A stretch of DNA of 64,000 nt from Limnohabitans curvus (GTDB lineage Bacteria > Pseudomonadota > Gammaproteobacteria > Burkholderiales > Burkholderiaceae_C). The stretch covers positions 558,001 to 622,000 of the forward strand of contig NZ_NESP01000001.1 in the NCBI RefSeq assembly GCF_003063475.1, read 5' to 3'. The notes below the pieces were generated by a model. It saw nothing but the letters and a program-made list of their open reading frames with translations. It had not been told where the DNA came from and did not search any database. Numbering within the stretch: position 1 is the stretch's first letter; every line of letters begins with the position of its first letter. A program made the position numbers and the translations under genes. This document shows positions 1 to 64,000 of this stretch, piece after piece.

Positions 1-2987
1 AGCAGGTCGATGTCTGGGTCGAATGGATCCACAACAGTCATATGGGCCTGCGCACGGACCCTCACGGCTTCCATCGCCCACGGCAAGTTGTAAACGAATG
101 CATGCTCGATGAGGGATATCGCATCGTCGGCGTCGTCATCCCCCAACTCGTGAACTGGCGCTCCCCTCAGCCATTGATCCAGAAACTTTCGCCAATCTAG
201 CGGCAACGACTTCGGCTTGAACGGGGAGATTTCGAAGGCAATCTCGGCGAAAGCGATGATCGCCTTCACAGCTTCATCGGCTTTACCGCCGTCTACAGCG
301 GTATTCGCCATGAGCAACAAGAACTCAAGCTCATCGGCCTTCTCATCCAGCATTCTCCCCGTTTCAAACCCGACGCCGGCGAGGAAATAACCGCGCCGTT
401 GCGCCGCAGTGGAAACGGTCCAGATCAACTTCGCTCTGGCCTTCAAGCCAGAAAGCAGCGCCCTTTGAACACCTTCACTCTGTCGCGCGAGCCGGCGCAT
501 CAGCAGCGATGACGTTAGCACCTCATCAATCTTTGACTCGAGATCTTCATCAGCAACTTGCGCGTCTCCAAGCAAGCTGAATATGGCAGTGTCCAGGCTG
601 GTGAGATGTCGCGGCCAGTCCTCAACCGCGGCGTCTGCTAATCTTTTTCGCTCCCCGGGCAACGCCGCAAAGCTCCACGCGCCCTGACCTGCCACATACG
701 TAAGCAAGGAATCGACGTCCCTGGTCCCAAGCTTCCTGGCCATGCGATCCAGTAGCCAGTAAAGCAGTCGGAAGATTCCGCTCTCCATCTCACGTTGTTT
801 GTCGCCGCGGATCAGACGCTTCCAGGCATCTCGCCGCTTCTCGTGCTCGTCGAACATCGGGTAGAGCACCAACCCTTCGATGTCGACATACGCGCGGCCA
901 GCGCGACCGACGACATTTCGGAACTCGGACTCATCGATCGCCTCACCGTGCCTGGAATGCCCGTGAAAGATGAGGCTGGTGGCCGCCAAGTTGAGCCCCT
1001 GGGCGAGGGTCGGTGACGACACCGTGAGCTTCAAAATGCCTTCCCTGAGTAAGTGCTCCACTTCCTTGCGGAACTGGGTTGGCAACTCGCCATGGTGGAC
1101 AGCCACGCCCATGCGAAGGCACTTCAAGATATCGTGATCCGAGCCGAACCACTCAGCACCGACGGCCAATGCGGACGCGATAGCGTCGGCCGGAGGCATC
1201 ATGATCGGCGGGAGCAGACCCCCTTGGCTTAGCTTGATGATGCGGTTGGCGAACGGCATAACCGACACGCGAATCGGGCAGAATACAAGCACAGACTGAC
1301 CATCTTCAATCAGACGCCACGCCGTAAAAATGCACAGGTCGGTCTGCGATCCGGGGACGATAGCAGCGTTTGCACGATTGGACGTCCTCTTTCCGACGAC
1401 AAACTTGGGAATGAACGGATGCTCGTCCCCAACCACCACGTTCAGCTGCGCGACCTTGGTCTCTTGGTTCCAGTCAACCTCACCAAATCGAAGCCGAGTC
1501 GGGCGCCAACCGTTCTTGATCAGGCCGTCGGGCCGGTCGGCGGTGAGCCACGCGGTGAAGTCAGCGAGTTGGTCACCATCAGGCAGGATGGCGGAAAGGC
1601 AGACGATGCGCCGGGAAGCTGCGTCAGGCCTTCGAAGCAGCCGCTGAATCTGTGCTTCGTAGCGTACCTCGCGCTCGCCGAGCCCGATCATGTGGCCTTC
1701 GTCGAGGACCACCAACCCCACGTTGTCCAAGAGCGTCGGGTCGGCCCGAAGGGCGAAATCGAGCTTCTCGGGCGTCGACACCACGATGTCGCGCGACCTG
1801 AGCGTGTCGACATCGCTACTACTGGCACCAATGCTGCCATAGAGGCTTGAGACGCTTTTGCCGAGCGCGCTAAACGTGCGGCGCAGCGAGACCTCTGTTT
1901 GTGCGGACAGCGCACGCAAAGGCGTGACGAAAACGACTCGCTTGCCTGCCGCCACGCACGCGAGGATGCACAGCTCTGCGATGCGCGTCTTTCCCGCGCT
2001 TGTGGGCAGTGACAGCACAAGATTGGCGTCGTACTCCAGCACACGCTTTGCCGCTTCAATTTGGGACGGCCAGAGCTCAATCTCCGACCGACCTCGGCAA
2101 AGCAGTGAGGTGATGAACAGTTTTCGCAACGATGCCCAATCGCCGATGACTGCACCATCAGGGCCGGACATGGGCAGGATCGCGTGAAAGCTGCTCGACC
2201 AGAGGCTGTCAACGATGTAAAGCGCCAAGCGATGAACCCACCACTGGCTGACGAAGTTCATGTCCCCTGCAACGGAGAGACCCTGCCTGAGACGCGCCTG
2301 TGCTTCGCCGATGAGATGCTGTTCGCCCCGCTCCAGAGCGAGCAGCGTCTGAGACATTGCCGACATGAAGTTGCCTTCTAAGCCAAGCATGAGGGCCTCA
2401 GCTATACCTTCGCCGTCTTCCAGAGACGCCCCCTGACCGTCTACTTCGAAACGGGGATCCAGCGCGCCAACGATGTTTTCGTCGGAACCCGCGCCCGACT
2501 CAAACCAGCCAGCGACTGCGCGGTTTACCCCAGCAAGATCCCGCAGCACCAGTTGTGCGAGGCATCGCTCAGTAACCGACAGGTTGGCCTGCTCGAAGTC
2601 AGCCCTGAGGAGTGAGTACGCGCGCGCCGAGAACCGCCCCAGGTGGTAGGCGCTTCCTGCAACTAGACGGTGGAAGTCTCGCGTCTCGTCCAACTGCCCT
2701 CGCGCGACGACCGCCTCGATCGACTCCGCCGCAATCTCGAAGGCTTGGCGCGCAGTCTCAAAGTCGCCGCCCAGATCCAGATACCGCAGGCCATGGAGTA
2801 GCAGAGAGTAGCCGAACGAGAGAAGGTCTTCCGAAAGGAGCGGGCTGAAATTCGGCGCATCTATAGGCAGTTCCCCCGTGCGCCAAATCATGCCGCGCGC
2901 CTGTCCCCTGGCCAGCAACTGTTGACGGTAACCCGCCCCAACCGCTTCACGAATGTTGGAGCGCAGTTCCTCCAATGTCGATGCCAT
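1..2987 (-). CDS. hamB: HamB, Hachiman antiphage helicase (partial, runs off left edge)
   Basis: This superfamily 2 helicase is the large partner of the Hachiman defence pair. At least 995 codons stay open to the window edge, so the C-terminus is missing. Residues 1 to about 300 are a helical region without a motif I recognise. The helicase core follows: a Walker A-like LPTSAGKT near residues 327-334, a DEGH box at 429-432, motif III-like SAILPD at 465-470, and motif VI NVVGRAGRA at 691-699. The order and spacing suit Ski2-like/DEAH helicases. The ATG overlaps the hamA stop by one base (TGATG), so the two genes are translationally coupled. In characterised Hachiman systems HamB senses damaged or invading DNA and restrains or releases the HamA nuclease. 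Assignment to Hachiman rests on the hamA-hamB pairing; a lone helicase of this type would be ambiguous. Confidence 0.85.
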   Translation of the reverse strand, partial: MASTLEELRSNIREAVGAGYRQQLLARGQARGMIWRTGELPIDAPNFSPLLSEDLLSFGYSLLLHGLRYLDLGGDFETARQAFEIAAESIEAVVARGQLDETRDFHRLVAGSAYHLGRFSARAYSLLRADFEQANLSVTERCLAQLVLRDLAGVNRAVAGWFESGAGSDENIVGALDPRFEVDGQGASLEDGEGIAEALMLGLEGNFMSAMSQTLLALERGEQHLIGEAQARLRQGLSVAGDMNFVSQWWVHRLALYIVDSLWSSSFHAILPMSGPDGAVIGDWASLRKLFITSLLCRGRSEIELWPSQIEAAKRVLEYDANLVLSLPTSAGKTRIAELCILACVAAGKRVVFVTPLRALSAQTEVSLRRTFSALGKSVSSLYGSIGASSSDVDTLRSRDIVVSTPEKLDFALRADPTLLDNVGLVVLDEGHMIGLGEREVRYEAQIQRLLRRPDAASRRIVCLSAILPDGDQLADFTAWLTADRPDGLIKNGWRPTRLRFGEVDWNQETKVAQLNVVVGDEHPFIPKFVVGKRTSNRANAAIVPGSQTDLCIFTAWRLIEDGQSVLVFCPIRVSVMPFANRIIKLSQGGLLPPIMMPPADAIASALAVGAEWFGSDHDILKCLRMGVAVHHGELPTQFRKEVEHLLREGILKLTVSSPTLAQGLNLAATSLIFHGHSRHGEAIDESEFRNVVGRAGRAYVDIEGLVLYPMFDEHEKRRDAWKRLIRGDKQREMESGIFRLLYWLLDRMARKLGTRDVDSLLTYVAGQGAWSFAALPGERKRLADAAVEDWPRHLTSLDTAIFSLLGDAQVADEDLESKIDEVLTSSLLMRRLARQSEGVQRALLSGLKARAKLIWTVSTAAQRRGYFLAGVGFETGRMLDEKADELEFLLLMANTAVDGGKADEAVKAIIAFAEIAFEISPFKPKSLPLDWRKFLDQWLRGAPVHELGDDDADDAISLIEHAFVYNLPWAMEAVRVRAQAHMTVVDPFDPDIDL

Positions 2988-3751
2988 CAGGCCCCCGCGG
3001 CCGCGAAGACGGCTTTGATGAACTTCTGATGCTCAGCGACCCGTAGCCCGACATAGTGCTGGACCGAGCCCCCGGCATAGCCGCTCAAGTTGGATTGCAA
3101 CAGAGTGGTCGTGTCGTTGCCCGTGAAGGCGAATAGCATGTGCGTAACATCGCTGGGCTTCAGCGACTTCTTCAACTGGGCGTCGTCGATTGCGTCCCGC
3201 AAGGGCTTGTCAGCAGGGTTTGTCAGCCGGTCTGCAACGAATCCCATTGAATGAGGCGACGGCAGCTCGCCATAGCCAGACAGCGCCTCTCGTGCCTTCG
3301 CGACGGTGGCAGCAGGCATGGTTGCATTGCTCTTGGACTCCGCCTTCAGCAAAGTGAGCTTGCCGGTCACGGGGTTCAAGTTAAAACCCAACATGTCGTC
3401 GCCCCGCATCGACATGTTTCGGTGGTCTTTGAACTGAAGACGGTTGATGCCCAGCGTAAACGGCGTCTTCTCACGGACGAAAGTAGTGCACAACACCTCG
3501 CCGAGATCGCCAGACTTGAGCTGCGCGCTTTCCGGCAGCCTGTTCTTAATTAACTCCGCAACTTCGTGCCGCTGCAGGCGAGCGAACATCTCGGCCAGCC
3601 GGCTTGGCGGCAAAAAATGATCTGGCATCACATCTGCCATGATGGCGACCGACGCATCAAACTTCGATGCATCTGCGGTCAGCATCGTGTGGCTATGCGG
3701 CGCACTGCACCCAACAACGACCTCCGTGCACCATTCGGCGAAACGCGTCAT
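2987..3751 (-). CDS. hamA: HamA, DUF1837 nuclease-like protein of Hachiman
   Basis: This 254-residue protein matches the DUF1837 family that defines HamA. A PD-(D/E)xK-type active site can be traced: GEV with E85, RGDD with D118/D119 inside RGDDMLGFN, and the E-x-K signature AESKS giving E138 and K140. From memory, mutational work on a characterised HamA also used a Glu/Lys pair at about this place. The start is supported by an AAGGAT-like ribosome site 8-10 bases upstream. HamA is the effector that degrades DNA once HamB senses phage or damaged DNA, leading to abortive infection. The gene sits directly upstream of hamB with a one-base overlap. The catalytic triad looks intact, so the system is probably functional if hamB is complete outside the window. 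Confidence 0.88.
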   Translation of the reverse strand: MTRFAEWCTEVVVGCSAPHSHTMLTADASKFDASVAIMADVMPDHFLPPSRLAEMFARLQRHEVAELIKNRLPESAQLKSGDLGEVLCTTFVREKTPFTLGINRLQFKDHRNMSMRGDDMLGFNLNPVTGKLTLLKAESKSNATMPAATVAKAREALSGYGELPSPHSMGFVADRLTNPADKPLRDAIDDAQLKKSLKPSDVTHMLFAFTGNDTTTLLQSNLSGYAGGSVQHYVGLRVAEHQKFIKAVFAAAGA

Positions 3752-4104
3752 GCGATATATCCTTCAACTACGGAACATACTCACACCCGCGCGGCCAGCT
3801 AGACCGATCTCAGCGCGGATGAACTATGACGGCGGGGCCCATGCCACCGCTCAGAGGGGCTAAGGGAACCATTTATAACCTACCAGAAGTCCGGGACTTC
3901 GGACTCAGCTTCGCAGTTTGGATGCAATGCTGCTCAGCATGGTGGTCCTGCCGGCCAACGGCACCTTGCTGCCCCCCTTGGGAATCCAGGACCCGGCCAG
4001 AAGCGGACGATTCTCAGGCGGAGAAACGGCAGTTCAGTGCTCGAGCAAAGCGGGACTCGGTGGCCTGCCCTTGGCGCGCCGCTTGAGCGAGTTTGGCTTT
4101 ACCG
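3752..4104. other. Intergenic region between nuclease gene and hamA
   Basis: I see no convincing gene here; the short open frames lack homology or coding character. On the minus strand it must hold the hamA promoter and the end of the nuclease transcript. A TATAAAT-like -10 box (3871-3877, minus strand) lies about 120 bases before the hamA start, next to a 15-bp palindrome listed separately. The stretch at 3960-4090 is GC-rich and unassigned. Confidence 0.5.
3886..3900. promoter_or_regulatory. Palindrome upstream of hamA, possible operator
   Basis: A perfect inverted repeat, GAAGTCC-G-GGACTTC, lies just upstream of a TATAAAT-like box read on the minus strand toward hamA. Its position near the expected -35 region suits a repressor or activator site. 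No regulator gene is visible in the window, so the role is inferred only from placement. Confidence 0.3.
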
Positions 4105-5061
4105 CTAGACGACCCGAAGGAACGGCTGTTTTGCAACAACAGCAGCTTGCGACTTTTTTCGAAGCAAGGCGAGTAGATCGGCTTCGTTTTGCAGAAGCAT
4201 AACAATTTCCTGTAGCGAACAAAGAAACATCGTTCGCTGGTTCAGAGCATTCGCACATTCCTTAAGTACAGGCTGTGTGAAATCGCTGTTTGAGATGAAT
4301 ATCCCACTTGCACTGGCTCTACCAAAAAGCCGTACTAAATGCGGCGAGAAGTCTGCAATACCCACCGGATCTTTCAGCCACTTCATTTCGACAAGATGGA
4401 TGGTGCCATCCAAGACGATAACGCCGTCGATCTGTTCAAGAACGGTGCTTGAATCGGGGTCTCGTCTCTTGAAGTCCTCGTGCACTAGTACGCCGTAGGC
4501 GCGAAACAGACCATTGAGCACAAGTTCGAGTTGTTTTCCACGTACCTGTGGCTTATCGTCCATCGCAAACAGCGCGAAAAGCTGGTCTCGTAGTTCCCCT
4601 ATCGCCTTTTTGCGCGAGAGAGCAGCAGCACGCGCTACCTGCGCAGCCGCAAGCGCTTCTGACTTCTCGTTGTCGCGCTCCTGTTTCATGCGCGTAAACG
4701 AGTCTTTGACATTTACGATGCGGCGTACCTCTGAGACGGCGCCCTTTGCCTTAAGTTGATCCTCGGGCCAACAAGATGTGAAGTCTTCGAACTCCACCAC
4801 TCGTTTGATGACCTCACGGCGAGGTGCGAGTGTGGAATCACCTCGGGCATTCAATCCCTCGATCACCGTTCGAGCAATCTGATACTTGTTTAACGACTTT
4901 GCATCAGCTCGAAGCTGATCTACGAGAGGCTTCAGGAGATTTTCTGGTGAGCCCGCACCTCTGAAAAAAACGATGACATCGTTCTTGCTTCTGCAGAGAA
5001 GAGGAACAGTGTCGACCAGAAGGGATAGAAGCTCTGGGGGATAGTGATACGCGTCGGCCAT
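4105..5061 (-). CDS. Mrr-like PD-(D/E)xK restriction endonuclease-like protein
   Basis: This 318-residue protein has three parts. Residues 1-120 form an N-terminal domain I cannot name (it begins with a YHYPPELL motif). Residues 122-160 are a charged, Ala/Glu/Lys-rich helix, likely a coiled coil. Residues 172-290 form an Mrr_cat-like nuclease core. The nuclease signature is visible: E179 in GKQLE, D212 in EQIDGV, and E225-x-K227 in LVEMKW. Such proteins cut modified or foreign DNA. The gene lies in the same orientation as hamAB but is separated by 353 bases, so it is likely its own unit within a defence-rich island. A weak ribosome site precedes the ATG. It could be a type IV restriction enzyme or an effector of an unrelated defence module; the N-terminal domain would decide. 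Confidence 0.7.
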   Translation of the reverse strand: MADAYHYPPELLSLLVDTVPLLCRSKNDVIVFFRGAGSPENLLKPLVDQLRADAKSLNKYQIARTVIEGLNARGDSTLAPRREVIKRVVEFEDFTSCWPEDQLKAKGAVSEVRRIVNVKDSFTRMKQERDNEKSEALAAAQVARAAALSRKKAIGELRDQLFALFAMDDKPQVRGKQLELVLNGLFRAYGVLVHEDFKRRDPDSSTVLEQIDGVIVLDGTIHLVEMKWLKDPVGIADFSPHLVRLFGRASASGIFISNSDFTQPVLKECANALNQRTMFLCSLQEIVMLLQNEADLLALLRKKSQAAVVAKQPFLRVV

Positions 5062-5630
5062 GCTTTAGTTTAAGGCGGCGGAACGCGAAGGAGGTTTTAT
5101 GGGCCGAAGGCTTTCTCAGTTCCTCTGGACGCCCGCTCTAGTTCGAGACCACTAGTCTAGGTTATGAGGAAGCGGTCGGTGGCGCGGCGCCTGCTGGGTC
5201 GCAGAAGTACTACGACCTCTATACCTCGCACAGGCGCCAAACAGACCAGCACCGGTCGCCGCGCACAACGCCCGCTTTCGGGAAATCAGCGTAAGGACGC
5301 CTAGCAGAACTCATCGGCTCCAATCGCTGCTAAGCGGTCATGCGCACCACGAAGTCCAACCTCGGATTTAGGTCGAAACCTCGCCTAAAAATCTTAGTCC
5401 AAAAATTTCTCTATCTTGCCTTTAAGTCCCCTTTGCCCGACCAATCAGAAGGTCAAACTCGTCAACTCAAACCCGCATAAATGCTGGACTCAGCTCATGG
5501 ACACGTCCACAAGCTTGAAGAGAAAAGAGAGAGAAATTCACCTGTAACGACCAGAAACCACGGAAACGTGACCGAGTGTGTCCACAAGCAATGAGCCGAA
5601 AGCCCGCAAATACAGGGCTTTGAAGCAAAG
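5062..5630. other. Gene-poor island edge next to tmRNA
   Basis: About 570 bases without a gene I can support. No integrase or transposase fragment was recognised on either strand. The right part (5500-5630) is A-rich and holds two copies of GTCCACAAGC and a small hairpin (AAAGCCC...GGGCTTT, 5599-5621). This looks like junction DNA between an island and the tmRNA gene. Confidence 0.45.
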
Positions 5631-5704
5631 AAAAAGGGGGACAGAGAAAGTTCTGTCCCCCGTGTATGGTGGAGCTGGCGGGATTTGAACCCGCGTCCAC
5701 AAGC
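5505..5704. repeat. Three direct copies of GTCCACAAGC, the third inside tmRNA
   Basis: The 10-mer GTCCACAAGC occurs at 5505-5514, 5580-5589 and 5695-5704. The last copy is part of the tmRNA 3' domain, just before the T-arm. Repeats beside a tmRNA attachment site may be remnants of earlier insertions or integrase arm sites, but they may also be chance. Confidence 0.5.
5631..5661 (-). terminator. Rho-independent terminator of ssrA
   Basis: Read on the minus strand, a perfect 10-bp stem (GGGGGACAGA / TCTGTCCCCC) with a six-base loop is followed by TTTTTC. It begins 6 bases after the CCA end of tmRNA, so it terminates that transcript. Confidence 0.9.
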
Positions 5705-6041
5705 CTTTTTCGTACAGTTCTACATGTGTAGTCGTCTGATTTGAGTCTCGCCGTGTGCGTCGCGCAGCGACACGCTACGCACCCAGCCAGTACCCTTTTT
5801 TCTCACACCACCTCAAGGTACCCGAGGTGATGCCAGCCCATATGTTTTCCCTTGCAGCTAGGAAGTCTTGCGACCCCCTAACCCAGCCTATCGGCCAACT
5901 GTTGCAAGGCTCACCGGATTAAGCGGCGAGTGCGAAACGTTCGTCGTTTGCAGTTAGTTTTTTTTCCGAAGATTAACGAGGATCAGAACCTCGACATGCC
6001 CTGCCACGCGTCCGAACCCATGTCGAAACCAGTGCAGCCCC
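5667..6041 (-). ncRNA. ssrA: tmRNA (ssrA), tag ANDERFALAA
   Basis: Transfer-messenger RNA rescues stalled ribosomes with SmpB. The 5' end GGGGCTG pairs with CAGCTCC near the 3' end to form the acceptor stem, and CCA is encoded (3' end at 5667). The T-arm sequence GGTTCAAATCC is present. The tag frame at 5919-5951 reads ANDERFALAA followed by TAA, with GCA as resume codon. Length is about 375 nt, normal for a one-piece betaproteobacterial tmRNA. The 5' end lies only 12 bases past the stop codon of gph. tmRNA 3' ends are frequent integration sites, which fits the defence genes beyond it. Confidence 0.97.
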
Positions 6042-6050
6042 AAGTCTCCT

Positions 6051-6056
6051 ATTTTA
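6051..6056 (-). promoter_or_regulatory. Candidate -10 box for ssrA overlapping the gph stop codon
   Basis: On the minus strand TAAAAT begins at the gph TAA stop and ends nine bases before the tmRNA 5' end. A TTGCAA-like -35 lies inside the last codons of gph. This would make ssrA start from within the gph coding region. Confidence 0.45.
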
Positions 6057-6722
6057 GGCCTCTGCCAGCAATTGCAAGAGCTTATTTGGAGAATCTATGC
6101 GTAAATCGGCACCCCACGTGCTGATATCGGTCTTTTCGCCCAAATAACCGTAGGTGGCGGCCACTGTGGGCATGCCTGCGGCACGACCCGCAGCAATGTC
6201 ACGCTCGTCGTCACCCACATACAAACACACTTCTGGTGGGAGCCCCAAGCGACGTGCGGCTTCAAACAGTGGTTCAGGATGTGGCTTAGGGTGCGGTGTG
6301 GTGTCGCCACTCACGATGGCACGTGCGCTGGCGAACAAAGGCATGGCCTGTGTAAGCGGGTCGGTAAAGCGTGCCATTTTGTTGGTCACTACGCCCCAAG
6401 GCATTTGGCGCAACTGGATGTGCTCGATCAAATCATCCACGCCGTCAAACACATAAGTGCGAACCGTCATGGCTGTTTCGTAGTTGGCGAAGAACTCTTC
6501 GCGCATGACCATGAAGTCTTGATGCTCAGGCGTCATGTCAAACGCCACTTTGAGCATGCCACGTGCGCCAGCACCAGCCAATGGACGGTACAACTCGTAG
6601 GGCAGCGAGGGCATGCCACGGTCTGTGCGCATTTTGTCGGCAGCAGCGCCCAGGTCTGGGGCACTATCAATCAAAGTGCCGTCCAAATCGAACAGCACTG
6701 CACGAATATTCTTCAGCATCAC
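6054..6722 (-). CDS. gph: Phosphoglycolate phosphatase (HAD family)
   Basis: This 222-residue HAD-superfamily phosphatase removes phosphate from 2-phosphoglycolate. Motif I is DLDGT (D12, D14) near the N-terminus and motif IV is VGDDERD near residue 170. A helical cap domain lies between them. Its ATG overlaps the ubiG stop (ATGA), a pairing common in Burkholderiales, so the two genes form one unit. The function is inferred from family and context; other small HAD substrates are possible. Confidence 0.85.
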
Positions 6723-7438
6723 AGAGGCCTTTGTGTGGCAACCAAGTAGTTGACGCTGGTGTCAGCGCTCAACCAGTAACGGCGAGTCAGTGGGTTGTAT
6801 TCCATGCCTCGGGTGTGTTGCCACTCAAGGCCAGCTTCGCGGCAATCACGCGCCAGCTCGCTGGGACGGATGAACTTGGCGTACTCATGTGTGCCGCGAG
6901 GCAACATGTTCAACACATACTCGGCCCCGACGATGGCAAACAAAAATGATTTAGCGTTGCGGTTGAGTGTCGAGAAAAACACATAGCCACCGGGTTTGAC
7001 CAACCGCGCACAGGCACGCACGATAGACGATGGATCTGGCACGTGTTCCAGCATTTCCATGCAGGTCACCACATCAAAGCTTGCTGGTTGTTCGGCAGCC
7101 AAAGCCTCCACGGCCACTTCACGGTATTGCACGTTGGGCGTTTGCGCTTCCAAAGCATGCAACTGCGCCACCTTGAGTGACTTGGTCGCCAAATCAATGC
7201 CCAAAGCTTGAGCACCCGAACGCGCCATGGCGTCGGTCAAAATGCCGCCCCCACACCCCACATCCAGCACTTTTTTGCCTTGTAACGGAGCAATGCTGTT
7301 GATCCACTCTAGACGGAGGGGATTGATTTGGTGCAATGGACGAAATTCACTTTCAGGGTCCCACCAACGGTGGGCGAGATCTGAAAATTTGGCCAATTCG
7401 GCCTGATCAACGTTGGTATGAGTGGCAGAGGTTTGCAT
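6719..7438 (-). CDS. ubiG: Ubiquinone biosynthesis O-methyltransferase UbiG
   Basis: This 239-residue SAM-dependent methyltransferase performs the two O-methylations in ubiquinone synthesis. The SAM-binding motif VLDVGCGGG is at about residues 57-65, followed by an acidic GIDLA. The N-terminal F-x-D-x-A-x-x-W-W-D segment (residues 19-27) is typical of UbiG. It begins just after a hairpin terminator that ends the ompA-like gene, and is coupled to gph by a four-base overlap. Length and motifs are full. Confidence 0.93.
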
Positions 7439-7461
7439 GGCATGTATTGTCGTTCAAGCAA

Positions 7462-7496
7462 AAAGAAACCCCGCCGAGGCGGGGTTTCTTTTTTAG
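7462..7496 (-). terminator. Terminator after the ompA-like gene
   Basis: Near-perfect hairpin with arms AAAGAAACCCCGC and GCGGGGTTTCTTT around a short CGAG loop, with T runs on both strands. It separates the ompA-like gene from ubiG. Confidence 0.9.
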
Positions 7497-7507
7497 ATCA
7501 GGTTAGA

Positions 7508-8092
7508 TCAGTTTTTGCGGGTGCCCACAACTTCGATCTCAACGCGACGGTTCTTAGCGCGACCTTCTTTGGTCTTGTTGCTAGCAACAGGTTGCTTCTC
7601 GCCTTTACCTTCGGTGTAGATGCGGTTCTTCTCGATGCCTTTAGAGATCAAGTAAGCCTTCACAGACTCAGCGCGACGCACTGACAATTTTTGGTTGTAA
7701 GCGTCTGTACCGATAGAGTCAGTATGACCCACAGCGATGATGACTTCCAAATTGATACCTTTGACTTTAGCAACCAAGTCATCCAACTTAGCCTTGCCAG
7801 CTGGCTTCAACACAGACTTGTCAAAGTCAAAGAATGCGTCGGCGGCGTATGTCACTTTAGAAGCGGCAGCAACAGGAGCAGCAGGAGCGGTAGCTGGCGT
7901 AGCAGCAACAGCACCATCACAGCCAGGAGCGGCAGTGGCTGGAGTCCAGTTGGCATCGCGCCAGCACAAACCTGTGGAGTTTTTCCACACGTCGCCTGAA
8001 GCGTTACGCCAGTTGTCAACGTTTTGAGCCATAGCAGCAGTTGCCAAAGCAGCGGTAGCAACAAAAGCTGCCAAGTTCTTCAAGTTTTTCAT
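7508..8092 (-). CDS. OmpA-family outer membrane/peptidoglycan-binding protein
   Basis: This 194-residue protein has a signal peptide (residues 1-22, cleavage after AMA). A short mature N-terminal segment (residues 23-60) with two Cys follows, then an Ala/Pro-rich linker (60-80) and an OmpA-like domain (about 85-190). The peptidoglycan-binding motif is recognisable in GHTDSIGTDAYN and in RRAESVKAYL with NRRVEI near the end. It is likely periplasmic, attached to the outer membrane side, and binds diaminopimelate-type murein. No beta-barrel is present. A GAGGTGA ribosome site precedes the ATG. It is monocistronic, divergent from gyrA, with its own terminator. Confidence 0.88.
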   Translation of the reverse strand: MKNLKNLAAFVATAALATAAMAQNVDNWRNASGDVWKNSTGLCWRDANWTPATAAPGCDGAVAATPATAPAAPVAAASKVTYAADAFFDFDKSVLKPAGKAKLDDLVAKVKGINLEVIIAVGHTDSIGTDAYNQKLSVRRAESVKAYLISKGIEKNRIYTEGKGEKQPVASNKTKEGRAKNRRVEIEVVGTRKN

Positions 8093-8308
8093 GATTCACC
8101 TCTGAGGGATTTATAAGCCGCAGACCACTCTGCGAATTCAGGCAGTCCAGGTACTTTTACCTATGACGCTTGGAAATATTGTGCCATAACCCAAACACAC
8201 TACTTCTACTCATAACAAGGTAAACAGAAAGCTGTTGCATGGCTGCCACAAGTGGGAGGTCGACTTATCAGCCTAAAATGTTCGGTTTCCTGCTTTACGG
8301 CCTCTTTC

Positions 8309-10996
8309 ATGACCCAGTTCGCCAAAGAAACCTTGCCCATCAGCCTAGAAGAGGAGATGCGTCGCAGCTACCTAGATTACGCCATGAGCGTGATTGTGGG
8401 CCGCGCCCTCCCCGATGCGCGTGACGGCTTAAAGCCAGTACACCGCCGCGTCCTGTTCGCGATGCACGAGCTCAATAACGACTGGAACCGTCCTTATAAG
8501 AAGTCAGCCCGTATCGTGGGTGACGTGATTGGTAAATACCATCCGCACGGCGACAGCGCGGTGTACGACACCATCGTTCGCATGGCCCAAGACTTTTCGT
8601 TGCGCCACATGTTGGTAGACGGCCAAGGTAACTTCGGCTCGGTCGACGGCGACAACGCGGCGGCCATGCGTTACACGGAAATCCGCTTGTCCAAAATCGC
8701 TCACGAAATGTTGAGCGACATCGACAAAGAAACTGTCGATTTCGGCCCTAACTACGACGGCTCTGAAAAAGAACCGTTGGTGTTGCCAAGCCGGATTCCT
8801 AACTTGCTGGTCAACGGATCCTCCGGCATTGCCGTGGGTATGGCCACCAACATCCCGCCGCACAACTTGAATGAAGTGGTGGACGCCTGTTTGCACATGT
8901 TGCGCAACCCAGAAGCCACCATCGATGAGTTGATGGAAATCATCCCTGCGCCAGACTTCCCGACCGCCGGTATTATTTACGGCATTAGCGGCGTCAAAGA
9001 CGGTTACCGCACAGGCCGTGGCCGCGTGGTCATGCGCGCCAAGTGCCACTTTGAAGACATCGACAAAGGCCAGCGCCAGTCCATCATCGTGGACGAGCTG
9101 CCTTACCAAGTGAACAAAAAGACCTTGCAAGAACGCATGGCCGAGTTGGTTCACGAGAAGAAGATTGAAGACATCAGCCACATCCAAGACGAATCCGATA
9201 AATCGGGCATGCGTTTGGTGATTGAACTCAAGCGCGGCGCAGTGCCTGAGGTGGTGTTGAACAACCTGTACAAACAAACCCAGCTGCAAGATACCTTCGG
9301 TATCAACATGGTGGCCTTGATTGATGGCCAGCCCAAGTTGTGCAATTTGCGCGATTTGATTGCGGTGTTCTTGGGTCACCGCCGCGAAGTGGTCACACGC
9401 CGCACCATCTTCACCCTGCGCAAAGCCCGCGAGCGCGGCCATGTGCTGGAAGGTTTGGCCGTGGCTTTGGCCAACATCGACGAGTTCATCCGCATCATCC
9501 GCAACGCGCCTACGCCCCCTGTGGCCAAGGCCGAGTTGATGACCAAGTCTTGGGACAGCCAACTGGTGCGCGAGATGCTCACCCGTAGCCGTGCAGATGG
9601 CGGCGTGATCAACGCCGACGACTACCGTCCCGATGGCTTGGAAAAAGAATTCGGCATGGGCAGCGATGGTCTGTACCGTTTGAGCGACACCCAAGCCCAA
9701 GAAATTTTGCAGATGCGTCTGCAACGCTTGACGGGTCTTGAGCAAGACAAGATCGTCAACGAATACAAAGACGTGATGGCCGAGATCGACGACTTGCTCG
9801 ACATCTTGGCCAAGCCAGAGCGCGTGTCCACCATCATTGGTGACGAGCTAACAGTGGTGAAAAACGAATTCGGCCAAAGCAAGCTTGGCGCACGCCGCAG
9901 CGTGATTGAGCACAACGCCCAAGACTTGGGCACCGAAGACCTGATCACCCCCACCGACATGGTGGTCACGCTCAGCCACAGCGGCTACATCAAGAGCCAA
10001 CCTTTGTCAGAGTACCGCGCGCAAAAACGCGGCGGTCGCGGCAAGCAAGCCACGGCAACCAAAGAAGACGATTGGGTGGACCAGCTCTTCATCGCCAACA
10101 CGCACGACTATTTGCTGTGCTTCTCCAACCGTGGCCGTTTGTACTGGCTCAAGGTGTGGGAAGTGCCTGCGGGTTCACGCGGTTCACGCGGTCGCCCCAT
10201 CGTCAACATGTTCCCCTTGCAAGAGGGCGAAAAAATCAACGTGGTCTTGGCCCTCACCGGCGCAGCACGCACCTTCCCTGAAGACCAATTTGTGTTCATG
10301 GCCACCTCCATGGGCACGGTCAAGAAGACCTCGCTGGACGAATTCAACAACCCACGCAAGGGCGGCATCATCGCCGTCAACTTGGACGAAGGTGATTTCT
10401 TGATTGGCGCAGCCCTGACCGATGGCAAACACGATGTGATGTTGTTCAGCGATGGCGGCAAAGCCGTGCGCTTTGACGAAAACGACGTGCGTCCCTTGGG
10501 TCGCAGCGCCCGCGGTGTGCGCGGCATGATGATTGAAGAATCACAAAGCGTCATCGCCATGTTGGTGTCTGAGCAAGAAGATCCCAACACTGTGGTTGAC
10601 GATAGCATTGCACGCGCCAGCGTGTTGACCGCCACCGAAAACGGCTACGGCAAGCGTACCAACATCAGCGAATACACCCGCCACGGCCGTGGCACCAAAG
10701 GCATGATTGCCATCCAGCAGTCTGAACGCAACGGCAAAGTTGTGGCGGCCACCTTGGTGCAAGCCGACGACGAAATCATGCTCATCACCGACACCGGCGT
10801 GTTGGTGCGTACCCGAGTGGCCGAAATTCGGGAAATGGGCCGCGCCACACAAGGCGTGACCTTGATTGGTTTGGACGAAGGCGCCAAGCTCAGCGGCTTG
10901 CAACGCATTGTCGAAAACGATGCCAACGCGCACTTCAGCGAAGGCGCAGAAGACGGCAGCGTTGAAGGCGGCACAGACGCACCCAACGAAGGTTGA
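8309..10996 (+). CDS. gyrA: DNA gyrase subunit A
   Basis: This 895-residue topoisomerase subunit breaks and rejoins DNA during negative supercoiling with GyrB. The catalytic tyrosine is Y122 ([10 protein letters not shown]). The quinolone-resistance region GDSAVYD has Ser83 and Asp87, the susceptible-type residues in E. coli numbering. The GyrA box is present as QKRGGRGK near residue 570, followed by the beta-pinwheel C-terminal domain and an acidic tail. I chose the ATG at 8309 because the protein then begins [11 protein letters not shown] like the family; an in-frame GTG at 8252 would add 19 unconserved residues. No strong ribosome site is visible. serC follows after 7 bases. Confidence 0.97.
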
Positions 10997-11003
10997 TTCA
11001 GGC

Positions 11004-12110
11004 ATGAACCGCCCCTTTAACTTCTCTGCAGGTCCAGCGGCGATGCCGCTGGAGGTGTTGCAGCAAGCGGCCTCTGAGATGACCAACTGGCCTGATGCTC
11101 AGGGCCGTCCCTCGGGCATGGGCGTGATGGAAATGAGCCATCGCGGCAAAGAGTTCATCAGCATTTACGAACAAGCCGAAGCCGATCTGCGCGAGCTGTT
11201 GGCTGTGCCCGCCAATTTCAAAATCTTGTTCATGCAAGGGGGTGGCTTGGCTGAAAACGCGATCGTGCCCTTGAACCTCTCACGCGGCGAAACCGTCGAT
11301 GTGGTGGTGACGGGCAGTTGGAGCGAGAAGTCGTACAAAGAAGCAGCCAAATACTGCACACCGCATTTGGCCGCCACCGGTGCTGACACCCACTTCACCA
11401 CCCTGCCCGCCCCCGCGCAATGGCAGCTCAGCCCTGGCGCGCAATACGTGCATGTGTGCACCAACGAAACCATCCACGGCGTGGAGTTTCACACCCTGCC
11501 CGACCTCAAAGCCTTGGGCTCTGACGCACCGCTGGTGATCGACTTCTCGTCCCATGTGCTGTCGCGCAGCGTCGATTGGGCACGAGTCGGCGTGGCCTTT
11601 GGTGGCGCACAAAAGAACATTGGCCCCGCTGGCGTCACGCTGGTGGTGGTGCGCGAAGACTTGTTGGGCCACGCGCTCAAAGTTTGCCCCAGCGCCTTCA
11701 ATTACAAAACCGTGGCCGACAACGGCTCGATGTACAACACGCCGCCCACGTACAGCATCTACATGGCAGGCCTAACCTTCCAGTGGCTGAAGCGCCAAGG
11801 TGGTGTGGCGGCCATGGAGCAGCGCAACATCGCCAAAGCCAAGCTGTTGTATGAATTCTTAGACAGCTCCAGTTTCTACAGCAACAAGGTCGCGCACGAC
11901 TGCCGCTCGCGCATGAACGTGCCTTTCTTCTTGGCCGACGAGTCGCGCAACGACGCGTTCTTGACCGGCGCCAAAGCCGCAGGTTTGTTGCAACTCAAAG
12001 GCCACAAGTCGGTGGGCGGCATGCGCGCCAGTATCTACAACGCCATGCCCATCGAAGGCGTGCAAGCGCTGGTGAGCTACATGCAAGCGTTTGAAAAAAC
12101 ACAAGCTTAA
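11004..12110 (+). CDS. serC: Phosphoserine aminotransferase
   Basis: This 368-residue PLP enzyme makes phosphoserine and, in pyridoxine synthesis, 4-phosphohydroxythreonine. The start [12 protein letters not shown] is the family N-terminus. The PLP lysine lies in [11 protein letters not shown]. The gene begins the serC-pheA-tyrA-aroA/cmk series and lies 7 bases after gyrA. A longer open frame with GTG at 10866 would overlap gyrA deeply and is rejected. Confidence 0.96.
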
Positions 12111-12117
12111 AACCGTC

Positions 12118-13218
12118 ATGAGCCAACAACCCATTCAGTCTGACGCCCTCGGCGCGTTGCGCGTGCAAATCGACGCGCTCGACAAACAACTGCTGCAGCT
12201 GGTCAACGACCGCGCCAAAGTGGCAGAACAAGTCGGCGAAATCAAACGCGCCGAAGGCTCACCCTTCTTCCGCCCCGACCGCGTGGCACAAGTGATCGAC
12301 AAGATCACCCAAGCCAACCCAGGTCCGTTGAAGAACGAGCACATTGCGTCCATCTGGCGCGAAATCATGTCGGCTTGTTTAGCCCTTGAAGCACCCCAGC
12401 GTGTGGCGGTGCTTGGGCCGCAAGGCACGTTTTGCGAACAAGCCGCCATCGAGTTTTTTGGCAGCGCCGCCAACCTGATTTACTGCGCCAACTTCGACGA
12501 AGTCTTCCACGCCACCGCCGCAGGCACAGCCCAATACGGCGTGGTCGGCATGGAAAACTCCACCGAAGGCGTGGTGGCCCGCTCGCTCGATTTGTTCTTG
12601 CGCTCGCCCGTGCATGTGGTGGGCGAAGTCAGCCTGCTGGTGCGCCACAACTTGATGCGTCAAATCAACTCAGACGCAGGCATCGAAGTGGTCATGGCCC
12701 ACCCGCAAGCCTTGGCCCAATGCCAAGGCTGGTTGTCGCAACACTTGCCGCACGTCGAACGCCGTGCCGTGGCCAGCAATGCCGAAGGCGCGCGCTTGGC
12801 GGCCACCAACCCCACATGGGCCGCCTTGGCCAGCGAGCGTGCGGCCAGCCAGTTTGGCTTGCACATCGTGCACCATGCCATTCAAGACGAGGCCTACAAC
12901 CGCACGCGCTTTGCCGTCATCGCGCTGCCGCAAACCTTGGCCACGCCCCCCGCATCGGGCAACGACTGCACCAGCTTGGTGGTGTCGGTGCCCAACCGCC
13001 CGGGTGCCGTGCACGACTTGTTGGTGCCGCTCAAAAACAACGGCGTGTCCATGACGCGCTTTGAGTCACGCCCCGCCAAATCGGGTCAGTGGGAGTACTA
13101 CTTCTACATCGACATCCAAGGCCACGTCAGTCAGCCCCATGTGGCGGCAGCGCTGCAAGAGCTGCAAGGCTTGTGCGCGTTTTACAAAGTCTTGGGTTCT
13201 TACCCCGTCTCAGAATGA
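12118..13218 (+). CDS. pheA: Bifunctional chorismate mutase / prephenate dehydratase
   Basis: This 366-residue protein converts chorismate to prephenate and then phenylpyruvate for phenylalanine. Order of domains: chorismate mutase (about 1-95), prephenate dehydratase (about 95-275, with the TRF motif in YNRTRFAVI), and an ACT regulatory domain (about 280-366, with the ESRP motif that binds phenylalanine). The retained ESRP implies feedback inhibition. Start chosen at the ATG 7 bases after serC; it ends in a four-base overlap with tyrA. Confidence 0.95.
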   Translation: MSQQPIQSDALGALRVQIDALDKQLLQLVNDRAKVAEQVGEIKRAEGSPFFRPDRVAQVIDKITQANPGPLKNEHIASIWREIMSACLALEAPQRVAVLGPQGTFCEQAAIEFFGSAANLIYCANFDEVFHATAAGTAQYGVVGMENSTEGVVARSLDLFLRSPVHVVGEVSLLVRHNLMRQINSDAGIEVVMAHPQALAQCQGWLSQHLPHVERRAVASNAEGARLAATNPTWAALASERAASQFGLHIVHHAIQDEAYNRTRFAVIALPQTLATPPASGNDCTSLVVSVPNRPGAVHDLLVPLKNNGVSMTRFESRPAKSGQWEYYFYIDIQGHVSQPHVAAALQELQGLCAFYKVLGSYPVSE

Positions 13219-14114
13219 AGTTTCAGCGGCTTGCCCTCATCGGCTGTGGCCTGATGGGCGGCTCGTTCGCGCTCGCCTTACGCGAAGCAGACTTGGTGCA
13301 AACCATCGTTGGCTTCAGCGCCTCCGACAAAACCCGCCAACGCGCGGTTGAACTCAAAGTCATCGACCAAGCCTGCGCCAGTGTGGCTGAAGCCGTGCAA
13401 GGCGCAGACCTTGTCTTACTCGCCGTGCCCGTGGGTGCCATGCACAGCAGCTTTGCCGCCATGCGCGATGTGCTGCAAACCAATACCTTGTTGATGGACG
13501 TGGGCTCCACCAAATGCGATGTGATTGCCGCCGCACAAGCCACCTTGGGCGAACGTCTGAGTTGCTTTGTGCCAGCCCACCCGATTGCGGGCAAAGAAGT
13601 AGCTGGCATCGAACACGCTGAACGCACGCTGTACCAAGAGCGCCGCACCATCCTCACGCCACTTACCAAAACAGGCATCCATCGTTTACAAGCCGCGCAC
13701 GACGTGTGGACAGCGGTGGGCAGCCACGTGAGCACCATGACGCCCGAGGCGCATGACGCCACGTTTGCAGCCGTCAGCCACTTGCCACACATGCTGGCTT
13801 TTGCCGCCGTCAATGCGCTCATGGCGCAGCCGCAGGGTGCGGCCTTCTTGGACATGGCTGGGCCAGGGTTCAGAGACTTCTCACGCATCGCCGCCAGCGA
13901 CGCATCGGTGTGGCGCGACATCTTGAGTGCCAACCATGCAGAAGTGCTCACCCAAGTGGCACACTTTCGCACGGCACTTGACCAGTTTGAAACCGCCTTG
14001 AAGCAAGGCGACACCGCAGCCTTGCAACACCTGATTCAACAAGCCAGCGATGTGCGCTCGGCTTGGACGCTGCAAGCGGGCAACGCTTGCAACACAGCTT
14101 CTGAAGACAAATAG
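13215..14114 (+). CDS. tyrA: Prephenate dehydrogenase
   Basis: This 299-residue NAD(P)-dependent dehydrogenase makes 4-hydroxyphenylpyruvate (or acts on arogenate) for tyrosine. The Rossmann motif is IGCGLMGGS at residues 9-17. The conserved HPIAGKE motif of the catalytic domain is near residue 122. There is no fused mutase or ACT domain. The ATG overlaps the pheA stop (ATGA), and the TAG stop abuts the aroA-cmk ATG, so translation is coupled along the series. Confidence 0.94.
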   Translation: MKFQRLALIGCGLMGGSFALALREADLVQTIVGFSASDKTRQRAVELKVIDQACASVAEAVQGADLVLLAVPVGAMHSSFAAMRDVLQTNTLLMDVGSTKCDVIAAAQATLGERLSCFVPAHPIAGKEVAGIEHAERTLYQERRTILTPLTKTGIHRLQAAHDVWTAVGSHVSTMTPEAHDATFAAVSHLPHMLAFAAVNALMAQPQGAAFLDMAGPGFRDFSRIAASDASVWRDILSANHAEVLTQVAHFRTALDQFETALKQGDTAALQHLIQQASDVRSAWTLQAGNACNTASEDK

Positions 14115-16106
14115 ATGTTCTCCACCGCCTTCCTCGACCTCCCCGCGCTGCAAGGCGCCTCTGGCACCGTCACCCTGCCCGGCTCTAAAAGCATTTCGAA
14201 CCGCGTGTTGTTGCTCTCGGCGCTGTGCCAAGGCACCACCGTGGTCCACGACTTGCTCGACTCCGACGACACCCGTGTGATGTTGGCCGCACTGCGTCAA
14301 CTCGGCTGCGGCGTCGACGTGCAAGGCACCACCGTGACCATCACCGGTCTGGGCGGACGCACATGGCCCACCGAGGCCATCGAATTTTTCATGGGCAACG
14401 CCGGCACGGCCATGCGCCCGCTCACGGCAGCGCTGGCAGTTCAAGGGGGCGACTTCACGCTCAAGGGCGTGCCCCGCATGCACGAGCGCCCCATCGGCGA
14501 TTTGGTGGACGCCCTGCGCGAACTGGGCTGCGCCATCGATTACCTTGGCAACGAGGGCTACCCGCCCCTGCACATCGGCAACCCAGCACTGCAACTGGAC
14601 AAGCCCATCCCCGTGCGTGGCGATGTGTCGAGCCAATTTCTGACAGCGTTGCTGATGGCCTTGCCGCTGGCAGCGCAAAACCGCGCCATCACCATTGAAG
14701 TGGTGGGCGAACTCATCAGCAAGCCCTACATCGAGATCACCTTGAACCTGCTGGCACGCTACGGCATCGCCATCGAGCGCCAGGGCTGGGAGCGTTTTGT
14801 GATTCCGGCAGGCAGTCGCTACCAGTCGCCGGGCACGATTCACGTCGAAGCGGATGCTTCTTCAGCCAGCTACTTCATCGCGTTGGGTGCCATCGCTGAG
14901 GGTGACGGCATCCGCATTCAAGGCGTGGGCGCAGACTCGATCCAAGGTGACATCCGTTTCATGGACGCCGCCGCACAAATGGGCGCAAAGATCACCAGCG
15001 GCCCCAATTGGCTTGAAATCAAGCGTGGCGCTTGGCCACTCAAAGGCATCACTCTCGACTGCAACCACATCCCCGATGCCGCCATGACCTTGGCCGTGAT
15101 GGCCCTGTATGCCGACGGCCCCACCACGCTGCGCAACATTGCCAGCTGGCGTGTGAAAGAAACCGACCGCATCGTGGCCATGGCGACTGAATGCCGCAAG
15201 CTCGGGGCGACAGTGGAAGAAGGCCCGGACTGGATCACGGTTTACCCGCTCCCATCCAAAGAATGGAAAGCCGCCAGCATCCACACCTACGACGACCACC
15301 GCGTCGCCATGTGCTTCTCGCTCGCTGCTTTCAATGCAGACCAAGTGCCGGTTCGCATTGAAGATCCCAAGTGTGTGGCCAAAACTTTTCCCGATTACTT
15401 TGAGGCCTTGTTCTCGGTCGCCCACGCCAACGCCCAAGACATTCCTGTCATTTGCATCGATGGCCCCACCGCTTCGGGCAAGGGCACCTTGGCCAGCCGC
15501 GTGGCACAGACCTTGGGCTACCACTACCTCGATTCAGGTGCGCTCTACCGCGTGACCGCCTATGCAGCGCTGAAAGCTGGTCTGTCGCTAGAAGCCAACG
15601 ACGAAGCCCGCATTTCCGACCTCGCCCGCACCCTGCCCGTGCGCTTTGAAGGCGACACCGTGTGGTTGGGTAACGAAGACGTGAGCGACGCCATTCGCAC
15701 CGAACAAGCAGGCATGAATGCTTCTAAAGTGTCTGTTTTACCTGCTGTTCGTACTGCTTTGGTGGCTTTGCAGCACAGCTTCCAGCGCCTGCCTGGCCTC
15801 TTGGCCGATGGCCGTGACATGGGCACCGTCATCTTCCCTGATGCGCCTTTGAAAGTGTTTTTGACCGCCAGCGCCGCGCAGCGCGCCGAGCGTCGTCATA
15901 AGCAATTGATTTCAAAGGGTATTTCGACTACACTCGACAGTCTTCGCGCCGATTTAGAGGCACGCGACGCACGCGATTCATCGCGCAGCGTGGCACCCTT
16001 GAAAGCGGCACAAGATGCTTTCCAACTCGACAACTCTTCGCTCTCTATCGAAGCTTCGGTAGACCAAGTGTTGACGTGGTGGCAAGCAAAGCAACCCTTT
16101 TTATAG
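14115..16106 (+). CDS. aroA-cmk: Fused EPSP synthase / cytidylate kinase
   Basis: This 663-residue fusion joins two enzymes that are usually separate neighbours. Residues 1 to about 435 are 5-enolpyruvylshikimate-3-phosphate synthase, with [19 protein letters not shown] and [10 protein letters not shown] typical of class I enzymes. Residues from about 441 are cytidylate kinase, with a Walker A-like [18 protein letters not shown], and [12 protein letters not shown]. The linker is only a few residues and no stop or internal ribosome site is visible at the junction. Products feed chorismate synthesis and CMP/dCMP phosphorylation. rpsA lies downstream, as cmk-rpsA usually does. Fusions of this kind are annotated in some relatives, so it is uncommon rather than new. 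Confidence 0.95.
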
Positions 16107-16166
16107 AGCTGCAAAGTTCTTTGACAGGGCTGCGCCCTTGGCCCGTTTGGCTCCTCTCGCGCTGCA

Positions 16167-16195
16167 TTGGCGCACTGGCCCAACGGATCTAAAAC
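16167..16195 (+). promoter_or_regulatory. Candidate sigma70 promoter for rpsA
   Basis: TTGGCG and TAAAAC are separated by exactly 17 bases in the 188-base gap before rpsA. The leader of about 95 bases to the ATG would allow S1 autoregulation, known for rpsA in other bacteria. Read-through from aroA-cmk is also possible. Confidence 0.4.
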
Positions 16196-16294
16196 TTAAC
16201 CCGTGGCTCACGCCACACACCACCGCTTATCGCAGGCCTCATGTGGCGCAGCAATCGTGCTGCCCTCTTTCCCGTGATAAGACAAAGGAAATAA

Positions 16295-17973
<1,679 letters not shown>

Positions 17974-17974
<1 letters not shown>

Positions 17975-18291
17975 TGACCCGTTCAGACCTGGTCGAAGAG
18001 CTGGCTGCCCGCTTTGGGCAGCTCACGCACCGCGACGCCGAGTTCGCTGTCAAGACGCTTCTTGACGCGATGAGCGACGCGCTGGTGCGCGGGCACCGCA
18101 TTGAGTTGCGGGGCTTTGGCAGTTTTTCGATCAACCGTCGCCCGCCTCGCATGGGACGCAACCCGCGTTCCGGCGAAAGCGTGGCGATTCCTGAAAAACG
18201 CGTGCCCCATTTCAAGCCGGGCAAAGCCCTGCGCGAAGCAGTGGACACACGCACCCAGGAATTGTTGGCGGGGTCTGCACCCAAAGGTTAA
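17974..18291 (+). CDS. ihfB: Integration host factor subunit beta
   Basis: This 105-residue HU/IHF-family DNA-bending protein pairs with IHF-alpha. It begins [10 protein letters not shown] and has the beta-arm [14 protein letters not shown] with the intercalating proline. The start codon overlaps the rpsA stop. A role in nucleoid structure, recombination and sigma54 promoters is expected from the family. Confidence 0.95.
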
Positions 18292-18351
18292 GTTCGATGT
18301 GATTTCAAGGAGCCGCAAGGCTAAAATGGTCCTCGTCACAGAGGAGCTAAC

Positions 18352-18651
18352 TTGAAAAACCTCATGTGGCTGCTTCAGTTGTTACTGAAAGCAGCCATTT
18401 TTTTTACCCTGTTCGCTTTTGCGCTGAACAACCAACACGATGCCGTGGTCCATTTCTTTTTTGGCACCACGTGGAACGCGCCGTTGGTGTTGGTGTTGCT
18501 GACCGTCTTCGTCATGGGCGTGGCGGTGGGCGTGATTGGCATGGTGCCGCGCTGGTGGAAGCACCGACGCTTGGCCAAATTGGCCACACCGTCGACACCC
18601 GACAACACGCCTTCAGCCACCTCTTCTGCGGACCCCACACATGGAATTTGA
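18352..18651 (+). CDS. lapA: LapA-family inner membrane protein
   Basis: This 99-residue protein has two predicted transmembrane helices (about 5-25 and 43-66) and a polar Thr/Ser/Pro-rich tail. LapA acts with LapB in lipopolysaccharide assembly. The start is TTG, supported by a GAGGAG ribosome site six bases upstream; no ATG fits the conserved N-terminus MKNLMWLLQ. It overlaps lapB by 11 bases. Confidence 0.85.
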   Translation: MKNLMWLLQLLLKAAIFFTLFAFALNNQHDAVVHFFFGTTWNAPLVLVLLTVFVMGVAVGVIGMVPRWWKHRRLAKLATPSTPDNTPSATSSADPTHGI

Positions 18652-19792
18652 CCTCAGCTGGATTTTGCTGGGCTTGCCCCTCGCCTTCATCTTGGGCTGG
18701 GTGGCCTCGCGCATGGACTTGCGCCAGCTGCGCCTTGAAAACCGCCAAACCCCAAAAGCGTATTTCAAAGGCTTGAACCACTTGCTCAACGAGCAGCAAG
18801 ACCAAGCCATCGACGCATTCATCGAGGCCGTGCAACACGACCCCGACACGTCAGAGCTGCACTTTGCCTTGGGTAACCTCTTCCGCCGCCGTGGCGAATA
18901 CGAGCGTGCCGTGCGCGTGCACCAGCACTTGCTGTCACGAGGTGACTTAAGCCAAGCTGATCATGACCGCGCCCAACACGCCCTTGCCTTGGATTACCTC
19001 AAGGCAGGCTTGCTCGACCGCGCAGAAGACGCCCTGACCAAACTCGAAGGCACGGCCCACCAAGCACAAGCGCACTTGGCTTTGCTGAGCATTTACGAGC
19101 GCTCACGTGATTGGGCCAAAGCCTCTGTCATTGCCAAGAAATTGGGCAACAGCGGCCAAGGCAGTTTTCAAGGTCGCTTGGCGCATTACCTGTGCGAAGA
19201 GGCTGAAAGCCTTGACGTGACGCAACACGCCGCCCAAGTGATCGTCTTGTTGAAACAAGCCACTGACGCAGCGCCACAAAATGCACGTGCGCGCATCGCG
19301 TTGGCCAAAGCGTTCGAACAAACTGACCGTGCATCCGAAGCCTATGCCACGCTGGACAACTTGGCCGAGCAAGTGCCCTCGTCCTTGCCCTTGGTGGCCC
19401 CCAAACTCGCGGCTTTGGCTCAAACCTTGAATTGCATGCCCAAGGCCTTGGCTTTGCTGGAAACCAGCTACACCAAAACCGCCTCGCTGGATGTACTCAA
19501 CGCCATCGTCACGCTGCGCCGTGCGCAAGGCGAAACCAATACCGGCGGTCTGTTTGCCAAACACTTGGAGCGCGAACCTTCGTTGGTTGCTGCCACGCAG
19601 TGGATTGCCAACGAAAAATTCGAACATGAAGAATTTCACCCGCAGGTGCAACGTGCGCTGGAGCGTGCAGCCAAACCACTGCAACGTTACCGTTGCGCGG
19701 CTTGCGGTTTTGAAGCCACCCAACACTTTTGGCAATGTCCTGGCTGCCAAGCCTGGGACAGCTACCCCGCTCGACGCGTGGAGGAACTATGA
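18641..19792 (+). CDS. lapB: LPS assembly protein LapB (TPR protein)
   Basis: This 383-residue protein has an N-terminal membrane anchor (about 5-20), a run of TPR repeats, and a C-terminal rubredoxin-like metal site with C352-x2-C355 and C366-x2-C369. LapB links LPS synthesis to LpxC turnover by FtsH. The ATG at 18641 gives the family start MEFDLSWILLGLP and overlaps lapA; its stop overlaps rfaE1 (ATGA). This chains LPS control to heptose synthesis in one transcript. Confidence 0.94.
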   Translation: MEFDLSWILLGLPLAFILGWVASRMDLRQLRLENRQTPKAYFKGLNHLLNEQQDQAIDAFIEAVQHDPDTSELHFALGNLFRRRGEYERAVRVHQHLLSRGDLSQADHDRAQHALALDYLKAGLLDRAEDALTKLEGTAHQAQAHLALLSIYERSRDWAKASVIAKKLGNSGQGSFQGRLAHYLCEEAESLDVTQHAAQVIVLLKQATDAAPQNARARIALAKAFEQTDRASEAYATLDNLAEQVPSSLPLVAPKLAALAQTLNCMPKALALLETSYTKTASLDVLNAIVTLRRAQGETNTGGLFAKHLEREPSLVAATQWIANEKFEHEEFHPQVQRALERAAKPLQRYRCAACGFEATQHFWQCPGCQAWDSYPARRVEEL

Positions 19793-20721
19793 CCACCATC
19801 ACCAAACAACAACTCAGCCAAGCCCACGTCTTGGTCGTCGGCGATGTGATGCTCGACCGCTATTGGTATGGCGCGGTTGACCGTATCAGCCCCGAAGCTC
19901 CCGTGCCTGTCGTGCGCATCACGCGCGAAGAAAATCGCTTGGGCGGTTGCGCCAACGTGGCCTACAACGTGGTGAGCGTGGGTGCCAAAGCCTCGCTCTT
20001 GTCTGTCGTGGGCGACGATGACGCCAGCCACTTGCTGGAAGACTTAGTCGCCAAGACCGGCATTGCGCCGCATTTGGGCCGTGACAGCCTGCTCAAAACT
20101 ACCGTCAAGCTGCGCGTGATTGGCCGTCAACAACAACTGCTGCGCGTGGACTTTGAGAACACGCCACAAAACGAAGTGCTGGCCTCGCAGACCGACCAAT
20201 TTCTACAACTGCTGCCCGCCCACAACGTGGTGCTGTTCTCCGACTACGGCAAAGGTGGCTTGGCCCATGTGTCGCAAATGATTGCAGCAGCCCGCGCCGC
20301 TGGCAAAGCCGTGCTGATTGACCCCAAAGGCAGCGACTACTCGCGTTACGCAGGCGCGACCTGCATCACACCCAACCGCGCCGAGCTGGAACAAGTCATT
20401 GGTAAGTGGGCCAGCGAGGCCGAGCTGAAGCAAAAAGCCCACGCCCTGCGCCAAGAACTCAAGCTCGACGCCCTGCTGCTCACCCGCAGCGAAGAAGGCA
20501 TGACTTTGTTTGATGCACAAGGCGAGTTGAGCGTGTCAGCCCAAGCGCGCGAAGTGTTTGATGTGACCGGCGCGGGCGACACCGTGATTGCCACTCTGGC
20601 TACCTTGGTCGCTGCGGGTCTAAGCCTGCGCGATGCGATGCCATTGGCCAACAAGGCGGGCGGCGTGGTGGTGGGCAAGTTTGGTACAGCCACCGTCAGC
20701 TACGAAGAATTGATGGCCTAA
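19789..20721 (+). CDS. rfaE1: D-glycero-beta-D-manno-heptose-7-phosphate kinase (single domain)
   Basis: This 310-residue PfkB/ribokinase-family enzyme makes the heptose 1,7-bisphosphate used in LPS inner core. The N-terminal [13 protein letters not shown] and GGCANVAYN segments and the catalytic DVTGAGDTV motif are present. The E. coli HldE C-terminal adenylyltransferase domain is absent, so a separate rfaE2 must lie elsewhere, as is usual in this order. It is coupled to lapB by a four-base overlap. Confidence 0.93.
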
Positions 20722-20747
20722 ACAGCCTTAGTGAATCAGGAGAATTT

Positions 20748-21746
20748 ATGAAAATCGTCGTCACAGGCGCCGCTGGTTTTATCGGCAGCAACATCATCAA
20801 GGGCCTGAACGCCCGCGGCATCACCAACATCATTGCGGTCGATGACCTCACTGAAGGTGACAAGTTTCGCAACATCGCTGACTTAAAGATTGCCGACTAC
20901 CTCGACAAAGATGTGTTCTATGAACTCTTTGCCGAAAACGCCTTCGGTAAAGTCGAAGCCGTGTTCCACGAAGGCGCTTGCAGCGACACCATGGAGAGTG
21001 ATGGCAAGTACATGATGGACAACAACTACACCCTGTCGTGTGGTTTGTTCAACGCCTGCCAACAAAGCGGCACTCGTTTGCTCTACGCCTCATCCGCTGC
21101 CACCTACGGCGGTAGCGACACCTTTGTGGAGTCGCCCGAGTACGAACTGCCACTCAATGTGTACGGCTACTCCAAGTTGCTGTTTGACCAACGCATGCGT
21201 TTGGAATGCAATAACAACTTCAAGAAGTTCAAGCGCCAAGTGGTGGGCTTTCGCTACTTCAATGTGTACGGCCCGCGCGAGCAGCACAAAGGCCGCATGG
21301 CCAGCGTGGCGTTTCACCAGTTCAACCAATTCAATGCTGAAGGCAAAGTGAAGTTGTTTGGTGAATACGGCGGGTACGCCCAAGGCGCACAAATGCGCGA
21401 CTTCGTCTTCATCGACGACGTGGTGGCCGTGAACCTGTGGTTCTTAGACAACCCAGATAAATCTGGCATCTTCAACCTCGGCTCAGGCCGCGCACAGCCG
21501 TTCAACGATGTGGCCTTGTCGGTGGTCAACGCGATGCGCGCTAAAAAAGGTGAAGCCGCTCTTGATTTGGCAGGTGCTGCCAAAGCGGGCTTGATTGAAT
21601 ACGTGCCCTTCCCCGATGCGCTGCGTGGCAAATACCAGTGCTACACGCAGGCCGACCTCACCAACCTGCGCGCCAGCGGCTGTGACCACCCGTTTGCCGA
21701 CGTGCAAAGCGGTGTGACGCAATACATGGCGACTTTGAGCAAATAA
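20748..21746 (+). CDS. hldD: ADP-L-glycero-D-manno-heptose 6-epimerase
   Basis: This 332-residue short-chain dehydrogenase/epimerase makes the ADP-L-heptose donor. The NADP-binding motif GAAGFIGSN is at residues 7-15 and the catalytic Y-x-x-x-K is in YGYSK. AGGAGAATTT precedes the ATG. It follows rfaE1 by 26 bases and completes the heptose steps in this cluster. Confidence 0.96.
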
Positions 21747-21755
21747 GCACTCGCC

Positions 21756-22103
21756 ATGAACACCCCGCATCACAACTTCGGTTTTTGCGCGGTGTTCAAA
21801 GCGCTAAAGCGATGCAAGTGGCGTGGTGTTGTGCGCGGCTTATTGAGTAGTGTTGTAGCGCTGATGTTCTGTGACGCAGTTCTGGCACTAGACATCAACC
21901 AAGCCAACGAGGCCGAGTTAGACAGTGTCAAAGGCATGGGCCCGGCGCTCAGCGCCAAGGTGCTGAGCGCCCGCACACAGGGGTCGTTCAAAGACTGGTC
22001 CGACCTGATGCAACGCGTCTCAGGTATTCGCCAAAACAAAGCCCTGCATTTTTCAGAACAAGGCTTGACTGTCAACGGCCAAGCATTCCGCGCCAAGCCC
22101 TAA
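21756..22103 (+). CDS. ComEA-like helix-hairpin-helix DNA-binding protein
   Basis: This 115-residue protein has a hydrophobic signal-like segment (about 22-46, ending ALA) and a C-terminal ComEA-type HhH domain: LDINQANEAELDSVKGMGP, then SFKDWSDLMQRVSGI. Such proteins bind incoming DNA in the periplasm during natural transformation. The N-terminal 20 residues are polar and unusual for a signal peptide, so the true start may be further in. It lies 9 bases after hldD. Without other com genes nearby, the competence role is inferred. Confidence 0.78.
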   Translation: MNTPHHNFGFCAVFKALKRCKWRGVVRGLLSSVVALMFCDAVLALDINQANEAELDSVKGMGPALSAKVLSARTQGSFKDWSDLMQRVSGIRQNKALHFSEQGLTVNGQAFRAKP

Positions 22104-22119
22104 ACAGAGCCCAATGACA

Positions 22120-22365
22120 TCAACGTGATGGCCATTGCGCAGCTTGCAAAAGCGCTAACGCATCTTCGCGCCAGAACGTAGCCGCCGCAAAGAACCCTTC
22201 CCATACACAGCCGTTACAGCCGCGTCCACAGCACGTGGTGGGCTCAGATGGCGGTGTGCGTAAGCTCACACCACATTGCGAGGCGAGCGCTTGCGCCTTC
22301 GCGAACAAGGCCTGCGCACTTGGGCCATCGCTCAAAGGCATGTCGGCTAAAGATTCGATGCTCAT
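22120..22365 (-). CDS. Small Cys-motif protein, oxidoreductase-like family
   Basis: This 81-residue protein contains the cluster C45-C46-x3-C50-x2-C53-x-W, like the Oxidored-like (PF09791) N-terminal domain. A metal or Fe-S ligand role is plausible but not shown. It is convergent with the ComEA-like gene and lies just upstream of tupA on the opposite-flow side. No clear partner is visible. Confidence 0.6.
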   Translation of the reverse strand: MSIESLADMPLSDGPSAQALFAKAQALASQCGVSLRTPPSEPTTCCGRGCNGCVWEGFFAAATFWREDALALLQAAQWPSR

Positions 22366-22393
22366 GCCCGAATCCTAGCCGCACTGCCAACGC

Positions 22394-23215
22394 CTATTTG
22401 TTGGCGTTCGAGAAGAACAGTTGTTCACCGCCAATTTTGTAGGCGCTGATGGACGATTGGCCTGCTGGCGAGATCACCCAGTCCACAAACTTCTGCGCCA
22501 AGTCAGCCTTGACATGGGGGTGCTTGGCGGGGTTGACCACCATCACGCCATATTGGTTGAACAAGCGGTTGTCGCCCTCGACCAAGACTTGCAAGTCTTG
22601 GCGATTCTTGAAGTTCAACCATGTGCCGCGGTCGGTCAGCGCATACGCACCGGTGGATGAGGCAATGTTCAAAGCCGGGCCCATGCCGCAACCGCACTCT
22701 TTGTAACCAGCACCTTTGTTGTCTAAGCCTGCGACTTTCCAGTAACGCAACTCAGCCGCATGTGTACCGCTCTTGTCGCCACGCGACACAAAACCGGCTT
22801 GCGTAGTCGCCACCTTTTGCAAGGCCGAGACGATGTCTTTGCCACGCACTTTGGCAGGGTCATTGGCAGGACCAACCAACACAAAGTCGTTATACATCAC
22901 GGGGTAACGTTTGACGCCAAAGCCTTCTGCCACAAACTTTTCTTCGGCGGCTTGGTCATGCACAAACAGCACGTCCGCATCACCGCGACGGCCTGTGTCC
23001 AAAGCTTGGCCCGTACCCAAAGCCACCACTTTGATGTCAATGCCAGACGCCTGTTTGAACGCAGGTAACAAGTGGGCAAACAACCCCGATTGCTCGGTGG
23101 AGGTGGTGGATGCCATCACGATGCTGGGGGCTTGCGCCCGCGCAACGCTGCTGCCCACGGTCAAAACCACAGCCAACAAACTGGCCAACGAGAACAAATG
23201 TGTGCGTCGTGTCAT
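22394..23215 (-). CDS. tupA: Tungstate-type ABC transporter substrate-binding protein
   Basis: This 273-residue periplasmic protein has a signal peptide (residues 1-27, ARA cleavage). It shows the TupA hallmark segments MASTTSTEQSGL and ALGTGQALDTGRRGDAD, which form the oxyanion pocket. It captures tungstate (possibly molybdate) for the permease. The ATG overlaps the tupC stop by four bases. Here it is the last gene of the tupB-tupC-tupA unit, whereas tup operons often start with the binding protein. Confidence 0.88.
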   Translation of the reverse strand: MTRRTHLFSLASLLAVVLTVGSSVARAQAPSIVMASTTSTEQSGLFAHLLPAFKQASGIDIKVVALGTGQALDTGRRGDADVLFVHDQAAEEKFVAEGFGVKRYPVMYNDFVLVGPANDPAKVRGKDIVSALQKVATTQAGFVSRGDKSGTHAAELRYWKVAGLDNKGAGYKECGCGMGPALNIASSTGAYALTDRGTWLNFKNRQDLQVLVEGDNRLFNQYGVMVVNPAKHPHVKADLAQKFVDWVISPAGQSSISAYKIGGEQLFFSNANK

Positions 23216-23913
23216 CCCAACTCTCCCTTTAAAAACAAATGCGCCTCGGGGTGACTCTCACCCAAAGGTTGATTGAAAAATGCATCCACAGGCAGGTCAG
23301 CCAACACGCGACCCGCCTCCAAATAAATCACGCGGGTGGCCAAGCGTTTGACTTGACCCAGGTTGTGGCTGCTGAACAGCAAGCTCACTTCTGCTGCAGC
23401 CACCCACTCGGCCAGCAAGCGCTCGACCTCGCGTTTGGCGTGAGGGTCAAGGCTAGACGTGGGTTCGTCTAGCAACACAAAATTGGGCTGCAAAGCCCAC
23501 GCACGGGCCAGCGCCAAACGTTGCTGCTGCCCACCAGACAAAGTGCGTGCTGAACGCTGCGCTATATCTTGCAAGCCCACGCGCTCTAGCGCCTGCATGG
23601 CTCGCACATGCGCGTCACGCCAAGGCGTGCCTTGCAGCCACAAACCCCACACCACAAAGCGCAGCACCGAACTGCGCAACATGTGCGGGCGCTGAAACGC
23701 CATGGCTTGGGTCACATCAGTCGCCACCGACACGTGTCCGTGCGACACCTTGAGCAAACCATGCGCCACACGCAGCAGCGTGCTTTTTCCGCTGCCGTTC
23801 GCTCCCACCAAAGCCACGCGTTCGCCCGCTTGCATCGACACGTTGACGCCCTGCAAAGCCAAATGCGCACCGAACTGCACCGATACATCGCGCAGGTTCA
23901 AAACAGCGCTCAT
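23212..23913 (-). CDS. tupC: Tungstate-type ABC transporter ATP-binding protein
   Basis: This 233-residue ATPase has Walker A GANGSGKST, the signature LSGGQQQRLALARA, and Walker B VLLDEPTSSLD. I chose the ATG at 23913, which overlaps the tupB stop (ATGA) and gives MSAVLNLRDVSVQFG; the longer frame upstream has no homology. It powers uptake through TupB. Confidence 0.88.
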   Translation of the reverse strand: MSAVLNLRDVSVQFGAHLALQGVNVSMQAGERVALVGANGSGKSTLLRVAHGLLKVSHGHVSVATDVTQAMAFQRPHMLRSSVLRFVVWGLWLQGTPWRDAHVRAMQALERVGLQDIAQRSARTLSGGQQQRLALARAWALQPNFVLLDEPTSSLDPHAKREVERLLAEWVAAAEVSLLFSSHNLGQVKRLATRVIYLEAGRVLADLPVDAFFNQPLGESHPEAHLFLKGELG

Positions 23914-24647
23914 ACCAACACCCCTTGCACAGGGTCCGTGCCAGAGCCGTCCATGCGCTGTCGCCAACGACGCAACGCCGAAATGCACACATTCAGCAAC
24001 AGCACCACACTCATCAGCACCAGCCCCAAAGCCAAGGCCAAGGGCAAATCGCCCTTGCTGGTTTCCAATGCAATGGCGGTGGTCATCACCCGCGTGAAGC
24101 CCTCAATGTTGCCGCCCACCACCATCACCGCACCCACTTCAGAAATGGCACGGCCAAAGGCGGCAATCAGCACCGTGAGCAAGGTGTAACGCTCGTCCCA
24201 CGCCAGCAACACACTGCGCAGCCAAGGCTTGGCCCCCAAAGACTGCAGCTGTTCGCCGTGGTTGCGCTCGGCATCCTCCACACATTGGCGCGTCAGCGCC
24301 GTCACCACAGGCAGCACCAACACCGCTTGAGCCAGCACCATGGCCTTGAGGCTGAACAACCAGCCCAAGCCGCCCAACGGGCCTGTGCGCGAAAGCAGCA
24401 AATACACCAGCAAGCCCACCACCACCGAGGGCAGCGCCAGCAGGGTGTTCAACACGGTCAACAACACATCACGCCCGGCAAACCGCGCCACGCCCAACCA
24501 AGCGCCCAGCACCACGCCCAAACTGCACGCCATAGCCGTTGCCAGCACACTCACCCAGAGGGAGCGGCCCACGATGGACCAGAGCAAGGGGTCAAGTTCG
24601 GTGAGTAAGTGGAGCGCCGTCAGGGTGGTATCGGTGAACGTGGTCAT
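23910..24647 (-). CDS. tupB: Tungstate-type ABC transporter permease
   Basis: This 245-residue membrane protein has about six helices and a BPD-type loop around GRAISEVGAVMVVGGN (near 165-185) that contacts the ATPase. It is the first gene of tupB-C-A. The 61-base gap to the divergent regulator gene holds the promoters of both. Confidence 0.86.
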   Translation of the reverse strand: MTTFTDTTLTALHLLTELDPLLWSIVGRSLWVSVLATAMACSLGVVLGAWLGVARFAGRDVLLTVLNTLLALPSVVVGLLVYLLLSRTGPLGGLGWLFSLKAMVLAQAVLVLPVVTALTRQCVEDAERNHGEQLQSLGAKPWLRSVLLAWDERYTLLTVLIAAFGRAISEVGAVMVVGGNIEGFTRVMTTAIALETSKGDLPLALALGLVLMSVVLLLNVCISALRRWRQRMDGSGTDPVQGVLV

Positions 24648-24708
24648 AAAAGAATAAAAACTTCAGTTATCGTAGTCAGCTACCTAAAACCCCACCATAT
24701 GTCCTGTT

Positions 24709-25830
24709 GTGCATAGCGTTCACCTTCACTACACCCTCAGCCACCGCAACGACGCCGAAAGTCATGTCAGTCCAGAGGCGACATTGCTCAGCCATCCGCT
24801 CATGGCCTTGTTGAAGGCCGTGGCAGAGCAAGGGTCTATTTCAGCAGCCGCACGACAAATGGATTTGTCTTACCGACATGTGTGGGGGGAACTCAAACGC
24901 TGGGAAGAAGTGCTGGGCCACGAACTCATCATTTGGGAAAAAGGCCAATCGGCCCGCTTGACCGAGTTTGGCGACAAGCTCATGTGGGCTGAGCGCCTCA
25001 CCCAAGCCCGTTTGGCCCCGCAGCTCGAAGCGCTGCGGGCCGACCTGGAGCGCACCTTTGCTGTGGCGTTTGACCCCGAAGCCCATGTGCTCACGCTCTA
25101 TGCCAGCCACGACGATGCGCTGCCCCGATTACGGGAACAAGCTGCCAGCTCGGGCTTGCACCTAGACATTCGCTTTTGCGGCAGCGTGGACGCCATTCGC
25201 GCCCTGAACGAAGGGCGCTGCACATTGGCAGGGTTTCACACCCAAGTGCAACCCCACCAAGATTCACACACCGCCCAGGCTTACCGCGATTTGCTGCAAC
25301 CGGGTTTGCACAAAATCATTGGCTTTGCCACACGCACCCAAGGTCTCATGACCGCCAGCGGCAATCCCAAACAGCTCCACAATTTGACTGACGTGGCGAT
25401 CAGCCGAGCCATTTTTGTGCAGCGCAGCCCCGGCACGGGCACCCGCGTGCTGTTGGACGATTTATTGGCCAAAGACCAGCTCACCAATGCCGATTTGAAC
25501 AACTGGCCAGATGAAGAGCCCTCACACACGGCCTTGGCCGAGGCCATAGCGTCCGGCCGCTGCGATGTAGGCCTAGGCATCGAAAGTACGGCCCGCGCAC
25601 GGGGCCTCGGTTTTGTACCTTTGGTGCAGGAGCAGTTTCATTTGGTATGCCTCAAATCGGCCCTCGACACGCCCGCCACGCAAGCCCTGCGGGACTTGCT
25701 GCAAGACGCAACATGGCACGCAGCACTCAACACCCTCCCCGGCTACCAAGCCCAAGACAGCGGCCAAGTGCAATCACTGCGACAACAACTGCCTTGGTGG
25801 ACCTTTAAACGGGCAAAGAAAACTAGTTAA
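24709..25830 (+). CDS. ModE-like regulator with periplasmic-binding-like sensor domain
   Basis: This 373-residue protein has an N-terminal winged HTH of the ModE/LysR type (about 25-90, with SAARQMDLSYRHVWGELKRWEE) and a C-terminal PBP-like domain (about 120-330). It is divergent from tupBCA and is likely its regulator, sensing tungstate or molybdate with a domain related to the transporter's own binding protein. The start is GTG at 24709; a later in-frame ATG (MALLKA) would cut the HTH, so the exact start is uncertain. Similar proteins are annotated as molybdate/tungstate regulators. Confidence 0.78.
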   Translation: MHSVHLHYTLSHRNDAESHVSPEATLLSHPLMALLKAVAEQGSISAAARQMDLSYRHVWGELKRWEEVLGHELIIWEKGQSARLTEFGDKLMWAERLTQARLAPQLEALRADLERTFAVAFDPEAHVLTLYASHDDALPRLREQAASSGLHLDIRFCGSVDAIRALNEGRCTLAGFHTQVQPHQDSHTAQAYRDLLQPGLHKIIGFATRTQGLMTASGNPKQLHNLTDVAISRAIFVQRSPGTGTRVLLDDLLAKDQLTNADLNNWPDEEPSHTALAEAIASGRCDVGLGIESTARARGLGFVPLVQEQFHLVCLKSALDTPATQALRDLLQDATWHAALNTLPGYQAQDSGQVQSLRQQLPWWTFKRAKKTS

Positions 25831-25947
25831 TACCCTGTGTTTGACCTGAACTAATTTCAAGCGTCTCCTGAAAACTTCAACTCAGCAAAGACATGCCAAG
25901 CGTTTGTCTTGTTACCATCACGGGTTGGCAAAAAATGGAGGCACTCA

Positions 25948-26487
25948 GTGTCAAAACTTCTTAAATTTGCATTAGGCGTTGACCGCATCAGTGAACAGTT
26001 TGGTCACTTGGCGGCATTCGGCGTATTGGCTGCCGCTGTCATCTCGGCAGGCAATGCATTCATCCGTTACGGCTTTGACATCAGCTCAAACGGCTGGCTC
26101 GAAATTCAGTGGTACTTGTTCGCCGCCACAGTCATGTTGGGCGCACCCTTGGTGCTCAAACTCAACGAACACGTGCGCGTGGACTTGTTCTACGGCAAGC
26201 TCAAACACAACGCCCCCGTCTACGTGGACTTGTTTGGCTTGGTGGTGTTCTTGCTTCCCGTGATGGGCATGTTGGCTTGGTTGAGCTTTCCTCTGTTTCT
26301 CAAGATGCTCGTCACCAACGAAATGTCTAGCAACGCAGGCGGCCTGATTCGTTGGCCTGCCATGCTCCTCCTTCCCTTGGGCTTTGCTTGGATGTTCCTG
26401 CAAGGTTTGAGTGAAATCATCAAGCGCGTGGCTTACTTGCAAGGCAAGTTTGAAATGGACACGCACTACGAAAAGCCAGTGCAATAA
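25948..26487 (+). CDS. TRAP transporter small permease (DctQ family)
   Basis: This 179-residue protein has four predicted transmembrane helices, the DctQ plan. I chose GTG at 25948 because GGAGG lies six bases upstream; a TTG at 25909 lacks a site. It pairs with the large permease 12 bases downstream. Confidence 0.85.
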   Translation: MSKLLKFALGVDRISEQFGHLAAFGVLAAAVISAGNAFIRYGFDISSNGWLEIQWYLFAATVMLGAPLVLKLNEHVRVDLFYGKLKHNAPVYVDLFGLVVFLLPVMGMLAWLSFPLFLKMLVTNEMSSNAGGLIRWPAMLLLPLGFAWMFLQGLSEIIKRVAYLQGKFEMDTHYEKPVQ

Positions 26488-26499
26488 GGACTCACGATC

Positions 26500-28020
26500 A
26501 TGCAAATGGAAAACTTCGCACCCATCATGTTCGCCGGCCTTGTGCTGACGATGTTGATTGGCTTCCCCGTCGCGTTCTCGCTGGCGTTTTTGGGCTTGGC
26601 TTGTGGCCTGTTCGCCATCAGCATGGACTGGTTCCCTGTGAGCTTCATGTCCAACTTGCCGTTGAACATTTTTGGCATTCTCAGCAACGACTTGTTGCTG
26701 GCCATCCCCTTCTTCACCTTCATGGGTGCCATCCTTGAAAAGTGTGGCCTCGCCGAAGACATGCTCGACTCCATGGGCCAGCTGTTTGGCACCGTGCGCG
26801 GTGGCTTGGGCTACTCGGTCATCATCGTGGGCTTCATCTTGGGCGCTATCACCGGCACGGTGGCTGGCCAGGTGATTGCCATGGCCTTGATTTCACTGCC
26901 CGTGATGATTCGCTACGGCTACAACATGCGCTACGCCACCGGCGTGCTGGCGGCCTCGGGCACCATCACCCAGCTGGTGCCACCTTCACTCGTGTTGGTG
27001 GTGATGGCTGACCAGCTCGGCCGTTCTGTGGGCGACATGTACAAAGGCGCTTGGGGCCCATCGATTTTGCAAGTCGGCATCTTCGCGCTCTACACCTTTG
27101 CCCTCGGTCTGATCAAGCCCGATCACGTGCCAGGCATTCCTAAAGAAGCGCGCACAGCCGACGGCTTCCACCTGTGGATGAAGTGCTTGCGCGGCATCAT
27201 TCCTTCAGCCTTCTTGATCTTCGCGGTCTTGGGCTCGATGGGCGGTTTGCCAGGCATCAACACCGCCATCGCCACCCCCACCGAAGCCGGTGCCATGGGT
27301 TGCGTGGGCGCCTTGATCTTGGCTGCCATTCATAACCGTTTGGACAAAGACCTGATTTGGGAAGCCATGCACAGCACCATGCGCCTCACCGCGATGGTTG
27401 TGTTCATCTTGATTGGTTCACGCGTGTTCTCTATGGTGTTCCAAGGTGTGGACGGCGCCAAGTGGGTCGAACACTTGCTGACAGGTTTGCCTGGCGGCGT
27501 GGTGGGCTTCTTGATTGTGGTCAACATCTTCATCTTCTTCTTGGCCTTCTTCTTAGACTTCTTTGAAATCGCCTTCATCATCTTGCCCATGCTCGGCCCA
27601 GTTGCTGAGAAGATGGGCATCGACATGGTGTGGTTCGGCGTGCTGCTGTGCGTGAACATGCAGACCAGCTTCATGCATCCGCCATTCGGCTTTGCGCTGT
27701 TCTATCTGCGTGGCATTGCGGACACGCTGTTCAAAGAAGGCCGCATCGAAAAACCTGTCAAGTCCAACGACATTTACATGGGCGCCATTCCTTGGGTGAT
27801 CATGCAAGTGGTCTTGGTGGTGATCGTGATCTTCGTGCCCGAGACAGTGACCATGTTCTTGGACAAAGAAGAAAAGGTCGACCTCGACAAAGTGGTCATT
27901 GAAATGCCCACCGAGCAAGAGGTGCCAGAAGCTGAACTCAAACTCGATGGTGCCAAGCCTGCGGCAGGCGAAAGTGCCGCCGAAGAGCAAAAGCGCATGG
28001 AAGACTTGTTCAAAAAATAA
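26500..28020 (+). CDS. TRAP transporter large permease (DctM family)
   Basis: This 506-residue protein has many transmembrane helices (about 12) and DctM-type segments such as GAITGTVAGQVIAMA and TPTEAGAMGC. It forms the sodium-coupled transport channel with the small permease. The C-terminal 50 residues are a hydrophilic, acidic tail (EEKVDLDKV... rich in Glu and Lys), longer than many family members. A terminator follows at 28038. Confidence 0.9.
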   Translation: MQMENFAPIMFAGLVLTMLIGFPVAFSLAFLGLACGLFAISMDWFPVSFMSNLPLNIFGILSNDLLLAIPFFTFMGAILEKCGLAEDMLDSMGQLFGTVRGGLGYSVIIVGFILGAITGTVAGQVIAMALISLPVMIRYGYNMRYATGVLAASGTITQLVPPSLVLVVMADQLGRSVGDMYKGAWGPSILQVGIFALYTFALGLIKPDHVPGIPKEARTADGFHLWMKCLRGIIPSAFLIFAVLGSMGGLPGINTAIATPTEAGAMGCVGALILAAIHNRLDKDLIWEAMHSTMRLTAMVVFILIGSRVFSMVFQGVDGAKWVEHLLTGLPGGVVGFLIVVNIFIFFLAFFLDFFEIAFIILPMLGPVAEKMGIDMVWFGVLLCVNMQTSFMHPPFGFALFYLRGIADTLFKEGRIEKPVKSNDIYMGAIPWVIMQVVLVVIVIFVPETVTMFLDKEEKVDLDKVVIEMPTEQEVPEAELKLDGAKPAAGESAAEEQKRMEDLFKK

Positions 28021-28037
28021 AGTCTCCAACGACGACC

Positions 28038-28067
28038 AGCCCCTCCGGTACGCCTGAGGGGCTTTTT
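28038..28067 (+). terminator. Terminator after the DctQM unit
   Basis: Stem AGCCCCTC/GAGGGGCT with a ten-base loop, followed by TTTTCTT. Confidence 0.88.
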
Positions 28068-28093
28068 CTTGCCAGTCACATCACACCTATCCG

Positions 28094-28609
28094 ATGACCA
28101 CCTCCGAACAAACTACCACCCCGGCATTAGGCCCAACACCCTTTGTGTTTCACCCCTCCATCGACGATGGCATTGAAGGTCCAGCTTTCTCGCGCTGGTT
28201 TCAAGCCATCACCTGGACCACCTTGGTCGGGTCAGGTTACTGGCTGCTGACCCTGTGGCAACAAGGAAAATTTGGCGGCGACACCAGCGTCAATGGCTTG
28301 CGCAATGCGGGTTGGTTTGTGCTGGGTTGGGCCCTGCTCGCCTGGACCACGTGGCATGTCATGCACAGCCGTGCACGACTCGATGCCAAAGGCATTCACC
28401 AAACCTGGATTTGGGACAAGCACATGAGCTACGACGAGCTGGCCTATGCCAAGCTCATCCGTATCCGTGGCTTGGAATGGTTCATGGCACCACGCTTTTA
28501 TGTGCGCACCTTGATGGGCAAATTTGCCGTTTTCTACATCAGCAGCCCACAGGTGCAAGCCGAATGCGAACGCCTGAGTGCAGAGCTGGCGGCGTTTCGC
28601 GAGTTTTAA
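28094..28609 (+). CDS. Hypothetical membrane protein
   Basis: I do not recognise this 171-residue protein. It has two predicted transmembrane helices (about 38-55 and 71-91) and a C-terminal soluble part with an Arg/Tyr/Trp-rich beta pattern that could be a bacterial PH-like domain. It lies between the DctQM unit and the convergent dctP-like gene, sharing a bidirectional terminator with the latter. Function unknown. Confidence 0.6.
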   Translation: MTTSEQTTTPALGPTPFVFHPSIDDGIEGPAFSRWFQAITWTTLVGSGYWLLTLWQQGKFGGDTSVNGLRNAGWFVLGWALLAWTTWHVMHSRARLDAKGIHQTWIWDKHMSYDELAYAKLIRIRGLEWFMAPRFYVRTLMGKFAVFYISSPQVQAECERLSAELAAFREF

Positions 28610-28632
28610 AAAGACTTAAAGCAAACGCCCAT

Positions 28633-28662
28633 AAAAAAACCGCGCCGTAGCGCGGTTTTTTT
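28633..28662. terminator. Bidirectional terminator between convergent genes
   Basis: Perfect hairpin with arms AAAAAAACCGCGC and GCGCGGTTTTTTT around a CGTA loop. It serves the hypothetical membrane gene on one strand and the dctP-like gene on the other. Confidence 0.92.
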
Positions 28663-28682
28663 GTTCCTGCATAAAGGCTGAA

Positions 28683-29762
28683 TTACAGCTTTTGCTTTTG
28701 CATGAACGAGTCGAACTTGGCTTCCGTGAATTGGAACCACAGGTTGGAATCGCCACGGAACTTCGCGTAGTCGGTGTAGACCTTTTTCCAGTTGGGGTTC
28801 TTGGCACTGATTTCGTCGTAGAAAGCCATGGATTCTTTGAAGGCAGCAGCCATCACGTCTTTCGGGAACTCGCGCAACTTGGTGCCAGAGCCCACCAACT
28901 GCTTCAAAGCAGCGGGGTTACGTGCGTCGTACTTGGCTTGCATGTCGGTGTGCGCCATGGCAGCAGCGGCTTCCACGATGGCCTTGTTCTCAGGCGACAG
29001 GGCAGCGAATGCTTTGTCGTTGATGAAGAAGTCCAACTCTGGGCCACCTTCCCAGAAACCTGGGTAGTAGTAGAAAGGCGCCACTTTGCTGAAGCCCAAT
29101 TTCAAATCGTCATAAGGGCCAATCCACTCGGCTGAGTCGATGGTGCCTTTTTCCAACGCTGGGTAGATATCGCCACCAGGAATGTTTTGTGGCACAACGC
29201 CCAAACGCTCCAACACTTTGCCGCCGAAGCCACCGATACGGAACTTCAAGCCCTTCAAATCATTCAACGATTTGATTTCTTTGCGGAACCAACCACCCAT
29301 TTGAGCGCCTGTGTTGCCGCCTGGGAAGTTCACGATGTTGTACTTGGCGTAGAACTCGCGCATCAGCTTCAAGCCGTTGCCTTCGTACATCCAAGCAGTC
29401 ATTTGACGGCTGTTCAAACCGAAAGGAATGGCACAACCCAAAGCAAATGTTTCGTCCTTACCAAAGAAGTAGTAAGGGGCTGTGTGAGCCATTTCAACGG
29501 AGCCTTGTTGCACGCCATCGACCACGCCAAACGCAGGCATGATTTCGCCAGCTGCGTGCACCGAGATTTCGAACTTGCCACCCGACATGGCTTTGACAGC
29601 CTTGGCGAATGTGTCAGCAGCACCGTGGATGGTGTCGAGCGACTTAGGGAAGCTCGAGGCCAAGCGCCAACGGATAGCAGCTTGTGCGTGCACTGCTGGG
29701 GCTGCACCGGCAGCCAAGATACCTGCAATGCCAGCGTTTTTAATAACGGAACGACGGTCCAT
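28683..29762 (-). CDS. TRAP transporter substrate-binding protein (DctP/TakP-like)
   Basis: This 359-residue periplasmic protein starts MDRRSVIKNAG with a twin-arginine-like signal (cleavage near residue 26, VHA-QA). Its body resembles the TakP/FcbT1 group of DctP proteins that bind 2-oxo acids or aromatic acids. A GGGAG ribosome site precedes the chosen ATG; upstream in-frame codons lack similarity. It is transcribed toward the DctQM unit rather than with it, so the three TRAP parts are in two convergent units. Ligand unknown. Confidence 0.88.
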   Translation of the reverse strand: MDRRSVIKNAGIAGILAAGAAPAVHAQAAIRWRLASSFPKSLDTIHGAADTFAKAVKAMSGGKFEISVHAAGEIMPAFGVVDGVQQGSVEMAHTAPYYFFGKDETFALGCAIPFGLNSRQMTAWMYEGNGLKLMREFYAKYNIVNFPGGNTGAQMGGWFRKEIKSLNDLKGLKFRIGGFGGKVLERLGVVPQNIPGGDIYPALEKGTIDSAEWIGPYDDLKLGFSKVAPFYYYPGFWEGGPELDFFINDKAFAALSPENKAIVEAAAAMAHTDMQAKYDARNPAALKQLVGSGTKLREFPKDVMAAAFKESMAFYDEISAKNPNWKKVYTDYAKFRGDSNLWFQFTEAKFDSFMQKQKL

Positions 29763-29938
29763 GAAAGACTCCCATGAGTTGTTAAAACAAATCCTGTTAA
29801 GCCGCACTTTTAAAAATGCCAAGCTTCAGCGGTGGGGCATTGTATGCAGTTGGTGAAGGGCTCTTATGCGCGGGTTTACCCCCGAAGAACTTGTATTTCA
29901 AAATTCTTCAGAGGGCTTGAAATTACTTCAACTGAAAG

Positions 29939-31795
29939 TTAATTCAAAAGCGCTGAGAAACGCTTTTCGATGGACGCTTGAATGCCCGCAGCATCCAAAC
30001 CCAACTCGGCCAACAACTTAACTGGGTCACCATGTTCGGTGAACACATCGCCAATGCCCAACACCAACACGGGTTTGGGTTGTTGCAGGTCTTGCAAAGC
30101 TTCGAGCACTGCAGAGCCTGCACCGCCCATGACAGCGCCCTCTTCCACAGTCACCAAAGCATCGTGCGTGGCAACAATTTGGGCAAGCAACTCAGTGTCA
30201 AGTGGCTTGGCCCAACGCATGTTCACCACCGTGGCATTGAGCACTTCACCCGCTTGCAGCGCGGGATAGAGCAGCGTGCCAAATGCGAGGATGGCAATGC
30301 GCTTGCCTTCGCGGCGCACTTCGCCTTTGCCAAACGGTAAGGCCTGGAGGCCTGGCTGTACAGGCACGCCTGCACCTGCACCACGCGGGTAACGCACGGC
30401 CACGCAATGGTCTTGTTGGTAAGCGGTCGTCAGGAGCTGACGACATTCGTTTTCGTCCGCAGGGCACGCCATGCTGACGTTGGGAATGCAACGCATGAAC
30501 GCAATGTCGTACAAGCCCGCGTGCGTGGCGCCATCGGCACCCACAATGCCTGCGCGGTCGAGCGCCAACACCATGGGCAACTTTTGCAGCGCCACATCGT
30601 GAATCACTTGGTCGTAGGCGCGTTGCAAAAAGGTGGAGTAAATCGCCACCACGGGCTTGACGCCCTCGCACGCCAAGCCAGCGGCAAACGTGACGGCATG
30701 TTGCTCGGCAATGCCCACGTCGTGGTAACGCTCAGGAAAGCGTTTGTGAAACTCGACCATGCCCGAGCCTTCACGCATGGCGGGCGTGATGCCCACCAAC
30801 AAGGGGTCGTGCTCGGCCATGTCGCACAGCCACTGGCCAAACACTTGGGTGAAGGTGGTTTTGGACACGCCGGTGCTGGGCACCAAGCCGACCGCGGGGT
30901 CAAACTTGCCCGGGCCGTGGTAGGCCACGGGATCAGCCTCGGCCAGTTTGTAGCCTTGGCCTTTTTTGGTCACCACATGCAGGAACTGTGGGCCTTCTAG
31001 GTGCTTGATGTTTTCCAGCGTGGGAATGAGCGACTCAAGGTCATGGCCATCAATCGGGCCGATGTAGTTGAAGCCAAATTTTTCAAACAAAGTGGCGGGC
31101 ACCACCATGCCTTTGGCGTGTTCTTCAAAACGCTTGGCCAGTTCAAACAAAGGTGGCGCGCCTTTGAGCACTTGCTTGCCCACCTCTTTGGCGGCCGAGT
31201 AAAACTTGCCACTCATCAGCTGCGCCAAGTAGCGGTTGAGCGCGCCCACGGGCGGGCTGATCGACATGTCGTTGTCGTTCAAGATGACGAGCAACTTAGA
31301 CGTAGACACACCGCCGTTATTCAGCGCCTCAAAGGCCATGCCTGCCGTCATCGCGCCGTCGCCAATGACGGCAATGGCGTGGCGCTGCTCGCCTTTTTGT
31401 TGTGCAGCAATGGCCATGCCCAAGGCGGCCGAAATGCTGGTGGACGAGTGGGCGGTGCCAAAGGCGTCGTACTCGCTTTCGTCACGGCGAGGAAAACCGC
31501 TCAGGCCGTGGCGTTGGCGCAGCGTACCCATTTGGTCGCGGCGGCCGGTCAGAATTTTGTGGGGGTAAGTTTGGTGGCCCACGTCCCACACGATGCGGTC
31601 GTGCGGGGTGTTGAACACATAGTGCAGCGCCACGGTCAACTCGACTGTGCCGAGGTTGGAGCTGAGATGGCCTCCTGTTTTGGCCACGCTTTGAATCAGG
31701 TACGAACGCAGCTCATCGGCCAGCGCAGGCAACTGGTGGCGCGGCACAGCCCGCAGGTCAGCAGGCGAGTTGATGGTTTGCAACAAATTAGGCAT
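29939..31795 (-). CDS. dxs: 1-deoxy-D-xylulose-5-phosphate synthase
   Basis: This 618-residue thiamine diphosphate enzyme joins pyruvate and glyceraldehyde 3-phosphate to start the MEP isoprenoid pathway. The cofactor motif [16 protein letters not shown] and the catalytic-Glu segment [15 protein letters not shown] are present. It is the last gene of xseB-ispA-dxs on this strand, six bases after ispA. Length is normal. Confidence 0.96.
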
Positions 31796-31801
31796 GGTGG
31801 T

Positions 31802-32746
31802 TCACGTGTTCCGGTTCACCACACGCTCAGCCAAGGCGGCCAGCGTGTGGGTGTGCGTCAAGCCTGTGCTGCGCAAGGCGTCTAACGCCTCGCGCAGCAA
31901 CGACTGCGCATATGACTTTGCTTCTTCCAAACCCAACAAGGACACATAGGTGGGTTTGTCGTTCGCAGCGTCTTTGCCTGCGGTTTTACCAAGCGTGGCT
32001 GAATCGGCGATGACATCCAAAATATCGTCCACCACCTGAAAGGCCAAGCCCAAGGCTTGACCATAGCGTTTGAGGCCGCTCAATGCTTGTGGTGTGGTCT
32101 CTCCGCAGGCCGCGCCCATCATGACACTGCCTTCTAACAAGGCCCCAGTTTTCAGGCGGTGCATCTGACGCAACTGATCTTCGTTCAAAGCCACGCCCAC
32201 GCTGGCTAAGTCAATGGCTTGGCCACCGGCCATGCCTGCATGCCCTGCCGAGGTGGCGAGCAAACGACACAAACGCGCTTGTACGCCATCGGGAATGGCT
32301 GAAGACTCAGGCGTGAGAAATTCAAACGCCAAAGCCTGCAAAGCATCTCCCGCGAGCAAGGCTTGGGCTTCGCCAAACTGCACATGCACGGTGGGTTTGC
32401 CACGACGCAGCACATCGTTGTCCATGCAAGGCATGTCGTCGTGTACCAGCGAGTAGGCGTGAATCAATTCCACCGCACACGCGGCCCGCAAAGCCGCTTC
32501 ATCTAACGCCGCATCTTTTGAACCGTGGGCCACTGCCTCACGCGCCGCCAGCACCAGCAGGGGGCGCAGACGTTTGCCGCCATCGAGCACGGCATAGCGC
32601 ATGGCGTCGCCCAAGCCGGCAGGGGCTTGCGGGCTGATCCAGCCAGATAAAGCTTCTTCTACGACGGCTAACCAGTGGTTGCTCCATTGGTCGAGTTCGG
32701 TGGATGTCATGTCATGGGGCATGGAGGCGCTCACGTGGGTGTCCAT
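31802..32746 (-). CDS. ispA: Farnesyl diphosphate synthase / polyprenyl synthetase
   Basis: This 314-residue prenyltransferase condenses IPP with allylic diphosphates. The first Asp-rich motif is DDMPCMDND and the second is DDILDV. The ATG at 32746 overlaps xseB by 16 bases; internal ATGs at 32722 or 32710 would also fit the family, so the exact start is uncertain. Context xseB-ispA-dxs is classic. Confidence 0.93.
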
Positions 32747-32976
32747 GCTTTCAAAGCACCGTTGTCAAGCACTTTGATTTGTTGTTCGACCGCGTCCAAC
32801 TGAGCACGGCAATAACCCAAAAGTTCAGCACCGCGTTGGTAGCCTGACAACAAGTCAGCCAAAGGCAACTGGCCGGATTCCATTTGCTGCACCAAGCCCT
32901 CTAGCTCTTTCAAAGCCGCCTCATAGCTGGCGGGCGCAGTGTCTGCGCTGCTTGGGGTGATTTTTGCTTTGGGCAT
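32731..32976 (-). CDS. xseB: Exodeoxyribonuclease VII small subunit
   Basis: This 81-residue helical protein has the XseB pattern [19 protein letters not shown] and Y-x-R-G-x-x-L-x-x-Y-C. It is the small subunit of exonuclease VII, which degrades single-stranded DNA; xseA is not in the window. It leads the ispA-dxs unit and is divergent from the Rieske oxygenase gene. Confidence 0.93.
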
Positions 32977-33143
32977 ATGTGCGCAATCCAGTGTTGAGGT
33001 GGGTCAAATAGCCTGCCATTTTAGGCTGCACGCGGGGCAAAGTTTGCCCCCTTGGGTACAATGGGCATCCTTCAATCGACCTTCGGGCCGATTTATTTTT
33101 GTCCACTTACCTCCCTGTGGGGAGTCTTTAGGTCAGGTCACCC

Positions 33144-34274
33144 ATGTCTGATTTAAGTCTTCAACTGCAGCAGGCTCACAGCCAACTACCAGTTACCAGT
33201 TATTTTGACGAGGCGCTTTTTCAGCGCGAACTGGAGACCATCTTTCAGCTCGGGCCCCGTTATGTGGGCCACCAGCTTGCCGTGCCCAATGTGGGCGACT
33301 ACTACGCTTTGCCCCACGAAGGCGAAGGGCGTGCGCTCGTGCGCTCGGCCAAAGGCGTAGAACTGGTATCGAACGTGTGCCGCCACCGCCAAGCAGTGAT
33401 GCTCAAAGGTCGTGGCTCTTTGAACACCCAAGCCCCAGGCTCGGCGGGCGGCAACATCGTATGCCCCTTGCACCGCTGGACGTACGCCCCTTCAGGCGAA
33501 TTGCTGGGCGCCCCCCACTTTTCGCACGACCCGTGCTTGAACCTGAACAACTACAAGTTGCGCGAGTGGAATGGCTTGCTGTTTGAAGACAACGGCGTGG
33601 ACATTGAAGCCGACTTGGCCAACATGGGCCCTCGCGCGGCCTTGGACTTCACAGGCTTCGCCCTTGACCGCGTGGAGCTGCACGAATGCAACTACAACTG
33701 GAAAACCTTCATTGAGGTCTACCTTGAGGACTACCACGTAGGTCCCTTCCACCCAGGCCTCGGTCAGTTCGTCACGTGCGATGACCTGAGCTGGGAGTTC
33801 AAAGAGAACTACTCGGTGCAAACCGTGGGCGTGTCGGAAGGCTTTGGCAAACCGGGGTCGCCTACCTATCAAACATGGCACGACATGCTGCTGAAGTACC
33901 GCAACGGCGAACTGCCCGAGCGCGGTGCCATTTGGCTCACCTACTACCCCCACATCATGGTGGAGTGGTACCCGCATGTATTGACAGTCTCCACACTGCA
34001 CCCCATCAGCCCAACCAAGACACTGAACAGGGTGGAGTTTTATTACCCGGAAGAAATCGTCGCTTTCGAGCGTGAATTCGTCGAAGCCCAGCAAGCTGCC
34101 TACATGGAAACGTGCATTGAGGACGACGAAATTGCCGAGCGCATGGACGCTGGCCGCAAGGCCCTGATGCAACGCGGCGACAACGAGGTCGGCCCCTACC
34201 AAAGCCCCATGGAAGACGGCATGCAGCACTTCCACGAGTGGTACCGCGGCAAACTCAATTTCACAAGCCCCTAA
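33144..34274 (+). CDS. Rieske non-heme iron oxygenase alpha subunit
   Basis: This 376-residue oxygenase has a Rieske 2Fe-2S site (C79-x-H81 and C107-x2-H110) and a mononuclear iron site with H198 and H203 in EDYHVGPFHPGL. Electrons must come from a reductase that is not encoded nearby. The gene is monocistronic or leads into the DMT permease gene (9-base gap). Substrate is unknown; the subgroup covers aromatic and amine oxygenases. An orphan Rieske gene divergent from xseB-ispA-dxs recurs, as far as I recall, in Comamonadaceae, which hints at a housekeeping role. Confidence 0.85.
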   Translation: MSDLSLQLQQAHSQLPVTSYFDEALFQRELETIFQLGPRYVGHQLAVPNVGDYYALPHEGEGRALVRSAKGVELVSNVCRHRQAVMLKGRGSLNTQAPGSAGGNIVCPLHRWTYAPSGELLGAPHFSHDPCLNLNNYKLREWNGLLFEDNGVDIEADLANMGPRAALDFTGFALDRVELHECNYNWKTFIEVYLEDYHVGPFHPGLGQFVTCDDLSWEFKENYSVQTVGVSEGFGKPGSPTYQTWHDMLLKYRNGELPERGAIWLTYYPHIMVEWYPHVLTVSTLHPISPTKTLNRVEFYYPEEIVAFEREFVEAQQAAYMETCIEDDEIAERMDAGRKALMQRGDNEVGPYQSPMEDGMQHFHEWYRGKLNFTSP

Positions 34275-34283
34275 GGCCACCGC

Positions 34284-35180
34284 ATGCAAGCCTTGTGGAT
34301 GCTGCTGGGCGCAGCCTTCTTTGCCACCATGGGCGTTTGCGTCAAGTTTGGTTCGGAGCACTTCAATTCAGCTGAACTGGTGTTCTACCGCGGCGTGGTG
34401 GGCGTGGTGTTTTTAGCCATCATCGCCAAACAACAAAAGGTATCACTGCGCACGCAATACACCAGCATGCACGTGTGGCGCTCCACCATTGGGGTGTTGT
34501 CGCTCAGCGCATGGTTTTATGCCATTGCCAAACTGCCACTGGCCACCGCCATGACACTCAATTACATGAGCAGCGTGTGGATTGCAGCCTTCTTGGTGGG
34601 CGGCGCACTGATCAATTGGAAACCGCAAGAAGATAAAAGTCCTTGGTCACAAGGCCCGTTGGCTTTGAGCGTGATTGCAGGCTTCGCTGGCGTGGTGATG
34701 ATGTTGCGTCCCACCGTCGAACAAAACCAAATCTTCGCGGGGCTCATTGGTTTGATGTCAGGCTTTGCCGCTGCTTTTGCTTACATGCAAGTGATGGCCT
34801 TGGGCCGCATCGGTGAGCCCGAAACGCGCACTGTGTTTTACTTTGCGATCGGCACCACCCTCGCGGGGCTTGTCGGCATGGGCTTTGCCGGTGTGTCCGA
34901 ATGGCATTGGCAGCATGCGGTTTGGCTGCTGCCTGTGGGTGTGTTTGCGTCGCTGGGTCAACTGTGCATGACACGTGCCTACAGCAAGGGCGCCACCTTG
35001 GTGGTGGCCAACTTGCAGTACTCGGGCATTGTGTTTGCCGCACTCTACAGCTTGCTGCTGTTTGGGGACGATATCCCCCTCATCGGCTGGGCTGGCATGG
35101 CCCTCATCGTGGTCAGCGGCATGGCCGCCACCTTGTTGCGCGCGCGCGCTGCACCCAACGCACCTGCTGAAGAGCATTGA
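34284..35180 (+). CDS. EamA/DMT-family transporter
   Basis: This 298-residue protein has about ten transmembrane helices in two EamA repeats, the drug/metabolite transporter plan. It follows the Rieske gene by 9 bases and is 11 bases before the sulfurtransferase gene. Substrate unknown. Confidence 0.85.
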   Translation: MQALWMLLGAAFFATMGVCVKFGSEHFNSAELVFYRGVVGVVFLAIIAKQQKVSLRTQYTSMHVWRSTIGVLSLSAWFYAIAKLPLATAMTLNYMSSVWIAAFLVGGALINWKPQEDKSPWSQGPLALSVIAGFAGVVMMLRPTVEQNQIFAGLIGLMSGFAAAFAYMQVMALGRIGEPETRTVFYFAIGTTLAGLVGMGFAGVSEWHWQHAVWLLPVGVFASLGQLCMTRAYSKGATLVVANLQYSGIVFAALYSLLLFGDDIPLIGWAGMALIVVSGMAATLLRARAAPNAPAEEH

Positions 35181-35191
35181 AGGAAATCACC

Positions 35192-36049
35192 ATGTTCACC
35201 ACCCTCATTTCTGTCGCTCAACTTCAAAGCATGCAAACCAGCGGCGCACCGCTCTTGGTCTTGGACTGCACCTTTGATTTGATGAACCCACCTGCGGGCT
35301 ATGCCCAGTATGTAGAACAACACATCGCGGGTGCACAACACGCGGATTTAGACAAACACCTCGCAACACATGACCCCGCACTGCGAGTCAACGGGGGACG
35401 ACATCCACTTCCCCAACGCGAAGTTTTCGCGGCATGGTTACAAAGCGTGGGCGTGAACCAAGACACCCAAGTGGTGGTGTACGACCGCAACGGCATGAAC
35501 TACTGCGGTCGCTTGTGGTGGATGCTCAAGTGGTGCGGACACGACGCAGTGGCTGTGCTGGATGGCGGCTTGCAAGCCTGGATGAACGCAAGCGGCGCGC
35601 TGGCGTCTGGCGCAGAAGCGGCGCACGCGCCAGGCAACTTTGCATTGCGCGAACCTTTGGTGAAGTTGGTCACGACCGCTGCCGTTTCTGCACATCTGAA
35701 CGATGGCACGCAAACCCTCATCGATGCACGCGGTGCACCGCGCTACCGCGGCGAAGTGGAGCCACTCGATCCTGTGGCCGGCCACATCCCGGGCGCATTG
35801 AACCGTCCGTTCAACAACAACCTCAACGCCGATGGTTTTTTCAAAAATGCGGATGAATTACGAACTGAATTCACAGCCTTGCTCGGCAGCGCTAAGCCTG
35901 AAACAGTGGTGCACCACTGCGGCAGCGGCGTGAGCGCTGTGCCCAATGTGCTGGCCATGGAAGTGGCAGGCTTAGGGCGCACGGCCTTGTATGCGGGCAG
36001 CTGGAGCGAGTGGTGCAACACACCCGGCCTGCCCTGCGAAAAATCTTGA
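35192..36049 (+). CDS. Thiosulfate / 3-mercaptopyruvate sulfurtransferase
   Basis: This 285-residue protein has two rhodanese domains; only the second holds the active-site loop, HCGSGVSA, with the persulfide cysteine. The CGSG-x-S/T-A loop is closer to mercaptopyruvate than thiosulfate sulfurtransferases. Start ATG chosen after AAGGAAAT; a TTG at 35177 is less likely. It is tail-to-tail with the ZIP gene, two bases apart. Confidence 0.88.
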   Translation: MFTTLISVAQLQSMQTSGAPLLVLDCTFDLMNPPAGYAQYVEQHIAGAQHADLDKHLATHDPALRVNGGRHPLPQREVFAAWLQSVGVNQDTQVVVYDRNGMNYCGRLWWMLKWCGHDAVAVLDGGLQAWMNASGALASGAEAAHAPGNFALREPLVKLVTTAAVSAHLNDGTQTLIDARGAPRYRGEVEPLDPVAGHIPGALNRPFNNNLNADGFFKNADELRTEFTALLGSAKPETVVHHCGSGVSAVPNVLAMEVAGLGRTALYAGSWSEWCNTPGLPCEKS

Positions 36050-36051
36050 AC

Positions 36052-36855
36052 CTAGTGCTGCGCCCACTCGCCTAAAGCGGCGACCAAGGCAATGCCTGCA
36101 AACAGCCAAGTCACTTGGGCCGCCGTCTCTTTAGGTGAGAGGCGCTTTTGCAATTGTGGAATCAAATCTGCCAGCGCGACATAAATAAAGCTGCTGGCGG
36201 CCACCACCAAGAAGAACGGCAAGTACTCGTGCAACGCGCCCACGAGCAAATAGCCCATCACACCACCAATCGCCGTCACGCCACCAGCCAGCGTGAGTTT
36301 GAACAACGCAGCGCGTGGGTCGTTGAGCGTTTGGCGCAACACCACCAAGTCGCCCACATGGTGCGGCACCTCATGGGCCATCACAGCCAAAGCTGCGGCA
36401 ATACCCAAACGTGGGTCGGCCACAAAAGCAGCCGCAATCAAAATACCATCGCCAAACGCGTGCACGCTGTCGCCCAACAACACCGCCCAACCACCGCTTT
36501 GGTGGCTGTGACTGTGATGGTGGTCGTGTGTGTGGTGTACATGTTCGCTGTGGTCATGGTCTTGCCCATGTTCGTGCCCGTGGTGCCAGAGCTCGGCCTT
36601 GTCGAGCAAAAAGAAAAACACCAAGCCCACCAGCAGTGCCGCAAACAAAGCTTGCGCCGATACACCGGACTGCATGGCTTGCTCAAAAGCCTCTGGCAAC
36701 AAGCGTGTGAACGCCGTTGCCAGCAAAGCACCCGCCGCAAGACTCAACAAATGCTGGGTAAAACGCGACAGCAGTGCATAAGCCAACAAGGCAGCCAGCC
36801 ACACACTGCCCATACCAGCGACTAAGGTGCCAACAAGAATTGAGATCAAGGTCAT
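36052..36855 (-). CDS. ZIP-family metal transporter
   Basis: This 267-residue membrane protein has the ZIP plan with a His-rich cytoplasmic loop (about residues 92-118, many His in HDHHHSHSH style) and metal-site helices containing HAFGDG and AHEVPHHVGD. It likely imports zinc or other divalent metals. Ends convergently with the sulfurtransferase gene. Confidence 0.9.
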   Translation of the reverse strand: MTLISILVGTLVAGMGSVWLAALLAYALLSRFTQHLLSLAAGALLATAFTRLLPEAFEQAMQSGVSAQALFAALLVGLVFFFLLDKAELWHHGHEHGQDHDHSEHVHHTHDHHHSHSHQSGGWAVLLGDSVHAFGDGILIAAAFVADPRLGIAAALAVMAHEVPHHVGDLVVLRQTLNDPRAALFKLTLAGGVTAIGGVMGYLLVGALHEYLPFFLVVAASSFIYVALADLIPQLQKRLSPKETAAQVTWLFAGIALVAALGEWAQH

Positions 36856-36937
36856 GGGCTGATTATCCTGCGCGAAATGCCTAGGCCCAGCGACCTGAGT
36901 TTGTCAGGGCTGGGCACAGGTTGATCAAGCACACAGA

Positions 36938-38848
36938 TTATCGGAAGACACCCGCGAAATAAGCCGCCAATTCATCAACGCCATCCAGCGGCAAAACGTG
37001 CGCCACGTACTGATCGGGACGAACCACGACCATGCAGCCCTTCTCACGGTTGATACCACGCATGGCAAAGATGTCACCCACGCCCTTGTGATCGACACAG
37101 AACACTTTCTCGTGGTCTTGCAACCCCAGCTTGCCCGTTTTTGGCTTCAGCAGAGAAGGCATGTTCTCGTAGGCCAGCTGGTCAAAGGTTTGTTGGAACA
37201 CAGCACGGAAATCAATCACCGTGTCAATGTCCTCACCCTTGCGCGTGTGCTTGACGATAGGCGAGTTGGGATTGGTTTCTAGCCAGTCTGCCAGTTTGTG
37301 AATGGCTGAGCCTGGGTTAGAGCTATCCGATTGAGCTGCAAACGCATAGATGCGCCAGCGTGCATCGGCCTCTGCCACATGGCCCAGCTGCATTTGCTTG
37401 GCGTCTGACACACGCACCACAGGCGCTGAGTGAAAACGGCGGCCAATCTCTTCGCCTTTGGCCAAGGCCTGGTGCGTGCTGGCGGCGAACAGATAAGACG
37501 TGTCGTACTTCACGGCGGTGCCGCCGGTGAACTCTAAGTTGTCTTTGAACTGGCGAATGATGCGTGGCTCTTCCGTGCCATCACGTTCCGCCTGCGTGGT
37601 CGGTGCCGACATCACGCGCGACCATTTGTGATCGGTCTCTACCAGTCGTTTGGCTTCGGTCAAACGCTCTTTGGAATAGCTGCGCAGCAGGCTGGGGTTG
37701 GCGCGACCTTGCAGCACATGCACCAGCTTCCAGCCGAGATTGAATGTGTCTTGCATCGACACGTTCATGCCCTGACCCGCTTTGGGTGAGTGTGTATGAC
37801 AGGCATCGCCTGCGGTAAACACGCGCGGATCGCGGTCCACGCCCTCGGGCACATCGTCAAAGCGATCGGTGATGCTGTGGCCAATGTCATAGATCGACCA
37901 CCAGACCACTTCTTTCACGTCAATCGAGTACGGCTTGATGATCCGATTGGCGGCGGCAATCATGTCGTCTTGGGTGAACTTTCGGTGTGCGGCTTTTTCG
38001 TCGGGGCGAAGTTTGTCCAGCTCGACATACATGCGAAACACATAGCCACCTTCGCGCGGCAAGATGAGCACGTTGCCTTCGGTAGCAGACGAAATCAAAC
38101 ACTTCTGGCGCACATCGGGAAAATCCGTGTTGGCCAAGATGTCCATCACGCCCCACGCTTGGTGCGCTGCATCGCCGTGCAGCTCGCCACCAATCGCTTT
38201 GCGAACGGCCGAGTGCGCACCATCGCAGCCCACCACATAGTTGGCGCGCACAGTGCGTGTGGCACCCCAGTTCACGCCGCTGGCGTCGCGCAGGGTGACG
38301 GTCACAGGATGGTCATCGGTGGTGGGATCAATCGTCAAACCCACCACTTCCCAGCTGTAGTCGGGCTCGAGTCGTGAGGGAGAGTTTTTCATCACCTCCA
38401 AAAACAACTCGTGCAGTCGCGCTTGGTTGATCAAGATGTGCGGCATTTCCGAGCTGTCGTCAGCCACGTCTTGCACGCGGCCCACGCGTTTGATGTGCTC
38501 TGGGTTCTTGGGATCGGGCATCCAGAATGCTGTTTGATTGACCCAATAGGTTTCGCGCTTGACCTTGTCGGCAAACCCAAACGCTTGGAACATTTCCATG
38601 GTGCGTGTGTTGATGCCGTCGGCCTTGCCCTTGATGATGTTGCTGGGCATGCGCTCGGTAATCATCGTTTCGATCTCTGGGAACTGAGACAACTGAGCCG
38701 CCAAGCACAAGCCTGCTGGCCCAGTGCCAGAAATCAGCACATCCACTTTTTCGGGCAAGGGCTCATTGATGCCCCGATTACGTCGGTTGGGCGCGGCTGG
38801 CTTGATGTCTGGGCTACCGCCTCTGAATCCATTTTTGTAGAACTGCAT
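36938..38848 (-). CDS. mobA: 3-hydroxybenzoate 4-monooxygenase-like flavoprotein
   Basis: This 636-residue FAD monooxygenase belongs to the phenol hydroxylase family. Motifs: GTGPAGLCLAAQL (FAD), a DG-like site VGCDGAHSAVR, and GDACHTHSPKAGQG (second FAD motif). A C-terminal thioredoxin-like domain follows, with the CVDHKGVGD segment. Length and N-terminus (MQFYKNGFRGG) match MobA of Comamonas, which turns 3-hydroxybenzoate into protocatechuate. A GGAG site supports the ATG; the longer frame adds 14 unrelated residues. It is divergent from a MarR gene with a palindrome between them, as in the known mobA-mobR locus. Confidence 0.85.
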   Translation of the reverse strand: MQFYKNGFRGGSPDIKPAAPNRRNRGINEPLPEKVDVLISGTGPAGLCLAAQLSQFPEIETMITERMPSNIIKGKADGINTRTMEMFQAFGFADKVKRETYWVNQTAFWMPDPKNPEHIKRVGRVQDVADDSSEMPHILINQARLHELFLEVMKNSPSRLEPDYSWEVVGLTIDPTTDDHPVTVTLRDASGVNWGATRTVRANYVVGCDGAHSAVRKAIGGELHGDAAHQAWGVMDILANTDFPDVRQKCLISSATEGNVLILPREGGYVFRMYVELDKLRPDEKAAHRKFTQDDMIAAANRIIKPYSIDVKEVVWWSIYDIGHSITDRFDDVPEGVDRDPRVFTAGDACHTHSPKAGQGMNVSMQDTFNLGWKLVHVLQGRANPSLLRSYSKERLTEAKRLVETDHKWSRVMSAPTTQAERDGTEEPRIIRQFKDNLEFTGGTAVKYDTSYLFAASTHQALAKGEEIGRRFHSAPVVRVSDAKQMQLGHVAEADARWRIYAFAAQSDSSNPGSAIHKLADWLETNPNSPIVKHTRKGEDIDTVIDFRAVFQQTFDQLAYENMPSLLKPKTGKLGLQDHEKVFCVDHKGVGDIFAMRGINREKGCMVVVRPDQYVAHVLPLDGVDELAAYFAGVFR

Positions 38849-38924
38849 GTCTTGTCTCCAATGATTTAAGTAACACCGAAATCTCGGCACTGAGCAAATG
38901 ATAACTGTACTTACTAATATCCGT

Positions 38925-38952
38925 CAATATGGTATGTATGATTACCATATTG
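38925..38952. promoter_or_regulatory. Operator palindrome between mobA and mobR
   Basis: CAATATGGTA and TACCATATTG form perfect 10-bp arms around an eight-base spacer in the mobA-mobR gap. A site like this is expected for a MarR dimer that represses until its aromatic inducer binds. Confidence 0.75.
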
Positions 38953-38974
38953 GTATTTACACGGAGACACAGGC

Positions 38975-39415
38975 ATGGTCATCCACGACATGGCGGGGCA
39001 CTTGATACGTCGCCTGCAACAGCAATCCACTCAAATCTTTGCGCAGCGCACACAAGCCGCGGGCTATGACCTGACCTCGGTGCAATACGCCGCGCTAGAC
39101 GCCATCGCCAACAACCCGCATGTCGACCAAGCCACCGTGGCCGAAATCATTGGCTACGACCGCGCCACGATTGGCGGTGTGATTGAGCGTTTAGACACCA
39201 AGGGCTGGGTACGCCGTGTGGTGAGCGAGCAAGACCGCAGATCGCGTGAGCTGTCATTGACAGCGAAAGGAAATAAGATTTATTTGGCCCTACAGCCCAT
39301 CGTGCACGAACTGCAAGCTGACATTCTTCATCCCTTGAGCCAAGCCGAGCAAGAGCGCTTCATCAAGCTGGCCCGCCAAGTGGTGTGGCATGACAAGTCG
39401 GCCGACGCGGCCTAA
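38975..39415 (+). CDS. mobR: MarR-family regulator, MobR-like
   Basis: This 146-residue protein has the MarR winged helix: TSVQYAALDAI, then VAEIIGYDRATIGGVIERL (recognition helix), and a wing around SEQDRRSRELSLTAKG. It is divergent from the mobA-like gene and likely represses it in the absence of 3-hydroxybenzoate. A GGAG site precedes the ATG. Ends four bases into the LysE remnant on the other strand. Confidence 0.82.
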   Translation: MVIHDMAGHLIRRLQQQSTQIFAQRTQAAGYDLTSVQYAALDAIANNPHVDQATVAEIIGYDRATIGGVIERLDTKGWVRRVVSEQDRRSRELSLTAKGNKIYLALQPIVHELQADILHPLSQAEQERFIKLARQVVWHDKSADAA

Positions 39416-39606
39416 GAAATAAAAATCAAACGTGCGCCAAGGCCGCAAAAAATAATGCCGGCCAAGCGGTCAAACCACTGCCCCACCGTGCCCGCAAAAT
39501 AGCCCAGCAAACCAAACAAGAAAGCCGCCTGCACGGCTGACTGATCGGGTGCATCGGCAGCATGGGTGGGCTGGTGAACCCATTCTAGAAACCATCCCCG
39601 GTCCAA
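39412..39606 (-). pseudogene. C-terminal remnant of a LysE/RhtB-family exporter
   Basis: Only the last transmembrane piece of a LysE-type amino acid exporter survives: AAFLFGLLGYFAGTVGQWF, then DRLAGIIFCGLGARLIF. Around ten residues that normally separate these helices appear lost, and nothing LysE-like precedes about 39547. The rest of the frame, to 39606, is unrelated sequence. It marks an eroded edge of the accessory pocket. Confidence 0.6.
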
Positions 39607-39617
39607 TCAAGCCAATA

Positions 39618-39637
39618 ATTAGCATGATCATGCTAAT
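39618..39637. promoter_or_regulatory. Perfect 20-bp palindrome upstream of the MNT gene
   Basis: ATTAGCATGATCATGCTAAT is its own reverse complement and ends eight bases before the original ATG of the MNT gene. It is a likely autoregulatory operator for the HTH domain of that protein, now probably orphaned by the frameshift. Confidence 0.6.
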
Positions 39638-39645
39638 ATCTAGCC

Positions 39646-40265
39646 ATGTCTATCGCCTCATCCCTGTTCAGCGACAGCCAAACACGCCTATTGCCTTGGC
39701 TGTTTGGCCAGCCCGGGGCAGCTATCACCTGAGTGAGTTACGCCGTCTCACGGCACTTGGCAGCGCGTCGCTACAGCGCGAGCTCAACCGCTTAGAAGAG
39801 TCGCAACTGGTGCAGTCCACACGCGTGGGCAACCTGCGCTGTTTTCAGGCCAACCCGCAAAGCCCTGTTTACGAAGAGCTGGTTGCCCTCACCCGCAAAA
39901 CCATGGGCGCTGCACCGTTGGTGCTGCAAGCCTTGCAACCGATGGCCGCAAACATCAGCACCGCTTTCATCTTTGGCTCTGTGTCCAAAGGGACCGACAC
40001 CGCCAACAGCGATGTAGATGTGTTGATAGTGGGTGATGGCTTGGTGCTGAGTGACATTCTTCAACTGTTACTTCCAATCGAAACCTTGTTGGGCCGCAAA
40101 ATAAATCCGACCTGCTACACGCCTAGCGAATACGCCAAGCGTTTGGCAGAGCCGGACTCTTTTGTGAACCGCATCTTGGCGCAGCCCACGCTGCCTTTGA
40201 TTGGAGATGTGCATGCCACCCAACGCTCTGGAGAACTTGGCTCGAATAGGCCAACTCAAAGCTGA
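39646..40265 (+). pseudogene. HTH-MNT nucleotidyltransferase (antitoxin-like), frameshifted
   Basis: The family start is the ATG at 39646 (MSIASSLFSDSQTRLLPWLFGQP), but this frame hits TGA near 39731. The rest of the protein (SYHLSELRRLTALGS..., HTH) continues in another frame to 40265. The break lies near 39710-39722, around the run CCCGGGG, and needs one inserted base to be repaired. The C-terminal part holds the minimal nucleotidyltransferase motif GSVSKGTDTANSDVDVLIVG. Such proteins are antitoxins that modify a HEPN toxin. An upstream in-frame start exists but would replace the conserved N-terminus, so I call it broken. A sequencing error at the G run is the main alternative. Confidence 0.65.
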
Positions 40266-40519
40266 ACCACGCCGCTGCCCTAGCCGCACTGCGATGGGAC
40301 GGCTACCGAAGTGAAAACCGCTACACCGTGTTTCAGTGCCTCACCCACACACTGAACTGGCCCGCACACCAATGGCGTGCATTGGACATGGCCCACCAAA
40401 AACGCAACTTGGCTGAATACGAAGGCTATTTAGAAATTGAGGAATCGCAGATTGCACAACTGTTTGCATTGGTGACGGAGCTGATTGCTAATGTATTGGC
40501 GATGACAAAAGCATCGTAA
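40213..40519 (+). pseudogene. HEPN-domain toxin partner, internally deleted
   Basis: The start MPPNALENLARIGQLKAE is typical of the HEPN partner of HTH-MNT proteins. It is then joined out of frame, near 40264, to AAALAALRWDGYRSENRYTVFQCL and the rest of the HEPN helix bundle. About 35-45 residues seem missing at the joint. The 5' frame stops near 40313 while the 3' part runs to 40519. With the frameshifted MNT gene upstream, this is a decayed HEPN-MNT toxin-antitoxin pair. Confidence 0.65.
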
Positions 40520-40577
40520 AGAGTAGGCTGAAATTGCGGACTTGCATCAATTAAAGATCAGTGTGAGCGGCACGTAG

Positions 40578-40593
40578 AGCTCACTTTTGAGCT
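40578..40593. promoter_or_regulatory. Inverted repeat before the GIY-YIG gene
   Basis: AGCTCA-CTTT-TGAGCT lies about 35 bases before the GIY-YIG start. It could be an operator or small hairpin; evidence is positional only. Confidence 0.3.
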
Positions 40594-40628
40594 GCGACAA
40601 TACGCTGGAGAATGCCGAAGGAATAAAA

Positions 40629-41282
40629 ATGGACGAAGCGAACGCACAGCAGGATCTTCAGACAGTCTACGTACTTACGAATCCGGCAATGCCCGGTATC
40701 GTCAAGATTGGCATGACGCGGGCCTCGGATGCAGGCGAACGCATCGCAAGCCTGGGCAGCAGCAGTGCGGTTCCACTTCCCTTCGATTGCGTCTATGCCT
40801 GCAATGTTCCGGACGCGAGAAAGGTCGAGCAGGCACTTCACTTTGCGTTTGCTCCTGACCGTATCAATCCTTCGCGTGAGTTTTTCAGAACCAAACCCAG
40901 TCAGGTCGTTGCCATTCTGGAGTTGTTGCACCAAGGCAAAGTGGTGACGGCTCAGGTTGAGGCACAGGCTGAGGCCAAAACAGATCCTGAAGCACTTGAA
41001 TCCGCAGCCAAGGACAAGCGCAAGATGCGTCCAAAGATTGACTATTTAGCCATTGGCTTAAAGGTCGGCGACGTCATTACGTTCAGGGATGGTGTCACGA
41101 CCGCAACGATTGCCGGGCCGCACACGGTGATTTACCAAGGCGAGGAGTCCTCCTTGCAGCGCGTATCACTGAAGCTCATGCCTGAAATCGTTGGCCGGGG
41201 TGTGGCCTCAAAGTTTTATTGGTCCATCAATGGCCAATCCTTGGCAGACCTTTACGAAGAATTTCACGGCGATGAGGAGTAA
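40629..41282 (+). CDS. GIY-YIG (T5orf172-like) nuclease-family protein
   Basis: This 217-residue protein begins with a T5orf172-type GIY-YIG domain: YVLTNPAMPGIVKIG (residues 14-28), R38, E67 in VEQALH, and REFF at 83-86. A charged linker (about 105-135) leads to a C-terminal domain (about 140-215) with IGLKVGDVITF, which looks to me like RAMA-type domains found in restriction proteins. Start ATG is chosen after AAGGA; it removes 14 extra residues. The gene follows the decayed HEPN-MNT pair and precedes convergent polA. The role may be DNA cleavage or modification sensing in defence, but this is inference. Confidence 0.65.
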   Translation: MDEANAQQDLQTVYVLTNPAMPGIVKIGMTRASDAGERIASLGSSSAVPLPFDCVYACNVPDARKVEQALHFAFAPDRINPSREFFRTKPSQVVAILELLHQGKVVTAQVEAQAEAKTDPEALESAAKDKRKMRPKIDYLAIGLKVGDVITFRDGVTTATIAGPHTVIYQGEESSLQRVSLKLMPEIVGRGVASKFYWSINGQSLADLYEEFHGDEE

Positions 41283-41398
41283 GAACTGTTTCGAGCTTGT
41301 GGACCATTTAATCTCACCCATCTGATTGACCGCAATCAGCCTAAATCAGGTCTTAATCGAATCTCTCTCGATGGGTAAACAGTCAGATTGCAGTCATC

Positions 41399-44191
41399 TC
41401 AATGCGCCTTGTCCCAGTTCGGCCCCACCCCCACCTCAGCCAACAACGGCACTTTCAGCTGCGCCACGTCAGCCATTAGGCGTGGCACTTCGGTGCGGAC
41501 CCATTCCACTTCTGACTCGGGCACTTCAAACACCAGTTCATCGTGCACCTGCATGATGACTTTGGTTTGGCGTTGTTGCTGGTCAATGGCTTTTTGCACG
41601 GCCACCATGCTCAACTTAATCAGGTCGGCGGCTGTGCCTTGCATGGGCGCGTTGATGGCGGCGCGCTCTGCGCCTGCGCGGCGTGGGCCGTTGGGGCTAT
41701 TGATTTCGGGCAGGTACAAGCGGCGGCCAAACACGGTTTCGACATAGCCTTGTGCTTTGGCTTGTTCGCGTGTGTCGTCCATGTAGCGCTTGACGCCTGC
41801 GAAGCGTTCAAAGTAACGGATGATGTAGTTCTTGGCTGCGCTGTTGTCGATGCCCAGCGCTTTGGCCAAACCAAATGCGCTCATGCCGTAGATGAGGCCA
41901 AAGTTAATGACCTTGGCATAGCGGCGCTGCTCGGTGCTCACGTCGCCCACGGCCACGCCAAACACTTCGGCAGCGGTGGCACGGTGTACGTCTAAGCCTT
42001 CGTGAAAGGCTTTGACCAAAGCCTCGTCGCCACTGATGTGCGCCATGATGCGCAACTCGATCTGGCTGTAGTCGGCGCTGGCTATCACGCAGCCCGCAGG
42101 GGCCACAAATGCTTCGCGCACTTTGCGGCCTTCAGCGGTGCGAATGGGGATGTTCTGCAAGTTGGGATCGTTGCTGGACAAGCGGCCCGTCACGGCCACG
42201 GCTTGCGCATAGTGCGTGTGCACGCGGCCTGTGCGTGGCAAGGCCATCAGCGCGAGTTTGTCGGTGTAGGTGCCTTTGAGTTTGCTAAGACTGCGATGCT
42301 CCAAAATTTTGGCAGGCAGTGGGTAGTCTTCGGCCAATTTCTCCAGCACTTCTTCGTCGGTGCTGCGTGCACCCGTGGCAGTTTTTTTGATGACGGGCAA
42401 GCCCAGTTTGTCAAAGAAGATTTCACCCAGTTGCTTAGGGCTAGCCAAGTTAAATGGTTGGCCAGCTATTTCATACGCCTCGGTTTCTAGCTGCACGATG
42501 CGTTGACCCAGCGCGTGGCTTTGTGCGGCCAGTGTGGCCGCGTCGATCAACACGCCGTTGCGCTCGATGCGGTACAGCGCTTCGCTGCTATCAATTTCCA
42601 GTTCATAAATAAAGCGCAGTTTGTCGTCGGCTTGCAAGCGCGGCCACAACACTTGGTGCACGTCTAACGTCATGTCGGAGTCTTCGCACGAGTATTCGGT
42701 GGCACGCGCCACGTCCACTTGCGAGAACGGAATTTGGTGCGCGCCTTTGCCGCACAAGTCTTCGTAACTCAAGCCTTTGCGGCCCACATGACGCTCGGCC
42801 AAGCTGGCCAGGCCATGAGGCTTGTGCACTTCCAGCACATAGCTTTGCAGCATGGTGTCGTGGGCGTAGCCCTTCACCTCAATGCCGTGATTGGCCATCA
42901 CATGGCGGTCGTATTTGATGTGCTGCCCCACCTTGTGGATGGCTGGGTTTTCAAACCAAGGTTTGAGCTTGGCCAGCACCTCGTCGATGGGCAATTGGGT
43001 GGGCGCATCGCCATAGCTGTGGGTGAGCGGGATGTAGCACGCCTCGCCCGGCTTGACCGAAAAACTCAAGCCCACAATCTCGGCGCGCATGGCGTCGAGT
43101 GAGGTAGTTTCGGTGTCAAACGCCACCAACTCTGCCGCTTGCAGTTTGGCCAGCCACACGTCAAAGGCTTCCCACGTCAGCACGCAGTCATAGGCTTTGT
43201 CGCTGACTGCCGAGACGGTGGGCTCGGGTTCGTCAAACAAGCCCAAGTTGGGTTCAAACTTCGGCTTAGGCGCGGCACCAGCCGGTGCCGATGTCAGCGT
43301 ATCTGTGCCTTCACTGATGGCGCGGGCCAAGCCTTTAAAACCATAGGTTTCGTAAAACGTTTTGAGGGCGGGCTTGTCGGGCTCAGCCAAGTGCAGCGCA
43401 TCGAGTGCAGGCAAGTTGGGCACGTAGGCAGACAAATCGCAATCGGTTTTCATGGTCACCAGCTGGCGGCCTGTGGGCAGCCAATCCACGGCTTGGCGCA
43501 AGTTCTCACCGGCCACGCCTTTGATGGCGCTGGCGTTTTGCAGCAAGTTGTCGAGCGAGCCGTATTCCATCAGCCACTTGGCTGCGGTTTTAGGGCCAAC
43601 CTTATGCACGCCGGGCACGTTGTCTACCGTGTCGCCCACCAAGGTTTGGTAGTCAATCATCAGCGAAGGCGGCACGCCAAACTCGGCGGTCACGCCCGCC
43701 ACATCGCGCTTTTTGCCGTTCATGGTGTCCATGATGGTGATGTGTTCGTTCACCAACTGGCTCAAGTCTTTGTCGCCACTCGACACCACCACCGTCACGC
43801 CTTGCTGGGCCGCGGTCACGGCCAAGGTGGCAATCACGTCGTCGGCCTCCACGCCAGGCACATCGAGCACGGTCCAGCCCAACATGCGCACCATGGCGTG
43901 GATGGGCTCGATTTGCGCGCGCAAGTCGTCAGGCATGGGCGAGCGGTTGGCTTTGTACGCAGGGTACATCTCGTCGCGGAAGGTGGGGCCTTTGGCGTCA
44001 AACACGCAAGCGGCCAATTGGGTGGGCACTTCTTTGCGCAGGGCCTGCATCATGTTGATCATGCCGCGAATGGCGCCTGTGGCGGCGCTCGTTGGGTCGC
44101 CGGGCACAGCACGCAGGTCGGGCATGGCATGAAAGGCGCGGTAGAGGTAGCTGGAGCCGTCGACCAGCAGCAATGTTTTGGATTCACTCAT
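41399..44191 (-). CDS. polA: DNA polymerase I
   Basis: This 930-residue enzyme has three domains: a 5'-3' exonuclease (about 1-300, DGSSYLYRAFHAM start), a 3'-5' exonuclease (about 335-530) with an intact VAFDTETTSLDAM motif, and the polymerase. The polymerase motifs are SADYSQIELR (A), the O-helix RRYAKVINFGLIYG (B) and VHDELVFEVP (C). All activities look functional. Upstream lies the inverted-repeat element, downstream the convergent GIY-YIG gene. Confidence 0.97.
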   Translation of the reverse strand: MSESKTLLLVDGSSYLYRAFHAMPDLRAVPGDPTSAATGAIRGMINMMQALRKEVPTQLAACVFDAKGPTFRDEMYPAYKANRSPMPDDLRAQIEPIHAMVRMLGWTVLDVPGVEADDVIATLAVTAAQQGVTVVVSSGDKDLSQLVNEHITIMDTMNGKKRDVAGVTAEFGVPPSLMIDYQTLVGDTVDNVPGVHKVGPKTAAKWLMEYGSLDNLLQNASAIKGVAGENLRQAVDWLPTGRQLVTMKTDCDLSAYVPNLPALDALHLAEPDKPALKTFYETYGFKGLARAISEGTDTLTSAPAGAAPKPKFEPNLGLFDEPEPTVSAVSDKAYDCVLTWEAFDVWLAKLQAAELVAFDTETTSLDAMRAEIVGLSFSVKPGEACYIPLTHSYGDAPTQLPIDEVLAKLKPWFENPAIHKVGQHIKYDRHVMANHGIEVKGYAHDTMLQSYVLEVHKPHGLASLAERHVGRKGLSYEDLCGKGAHQIPFSQVDVARATEYSCEDSDMTLDVHQVLWPRLQADDKLRFIYELEIDSSEALYRIERNGVLIDAATLAAQSHALGQRIVQLETEAYEIAGQPFNLASPKQLGEIFFDKLGLPVIKKTATGARSTDEEVLEKLAEDYPLPAKILEHRSLSKLKGTYTDKLALMALPRTGRVHTHYAQAVAVTGRLSSNDPNLQNIPIRTAEGRKVREAFVAPAGCVIASADYSQIELRIMAHISGDEALVKAFHEGLDVHRATAAEVFGVAVGDVSTEQRRYAKVINFGLIYGMSAFGLAKALGIDNSAAKNYIIRYFERFAGVKRYMDDTREQAKAQGYVETVFGRRLYLPEINSPNGPRRAGAERAAINAPMQGTAADLIKLSMVAVQKAIDQQQRQTKVIMQVHDELVFEVPESEVEWVRTEVPRLMADVAQLKVPLLAEVGVGPNWDKAH

Positions 44192-44216
44192 AGGTTGTGA
44201 TTGTGCCTTGTGTGTG

Positions 44217-44490
44217 TTTTTTGGCTGGGCTCGCTGGGCGCGACTGGTGGGCGTCGCTGCTTCATGCTGGCGTACCAGAAATCATGGCGACGCCCACCAG
44301 ACACGCCCAGTCTGCGGCATAGGTTTTGGCACGTCTGCTGCAGCACGAAGTGATGTGGCCATCGCGACAGCGGAGCCACAACACTGCAGGCCGTAGTCTT
44401 GGGGGTTGAGGGATGAGCGGGTGACGATTTCTGGTGCCCCAGCATGAGGAACCCGCTCATCCCTCAACCTCCAAGCGAGCCCAGCAAAAA
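44217..44490. repeat. Nested inverted-repeat element between polA and thrB
   Basis: About 274 bases of ordered inverted repeats fill most of the 351-base gap between polA and thrB. Outer arms: GCTGGGCTCGCT (44224-44235) and its complement (44474-44485), each flanked by T/A runs. Hairpin 1 has perfect 14-bp arms (44244-44257, 44287-44300), extended by TGGGCG/CGCCCA. Hairpin 2 has perfect 19-bp arms (44404-44422, 44451-44469). The two loops (29 and 28 bases) are inverted copies of each other, sharing GATTTCTGGT and CCAGCATGA. The middle (44310-44403) has weaker pairing and a TGCTGCAGCA palindrome. No coding frame fits. It may be a MITE- or REP-like element or a structured RNA. The remaining bases of the gap must hold the polA and thrB promoters. 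Confidence 0.85.
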
Positions 44491-44542
44491 GAAGCAAAGC
44501 CCGCCAACTACAATGTGCGAACTTTTTAACCCCTTGGCAGTC

Positions 44543-45505
44543 ATGGCAGTTTTCACCGAAGTTTCAGAGTCCTCCGCGCAAGAACTGCTCACTCAACTCA
44601 AGCTTGGCGAGTTGGTCGAACTCAAAGGCATCCAAGGCGGCATTGAGAACACCAATTACTTTCTCACCAGCAGCGAAGGCCAATACGTGCTCACGCTGTT
44701 TGAGCGCCTCACGCACGAGCAACTGCCGTTTTATCTGTACCTGATGAAACACTTGGCACAAGGCGGTATTCCTGTGCCAGACCCCATGTCTAACCAAGAC
44801 GGCGATATCTTGCTCACCGTTGAAGGCAAGCCTGCTGCGGTGGTCAACCGCTTGCGCGGCAAAAGCGAACTCAGCCCTACAGCCGCCCACTGCGCCGCTG
44901 TGGGCGACATGCTGGCCCGCATGCACCTAGCTGGCCGCGACTACAACCGCCAGCAGCCCAACTTGCGTGGCCTACCTTGGTGGAACGAGACCGTGCCTGT
45001 GGTGCTGCCGTATTTGGACGCATCACAAGCCGCGCTGATTCAAACCGAGCTGGCTCACCAAAACCACATTGCCGCATCGTCGGCCTACGCCGCCCTGCCC
45101 CGTGGCCCTATCCACGCCGACCTGTTCCGCGACAACGTGATGTTTGATGGCAGCCCAGAAGCGCCCGAGCTGAGCGGCTTCTTCGATTTTTATTTTGCAG
45201 GTGTCGACACTTGGCTGTTTGACGTGGCCGTGTGTTTGAACGACTGGTGCATCACCCACGTCGATGGCACACACGATGCGGCCAAAGCCAAGGCGTTCAT
45301 AGCCGCTTATCAAAGCGTGCGCTCTTTCACACCAGCTGAGCGCCAACTGCTCAACCCCATGTTGCGAGCGGGCGCTTTGCGTTTTTGGACATCGCGCCTG
45401 TGGGACTTCCACCTGCCGCGCGAAGCCAGCATGTTGCAACCCCACGACCCGACACACTTTGAGCGTGTGTTGCGCCAACGTGTGGCACACCCTGTCACAC
45501 TCTGA
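44543..45505 (+). CDS. thrB: Homoserine kinase (ThrB, APH-fold type)
   Basis: This 320-residue kinase of the choline/aminoglycoside kinase fold phosphorylates homoserine for threonine. It starts MAVFTEVSE and has the catalytic IHADLFRDNVMF and the following GFFDFYFAG metal-binding segment. This is the class found in pseudomonads and betaproteobacteria, unrelated to E. coli ThrB. The longer upstream frame lies in the repeat element and is rejected. A TACAAT-like box is near 44508. Confidence 0.93.
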   Translation: MAVFTEVSESSAQELLTQLKLGELVELKGIQGGIENTNYFLTSSEGQYVLTLFERLTHEQLPFYLYLMKHLAQGGIPVPDPMSNQDGDILLTVEGKPAAVVNRLRGKSELSPTAAHCAAVGDMLARMHLAGRDYNRQQPNLRGLPWWNETVPVVLPYLDASQAALIQTELAHQNHIAASSAYAALPRGPIHADLFRDNVMFDGSPEAPELSGFFDFYFAGVDTWLFDVAVCLNDWCITHVDGTHDAAKAKAFIAAYQSVRSFTPAERQLLNPMLRAGALRFWTSRLWDFHLPREASMLQPHDPTHFERVLRQRVAHPVTL

Positions 45506-45508
45506 GCT

Positions 45509-46285
45509 ATGAAACTCAACGTTGTCCCCGCAAAAACTGGCTCACTCTGGGTGCGCCAAGGCATTCGCGCTTTTTGGAAGCAGCCCCTCGCACTCAGCGG
45601 CTTGTTCTTCATGTTCATGGCCAGCATGTCAATCCTCTCCATCGTGCCAGTGCTGGGCGGGTTTTTGGCTTTGATGTTGCTGCCCGCTGCTTCGCTGGGA
45701 TTGATGGCAGCCACGCGCGAGGTGGAGTTGGGTAAATTTCCCATGCCTTTTATCTTGGCCGCAGGCTTCACAACGGGTAAAGACGGCAAACGCAACATGT
45801 TGGTGCTGGGCGTTTTCTACGCCTTGGGCTTCATCGGCGTGATGGGTTTGTCCGCACTGGTCGACGGCGGTGACTTTGCCAAGTTGTACTTGGTCGGCGG
45901 CTCGCTGGAGATGGACACCTTGATGAAACCTGAGTTTCAAAATGCCATGTGGCTTTCGCTCATGTTGTATTTGCCTTTGTCGATGGTGTTTTGGCACGCG
46001 CCCGCACTGACACATTGGCACGCTGTCCCTGTGGTGAAAAGCATGTTCTTCAGCACCGTGGCCTGCCTAAGCAACTGGCGCGCCTTTTTGGTGTTTGGAC
46101 TCATGTGGTCCTTCATCTTCTTGGGTACCACCTTGGCCATCACGCTGATCTCTGGCGCATTTGGCGACAACGACTTTGCCGCCATGGCCTTGCTACCCGC
46201 CATGTTGATGCTGGCGGCCATGTTTTTTTGCTCGACGTATTACAGCTTCAAAGACTGCTTCACGTCGGACGTGATTTACGCGTAA
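45509..46285 (+). CDS. BPSS1780-family membrane protein
   Basis: This 258-residue membrane protein has about six helices and matches the BPSS1780 family known from Burkholderiales (MKLNVVPAKTGSLWVRQG start). It lies 3 bases after thrB, so is probably co-transcribed. Function is not established. It is convergent with uvrD. Confidence 0.78.
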   Translation: MKLNVVPAKTGSLWVRQGIRAFWKQPLALSGLFFMFMASMSILSIVPVLGGFLALMLLPAASLGLMAATREVELGKFPMPFILAAGFTTGKDGKRNMLVLGVFYALGFIGVMGLSALVDGGDFAKLYLVGGSLEMDTLMKPEFQNAMWLSLMLYLPLSMVFWHAPALTHWHAVPVVKSMFFSTVACLSNWRAFLVFGLMWSFIFLGTTLAITLISGAFGDNDFAAMALLPAMLMLAAMFFCSTYYSFKDCFTSDVIYA

Positions 46286-46291
46286 GGTACG

Positions 46292-48703
46292 TCACACCTG
46301 TGTGAGCTTGGCCACACTCAGCGCCAGCCACTTGGTGCCGTGACGCGGGAAGTTCACTTGTGCACGAGCATCGTCGCCCACCCCTTCGATGCTGATCACC
46401 GCACCCTCGCCAAACTTGGTGTGGAACACCTGCACACCGCTGCGCACCCATGCGTTAGGACCACTGGTCACAGGCGCTGCACGCTGAGGCACGGGCTTGG
46501 GCGCTACGGCCGTAGCCGCACCGCCACCCCATGCGTTGTTTTGCCAGCCGTTGTTGTTCTGCCATGCATCGCGGCGCGAAGGCATGGCATCGGCAAAGGC
46601 TGAACGCGCAGGCGTGATCCACTTCATCGTGTGCTCTGGCAGCTCTTCGAAGAAACGACTTTTCAAGTTGTAACGCGTTTGGCCATGCAACATGCGGGTT
46701 TGCGAATGGCTCAGGTACAAACGCTTGCGCGCACGCGTGATGGCCACATACATCAGGCGGCGTTCTTCTTCGAGACCATCAAAATCGTTCATCGAGTTTT
46801 CGTGGGGAAACAAGCCCTCTTCCATGCCCGTGATAAACACGCAGTCAAACTCCAAGCCTTTGGATGCATGCACGGTCATCAACTGAATCGCGTCTTGACC
46901 CGCTTGGGCTTGGTTGTCGCCCGACTCCAACGCGGCGTGCGTGAGGAAAGCGGCCAAGGGCGACAAGGTTTCGCCGGTGTCGGCGTTGATCATGGTTTGG
47001 GGTGCAGCTTGGCGTGTAAGTTCGCCTTCGCTCGGCATCGCGGTTGCGTCTGTCGCCAAAGGCTGACCGTGCTCGTCAATCGGCAGGGCCACGGCATCGC
47101 GGCCAAAGCCTTCTTGCGTGACAAAGCTCTCGGCAGCGTTGACCAATTCCTGCAAGTTTTCAATGCGGTCTTGGCCTTCGCGCTCAGCTTGGTAGTGGGT
47201 GATCAAGCCTGAGTGGTCAAGCAACAGCTCAATGATTTGGCGCAGATTTTGCCCCTGTGTTTGCTCGCGCAGCACATCAATCTTGGCCACAAAAGCGCTG
47301 AGGTTGGCGCCAGCTTTGCCAGCCACCGCCGTGACGGCATCGCTCATGGCGCAGCCCATGGCACGCGAGGCGTCTTGGAGCTGTTCGATGCTGCGCGCGC
47401 CAATGCCACGCGGCGGGAAGTTGACCACGCGCATGAAGCTGGTGTCGTCGCGTGGGTTTTCTAACAAGCGCAGATAAGCCAAGGCGTGTTTGATTTCAGC
47501 GCGCTCAAAGAAGCGCAAACCACCGTACACGCGGTACGGCATGGCGGCGTTAAAGAGCGCGGTTTCGATCACACGGCTTTGTGCGTTGCTGCGGTAGAGC
47601 ACGGCAATTTCGCTGCGGTGTTGCACGCCATTTGTGCCATCACCATTTTGGCCATCGCGCAACAGTTGCTTCATCTCCTCCACCATCCATTGCGCTTCGG
47701 CAAAGTCGGTGGGGGATTCATACACACGCACGGGCTCGCCTGCGCCCTGCGTGGTGTGCAGGTTTTTACCCAAGCGGCCTTTGTTGTGGCTGATCAGATG
47801 GTTGGCACTGTCCAAGATGTTGCTGAAGCTGCGGTAGTTTTGCTCGAGCTTGATTTGGTGCATCACGTTGTACTCGCGCACAAAGTCGGCCATATTGCCC
47901 ACGCGTGCGCCACGGAAGGCGTAAATGCTTTGGTCATCGTCACCCACGGCCAAGATGGCCCCACCGCCTTGGTCCACAGGGCCTGCGAGTTGTTTGAGCC
48001 ACGCGTATTGCAGCTTGTTGGTGTCTTGAAACTCATCCACCAAAATGTGCTGAAAGCGGCGGCGGTAGTGTTCGCGCAGTGGGTCGTTGTCGCGCAGCAA
48101 CTCGTACGAGCGCAACATGAGCTCACCAAAATCCACCACACCTTCGCGTTGGCATTGGGCTTCGTACAACTCGTAGAGCTCTACACGTTTGCGGTCGTCG
48201 GGGTCGCGAGCCACCACGTCTTTGGGGCGCAAGCCGTCTTCTTTGCAACCGGCGATGAAGCGCATGGTTTCTTTGGGTGGAAAACGCTCGTCATCCACGT
48301 TGAACTGTTTGCTCAAGCGCTTGATAGCACTGAGCTGGTCTTGGGTGTCCAAGATTTGAAAGGACTGAGGCAAGTTGGCCAGCTTCCAGTGCGCCCGCAA
48401 AAAGCGGTTGCACAGCCCGTGAAACGTGCCCACCCACATGCCGCGCACACTCACAGGCAACATGGCCGACAAACGTGTGAGCATTTCTTTGGCGGCCTTG
48501 TTGGTAAACGTCACCGCCAAGATGCCGCCCGGCGACACCTGCCCGGTTTGCATGAGCCACGCGATGCGCGTGGTCAGCACCCGCGTCTTACCCGACCCTG
48601 CCCCCGCCAAGATCAGGGCATGCGCCTGAGGCAACGTCACCGCCGCCGCTTGTTCGTTGTTGAGGCCTTGGAGCAAGGGGGAGGTATCGGGTGAAAAATG
48701 CAT
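46292..48703 (-). CDS. uvrD: UvrD/PcrA-type DNA helicase
   Basis: This 803-residue superfamily 1 helicase unwinds DNA in mismatch and excision repair. It starts with a Q-motif region LNNEQAAAV and Walker A GAGSGKTR. Downstream it shows DEFQDTN (motif II), GDDDQSIY (III), and the motif VI-like VAITRARKRL. The C-terminal 80 residues hold an Ala/Pro-rich linker and a final UvrD-tail domain (KFGEGAVISIEG). Rep is less likely by length and tail. Confidence 0.93.
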   Translation of the reverse strand: MHFSPDTSPLLQGLNNEQAAAVTLPQAHALILAGAGSGKTRVLTTRIAWLMQTGQVSPGGILAVTFTNKAAKEMLTRLSAMLPVSVRGMWVGTFHGLCNRFLRAHWKLANLPQSFQILDTQDQLSAIKRLSKQFNVDDERFPPKETMRFIAGCKEDGLRPKDVVARDPDDRKRVELYELYEAQCQREGVVDFGELMLRSYELLRDNDPLREHYRRRFQHILVDEFQDTNKLQYAWLKQLAGPVDQGGGAILAVGDDDQSIYAFRGARVGNMADFVREYNVMHQIKLEQNYRSFSNILDSANHLISHNKGRLGKNLHTTQGAGEPVRVYESPTDFAEAQWMVEEMKQLLRDGQNGDGTNGVQHRSEIAVLYRSNAQSRVIETALFNAAMPYRVYGGLRFFERAEIKHALAYLRLLENPRDDTSFMRVVNFPPRGIGARSIEQLQDASRAMGCAMSDAVTAVAGKAGANLSAFVAKIDVLREQTQGQNLRQIIELLLDHSGLITHYQAEREGQDRIENLQELVNAAESFVTQEGFGRDAVALPIDEHGQPLATDATAMPSEGELTRQAAPQTMINADTGETLSPLAAFLTHAALESGDNQAQAGQDAIQLMTVHASKGLEFDCVFITGMEEGLFPHENSMNDFDGLEEERRLMYVAITRARKRLYLSHSQTRMLHGQTRYNLKSRFFEELPEHTMKWITPARSAFADAMPSRRDAWQNNNGWQNNAWGGGAATAVAPKPVPQRAAPVTSGPNAWVRSGVQVFHTKFGEGAVISIEGVGDDARAQVNFPRHGTKWLALSVAKLTQV

Positions 48704-48851
48704 GCGTCAATTTTAGGGTTTAGAATCAGCCACCGGGCCCAAGATTCTTGCGCTCGGTTTTTTTTGGCCTGCCTTTTGCACATGAAGCGCCTGAAAAAAC
48801 CGGCCAAGCCAAGCGCTCAATCTTCGAACGTTATTTTCTGGAGCTTGGGAT

Positions 48852-49829
48852 ATGGAAATTTTTGATTACGACAACATCTTGTTGCTGCCACGCAAGTGCC
48901 GCGTGGAAAGCCGCTCAGAGTGTGATGCAGGTGTTGAACTCGGTGGCCGCAAGTTCCGCTTGCCCGTCGTGCCCGCCAACATGAAGACCGTGGTGGATGA
49001 AAGCATCTGCTTGTGGATGGCGCAAAACAACTACTTCTACGTGATGCACCGCTTCGATTTGGACAACGTCCAATTCGTGAAAGACATGCACGCCAAGGGT
49101 GTGTACGCCTCGATCTCTTTGGGCGTGAAAGCCCCTGACCGCGAAACCGTGGACACACTGGCTGCGGCGGGTTTGACACCCGAATACATCACCATCGACA
49201 TCGCCCATGGACACGCCGACAGCGTGCGCGACATGATCGGCTACATCAAGGCCAAGTTGCCTAAGAGCTTTGTGATCGCGGGCAACGTGGCCACACCAGA
49301 GGCCGTGATCGACCTCGAAAACTGGGGCGCTGACGCGACCAAAGTGGGCGTGGGTCCTGGCAAGGTGTGTATCACCAAGCTCAAAACGGGTTTTGGCACA
49401 GGCGGCTGGCAGTTGTCAGCGCTCAAGTGGTGTGCCCGCGTGGCCACCAAGCCCATCATTGCTGACGGCGGCATCCGCAGCCACGGCGACATCGCCAAGA
49501 GCGTGCGCTTTGGCGCAAGCATGGTGATGATTGGTTCGCTGTTTGCAGGCCACGAAGAGTCACCCGGCAAAACGGTGGAAGTCAACGGTGAGCTGTTCAA
49601 AGAGTATTACGGCTCAGCGTCTGACTTCAACAAAGGCGAATACAAGCACGTCGAAGGCAAGCGCATCCTTGAGCCCGTCAAAGGCAAGTTGGCCAACACG
49701 CTCATTGAAATGGAGCAAGACGTGCAAAGCTCGATCAGCTATTCCGGCGGCACCAAGCTGATGGACGTGCGCAAGGTGAACTACGTCATCTTGGGCGGTG
49801 ACAACGCGGGCGAGCATCTGTTGATGTAA
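48852..49829 (+). CDS. guaC: GMP reductase
   Basis: This 325-residue IMPDH/GMPR-family enzyme turns GMP into IMP. The catalytic Cys lies in [11 protein letters not shown] near residue 175, and the NADP loop includes GGIRSHGD. It lacks the CBS domains of IMP dehydrogenase. The sequence resembles the GuaC2 type of Firmicutes more than E. coli GuaC. Terminator at 49861. No purine riboswitch is visible upstream. Confidence 0.94.
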
Positions 49830-49860
49830 ACCACGCGCTTCGGTCAAATTTGGCCAAGCA

Positions 49861-49897
49861 AAAAAGCCTGTCTGCTTCATGCATGACAGGCTTTTTT
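49861..49897. terminator. Bidirectional terminator after guaC
   Basis: Arms AAAAAGCCTGTC and GACAGGCTTTTT around a 12-base loop, with T runs on both strands. It serves guaC and the convergent TonB-receptor/hydrolase unit. Confidence 0.92.
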
Positions 49898-49929
49898 ATT
49901 GCGTTTACGCCGCTTGGTGTTGACGCGTT

Positions 49930-50787
49930 TTACTTGTTCAACAACTCCAGCGCCAGCGTATGCAAGCGGTGGCCGGGTTGCGTCAACGCTTCAACGATGC
50001 TGAAGTGCTGCAAGCCGTCTAAAGCTTCGGCCACGGGCACACGATCTTTGCCCCATGACTGTTGAATCAAGAGGTTGTGCCGCAAGAACTCTTCGCTCTC
50101 AATGTCACCGACCACGCTGTAAAGAGTGGCTTGTTGAGGCGCAGGCATCCATGCGGGGCTGTTTCGTACTGCTTCTTGCTCGGTCAGACGCAAACTGTCT
50201 TTGAGGTACGGCGTCGCGCGCACCGACTCCAACTCGTACAAACCCGAAATCGACAAAGCTTTGGTCACCAAGTGTGGCGGTAAATCAGCCGCATAAGCAT
50301 GCCAGTCGCAAGCCAACAGCTGGGCGACCAACTGCCCTCCCGCAGAGTGCCCCATCAAGGTGATGCGGCTGGGGTCCCCCCCGAAGCGATGGATGTTGCG
50401 CCACACCCAAGCCACGCACTTGACCATTTGCAGGGCAATGTCAGACACCGTCACCGCGGGGCACAAGGCATAGTTGGGCACCACCACATGCGCACCTTGT
50501 GCGGTAAAAGTTGGCGCGATGAACGAATGGTCAGACTTGTCTAATGCACGCCAAAAGCCACCATGGATGAACACCACCACGGGGGCTTTTTCATTGGCCG
50601 TATCGCTGGGAAAAATATCTAAGGTTTCATTCAAACCACGACCATAGGCCACGTCTTGAAAGCAACGCTGCGTGGCACGCACCTGCGCCGACGTTTCGCG
50701 CCAATAGGTAAAGTGCGCTGCGTGCTCAGGCACTAAGGCGCGGTTGTTGTACATGCGGTCATACCAAGCGCCGTCGCGTTGCGTCAT
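49930..50787 (-). CDS. Alpha/beta hydrolase (esterase/formamidase-like)
   Basis: This 285-residue hydrolase has an oxyanion-type HGGFW motif and the nucleophile elbow GHSAGG. The C-terminal His lies in LQHFS. The set is like kynurenine formamidase or small esterases. Its ATG overlaps the stop of the TonB receptor gene (ATGA), so both are coupled; it might process the ligand taken up by the receptor. Substrate unknown. Confidence 0.82.
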   Translation of the reverse strand: MTQRDGAWYDRMYNNRALVPEHAAHFTYWRETSAQVRATQRCFQDVAYGRGLNETLDIFPSDTANEKAPVVVFIHGGFWRALDKSDHSFIAPTFTAQGAHVVVPNYALCPAVTVSDIALQMVKCVAWVWRNIHRFGGDPSRITLMGHSAGGQLVAQLLACDWHAYAADLPPHLVTKALSISGLYELESVRATPYLKDSLRLTEQEAVRNSPAWMPAPQQATLYSVVGDIESEEFLRHNLLIQQSWGKDRVPVAEALDGLQHFSIVEALTQPGHRLHTLALELLNK

Positions 50788-52925
50788 AGTTTTTTCTCGA
50801 GAAGAATTTGTACATTGGTCCAGCTGCGGTTTTGGGTGCTGCTGTTTTCAACAACGCCAGCACTGCTGTACACACTGCTCGTGTTGTAGTTGCGTGGATT
50901 GAGATTGCTCAAGGTCAAGCGCCATGCCGTGCTGCCATCGACACGCCACAAACCATACACATCCATCACGCGCTTTTGCGAAATTGTTGTCAACTGCTCC
51001 GCACTTAAACGCGTGGTGTAGCCGGGGTTGTAGTTGAGGTTACCGCCAACAGTCAGTGGCACGGCTTTGAGTCGGTAGTCAGCGCCTAGGTTAGCCGTCA
51101 TGTCGGGTTGCTGGTCAAGCCGGTTATTGGGGCCATCAATGCTCAGTACACGTGATCGGTAAAAGCTCACATTGCTGCGCAGGTCCACATGTGGGGCATC
51201 CGCGATCCATTGGTCCATGCGGAACTTGGCTTCTAACTCCACGCCTTCGGTGATGGCTTCGCTGATGTTTTGTGGGCTGGACACATAACGTCCCAAACTA
51301 TCTCGCTGATCTGGTGTCACATAACGAATCAAATTTTGCACACGACGGTGGAATGCACTCGCGCTCAACACCCCGCCTTGTGGCAAGTAGCGTTCAATCG
51401 CAACATCTAGGCCTGTCGCAATTTCTGGTTTGAGGTTCGGATTGCCCATGACATCCGGATTCGTCCTTGTATTTTCAGCATCACGGGTGTACGTGCGGCG
51501 CGCAAGCAACATGGGCATCGTCGGCGTTTTAAAGCTACGCGTGAGGCTCATACGCACTTGGTCTCGACTGTCTGGGTCCGGCCTCCACATGGCGTGCAAC
51601 AAAGGCGTAAACACGCTGTTGCGATTAGAGACATCGCCATCGGCCGTGCTGCCTTCGGTCATCAACCCTTCATAGCGCGCACCTAAATGTGTCGCCCAAT
51701 GCGGCGTGAGTTGCCATTCGTCTTGCGAGTACATGGCGTAACGCAAAGAGTTGGCTTTGTAGTCTGTATCACCTGTTTGGTTTCGATATTGCCCAGCCAC
51801 CGCCTGCGTTCGTCGCACAGACTCGAGTTCCGTACCACTCACCCACTGGTGCCCGCCACCCATGACATTGGTGTATTTGCCACTGATATTGGCAGAACGG
51901 TCCTGCACATGTGAATTTTCTAAAACGTAGGGAAGATAGGCTGTTGGCGTTGCCACAGTTTGCGCATATTCGTTGTGGCTATTCCAACCCCCAACGTTGA
52001 ACTTCCACTCCATGCTGCTGTCAGCAGAGAGCTTACGTCGCCATTGCCCATTCAAGCGCCCCACCGCAAAATGGTTTTTATTTTCTGTTGCCGCACTGCT
52101 TGACGACACGCTGGGTAAGGTTTGATCAATCTGTATAGAACCAGGCGTTCGGCCTTGTGAAAGCGCAACAAACGGCATGAGCGTGAAGGTTTCACCGGGG
52201 TCACCCTTAAGCTGCAAACGTGCCGTTGCATTCATTCCTTCTCGCTCGTAATGACTGTTGCTGACACGATGGCGCGTCGTGACGTCATTGGTAAAGTCGT
52301 TTTCACTTTGGTCCGGCGCCGCATAGCGATTGACCGACAGTGTGTAATTTGCTGTCCACTGCTCCGCATCGTGGTACTTCACCAACGAGGCAGTGGGCGA
52401 TGCATAGCCACCTTGAAATGAGGAGCCAACTTTCAACTCGGTGGGCATACCGCGTCGGCCTTCACGCGTGATGATGTTGATGGTGCCTGCAATCGCTTGT
52501 GCACCCGTTTCTGCGGTAGGCGCGCGGTAAATTTCGACGCGCTCAATCATCTCAGGCGTGAGTGACTCCACCGAGAAGCCTGGCGGCACGCGTTGACCAT
52601 CCAACAAAATTTGTGTGTAACCCTGACTCAAGCCACGCATGCGAATGCCGCCGCCGCGTCCAGGCGCACCACCCAAGGTGATGCCAGGCATGCGTTTCAA
52701 AATTTCGCCTAGATTGGCGTCGCCTTGACGTTCGATTTCTTCCCGACCAATCACGATTTTGCTGGCGGTTGACTCACGGCGCTGTTGCGTGTCGTTGTCA
52801 CGGCCACTGGTGATTTCAACGCGCCCCATATCTGCTGCTGGTGCCGCTGCTTGTTGAGCCCAAACAGCCGTAGCACTTAGCGCGAAAGGCACGAAAAGCA
52901 CGCGATAAAAGGTCGATGGATACAT
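50784..52925 (-). CDS. TonB-dependent outer membrane receptor
   Basis: This 713-residue receptor has a signal peptide (residues 1-24, VWA-QQ), a TonB-box-like RVEITSG near residue 35, a plug (about 50-160, with GAPGRGGGIRMRGLSQG), and a C-terminal barrel. Ligand is unknown; no heme FRAP/NPNL signature was seen. It forms a two-gene unit with the hydrolase downstream. It is divergent from minC across 71 bases. Confidence 0.88.
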   Translation of the reverse strand: MYPSTFYRVLFVPFALSATAVWAQQAAAPAADMGRVEITSGRDNDTQQRRESTASKIVIGREEIERQGDANLGEILKRMPGITLGGAPGRGGGIRMRGLSQGYTQILLDGQRVPPGFSVESLTPEMIERVEIYRAPTAETGAQAIAGTINIITREGRRGMPTELKVGSSFQGGYASPTASLVKYHDAEQWTANYTLSVNRYAAPDQSENDFTNDVTTRHRVSNSHYEREGMNATARLQLKGDPGETFTLMPFVALSQGRTPGSIQIDQTLPSVSSSSAATENKNHFAVGRLNGQWRRKLSADSSMEWKFNVGGWNSHNEYAQTVATPTAYLPYVLENSHVQDRSANISGKYTNVMGGGHQWVSGTELESVRRTQAVAGQYRNQTGDTDYKANSLRYAMYSQDEWQLTPHWATHLGARYEGLMTEGSTADGDVSNRNSVFTPLLHAMWRPDPDSRDQVRMSLTRSFKTPTMPMLLARRTYTRDAENTRTNPDVMGNPNLKPEIATGLDVAIERYLPQGGVLSASAFHRRVQNLIRYVTPDQRDSLGRYVSSPQNISEAITEGVELEAKFRMDQWIADAPHVDLRSNVSFYRSRVLSIDGPNNRLDQQPDMTANLGADYRLKAVPLTVGGNLNYNPGYTTRLSAEQLTTISQKRVMDVYGLWRVDGSTAWRLTLSNLNPRNYNTSSVYSSAGVVENSSTQNRSWTNVQILLEKKL

Positions 52926-52996
52926 ATCAAAAAGTTTACCGAGGTATCAATACCCTTGCCGTGTAAAGTTCAGGTTTTATTTTTCCTGCAAGTTCC

Positions 52997-53743
52997 ATGA
53001 GCCAAGCTGCTGCGCCACACGCCTACGAAATCAAAAGTGCCTCCTTGCCCTTGGTGTCTTTTCTCCTCAAAACCTCTGACACATCAGCCTTGCAAGCCGA
53101 TATGGCCCGTCGCTTGGGCACCACCCCCGGCTTCTTCGACAACGACCCGGTCGTCATCGACTTGAGCGTGTTGGAAGACCCCAACAACCAGCTTGATCTC
53201 CCTTCGGTTTGCCTGATGCTGCGCACGCACCAAATGCTGCCAGTGGCGGTACGTGGTGCAAATGAACACCAATTAGCTAATGCACGCAAAGCTGGCTTGT
53301 TTGAAGCGAGCGACTTGAGCATTCAAGCCCCTGCCGCCCCTCGCGTTGAAACCGTGGTGCAAGAAGTGATTCGCGAAGTCGAGGTGGTGCGCGAGGTGCA
53401 AACCGGCAGTGGCGCAGCGATGGTCATCGATAAGCCGCTGCGCTCTGGCCAGCACGTGTATGCCAAGGGGCGTGACCTCATTGTGTTGGCCATGGTCAAC
53501 CCAGGTGCGGAAATCATGGCCGATGGCCACATCCACGTCTACGCCCCGCTGCGTGGCAAAGCCATTGCAGGCGCACGCGGCGACGAACAAGCGCGCATCT
53601 TCACCTCGTGCCTTGAGGCCGAGTTGATCTCGATTGCTGGCACCTACCGCACCAGCGGCGACGCACCGTTGCCTGCGGATGTGGCTGGCAAAGCCGCGCA
53701 AATCAGCCTTCAAGGCGATAAGTTGGTGATGCAAGCACTGTAA
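52997..53743 (+). CDS. minC: Septum site-determining protein MinC
   Basis: This 248-residue protein inhibits FtsZ polymerisation away from midcell. It has a MinC_N domain (about 1-105) and a beta-helical MinC_C domain (about 140-245, with RSGQHVYAKGRDLIV). The linker is rich in Val/Glu/Arg repeats. It leads minC-minD-minE. Confidence 0.95.
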   Translation: MSQAAAPHAYEIKSASLPLVSFLLKTSDTSALQADMARRLGTTPGFFDNDPVVIDLSVLEDPNNQLDLPSVCLMLRTHQMLPVAVRGANEHQLANARKAGLFEASDLSIQAPAAPRVETVVQEVIREVEVVREVQTGSGAAMVIDKPLRSGQHVYAKGRDLIVLAMVNPGAEIMADGHIHVYAPLRGKAIAGARGDEQARIFTSCLEAELISIAGTYRTSGDAPLPADVAGKAAQISLQGDKLVMQAL

Positions 53744-53783
53744 AATTGCGAATTAATTTTTAGAACAACCTAAGGCTTTCTTC

Positions 53784-54599
53784 ATGACAAAAATCGTGGT
53801 GGTGACTTCTGGCAAGGGCGGCGTGGGCAAGACCACAACCAGCGCCAGTTTTTCCTCTGGCCTCGCGTTGCGCGGCTTCAAAACGGTGGTCATCGACTTT
53901 GACGTCGGCTTGCGTAACCTCGATCTCATCATGGGTTGCGAGCGTCGCGTGGTGTATGACTTCATCAACGTCATCAACGGTGAAGCCACGCTGAACCAAG
54001 CGCTGATCAAAGACAAACAGTGCGACAACTTATTTGTGTTGGCAGCCTCACAAACACGCGACAAAGATGCCCTGTCACAAGACGGCGTAGAGCGCGTCTT
54101 GAACGAACTCAAAGGTATGAAGTTCGACTACATCGTGTGCGACTCACCTGCCGGCATCGAAGTAGGCGCCATGATGGCCATGCACTTTGCAGACGAAGCG
54201 TTGGTGGTCACCAATCCCGAAGTGTCTTCGGTACGTGACTCAGACCGCATCTTGGGCATGCTCAGCAGCAAAACCAAACGTGCGATTGATGGCGACACCC
54301 CCATCAAAGAACACCTGCTCATCACACGCTACAACCCTAGCCGCGTGGAAGAAGGCCATATGCTGTCGCTCGAAGACATCCAAGACATCTTGCGCATTCC
54401 TTTGATCGGTGTGATCCCCGAGTCAGAAACCGTGTTGACCGCATCGAACCAAGGCTTGCCTGCGGTTCATTTGGAAAACACAGATGTGTCCGAAGCCTAC
54501 AAAGACGTGATCAGCCGCTTCTTGGGCGAAGACGTGCCCATGCGCTTTACCGAGCATGTCAAGCCAGGTTTGTTCAAACGTATTTTTGGCGGGAAGTAA
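53784..54599 (+). CDS. minD: Septum site-determining ATPase MinD
   Basis: This 271-residue membrane ATPase has the deviant Walker A GKGGVGKTT (near residue 10-18) and a C-terminal amphipathic targeting helix (GLFKRIFGGK). It recruits MinC and oscillates with MinE. 40 bases after minC, 3 before minE. Confidence 0.97.
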   Translation: MTKIVVVTSGKGGVGKTTTSASFSSGLALRGFKTVVIDFDVGLRNLDLIMGCERRVVYDFINVINGEATLNQALIKDKQCDNLFVLAASQTRDKDALSQDGVERVLNELKGMKFDYIVCDSPAGIEVGAMMAMHFADEALVVTNPEVSSVRDSDRILGMLSSKTKRAIDGDTPIKEHLLITRYNPSRVEEGHMLSLEDIQDILRIPLIGVIPESETVLTASNQGLPAVHLENTDVSEAYKDVISRFLGEDVPMRFTEHVKPGLFKRIFGGK

Positions 54600-54602
54600 G
54601 CC

Positions 54603-54854
54603 ATGTCGTTGCTCTCTCTCTTACTCGGTGAGAAGAAAAAAACAGCGAACGTTGCCAAAGAGCGTTTGCAGTTCATCCTCACCCACGAACGCACGGGCCG
54701 CAACCCGCAGCCCGACTACCTGCCCGCTTTGCAGCGTGATTTGGTGGCCGTACTCTCTAAATACGTGAAGATTAATCCTGATGACATCAAGGTCAATCTG
54801 GAGCGTCATGACAACCTCGAAGTACTCGAAGTGAAAATCGAATTACCCGAGTGA
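54603..54854 (+). CDS. minE: Cell division topological specificity factor MinE
   Basis: This 83-residue protein stimulates MinD ATPase. It shows the anti-MinCD segment [14 protein letters not shown] near residues 18-31 and the topological domain behind it. Terminator at 54881. Confidence 0.96.
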
Positions 54855-54880
54855 ATGGCGAATGAACGGTTGAAGTCTCC

Positions 54881-54921
54881 GCCAAAACAAAAAGCGACCC
54901 GAGGGTCGCTTTTTGTTTGGC
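54881..54921. terminator. Bidirectional terminator after minE
   Basis: Long hairpin with arms AAACAAAAAGCGACCC and GGGTCGCTTTTTGTTT around a two-base GA centre. It also ends the small gene on the minus strand. Confidence 0.92.
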
Positions 54922-54941
54922 TTTCACAAGCAAAAGGGGGA

Positions 54942-55112
54942 TTAACCGCCTTTGTTTGAACGCTTGCCAGGGTTCTTTTTGCTACGTGTCGCAACACCGC
55001 GCTCAAGACTCACACGTTGACCACGACCACCGGTGCGCAGCATCGTGCCTGGCAGGGGGATTGGTTTTGGTGCGCGTTGGCGGTCGGCTTCAGTGACGAT
55101 TTTGTTTCCCAT
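54942..55112 (-). CDS. Small basic conserved-looking protein (56 aa)
   Basis: This 56-residue frame starts MGNKIVTEADRQRAP and ends KKNPGKRSNKGG. It is rich in Arg, Lys and Gly and has a TGGRGQR core. A GGAAATTTC site precedes the ATG and a terminator follows. The high charge and placement suggest a real small nucleic-acid- or ribosome-associated protein, but I do not recognise a function. Confidence 0.6.
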   Translation of the reverse strand: MGNKIVTEADRQRAPKPIPLPGTMLRTGGRGQRVSLERGVATRSKKNPGKRSNKGG

Positions 55113-55209
55113 GAAATTTCCAGATAAAAAGTTACAGCCCCTAATTAGGCCACAGGTTCGATGTATTTTCGCATGTAACCACTCATAATCCTCTCAAAGA
55201 AGGTGATTT

Positions 55210-55809
55210 ATGAACCCAAAAATCAGCGAATTATTGGCTCGCATCCAGCAAATGGAGCTAGAAATTGAGCAGGAAATGAAGCGCAAGCGCGCTGAATTAC
55301 AAGCCGATTTTGAGGAAACGCGCGTTCGTTTTGAGCATGAGGTGCTGGAACAGCAACGTCGCTTCAAAACGGGCATCTTGCCTTACATGCTGTCAGCCAA
55401 CCTGCTGAGTGTGCTAACGGCCCCTGTGATTTACTCGGTGCTGTTTCCCATGCTGCTGCTGGATCTTTTCATCACGGTCTATCAACAGATTTGTTTTAGA
55501 GCCTACGGCATTTCCCGCGTCAAGCGCAGCGATTACTTTGTGTACGACCGCGCGCATTTGGCTTATCTGAACTTGATTGAAAAAATCAACTGTGCCTATT
55601 GCTCCTATGGCAACGGTCTGATGGCCTATGGCCGCGAGGTGGTAGCACGCACCGAGCAGTATTGGTGCCCTATCAAGCATGCCCGAAAAATCATGGCAGC
55701 CCACCCGTACTACACCGGTTTTGTGGACTTTGGTGACGCCGAAAGCTACAAACAAGAGCTCGAACATTTACGCGCCCAGTTGGCTGAAATCAATCAAACA
55801 AACGAATAA
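55210..55809 (+). CDS. Conserved hypothetical membrane protein with N-terminal coiled coil
   Basis: This 199-residue protein has a charged coiled coil (residues 5-52), one or two membrane helices (about 57-95), and a conserved-looking soluble end with CAYCSYGNGLMAYGREVVAR and CPIKHARK motifs. Cys pairs suggest metal or redox. AAGAAGGTG precedes the ATG. It starts an apparent unit with slyX and the isomerase gene. Function not recognised. Confidence 0.65.
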   Translation: MNPKISELLARIQQMELEIEQEMKRKRAELQADFEETRVRFEHEVLEQQRRFKTGILPYMLSANLLSVLTAPVIYSVLFPMLLLDLFITVYQQICFRAYGISRVKRSDYFVYDRAHLAYLNLIEKINCAYCSYGNGLMAYGREVVARTEQYWCPIKHARKIMAAHPYYTGFVDFGDAESYKQELEHLRAQLAEINQTNE

Positions 55810-55822
55810 CACGCAAGCACAC

Positions 55823-56038
55823 ATGCAACACGCCGACATTGACAAACGCTTGATGGACCTAGAAATCAAGGCCAGCTTTACCGAAGACTTGGTGGAGCAA
55901 CTCAACCAAACCATCTTTCAACAGCAGCAGCAAATTGAGGCTCTCATCCGTGAGGTCAGCCAACTGCGCCAGCAAACGCCAGATGGTGGCAGCGGCGGCT
56001 TTCAAAGCTTGCGCGATGAGTTGCCACCCCATTACTGA
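55823..56038 (+). CDS. slyX: SlyX family protein
   Basis: This 71-residue coiled-coil protein starts MQHADIDKRLMDLEIKASF and ends PPHY, the SlyX hallmark. The ATG is inside a longer frame that overlaps the previous gene; the family start is preferred. Function is unclear in all bacteria. Confidence 0.88.
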   Translation: MQHADIDKRLMDLEIKASFTEDLVEQLNQTIFQQQQQIEALIREVSQLRQQTPDGGSGGFQSLRDELPPHY

Positions 56039-56042
56039 ACAC

Positions 56043-56177
56043 ATGACTGAGGCTGTGCAAGAACTTTCACCCATCGAATTACGCGAATTGGCGCTCTCGG
56101 TGCTTTATCGGCTGAGTGCTTATGCCGTCATCAACCTGATTGATGACGCAGCCATGCTATCTATCGTGTTCATCTGA
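56043..56177 (+). CDS. Possible small 44-aa protein
   Basis: A 44-codon frame beginning MTEAVQELSPIELRELALSV lies four bases after slyX. It is amphipathic with a hydrophobic end. It has no clear ribosome site and may be non-coding; listed because it fills the gap before the isomerase gene. Confidence 0.3.
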   Translation: MTEAVQELSPIELRELALSVLYRLSAYAVINLIDDAAMLSIVFI

Positions 56178-56196
56178 ATTTCTAAAGGAGACATCT

Positions 56197-56796
56197 ATGT
56201 CAAAAACCGTCGATTACTACTTGGCACCACAAAGCCCTTGGACTTATTTGGGTCACCAACGTTTTGTGCAAATCGCCAAAACGGCAGGCGCCACGGTGCG
56301 TGTACTACCCATGGACTTAGGCAAGGTGTTTCCCATCTCGGGGGGCTTGCCATTGGGCAAACGTGCGCCACAGCGTCAAGCGTATCGCTTGGTGGAACTG
56401 ACGCGCTTTAGCCAAGCCCTCAACTTGCCACTCAACCTGCACCCTAAGTTTTTTCCTGTTGCGGGTGACCCTGCTGCCAAGCTCATCATTGCGGTGGACA
56501 TGCACCACGGCGCGGATGCTGCCTTGGCCATCACCGGTGCTGTGTTGTCGGCCGTATGGCACGAAGAACGTGACATTGCCGATCCTGCAACGCTAGCAGT
56601 CTTGCTGAGCGAACACCAACTGGATGCGGTGTGCTTGATGCTATCCAATGCACCAGAAGTGCAAGCTCGCTATGACAGCTACACCCAAAGCGCAATGGAT
56701 GCCCAAGTGTTTGGTGCCCCCACTTATGTGATCGACGGCGAGATGTTCTGGGGCCAAGACCGTTTGGACTTTGTGGCGGAAAAGCTCAAGGGCTAA
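56197..56796 (+). CDS. DsbA-fold isomerase, 2-hydroxychromene-2-carboxylate isomerase-like
   Basis: This 199-residue kappa-GST/DsbA-fold protein resembles HCCA isomerase, which uses glutathione in naphthalene breakdown. The glutathione-binding Ser region is APQSPWTYLG near residues 10-19, and the cis-Pro loop is FGAPTYVIDGE. No naphthalene genes are nearby, so the true substrate is unknown. AAAGGAG precedes the ATG. Confidence 0.8.
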   Translation: MSKTVDYYLAPQSPWTYLGHQRFVQIAKTAGATVRVLPMDLGKVFPISGGLPLGKRAPQRQAYRLVELTRFSQALNLPLNLHPKFFPVAGDPAAKLIIAVDMHHGADAALAITGAVLSAVWHEERDIADPATLAVLLSEHQLDAVCLMLSNAPEVQARYDSYTQSAMDAQVFGAPTYVIDGEMFWGQDRLDFVAEKLKG

Positions 56797-56836
56797 ATCA
56801 AAACCCAGTCAGTGCTCCAACAAGACCCACAAACAA

Positions 56837-56881
56837 TTCAGCCACCGAAGTTGCACACAAGGCGCAACGCGGTGGCTGAAT
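56837..56881. other. Strong hairpin between convergent genes
   Basis: Arms ATTCAGCCACCG and CGGTGGCTGAAT enclose an inner GTTGC/GCAAC stem. No T run follows on either strand, so it is not a classic terminator, but it sits where both the isomerase and the RNA helicase transcripts must end. Confidence 0.6.
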
Positions 56882-56921
56882 GCCGTTAGGGGCTCACAGC
56901 GAAAGCTGTGAAACCATCTAA

Positions 56922-58862
56922 TTAACGGGGTGTACGTGGCTTAGGTGCACGTTTTTTGGCGTCAAAACCGCCACCAAACGACTTGCCAGCAGCTGGACGA
57001 GCTGGTTTGTCGAACGGTGTACGACCTGCTTCAAACGGGGCGCGTGGGGCACGTGCTGGGGCACGGTCATCAAAGCTGCGAGGTGCGCGGTCTTCAAAGC
57101 TACGTGGGGCACCGAAGTTGCCGCGAGGTGCACCTTGGCCTTCGCCAAAGTTGCCACGTGGGGCGCCTTGACGTGGCTCGAATGAGTTGCCACGAGGTGC
57201 ATCAAAACGGTTGTTGTCTTGACGGCCTTCGAAACGGTTTTCAGAGCGACCTTCGAAACGACCTTCTGCACGTGGCTCGAAGCGACCTTGGCCATTGCCT
57301 TCAAAGCGTCCACCGCCGCCGCCAAACTTGTTGCCGCCGCCGAAGCCGCCACGACCACCGCCGCCGCCAAACTTGCCGCCGCCTTTGCGGTCGTAGTCAC
57401 GGCCAGCACCGCCACGTTGTTCAACGCGTTGTGTGGGCTCCATGCCTGGAATCACTTCAGCCGTGAACTGCTGGCGTGTGTAGGCTTCGATGTCATAAAT
57501 TTTGCGCTTGTCGCGGAATTCAGCCAAAGTGATCGCCAAGCCATCACGGCCAGCACGACCGGTACGGCCAATGCGGTGGGTGTAATCCTCAGACTTCATA
57601 GGCAAGCCAAAGTTGAACACGTGCGTGATGGTGGGCACGTCAATGCCGCGCGCAGCCACGTCGGTGGCCACCAAGAACTGCACTTGACCTTGGCGCAAAG
57701 CCATCAAGCGGCGGTTACGCAAGCCTTGGCTCAACGCGCCGTGCAATGCCACAGCGGAGAAGCCTTCTTGTTGCAAGTCATTGGCCAAGCCGTCGCACTC
57801 GATTTGGGTGCTGGCGAAGATGATGGCTTGGTTGATGGTGGTGTCACGCAAGAGGTGGTCTAACAAACGGCGCTTGTGTTGCGCGTTGTCCGCCCAATGC
57901 AGCACTTGGCGAATGTTGCTGTGCTTTTCTTGAGGCGAGTCGATTTGCACGCGTTGGGGTTGACGCATGACGCGTGTGGCCAACTGTTGAATGCGCGGCG
58001 CAAATGTGGCGCTGAACATCATGGTTTGCTTGCGGTCGATGGTGAGCTGGTTGATTTCAGCCAAGTCATCCGAGAAACCGAGGTCCAACATGCGGTCGGC
58101 TTCGTCCACCACCAAGAATTGGACTTTGTCCAACTTGATTTGCATGGAGCGTTGCAGGTCGAGCAAACGACCTGGTGTGGCCACGACCAAATCAGCGTTT
58201 TGCAACTTGGCGATTTGCAACTGGTAAGGCATGCCGCCCACCACGTTGGCCACACGCAAACCACGGCAATGCTTGACCAAGTCGATGGCGTCATGTGCCA
58301 CCTGTTGTGCCAATTCGCGGGTTGGGCAAACGATCAAGGCGCCGGGGGTTGGGGCTTTGAAGTTGCGTGTGTTGGTTGGGTCTTTGCGCTTGGCGCGCTT
58401 AGGTGGCTCTTCGCCATTGGCCGCAGCATCAGCCACGAGCTTGTCCCACGCCGCTTTGTCAGCGGCTTCGGCTTGGGCTTGTTGTTGAATCAAGGTGTGC
58501 AACACGGGCAACAAGAAAGCAGCTGTTTTGCCGCTACCTGTTTGGCTAGACACCATCAAGTCAATGAAGCCGGCCTTGGCATCGGCGTTGTCGTTTGGCA
58601 AAGCCAAAGGAATGGTCTTCAGTTGAACCGTGGTGGGCTGTGTGTAGCCGAGGTCGGCCACGGCTTGCACCAGTTCAGGGGCCAAGCCCAGTTCAACGAA
58701 GCCATTAGGAACATCAACTGGCACGTCGACTTGAGGTGCATCAGCTTCAGCGTGAGCGACTTCGGGTGTGTGAACGCCCTCAGTAGAAACCGCTTCTTGA
58801 GCGGGAATAGAAATAGTTTCGGCAGGCGTAAATTCGCCTGTCACATTTAAAGTGTCAGTCAT
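56922..58862 (-). CDS. DEAD-box RNA helicase (RhlE-like)
   Basis: This 646-residue helicase starts MTDTLNVTGEF with an acidic N-extension of about 50 residues. The core follows: Q motif, SQTGSGKTAA, PTRELAQQ, VDEADRML, FSATFAP and HRIGRTGRAGR. The last 150 residues are a disordered Gly/Arg/Phe-rich tail with repeats of RFE and APRG, typical of RhlE/cold-shock helicases. It assists rRNA and mRNA folding. A hairpin (59020-59041) lies in its leader. Confidence 0.9.
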   Translation of the reverse strand: MTDTLNVTGEFTPAETISIPAQEAVSTEGVHTPEVAHAEADAPQVDVPVDVPNGFVELGLAPELVQAVADLGYTQPTTVQLKTIPLALPNDNADAKAGFIDLMVSSQTGSGKTAAFLLPVLHTLIQQQAQAEAADKAAWDKLVADAAANGEEPPKRAKRKDPTNTRNFKAPTPGALIVCPTRELAQQVAHDAIDLVKHCRGLRVANVVGGMPYQLQIAKLQNADLVVATPGRLLDLQRSMQIKLDKVQFLVVDEADRMLDLGFSDDLAEINQLTIDRKQTMMFSATFAPRIQQLATRVMRQPQRVQIDSPQEKHSNIRQVLHWADNAQHKRRLLDHLLRDTTINQAIIFASTQIECDGLANDLQQEGFSAVALHGALSQGLRNRRLMALRQGQVQFLVATDVAARGIDVPTITHVFNFGLPMKSEDYTHRIGRTGRAGRDGLAITLAEFRDKRKIYDIEAYTRQQFTAEVIPGMEPTQRVEQRGGAGRDYDRKGGGKFGGGGGRGGFGGGNKFGGGGGRFEGNGQGRFEPRAEGRFEGRSENRFEGRQDNNRFDAPRGNSFEPRQGAPRGNFGEGQGAPRGNFGAPRSFEDRAPRSFDDRAPARAPRAPFEAGRTPFDKPARPAAGKSFGGGFDAKKRAPKPRTPR

Positions 58863-59019
58863 GATTTTTTCTCGCACGTGAGCGCCGCAAGTTGTGCGGC
58901 TGCTCCGTTCTAGGTTAAAAAACATCAACCATCAAACGGAACCTGCTCTGACCCGCTAGGGGTTATTCAGTGCTTGGGGCCCATTTAGCGAGCCCGGTGA
59001 ATGAAGGGAGATGTACAAA

Positions 59020-59041
59020 TTCGCTACGGCTTTGTAGCGAA
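59020..59041 (-). other. Hairpin between orn and the RNA helicase gene
   Basis: TTCGCTAC and GTAGCGAA form an 8-bp stem with a six-base loop, followed on the minus strand by TTTG. It may weakly terminate orn or structure the helicase leader, about 160 bases long. Confidence 0.45.
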
Positions 59042-59078
59042 GACCCCGATTATGGCACGGATTCGGGTTTTTACCTAA

Positions 59079-59669
59079 TCACAGTTTCAGAAAGTGTTCA
59101 CGGTAGTGAATCATCTCGTCGATGGATTCATGCACATCGGCCAGCGCCGTGTGCTTTTGAGCCTTTTTAAAGGCATTCAAGACCTCAGGCTTCCAGCGGC
59201 GTGACAGCTCCTTGAGCGTGCTCACATCCACGTTGCGGTAGTGGAACCACGCTTCGAGCTTGGGCATGTATTTGTTCAAGAAGCGGCGGTCTTGGCCAAT
59301 GGTGTTGCCGCACATGGGCGAGGCCCCCTTGGACACGTAGTGCTTCATGAAGGCAATGAGTTGCTCTTGCGCTTGCTCCTCGGTCACGGTGGAGGCTTTG
59401 ACTTTGTCAATCAAGCCGCTCTTGCCGTGGGTGCCCTTATTCCATGCGTCCATCTTGCCCAGCAACTCGTCGCTTTGGTGAATCACAAACACTGGGCCTT
59501 CAATGCGCACCGACAAATCGGGGTTGGTCACGATGACCGCAATCTCTAGCAAGCGCTCGCGCTCGGGGTCAAGGCCAGACATTTCGCAATCAAGCCAAAC
59601 CAAGTTCAAGTCTGACTTGGCGAGTTTGGGAACGACAGGGGTAACAGGAGTGGTAGCAACTTCAGACAT
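59079..59669 (-). CDS. orn: Oligoribonuclease
   Basis: This 196-residue DEDDh exonuclease clears di- and short oligonucleotides. The first D/E pair is in [13 protein letters not shown]; the DEDD set continues with a conserved D in RIGQ-like regions and the end [12 protein letters not shown]. Essential in many proteobacteria. Divergent from the M48 gene. Confidence 0.95.
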
Positions 59670-59737
59670 GGGGCAGATTGTCGCCCATCACGCCAAAGGC
59701 AATTTCAGTTGCACCGCTTCATCTAAACTCCTGCACC

Positions 59738-60997
59738 ATGATGAACCCCTCTCTCGCGATGACCTTGACGCTGGCGGCCCTGCTGGTGGCCAACCTGCTC
59801 ACCAAACTCTGGCTCAGCGGCCGTCAAGTGCGTCACGTGGCGCAACACCGCGCGCAAGTGCCTGCAGCATTTGCACACACCATCAGCTTAGACGCACATC
59901 AAAAAGCAGCTGACTACACACTGGCCAAAGCACGCGTGGGGGTGATGGACTTGGGGCTAGACGCCATCACCTTGATGGCTTGGACATTGCTCGGCGGCTT
60001 AGACCTGCTCAACCAAGTCACGCTAGATTGGATGGGCGAAGGCATGGGCCAACATGTGGCTTTAGTGGTGAGCTTCACCTTGATTGGTGGCTTGATTGGC
60101 CTGCCCTTGTCGCTGTACCAAACCTTCGGCATTGAGCAGCGTTTTGGTTTTAACCACACCACGCCAAAGCTGTGGGTGAGCGACATGCTCAAAGGCTTGT
60201 TGGTGGGCATGGTGTTGGGCTTGCCCATTCTCTGGTTGGTGTTGTGGCTCATGCAGGCGGGCGGCGCGCTGTGGTGGCTCTACACCTGGGCCGCCTTGGT
60301 GGTGTACCAACTGTTTGTGATGTGGATTGCCCCCAACGTCATCATGCCTTTGTTCAACAAATTCACCCCACTGGAAGACGCCACGCTCAAAGAGCGTGTC
60401 ACCGCGTTGATGAAACGCTCAGGCTTCACCGCCAAAGGTTTTTTTGTGATGGACGGCAGCCGCCGCTCTGCCCACTCGAATGCGTTTTTCACGGGCTTCG
60501 GTGCCGCCAAGCGCGTGGTGTTTTTCGACACGTTGCTGGCCAAATTGAATGGCGATGAAATGGAAGCCGTGCTCGCCCACGAATTGGGCCACTTCAAACA
60601 CCGCCACATTTTGAAAATGATGGCCACCAGCTTTGCCACCAGCCTCGCCGGCCTCGCTTTGCTGGGCTGGGTGTCTCAGCAAGTTTGGTTTTACACAGGC
60701 TTGGGTGTGATGCCTAACTTGAATGGCAACAACAGCGCATTGGCCTTGTTGCTGTTCATGTTGGTGTTGCCTTTGTTCACTTTCTTTGTGTCGCCCTTGT
60801 CCGCACACCGTTCGCGCAAATTTGAGTTTGAAGCTGATGCGTATGCCGTGGCCAACAGCGATGGCAAATCGCTCGCCAGCGCCCTGCTCAAGCTCTACCA
60901 AGACAACGCGTCGACCCTCACGCCAGACCCTTGGTATGTGGCGTTTTACTACTCGCACCCGCCCGCCTCACAGCGTTTGGCGCGCATGGCCGCATGA
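59738..60997 (+). CDS. M48-family membrane metallopeptidase (Ste24-like)
   Basis: This 419-residue protease has several transmembrane helices and the zinc motif HELGH near residue 280, with a downstream Glu in EFEADAYAV. It resembles CAAX prenyl protease 1 (Ste24)-type bacterial enzymes and may act in membrane protein quality control. Start chosen at the ATG giving MMNPSLAMTL. Its stop overlaps the rsgA ATG. Confidence 0.9.
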   Translation: MMNPSLAMTLTLAALLVANLLTKLWLSGRQVRHVAQHRAQVPAAFAHTISLDAHQKAADYTLAKARVGVMDLGLDAITLMAWTLLGGLDLLNQVTLDWMGEGMGQHVALVVSFTLIGGLIGLPLSLYQTFGIEQRFGFNHTTPKLWVSDMLKGLLVGMVLGLPILWLVLWLMQAGGALWWLYTWAALVVYQLFVMWIAPNVIMPLFNKFTPLEDATLKERVTALMKRSGFTAKGFFVMDGSRRSAHSNAFFTGFGAAKRVVFFDTLLAKLNGDEMEAVLAHELGHFKHRHILKMMATSFATSLAGLALLGWVSQQVWFYTGLGVMPNLNGNNSALALLLFMLVLPLFTFFVSPLSAHRSRKFEFEADAYAVANSDGKSLASALLKLYQDNASTLTPDPWYVAFYYSHPPASQRLARMAA

Positions 60998-61881
60998 AGC
61001 AAAGCGGCTTAGTGGTGGCCAGCCACGGACGACACTGCGTGGTGGAAACACCCGATGGCGAACGCCGCATTTGCCACCCGCGTGGCAAGAAGAGCCAAGT
61101 GGTGGTGGGCGACCGCGTGCAATGGTTGGCCAGCACCGACGAAGGCACCATCGAGAAAGTAGAGCCACGCCACAACTTGTTTTACCGACAAGATGAGATT
61201 CGCACCAAATCGTTTGCAGCCAATTTAGACCAAGTGCTCATCTTGCTCGCGGCGGAGCCTGAGTTCTCAGAAATGCAACTCACGCGCGCTTTGATCGCCG
61301 CTGAGGCAGAACACATCACGCCCATCATCGTGCTCAACAAGCGCGATTTAACCGAGCTGCATGCGCGCGCCTTTGCTCGCTTAGAACCCTACGTGAAGAT
61401 GGGTTACACCGTGCTTCAAGGTGCGTTTAAAACAGGCGACTTGGGTGACCTGCCCGAGCGTTTGAAAGACAAAACCACCTTGGTGCTTGGCCCCTCAGGC
61501 ACAGGCAAAAGCACGCTCATCAACGCCTTGGTTCCCAACGCCAATGTTGCTACCGCTGAAATTTCGCAAGCTCTCAACTCAGGCAAACACACCACCACAT
61601 CCACCACGTGGCATTGGGTGGATGCGGAGCGCAAAACAGGGTTGATTGACTCACCTGGCTTTCAAGAATTTGGGGTGCATCACATCGATGCCATGCAGTT
61701 GGCAGCCTACATGCCCGACTTCAAACCGCATGTGACCAACTGCAAGTTTTACAACTGCACGCATTTGCACGAGCCTTCGTGCGGGGTGCAAGACGCGGTG
61801 GCGTCAGGCGCCATCAGCCCCTCGCGCTACAAGCTGTACGGCATGTTGTTTGCCGAGCTCACACAGCCTGTGAATTACTGA
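60994..61881 (+). CDS. rsgA: Small ribosomal subunit biogenesis GTPase RsgA
   Basis: This 295-residue circularly permuted GTPase assists 30S maturation. G4 (NKRDL) precedes G1 (GPSGTGKST), then G3-like DSPGF. A C-terminal zinc knuckle CKFYNC-x-H-x5-C is present. An OB-fold precedes the G domain. It overlaps the M48 gene by four bases (ATGA). Confidence 0.95.
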   Translation: MKQSGLVVASHGRHCVVETPDGERRICHPRGKKSQVVVGDRVQWLASTDEGTIEKVEPRHNLFYRQDEIRTKSFAANLDQVLILLAAEPEFSEMQLTRALIAAEAEHITPIIVLNKRDLTELHARAFARLEPYVKMGYTVLQGAFKTGDLGDLPERLKDKTTLVLGPSGTGKSTLINALVPNANVATAEISQALNSGKHTTTSTTWHWVDAERKTGLIDSPGFQEFGVHHIDAMQLAAYMPDFKPHVTNCKFYNCTHLHEPSCGVQDAVASGAISPSRYKLYGMLFAELTQPVNY

Positions 61882-61906
61882 AACCCGTCTTGGGTTAGCC
61901 CAAACC

Positions 61907-62863
61907 TCAACCCAACAATCGGGCCAAGGTCAGCAAGGCCAGCAACACCATCCACAGCACCACGCTGCGCCAGACCAAACCCACCACGCTGGGCAGATGC
62001 GCCATCTCTGGCGCACGGCCCGGAGTGCTTTCGCTGTCTTGGGTCTCGTCGCTGTCGTCTGCACGCAAAGCTTCACCGCCCAATCGCACATTCAACGCGC
62101 CAGCGGTGGCAGCCAGCACCACGCCGTCGTTGTCATCTGGGAAACGTTGGGCATGGTTGCGCCAACAATCGATGGCTTCTTCAAAGTTACCGACCACCGC
62201 AAATGCCACCGCGGTCAAGCGCGCAGGCAACCAATCGACACGGCGCCATGCACTGCGCGCGGCAGCTTGCAAGGTGTCACTCACCCAGCCTTTGGACGGC
62301 TTGGGCGATGCCAACCAAACACGTGACACCATCTCGCTCATACGGTAAACCACCGCACCGGCGGGGCCAAAACCCAAAGCAGCCAACACAGAGAACCAAC
62401 TCAACACGCCAAAGACATGGTGATGCGCCGAGAGCACCGAGTGTTCAATCACATGGCGCAGCAATTCGCTGCGGGGCAAGCTCCCCACTTCGACGTGCTG
62501 CCATTCAGCCAACAATTCCCGAGCCAAGCGCTCATCGCCCACATCCAAGGCATCACGGATGTCCGTGAAGTGGTGGCTGAACTGGCGAAAGCCCAAGGTG
62601 GCATAGAGCACCGCAATGCTCCAGATCATCGCTACAGGCCAACCAAACAACGCAATCAATAGCCAATGCACCACCGTGGCGATGACAGCAGGCAGCCCGA
62701 CCGCCAAGGACCACGTGGTCCATGCCAAGCGGGGGTGCCCTGCATCCAGCGTCTGGCTGATCCAAGTCACCCACGCGCGCACGGTGCGATGCACCCAATT
62801 ACCGGGCATCAAAGGGCGGGCTTGTTCAATCAACAGGGCGAGGAGCAGGGAAAGAAAACTCAT
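61907..62863 (-). CDS. CobD/CbiB-like membrane protein
   Basis: This 318-residue membrane protein matches the CobD/CbiB family (adenosylcobinamide-phosphate synthase type), with four to five helices and the segment RSELLRHVIEHSVLSAHHHVFG. No other cobalamin gene is near. In Burkholderiales such stand-alone paralogs may not act in cobalamin synthesis; a role in AmpE-like signalling is an alternative. Confidence 0.75.
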   Translation of the reverse strand: MSFLSLLLALLIEQARPLMPGNWVHRTVRAWVTWISQTLDAGHPRLAWTTWSLAVGLPAVIATVVHWLLIALFGWPVAMIWSIAVLYATLGFRQFSHHFTDIRDALDVGDERLARELLAEWQHVEVGSLPRSELLRHVIEHSVLSAHHHVFGVLSWFSVLAALGFGPAGAVVYRMSEMVSRVWLASPKPSKGWVSDTLQAAARSAWRRVDWLPARLTAVAFAVVGNFEEAIDCWRNHAQRFPDDNDGVVLAATAGALNVRLGGEALRADDSDETQDSESTPGRAPEMAHLPSVVGLVWRSVVLWMVLLALLTLARLLG

Positions 62864-62902
62864 ATCGTGATGATAGCGGCCCGTGCACGTCGTTCAGCGG
62901 CA

Positions 62903-63577
62903 TCAGGCACGCAGAAAACGGTAAAAATTACGCAACATCCCTGCCGTCGCACCCCAGACAAAACGCAGCTGCTCGCCGTCTTGGTAAGGCATAGACAGCC
63001 ATTCACGCGTCACGCCCTCAAACTCGTAACGGTGCCAGCGATGGTGGGCTGGGTTCATCAAAAAGGCCAAGGGCACTTCAAACGCATCGGCCACTTCGTG
63101 GGCATTGAGTTGCAGCGCCATGTTGGGGGAAATCAAGGCCACCACAGGCGTCACATGAAAGGCCGAGCCGGTCACGTACTCGGGCAACACGCCCAGCACT
63201 TGGACATGGCGCGCGTCCAGGCCAACTTCTTCATGCGCTTCACGCAAAGCGGTCGCGGCTGCATCCACGTCTGCCTCGTCGCTTTTGCCACCCGCAAAAG
63301 CAATTTGACCCGCGTGTGTGGACATGTGGGACGGGCGCTGGGTCAAGAGCACCGTGGGTTCATCTCGCATGACAAGGCCCAGCAAAACTGCAGCTTGGGC
63401 AGGTGCGCGGTCTAAAAACTTGCGCTCACGCACCAGCTCGGGCTGCCACAAAGGGGGATTCGCAAAACGCGCCTGCAACGCAGCTGGCGTGAGGTGCTGC
63501 GCAGGCACAGCCGCCAAGTGCGTGTCCACTTGGAACACGGGCACTTGCTGAGGATCAAAAATGAGAGGTTTAGACAT
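62903..63577 (-). CDS. CoA-type Nudix pyrophosphatase
   Basis: This 224-residue Nudix hydrolase has the box GGKSDEADVDAAATALREAH with EEVGL, the CoA-pyrophosphatase variant (NUDT7/8 like), with REAHEEVG intact. It likely cleaves CoA or its disulfide. The ATG at 63577 is preferred over a GTG at 63589; the start is embedded in the T-tract of the rplS terminator. Confidence 0.85.
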   Translation of the reverse strand: MSKPLIFDPQQVPVFQVDTHLAAVPAQHLTPAALQARFANPPLWQPELVRERKFLDRAPAQAAVLLGLVMRDEPTVLLTQRPSHMSTHAGQIAFAGGKSDEADVDAAATALREAHEEVGLDARHVQVLGVLPEYVTGSAFHVTPVVALISPNMALQLNAHEVADAFEVPLAFLMNPAHHRWHRYEFEGVTREWLSMPYQDGEQLRFVWGATAGMLRNFYRFLRA

Positions 63578-63582
63578 AAGAA

Positions 63583-63614
63583 AAGCCACCGCAAGCTTTC
63601 ACTTGGGGTGGCTT
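63583..63614 (-). terminator. Terminator after rplS, overlapping the Nudix ribosome site
   Basis: Stem AAGCCACC-C-CAAG / CTTG-C-GGTGGCTT with a six-base loop, followed on the minus strand by TTCTTA. It stops rplS; the Nudix ATG is only six bases past it. Confidence 0.8.
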
Positions 63615-63634
63615 CTAAGCAAGGGGTGACCTGC

Positions 63635-64000
63635 TTATTGAGCGGCTGCTGCGGCTTTAGAAGCTGCGGCCGACTTGCTGACCAATTTTTCTTTGATACG
63701 AGCAGACTTACCGCTACGGTCGCGCAAGTAGTACAACTTGGCACGACGCACATCACCGCGACGCTTGACTTCGATGCTAGCGATCAATGGGCTGTAAGTT
63801 TGGAACGTACGCTCCACGCCTTCGCCGCTAGAGATCTTACGCACTGTGAAGCCGCTGTTGAGGCCACGGTTACGCTTAGCAATCACCACACCTTCGTAGG
63901 CCTGCACACGCTTGCGTGTACCTTCAACCACGTTGACGCTCACAATGACTGTGTCGCCAGGTGCGAATTCGGGGATTGTTTTGCCGAGGCGAGCAATTTC
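63635..64000 (-). CDS. rplS: 50S ribosomal protein L19 (partial at right edge)
   Basis: At least 121 codons of L19 are present, continuing past the window edge; the first residues (about 8-9, by family length) are missing. Conserved blocks [19 protein letters not shown] and [21 protein letters not shown] are clear. The tail is Ala/Lys-rich ([14 protein letters not shown]). In the window it would begin past 64000; the in-frame GTG/ATG-like site at 63943 is internal. Confidence 0.95.

Follow-up and report, generated by a model that had tools for sequence, protein, structure and literature searches.

We identified a hamA-hamB gene pair at the left edge of the window (the whole 64,000-nucleotide stretch of DNA analyzed here) and, on the strength of sequence comparison, we are highly confident that it is a complete type I Hachiman system, with a mechanism that would carry over from the E. 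coli ECOR31 system. Both genes are full length and in the right order, overlap by one base, and retain the known catalytic residues. The system is a common type I Hachiman and extends, by one intact copy, a family of known mechanism. The features discussed below are as follows, in window coordinates:

1..2987, then 531 bases left of the window, minus strand: hamB, first 995 of 1172 codons inside the window
2985..2989, minus strand: TGATG junction, in which the hamA stop and the hamB start overlap by one base
2987..3751, minus strand: hamA, 254 aa, DUF1837/PF08878 nuclease with E85, D119, K136, E138, and K140
3752..3941, minus strand: hamA leader, ~190 bp, a probable promoter region
4105..5061, minus strand: gene for an Mrr-like PD-(D/E)XK protein, 318 aa, a neighbor that is probably separate from Hachiman
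5667..6041, minus strand: tmRNA gene (ssrA), the border of a variable block

HamA matched the PADLOC HamA profile PDLC00159 (E 8.9e-86) and Pfam PF08878 (47.6 bits, against a cut-off of 25), and aligned over residues 1-250 of 254 with chain A of PDB 8vx9 (E 2.6e-48). The Pfam score is modest, which probably reflects the distance of this lineage from the seed sequences of the Pfam family, and a search of NCBIfam assigned HamA to no family. The first-pass annotation had read 2987-3751 as a DUF1837-like protein and had suggested a HamA/DUF1837 profile search; that search returned a match, and the profile and structure matches together uphold the reading. The same annotation had singled out E85, D118/D119, and E138-x-K140, all of which are present at those positions. 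Across 81 aligned HamA sequences, E85, D119, K136, E138, and K140 were kept in every one. The aspartate pair stood in part: position 119 was D in all 81, whereas at position 118 a D stood in 58 sequences and an E in the other 23. The D-E(X)K nuclease motif (D119, E138, and K140) is complete, and E138 and K140 fall opposite the residue pair that was changed to alanine in PDB 8vxy.

The hamB frame is open to the window edge, and its C-terminal end does lie outside, as had been pointed out. On the genome's own contig, which we fetched, hamB ends at a normal TGA at contig position 557469, giving a protein of 1172 aa with zero internal stops; the premature stop that the annotation had advised checking for is not there. 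The 995 aa inside the window matched the PADLOC HamB profile PDLC00174 (E 0), and full-length HamB aligned over residues 2-1171 of 1172 with chain B of PDB 8vx9 (E 0). The description of an SF2 helicase with intact Walker A, DEGH, and GRAGR motifs held, with these motifs starting at residues 330 (SAGKT), 429, and 694, respectively. D429 of the DEGH motif falls opposite D431 of the PDB 8vx9 HamB. The proposed one-base overlap with hamA was likewise correct, with the hamB start at 2987 on the minus strand.

We fetched 80 related hamA loci out of 271 candidate HamA loci. A HamB reading frame, in pieces in some loci, lies downstream on the same strand in 79 of the 80, and this pairing, together with the PADLOC, Pfam, and PDB 8vx9 matches, supports the original view that the DUF1837 protein and the SF2 helicase make up a Hachiman system, its activity being predicted. 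The nearest relatives are in Aquabacterium terrae, Rhodocyclus gracilis, and UBA5582 (L031 to L033), with HamA identities of 94, 89, and 89%, respectively, and DNA identity of 86-92% over the module. DNA similarity stops at 3941 in each of the three, and we therefore regard the leader as belonging to the conserved module. The unit common to these relatives consists of hamA, hamB, ~190 bp upstream, and ~40-125 bp downstream; no other flanks common to the window and these loci were found, except for a brief segment that follows hamB in both L031 and L032. HamA was absent from the three same-genus genomes sampled. A pattern scan of IMG/VR gave one distant HamA match (32%) among the matches listed, and a plasmid DNA search with hamA and the Mrr-like gene gave one match, in Polaromonas, to the hamA portion only.

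The Hachiman genes are part of a variable block next to ssrA, with a Tn3-family transposon on one side and the Mrr-like nuclease gene on the other. Similarity to the three same-genus genomes begins at the ssrA 3' end, which places the border of the block at ssrA; relative to one of them (G080), ~74 kb (contig 489,815-563,665) replaces 146 bp at the tmRNA 3' end. We considered a single integrative element at ssrA, but could not establish one: the last 60 bases of the tmRNA gene share no words of at least 13 bases with the rest of the surrounding 92-kb stretch, and when 334 bases across the 3' end were searched against the genome, only short weak matches appeared elsewhere (best, 29 bases at 86%). 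A pair of 18-base direct repeats at contig positions 554070 and 563168, the sole two exact copies in the genome, was also considered as the ends of the module. We dropped this reading because the fetched stretches of L031 to L033 show no repeat upstream of hamA, and that of L033 has none at all.

These surroundings bear on two other explanations of the pair. One is that Hachiman is cargo of the adjoining Tn3-family transposon or of the neighboring prophage, given that the edge of the TnpA element is only 131 bp from the hamB stop and that phage-type genes (D5-type primase and gpA terminase were tested) start ~9 kb further left. We consider this very improbable. The transposon (contig 554134-557337) has 106-nt inverted repeats that are 94% complementary and is flanked on both sides by a 5-bp target duplication, GTATT; it is thus closed by its own ends with Hachiman outside, and we reject transposon cargo. 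Moreover, the sequence closely after hamB in L031, of which L032 has a similar stretch, is found beyond the transposon in the window genome, indicating that the transposon inserted into DNA flanking the Hachiman genes. A search of 50,697 phage records yielded zero HamA matches at E 1e-5. The other explanation is a decaying, silent copy, as might be expected in a mosaic block that holds a transposon and insertion-sequence-like genes (some named from their translations). Open full-length hamA and hamB frames, with catalytic motifs and overlapping junction kept, make decay highly unlikely, and we retain an intact Hachiman pair as our reading.

A further question is whether the Mrr-like nuclease is the third working part of a three-gene Mrr-HamA-HamB system. 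Its gene is the next one upstream of hamA and shares its strand, and in 17 of the 80 loci, which belong to another HamA lineage, an Mrr-like gene lies 11-18 bp upstream of hamA; the linked proteins of two of these (L087 and L095) match the family of the window's Mrr-like protein over nearly its whole length, including the N-terminal part. In the other 15, however, homology is limited to the nuclease half. The gap between the Mrr-like gene and hamA is 353 bp, hence outside the ~20 bp that we used to define the Mrr-linked arrangement, and the DNA module common to the relatives ends at 3941, short of the Mrr-like gene. The fetched stretches of L031 to L033 resemble the window in HamA and DNA module but yielded no Mrr-like frame, and the window's HamA group of 21 rows holds no other locus with a tight Mrr. 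Within the family sample, the Mrr-like gene has its four nearest relatives in L023 to L026 (two of them identical), where HamA and HamB were unmatched within ~1.5 kb on each side. We therefore judge a third working part very unlikely. Because of the 353-bp gap and because the searches around hamAB in L031 to L033 turned up no such gene, the Mrr-like gene is probably separate. The comparison marks the working unit as two genes plus a short leader, with the adjoining nuclease gene probably outside. An IMG/VR scan for the Mrr-like gene gave five pattern matches, zero of them confirmed.

In the different HamA lineage with the tightly linked gene, AbiE genes often precede the Mrr-like gene. We found no description of the Mrr-linked HamAB arrangement in the literature searched. 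We tentatively suggest that this lineage could be a separate Hachiman subtype with an Mrr-like PD-(D/E)XK protein as a regular third gene, often in the order AbiEi-AbiEii-Mrr-HamA-HamB, and that the looser pairing in the window would have arisen independently of it. Should the closely spaced Mrr-like gene and hamAB function as a single system, this would give Hachiman an accessory nuclease beyond those we found described. In L080 (Xanthomonas hortorum), what resembles an Mrr-HamA fusion is unlikely to be a working one, as the Mrr frame has lost the core of the nuclease and continues into hamA.

By analogy with ECOR31, we infer that the window HamA and HamB form a complex, sense DNA damage, and destroy DNA. 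HamB, a Ski2-like superfamily-2 helicase, would patrol DNA and keep the nuclease HamA in check. On meeting damaged or phage-remodelled DNA, HamB would release HamA through its ATP-driven movement, and the released HamA would degrade phage and host DNA, ending the infection. Mutating the equivalent of HamA E138/K140, or the HamB DEGH aspartate, abolishes defence in ECOR31 (PMC12278908).

The window pair and ECOR31 HamAB (PDB 8vx9, 8vxa, 8vxc, and 8vxy) have the same HamA nuclease and Ski2-like HamB, and share near full-length alignment and the positions of E138, K140, and the DEGH aspartate. They differ in host, in HamA length (254 aa in the window versus 259 aa in ECOR31), and in setting, as the window hamAB has ssrA and an Mrr-like gene nearby. 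Hachiman type II also has hamA and hamB, and is described as adding HamC (DUF3223) (PMC8565338); DUF3223 was absent from the gene upstream of hamA, whose product matched Mrr_cat alone in Pfam, weakly, and from the eight genes scanned further left. HamMAB, a nuclease-protease Hachiman, pairs HamAB with an extra nuclease gene which, in the account available, is of the metallo-beta-lactamase type, whereas the window neighbor is of the Mrr type. The same account describes a protease fused to HamA, with the active site lost in virtually all cases (PMC12799240). Compared with HamMAB as described there, the window HamA is unfused, 254 aa long, with one Pfam domain and its motif intact.

The hamA-hamB pair in the window is confirmed as an ordinary Hachiman system, a member of an already known kind. 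The Limnohabitans curvus genome spans 3.03 Mb in two contigs, with the window at 558001-622000 of its contig, and the features considered here are as follows:

Window 2987-3751, minus strand: hamA, 254 aa
Window 2987 (start) to contig 557469 (outside the window), minus strand: hamB, 1172 aa
Window 4105-5061: Mrr-like gene, 318 aa
Window 5667-6041, minus strand: tmRNA gene (ssrA), called by ARAGORN
Contig 554134-557337 (2134-5337 of the fetched own-contig stretch L003), 3204 bp: Tn3-family element whose single transposase gene matches DDE_Tnp_Tn3 (E 8e-100)
10613-12060 of the fetched own-contig stretch L002, plus strand: AbiEi-AbiEii pair (PADLOC, E 9.7e-82 and 7.4e-104)

The first-pass annotation had read a Hachiman pair from window 1..3751, coupled by TGATG. 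Flanking sequence from the same genome completed hamB, which reaches a normal TGA at contig 557469 with no internal stop, and the one-base overlap between the hamA stop and the hamB start was read as TGATG; the residues and motifs named in that annotation were all found at the positions it gave. The identities as DUF1837/HamA and HamB held in profile searches: HamA matched PADLOC HamA (PDLC00159, E 8.9e-86) and Pfam PF08878 (47.6 bits, cut-off 25), with no match in NCBIfam, and the in-window part of HamB matched PADLOC HamB (E 0).

This genome has a single copy of PF08878, which is absent from all 14 control genomes. A HamA relative was found in 7 of 299 genomes of the family sample (own genome counted) and in none of the three same-genus genomes in that sample (G080, G184, and G260), and we therefore regard the distribution of hamAB as patchy. 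A scan of genome contigs yielded 271 stretches encoding a HamA relative, and the best 80 were fetched. A HamB frame lies downstream on the same strand in 79 of these 80 loci (the exception is L056), fragmented in L038, L052, and L058; in 78 of the 79, an in-frame hamB start codon falls in a span reaching from 30 bases upstream of the hamA stop to 1 base downstream of it, although chance by itself would often satisfy so loose a test.

The nearest HamA relatives among the best 80 of 271 are those of Aquabacterium terrae (L031, 94% identity), Rhodocyclus gracilis (L032, 89%), and UBA5582 (L033, 89%), with DNA identities to our module of 92%, 87%, and 86%, respectively. The shared DNA ends on the left at contig 557427 (L031), 557344 (L032), and 557410 (L033), and on the right at 561941, where similarity stops at the identical base in all three. 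It comprises hamA, hamB, ~190 bp before hamA, and ~40-125 bp after hamB; the Mrr-like gene falls outside it.

The right end of the Tn3-family element lies 663 bp left of the window. Terminal inverted repeats of 106 nt, 94% complementary, bound the element, and GTATT stands on either side of it as a target duplication. A 50-bp stretch found closely after hamB in L031, with a similar one in L032, sits beyond the transposon in this genome, and hence we conclude that the element inserted into DNA flanking the Hachiman module on its 3' side. Farther left, the DNA encodes a tautomerase, a MarR-type regulator, a protein weakly matching DUF2971, and the AbiEi-AbiEii pair (~5.4 kb from the hamB stop), and it carries a prophage. 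We note that the 18-base word GGAAGCGGTCGGTKGCGC has exactly two copies in the genome, at contig 554070 and 563168 (L003 2070 and 11168), flanking the Tn3-hamB-hamA-Mrr segment on both sides.

Contig 489,815-563,665 holds ~74 kb here versus 146 bp in the same-genus genome G080, whose DNA left of the tmRNA gene resembles our DNA ending at contig 489,814. This block is a mosaic of type VI secretion gene pieces, metal/copper genes, insertion sequences, a serine recombinase, the prophage, AbiE, the Tn3-family element, Hachiman, and the Mrr-like gene, several of these names being our own reading of translations. As no attachment-site repeat was found for it, we describe it as a variable block next to ssrA rather than a defined element. 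The 26-residue tag that ARAGORN assigns to the tmRNA looks wrong, because the gene contains GCAAACGACGAACGTTTCGCACTCGCCGCTTAA, which reads ANDERFALAA.

The window Mrr-like protein scored 16.8 against Pfam Mrr_cat, under the cut-off of 21, and received no PADLOC name. In the predicted model (mean pLDDT 88.9, pTM 0.60), the N-terminal half is helical, and the C-terminal part runs helix, three strands, helix, strand, helix, strand, the order expected of a PD-(D/E)XK nuclease. D212, E225, and K227 are invariant in 32 of 32 aligned sequences. The protein's family is large, with 2384 members at E <=1e-3 among 8000 candidates scored. Nine of the 299 family genomes match this protein, own genome counted; no match to HamA or HamB lies within ~1.5 kb of its four closest relatives after the own genome, two of which share the same sequence. 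One of the nine, Thiomonas delicata (G032; L019, L103), carries an Mrr-like gene immediately upstream of hamA, its product resembling the window protein in the nuclease half only. Since 353 bp separate this gene from hamA in the window and the fetched stretches of the three nearest Hachiman relatives showed no Mrr-like frame, we treat the Mrr-like gene as an independent neighbor of hamAB.

In some members of another HamA lineage the two genes are tightly arranged. In 17 of the best 80 loci (L079, L085-L088, L092-L098, L101-L103, L105, and L109), hamA is preceded on the same strand by an Mrr-like gene at a distance of 11-18 bp; these loci represent 12 distinct HamA sequences (five identical; two identical). 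When frames of >=100 aa that end close to hamA are considered, every other upstream family is limited to at most two loci. All eight linked proteins scanned pass Mrr_cat (30.4 to 48.6 bits, cut-off 21), PADLOC matches are weak (best E 5e-4), and the E-x-K pair is present in 12 of 12 aligned, with the HamA catalytic residues in all. For 15 of the 17, similarity to the window protein's family is confined to the nuclease half, whereas for L087 and L095 it spans nearly the full protein. AbiEi and AbiEii relatives directly precede the Mrr-like gene in 10 of the 17, and in L100 and L108 an AbiE pair directly precedes hamA without Mrr. L080 (Xanthomonas hortorum) holds an Mrr-like remnant from ~525 bp upstream of the hamA match, its nuclease core missing and its reading frame continuing into hamA.

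All 17 linked HamA fall within a 43-row tree group (98% SH-aLRT), with the window outside. On a quick tree with 75 rows judged (in five of the 80 loci the upstream sequence is <1 kb, so that the gene would hardly be visible), the Mrr label needs 6 changes, 4 forced by well-supported branches, against a shuffled mean of 15.4; nevertheless, it is lost and gained several times. Homologues 80-90% identical to the L092 protein occur in ten plasmid records, and HamA lies <=~25 bp downstream by coordinates in all nine of those listed, two read with annotation. Against the linkage, 1383 plasmid records have a homologue at <60% identity and 60 have HamA, from which we conclude that the Mrr-like family at large mostly occurs independently of Hachiman. 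In a sample of 398 phylum genomes, an Mrr-like match occurs in 30 and PF08878 in 16, yet the two coincide only in the own genome and in G391, the latter alone in the tight arrangement. Full-length Mrr-like relatives (L113-L115) lack HamA or HamB nearby, and the Klebsiella and Polaromonas plasmid loci inspected have no annotated restriction endonuclease directly upstream of hamA. No title or abstract opening among the Hachiman papers listed describes the tight arrangement. Additions to Hachiman in the papers covered are HamC (DUF3223; PMC8565338) and, in PMC12799240, the HamM nuclease together with a HamA-fused protease; the latter paper also places other HamA fusions in its supplementary figures.

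The closest comparison for the window pair is the solved E. coli ECOR31 HamAB: in sequence searches of the PDB, HamA residues 1-250 match 8vx9_A (E 2.6e-48) and full HamB residues 2-1171 match 8vx9_B (E 0). The alignment of 81 HamA sequences (80 loci and the window; L057 has a stop sign inside its matched stretch) keeps E85, D119, K136, E138, and K140 in every one, with position 118 occupied by D in 58 and by E in 23. What the sequence itself shows is that both genes are intact, stand in the right order, overlap, and keep these residues. By homology to the system as described in PMC12278908, HamB would survey DNA and restrain HamA, damaged DNA would set HamA free, and freed HamA would break down DNA in the cell. 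Window E138 and K140 align with the HamA residues that are alanine in 8vxy, and HamB D429 (DEGH) aligns with D431; in ECOR31, HamA E138A,K140A or HamB D431A is reported to abolish defense (Cell 2024, PMC12278908).
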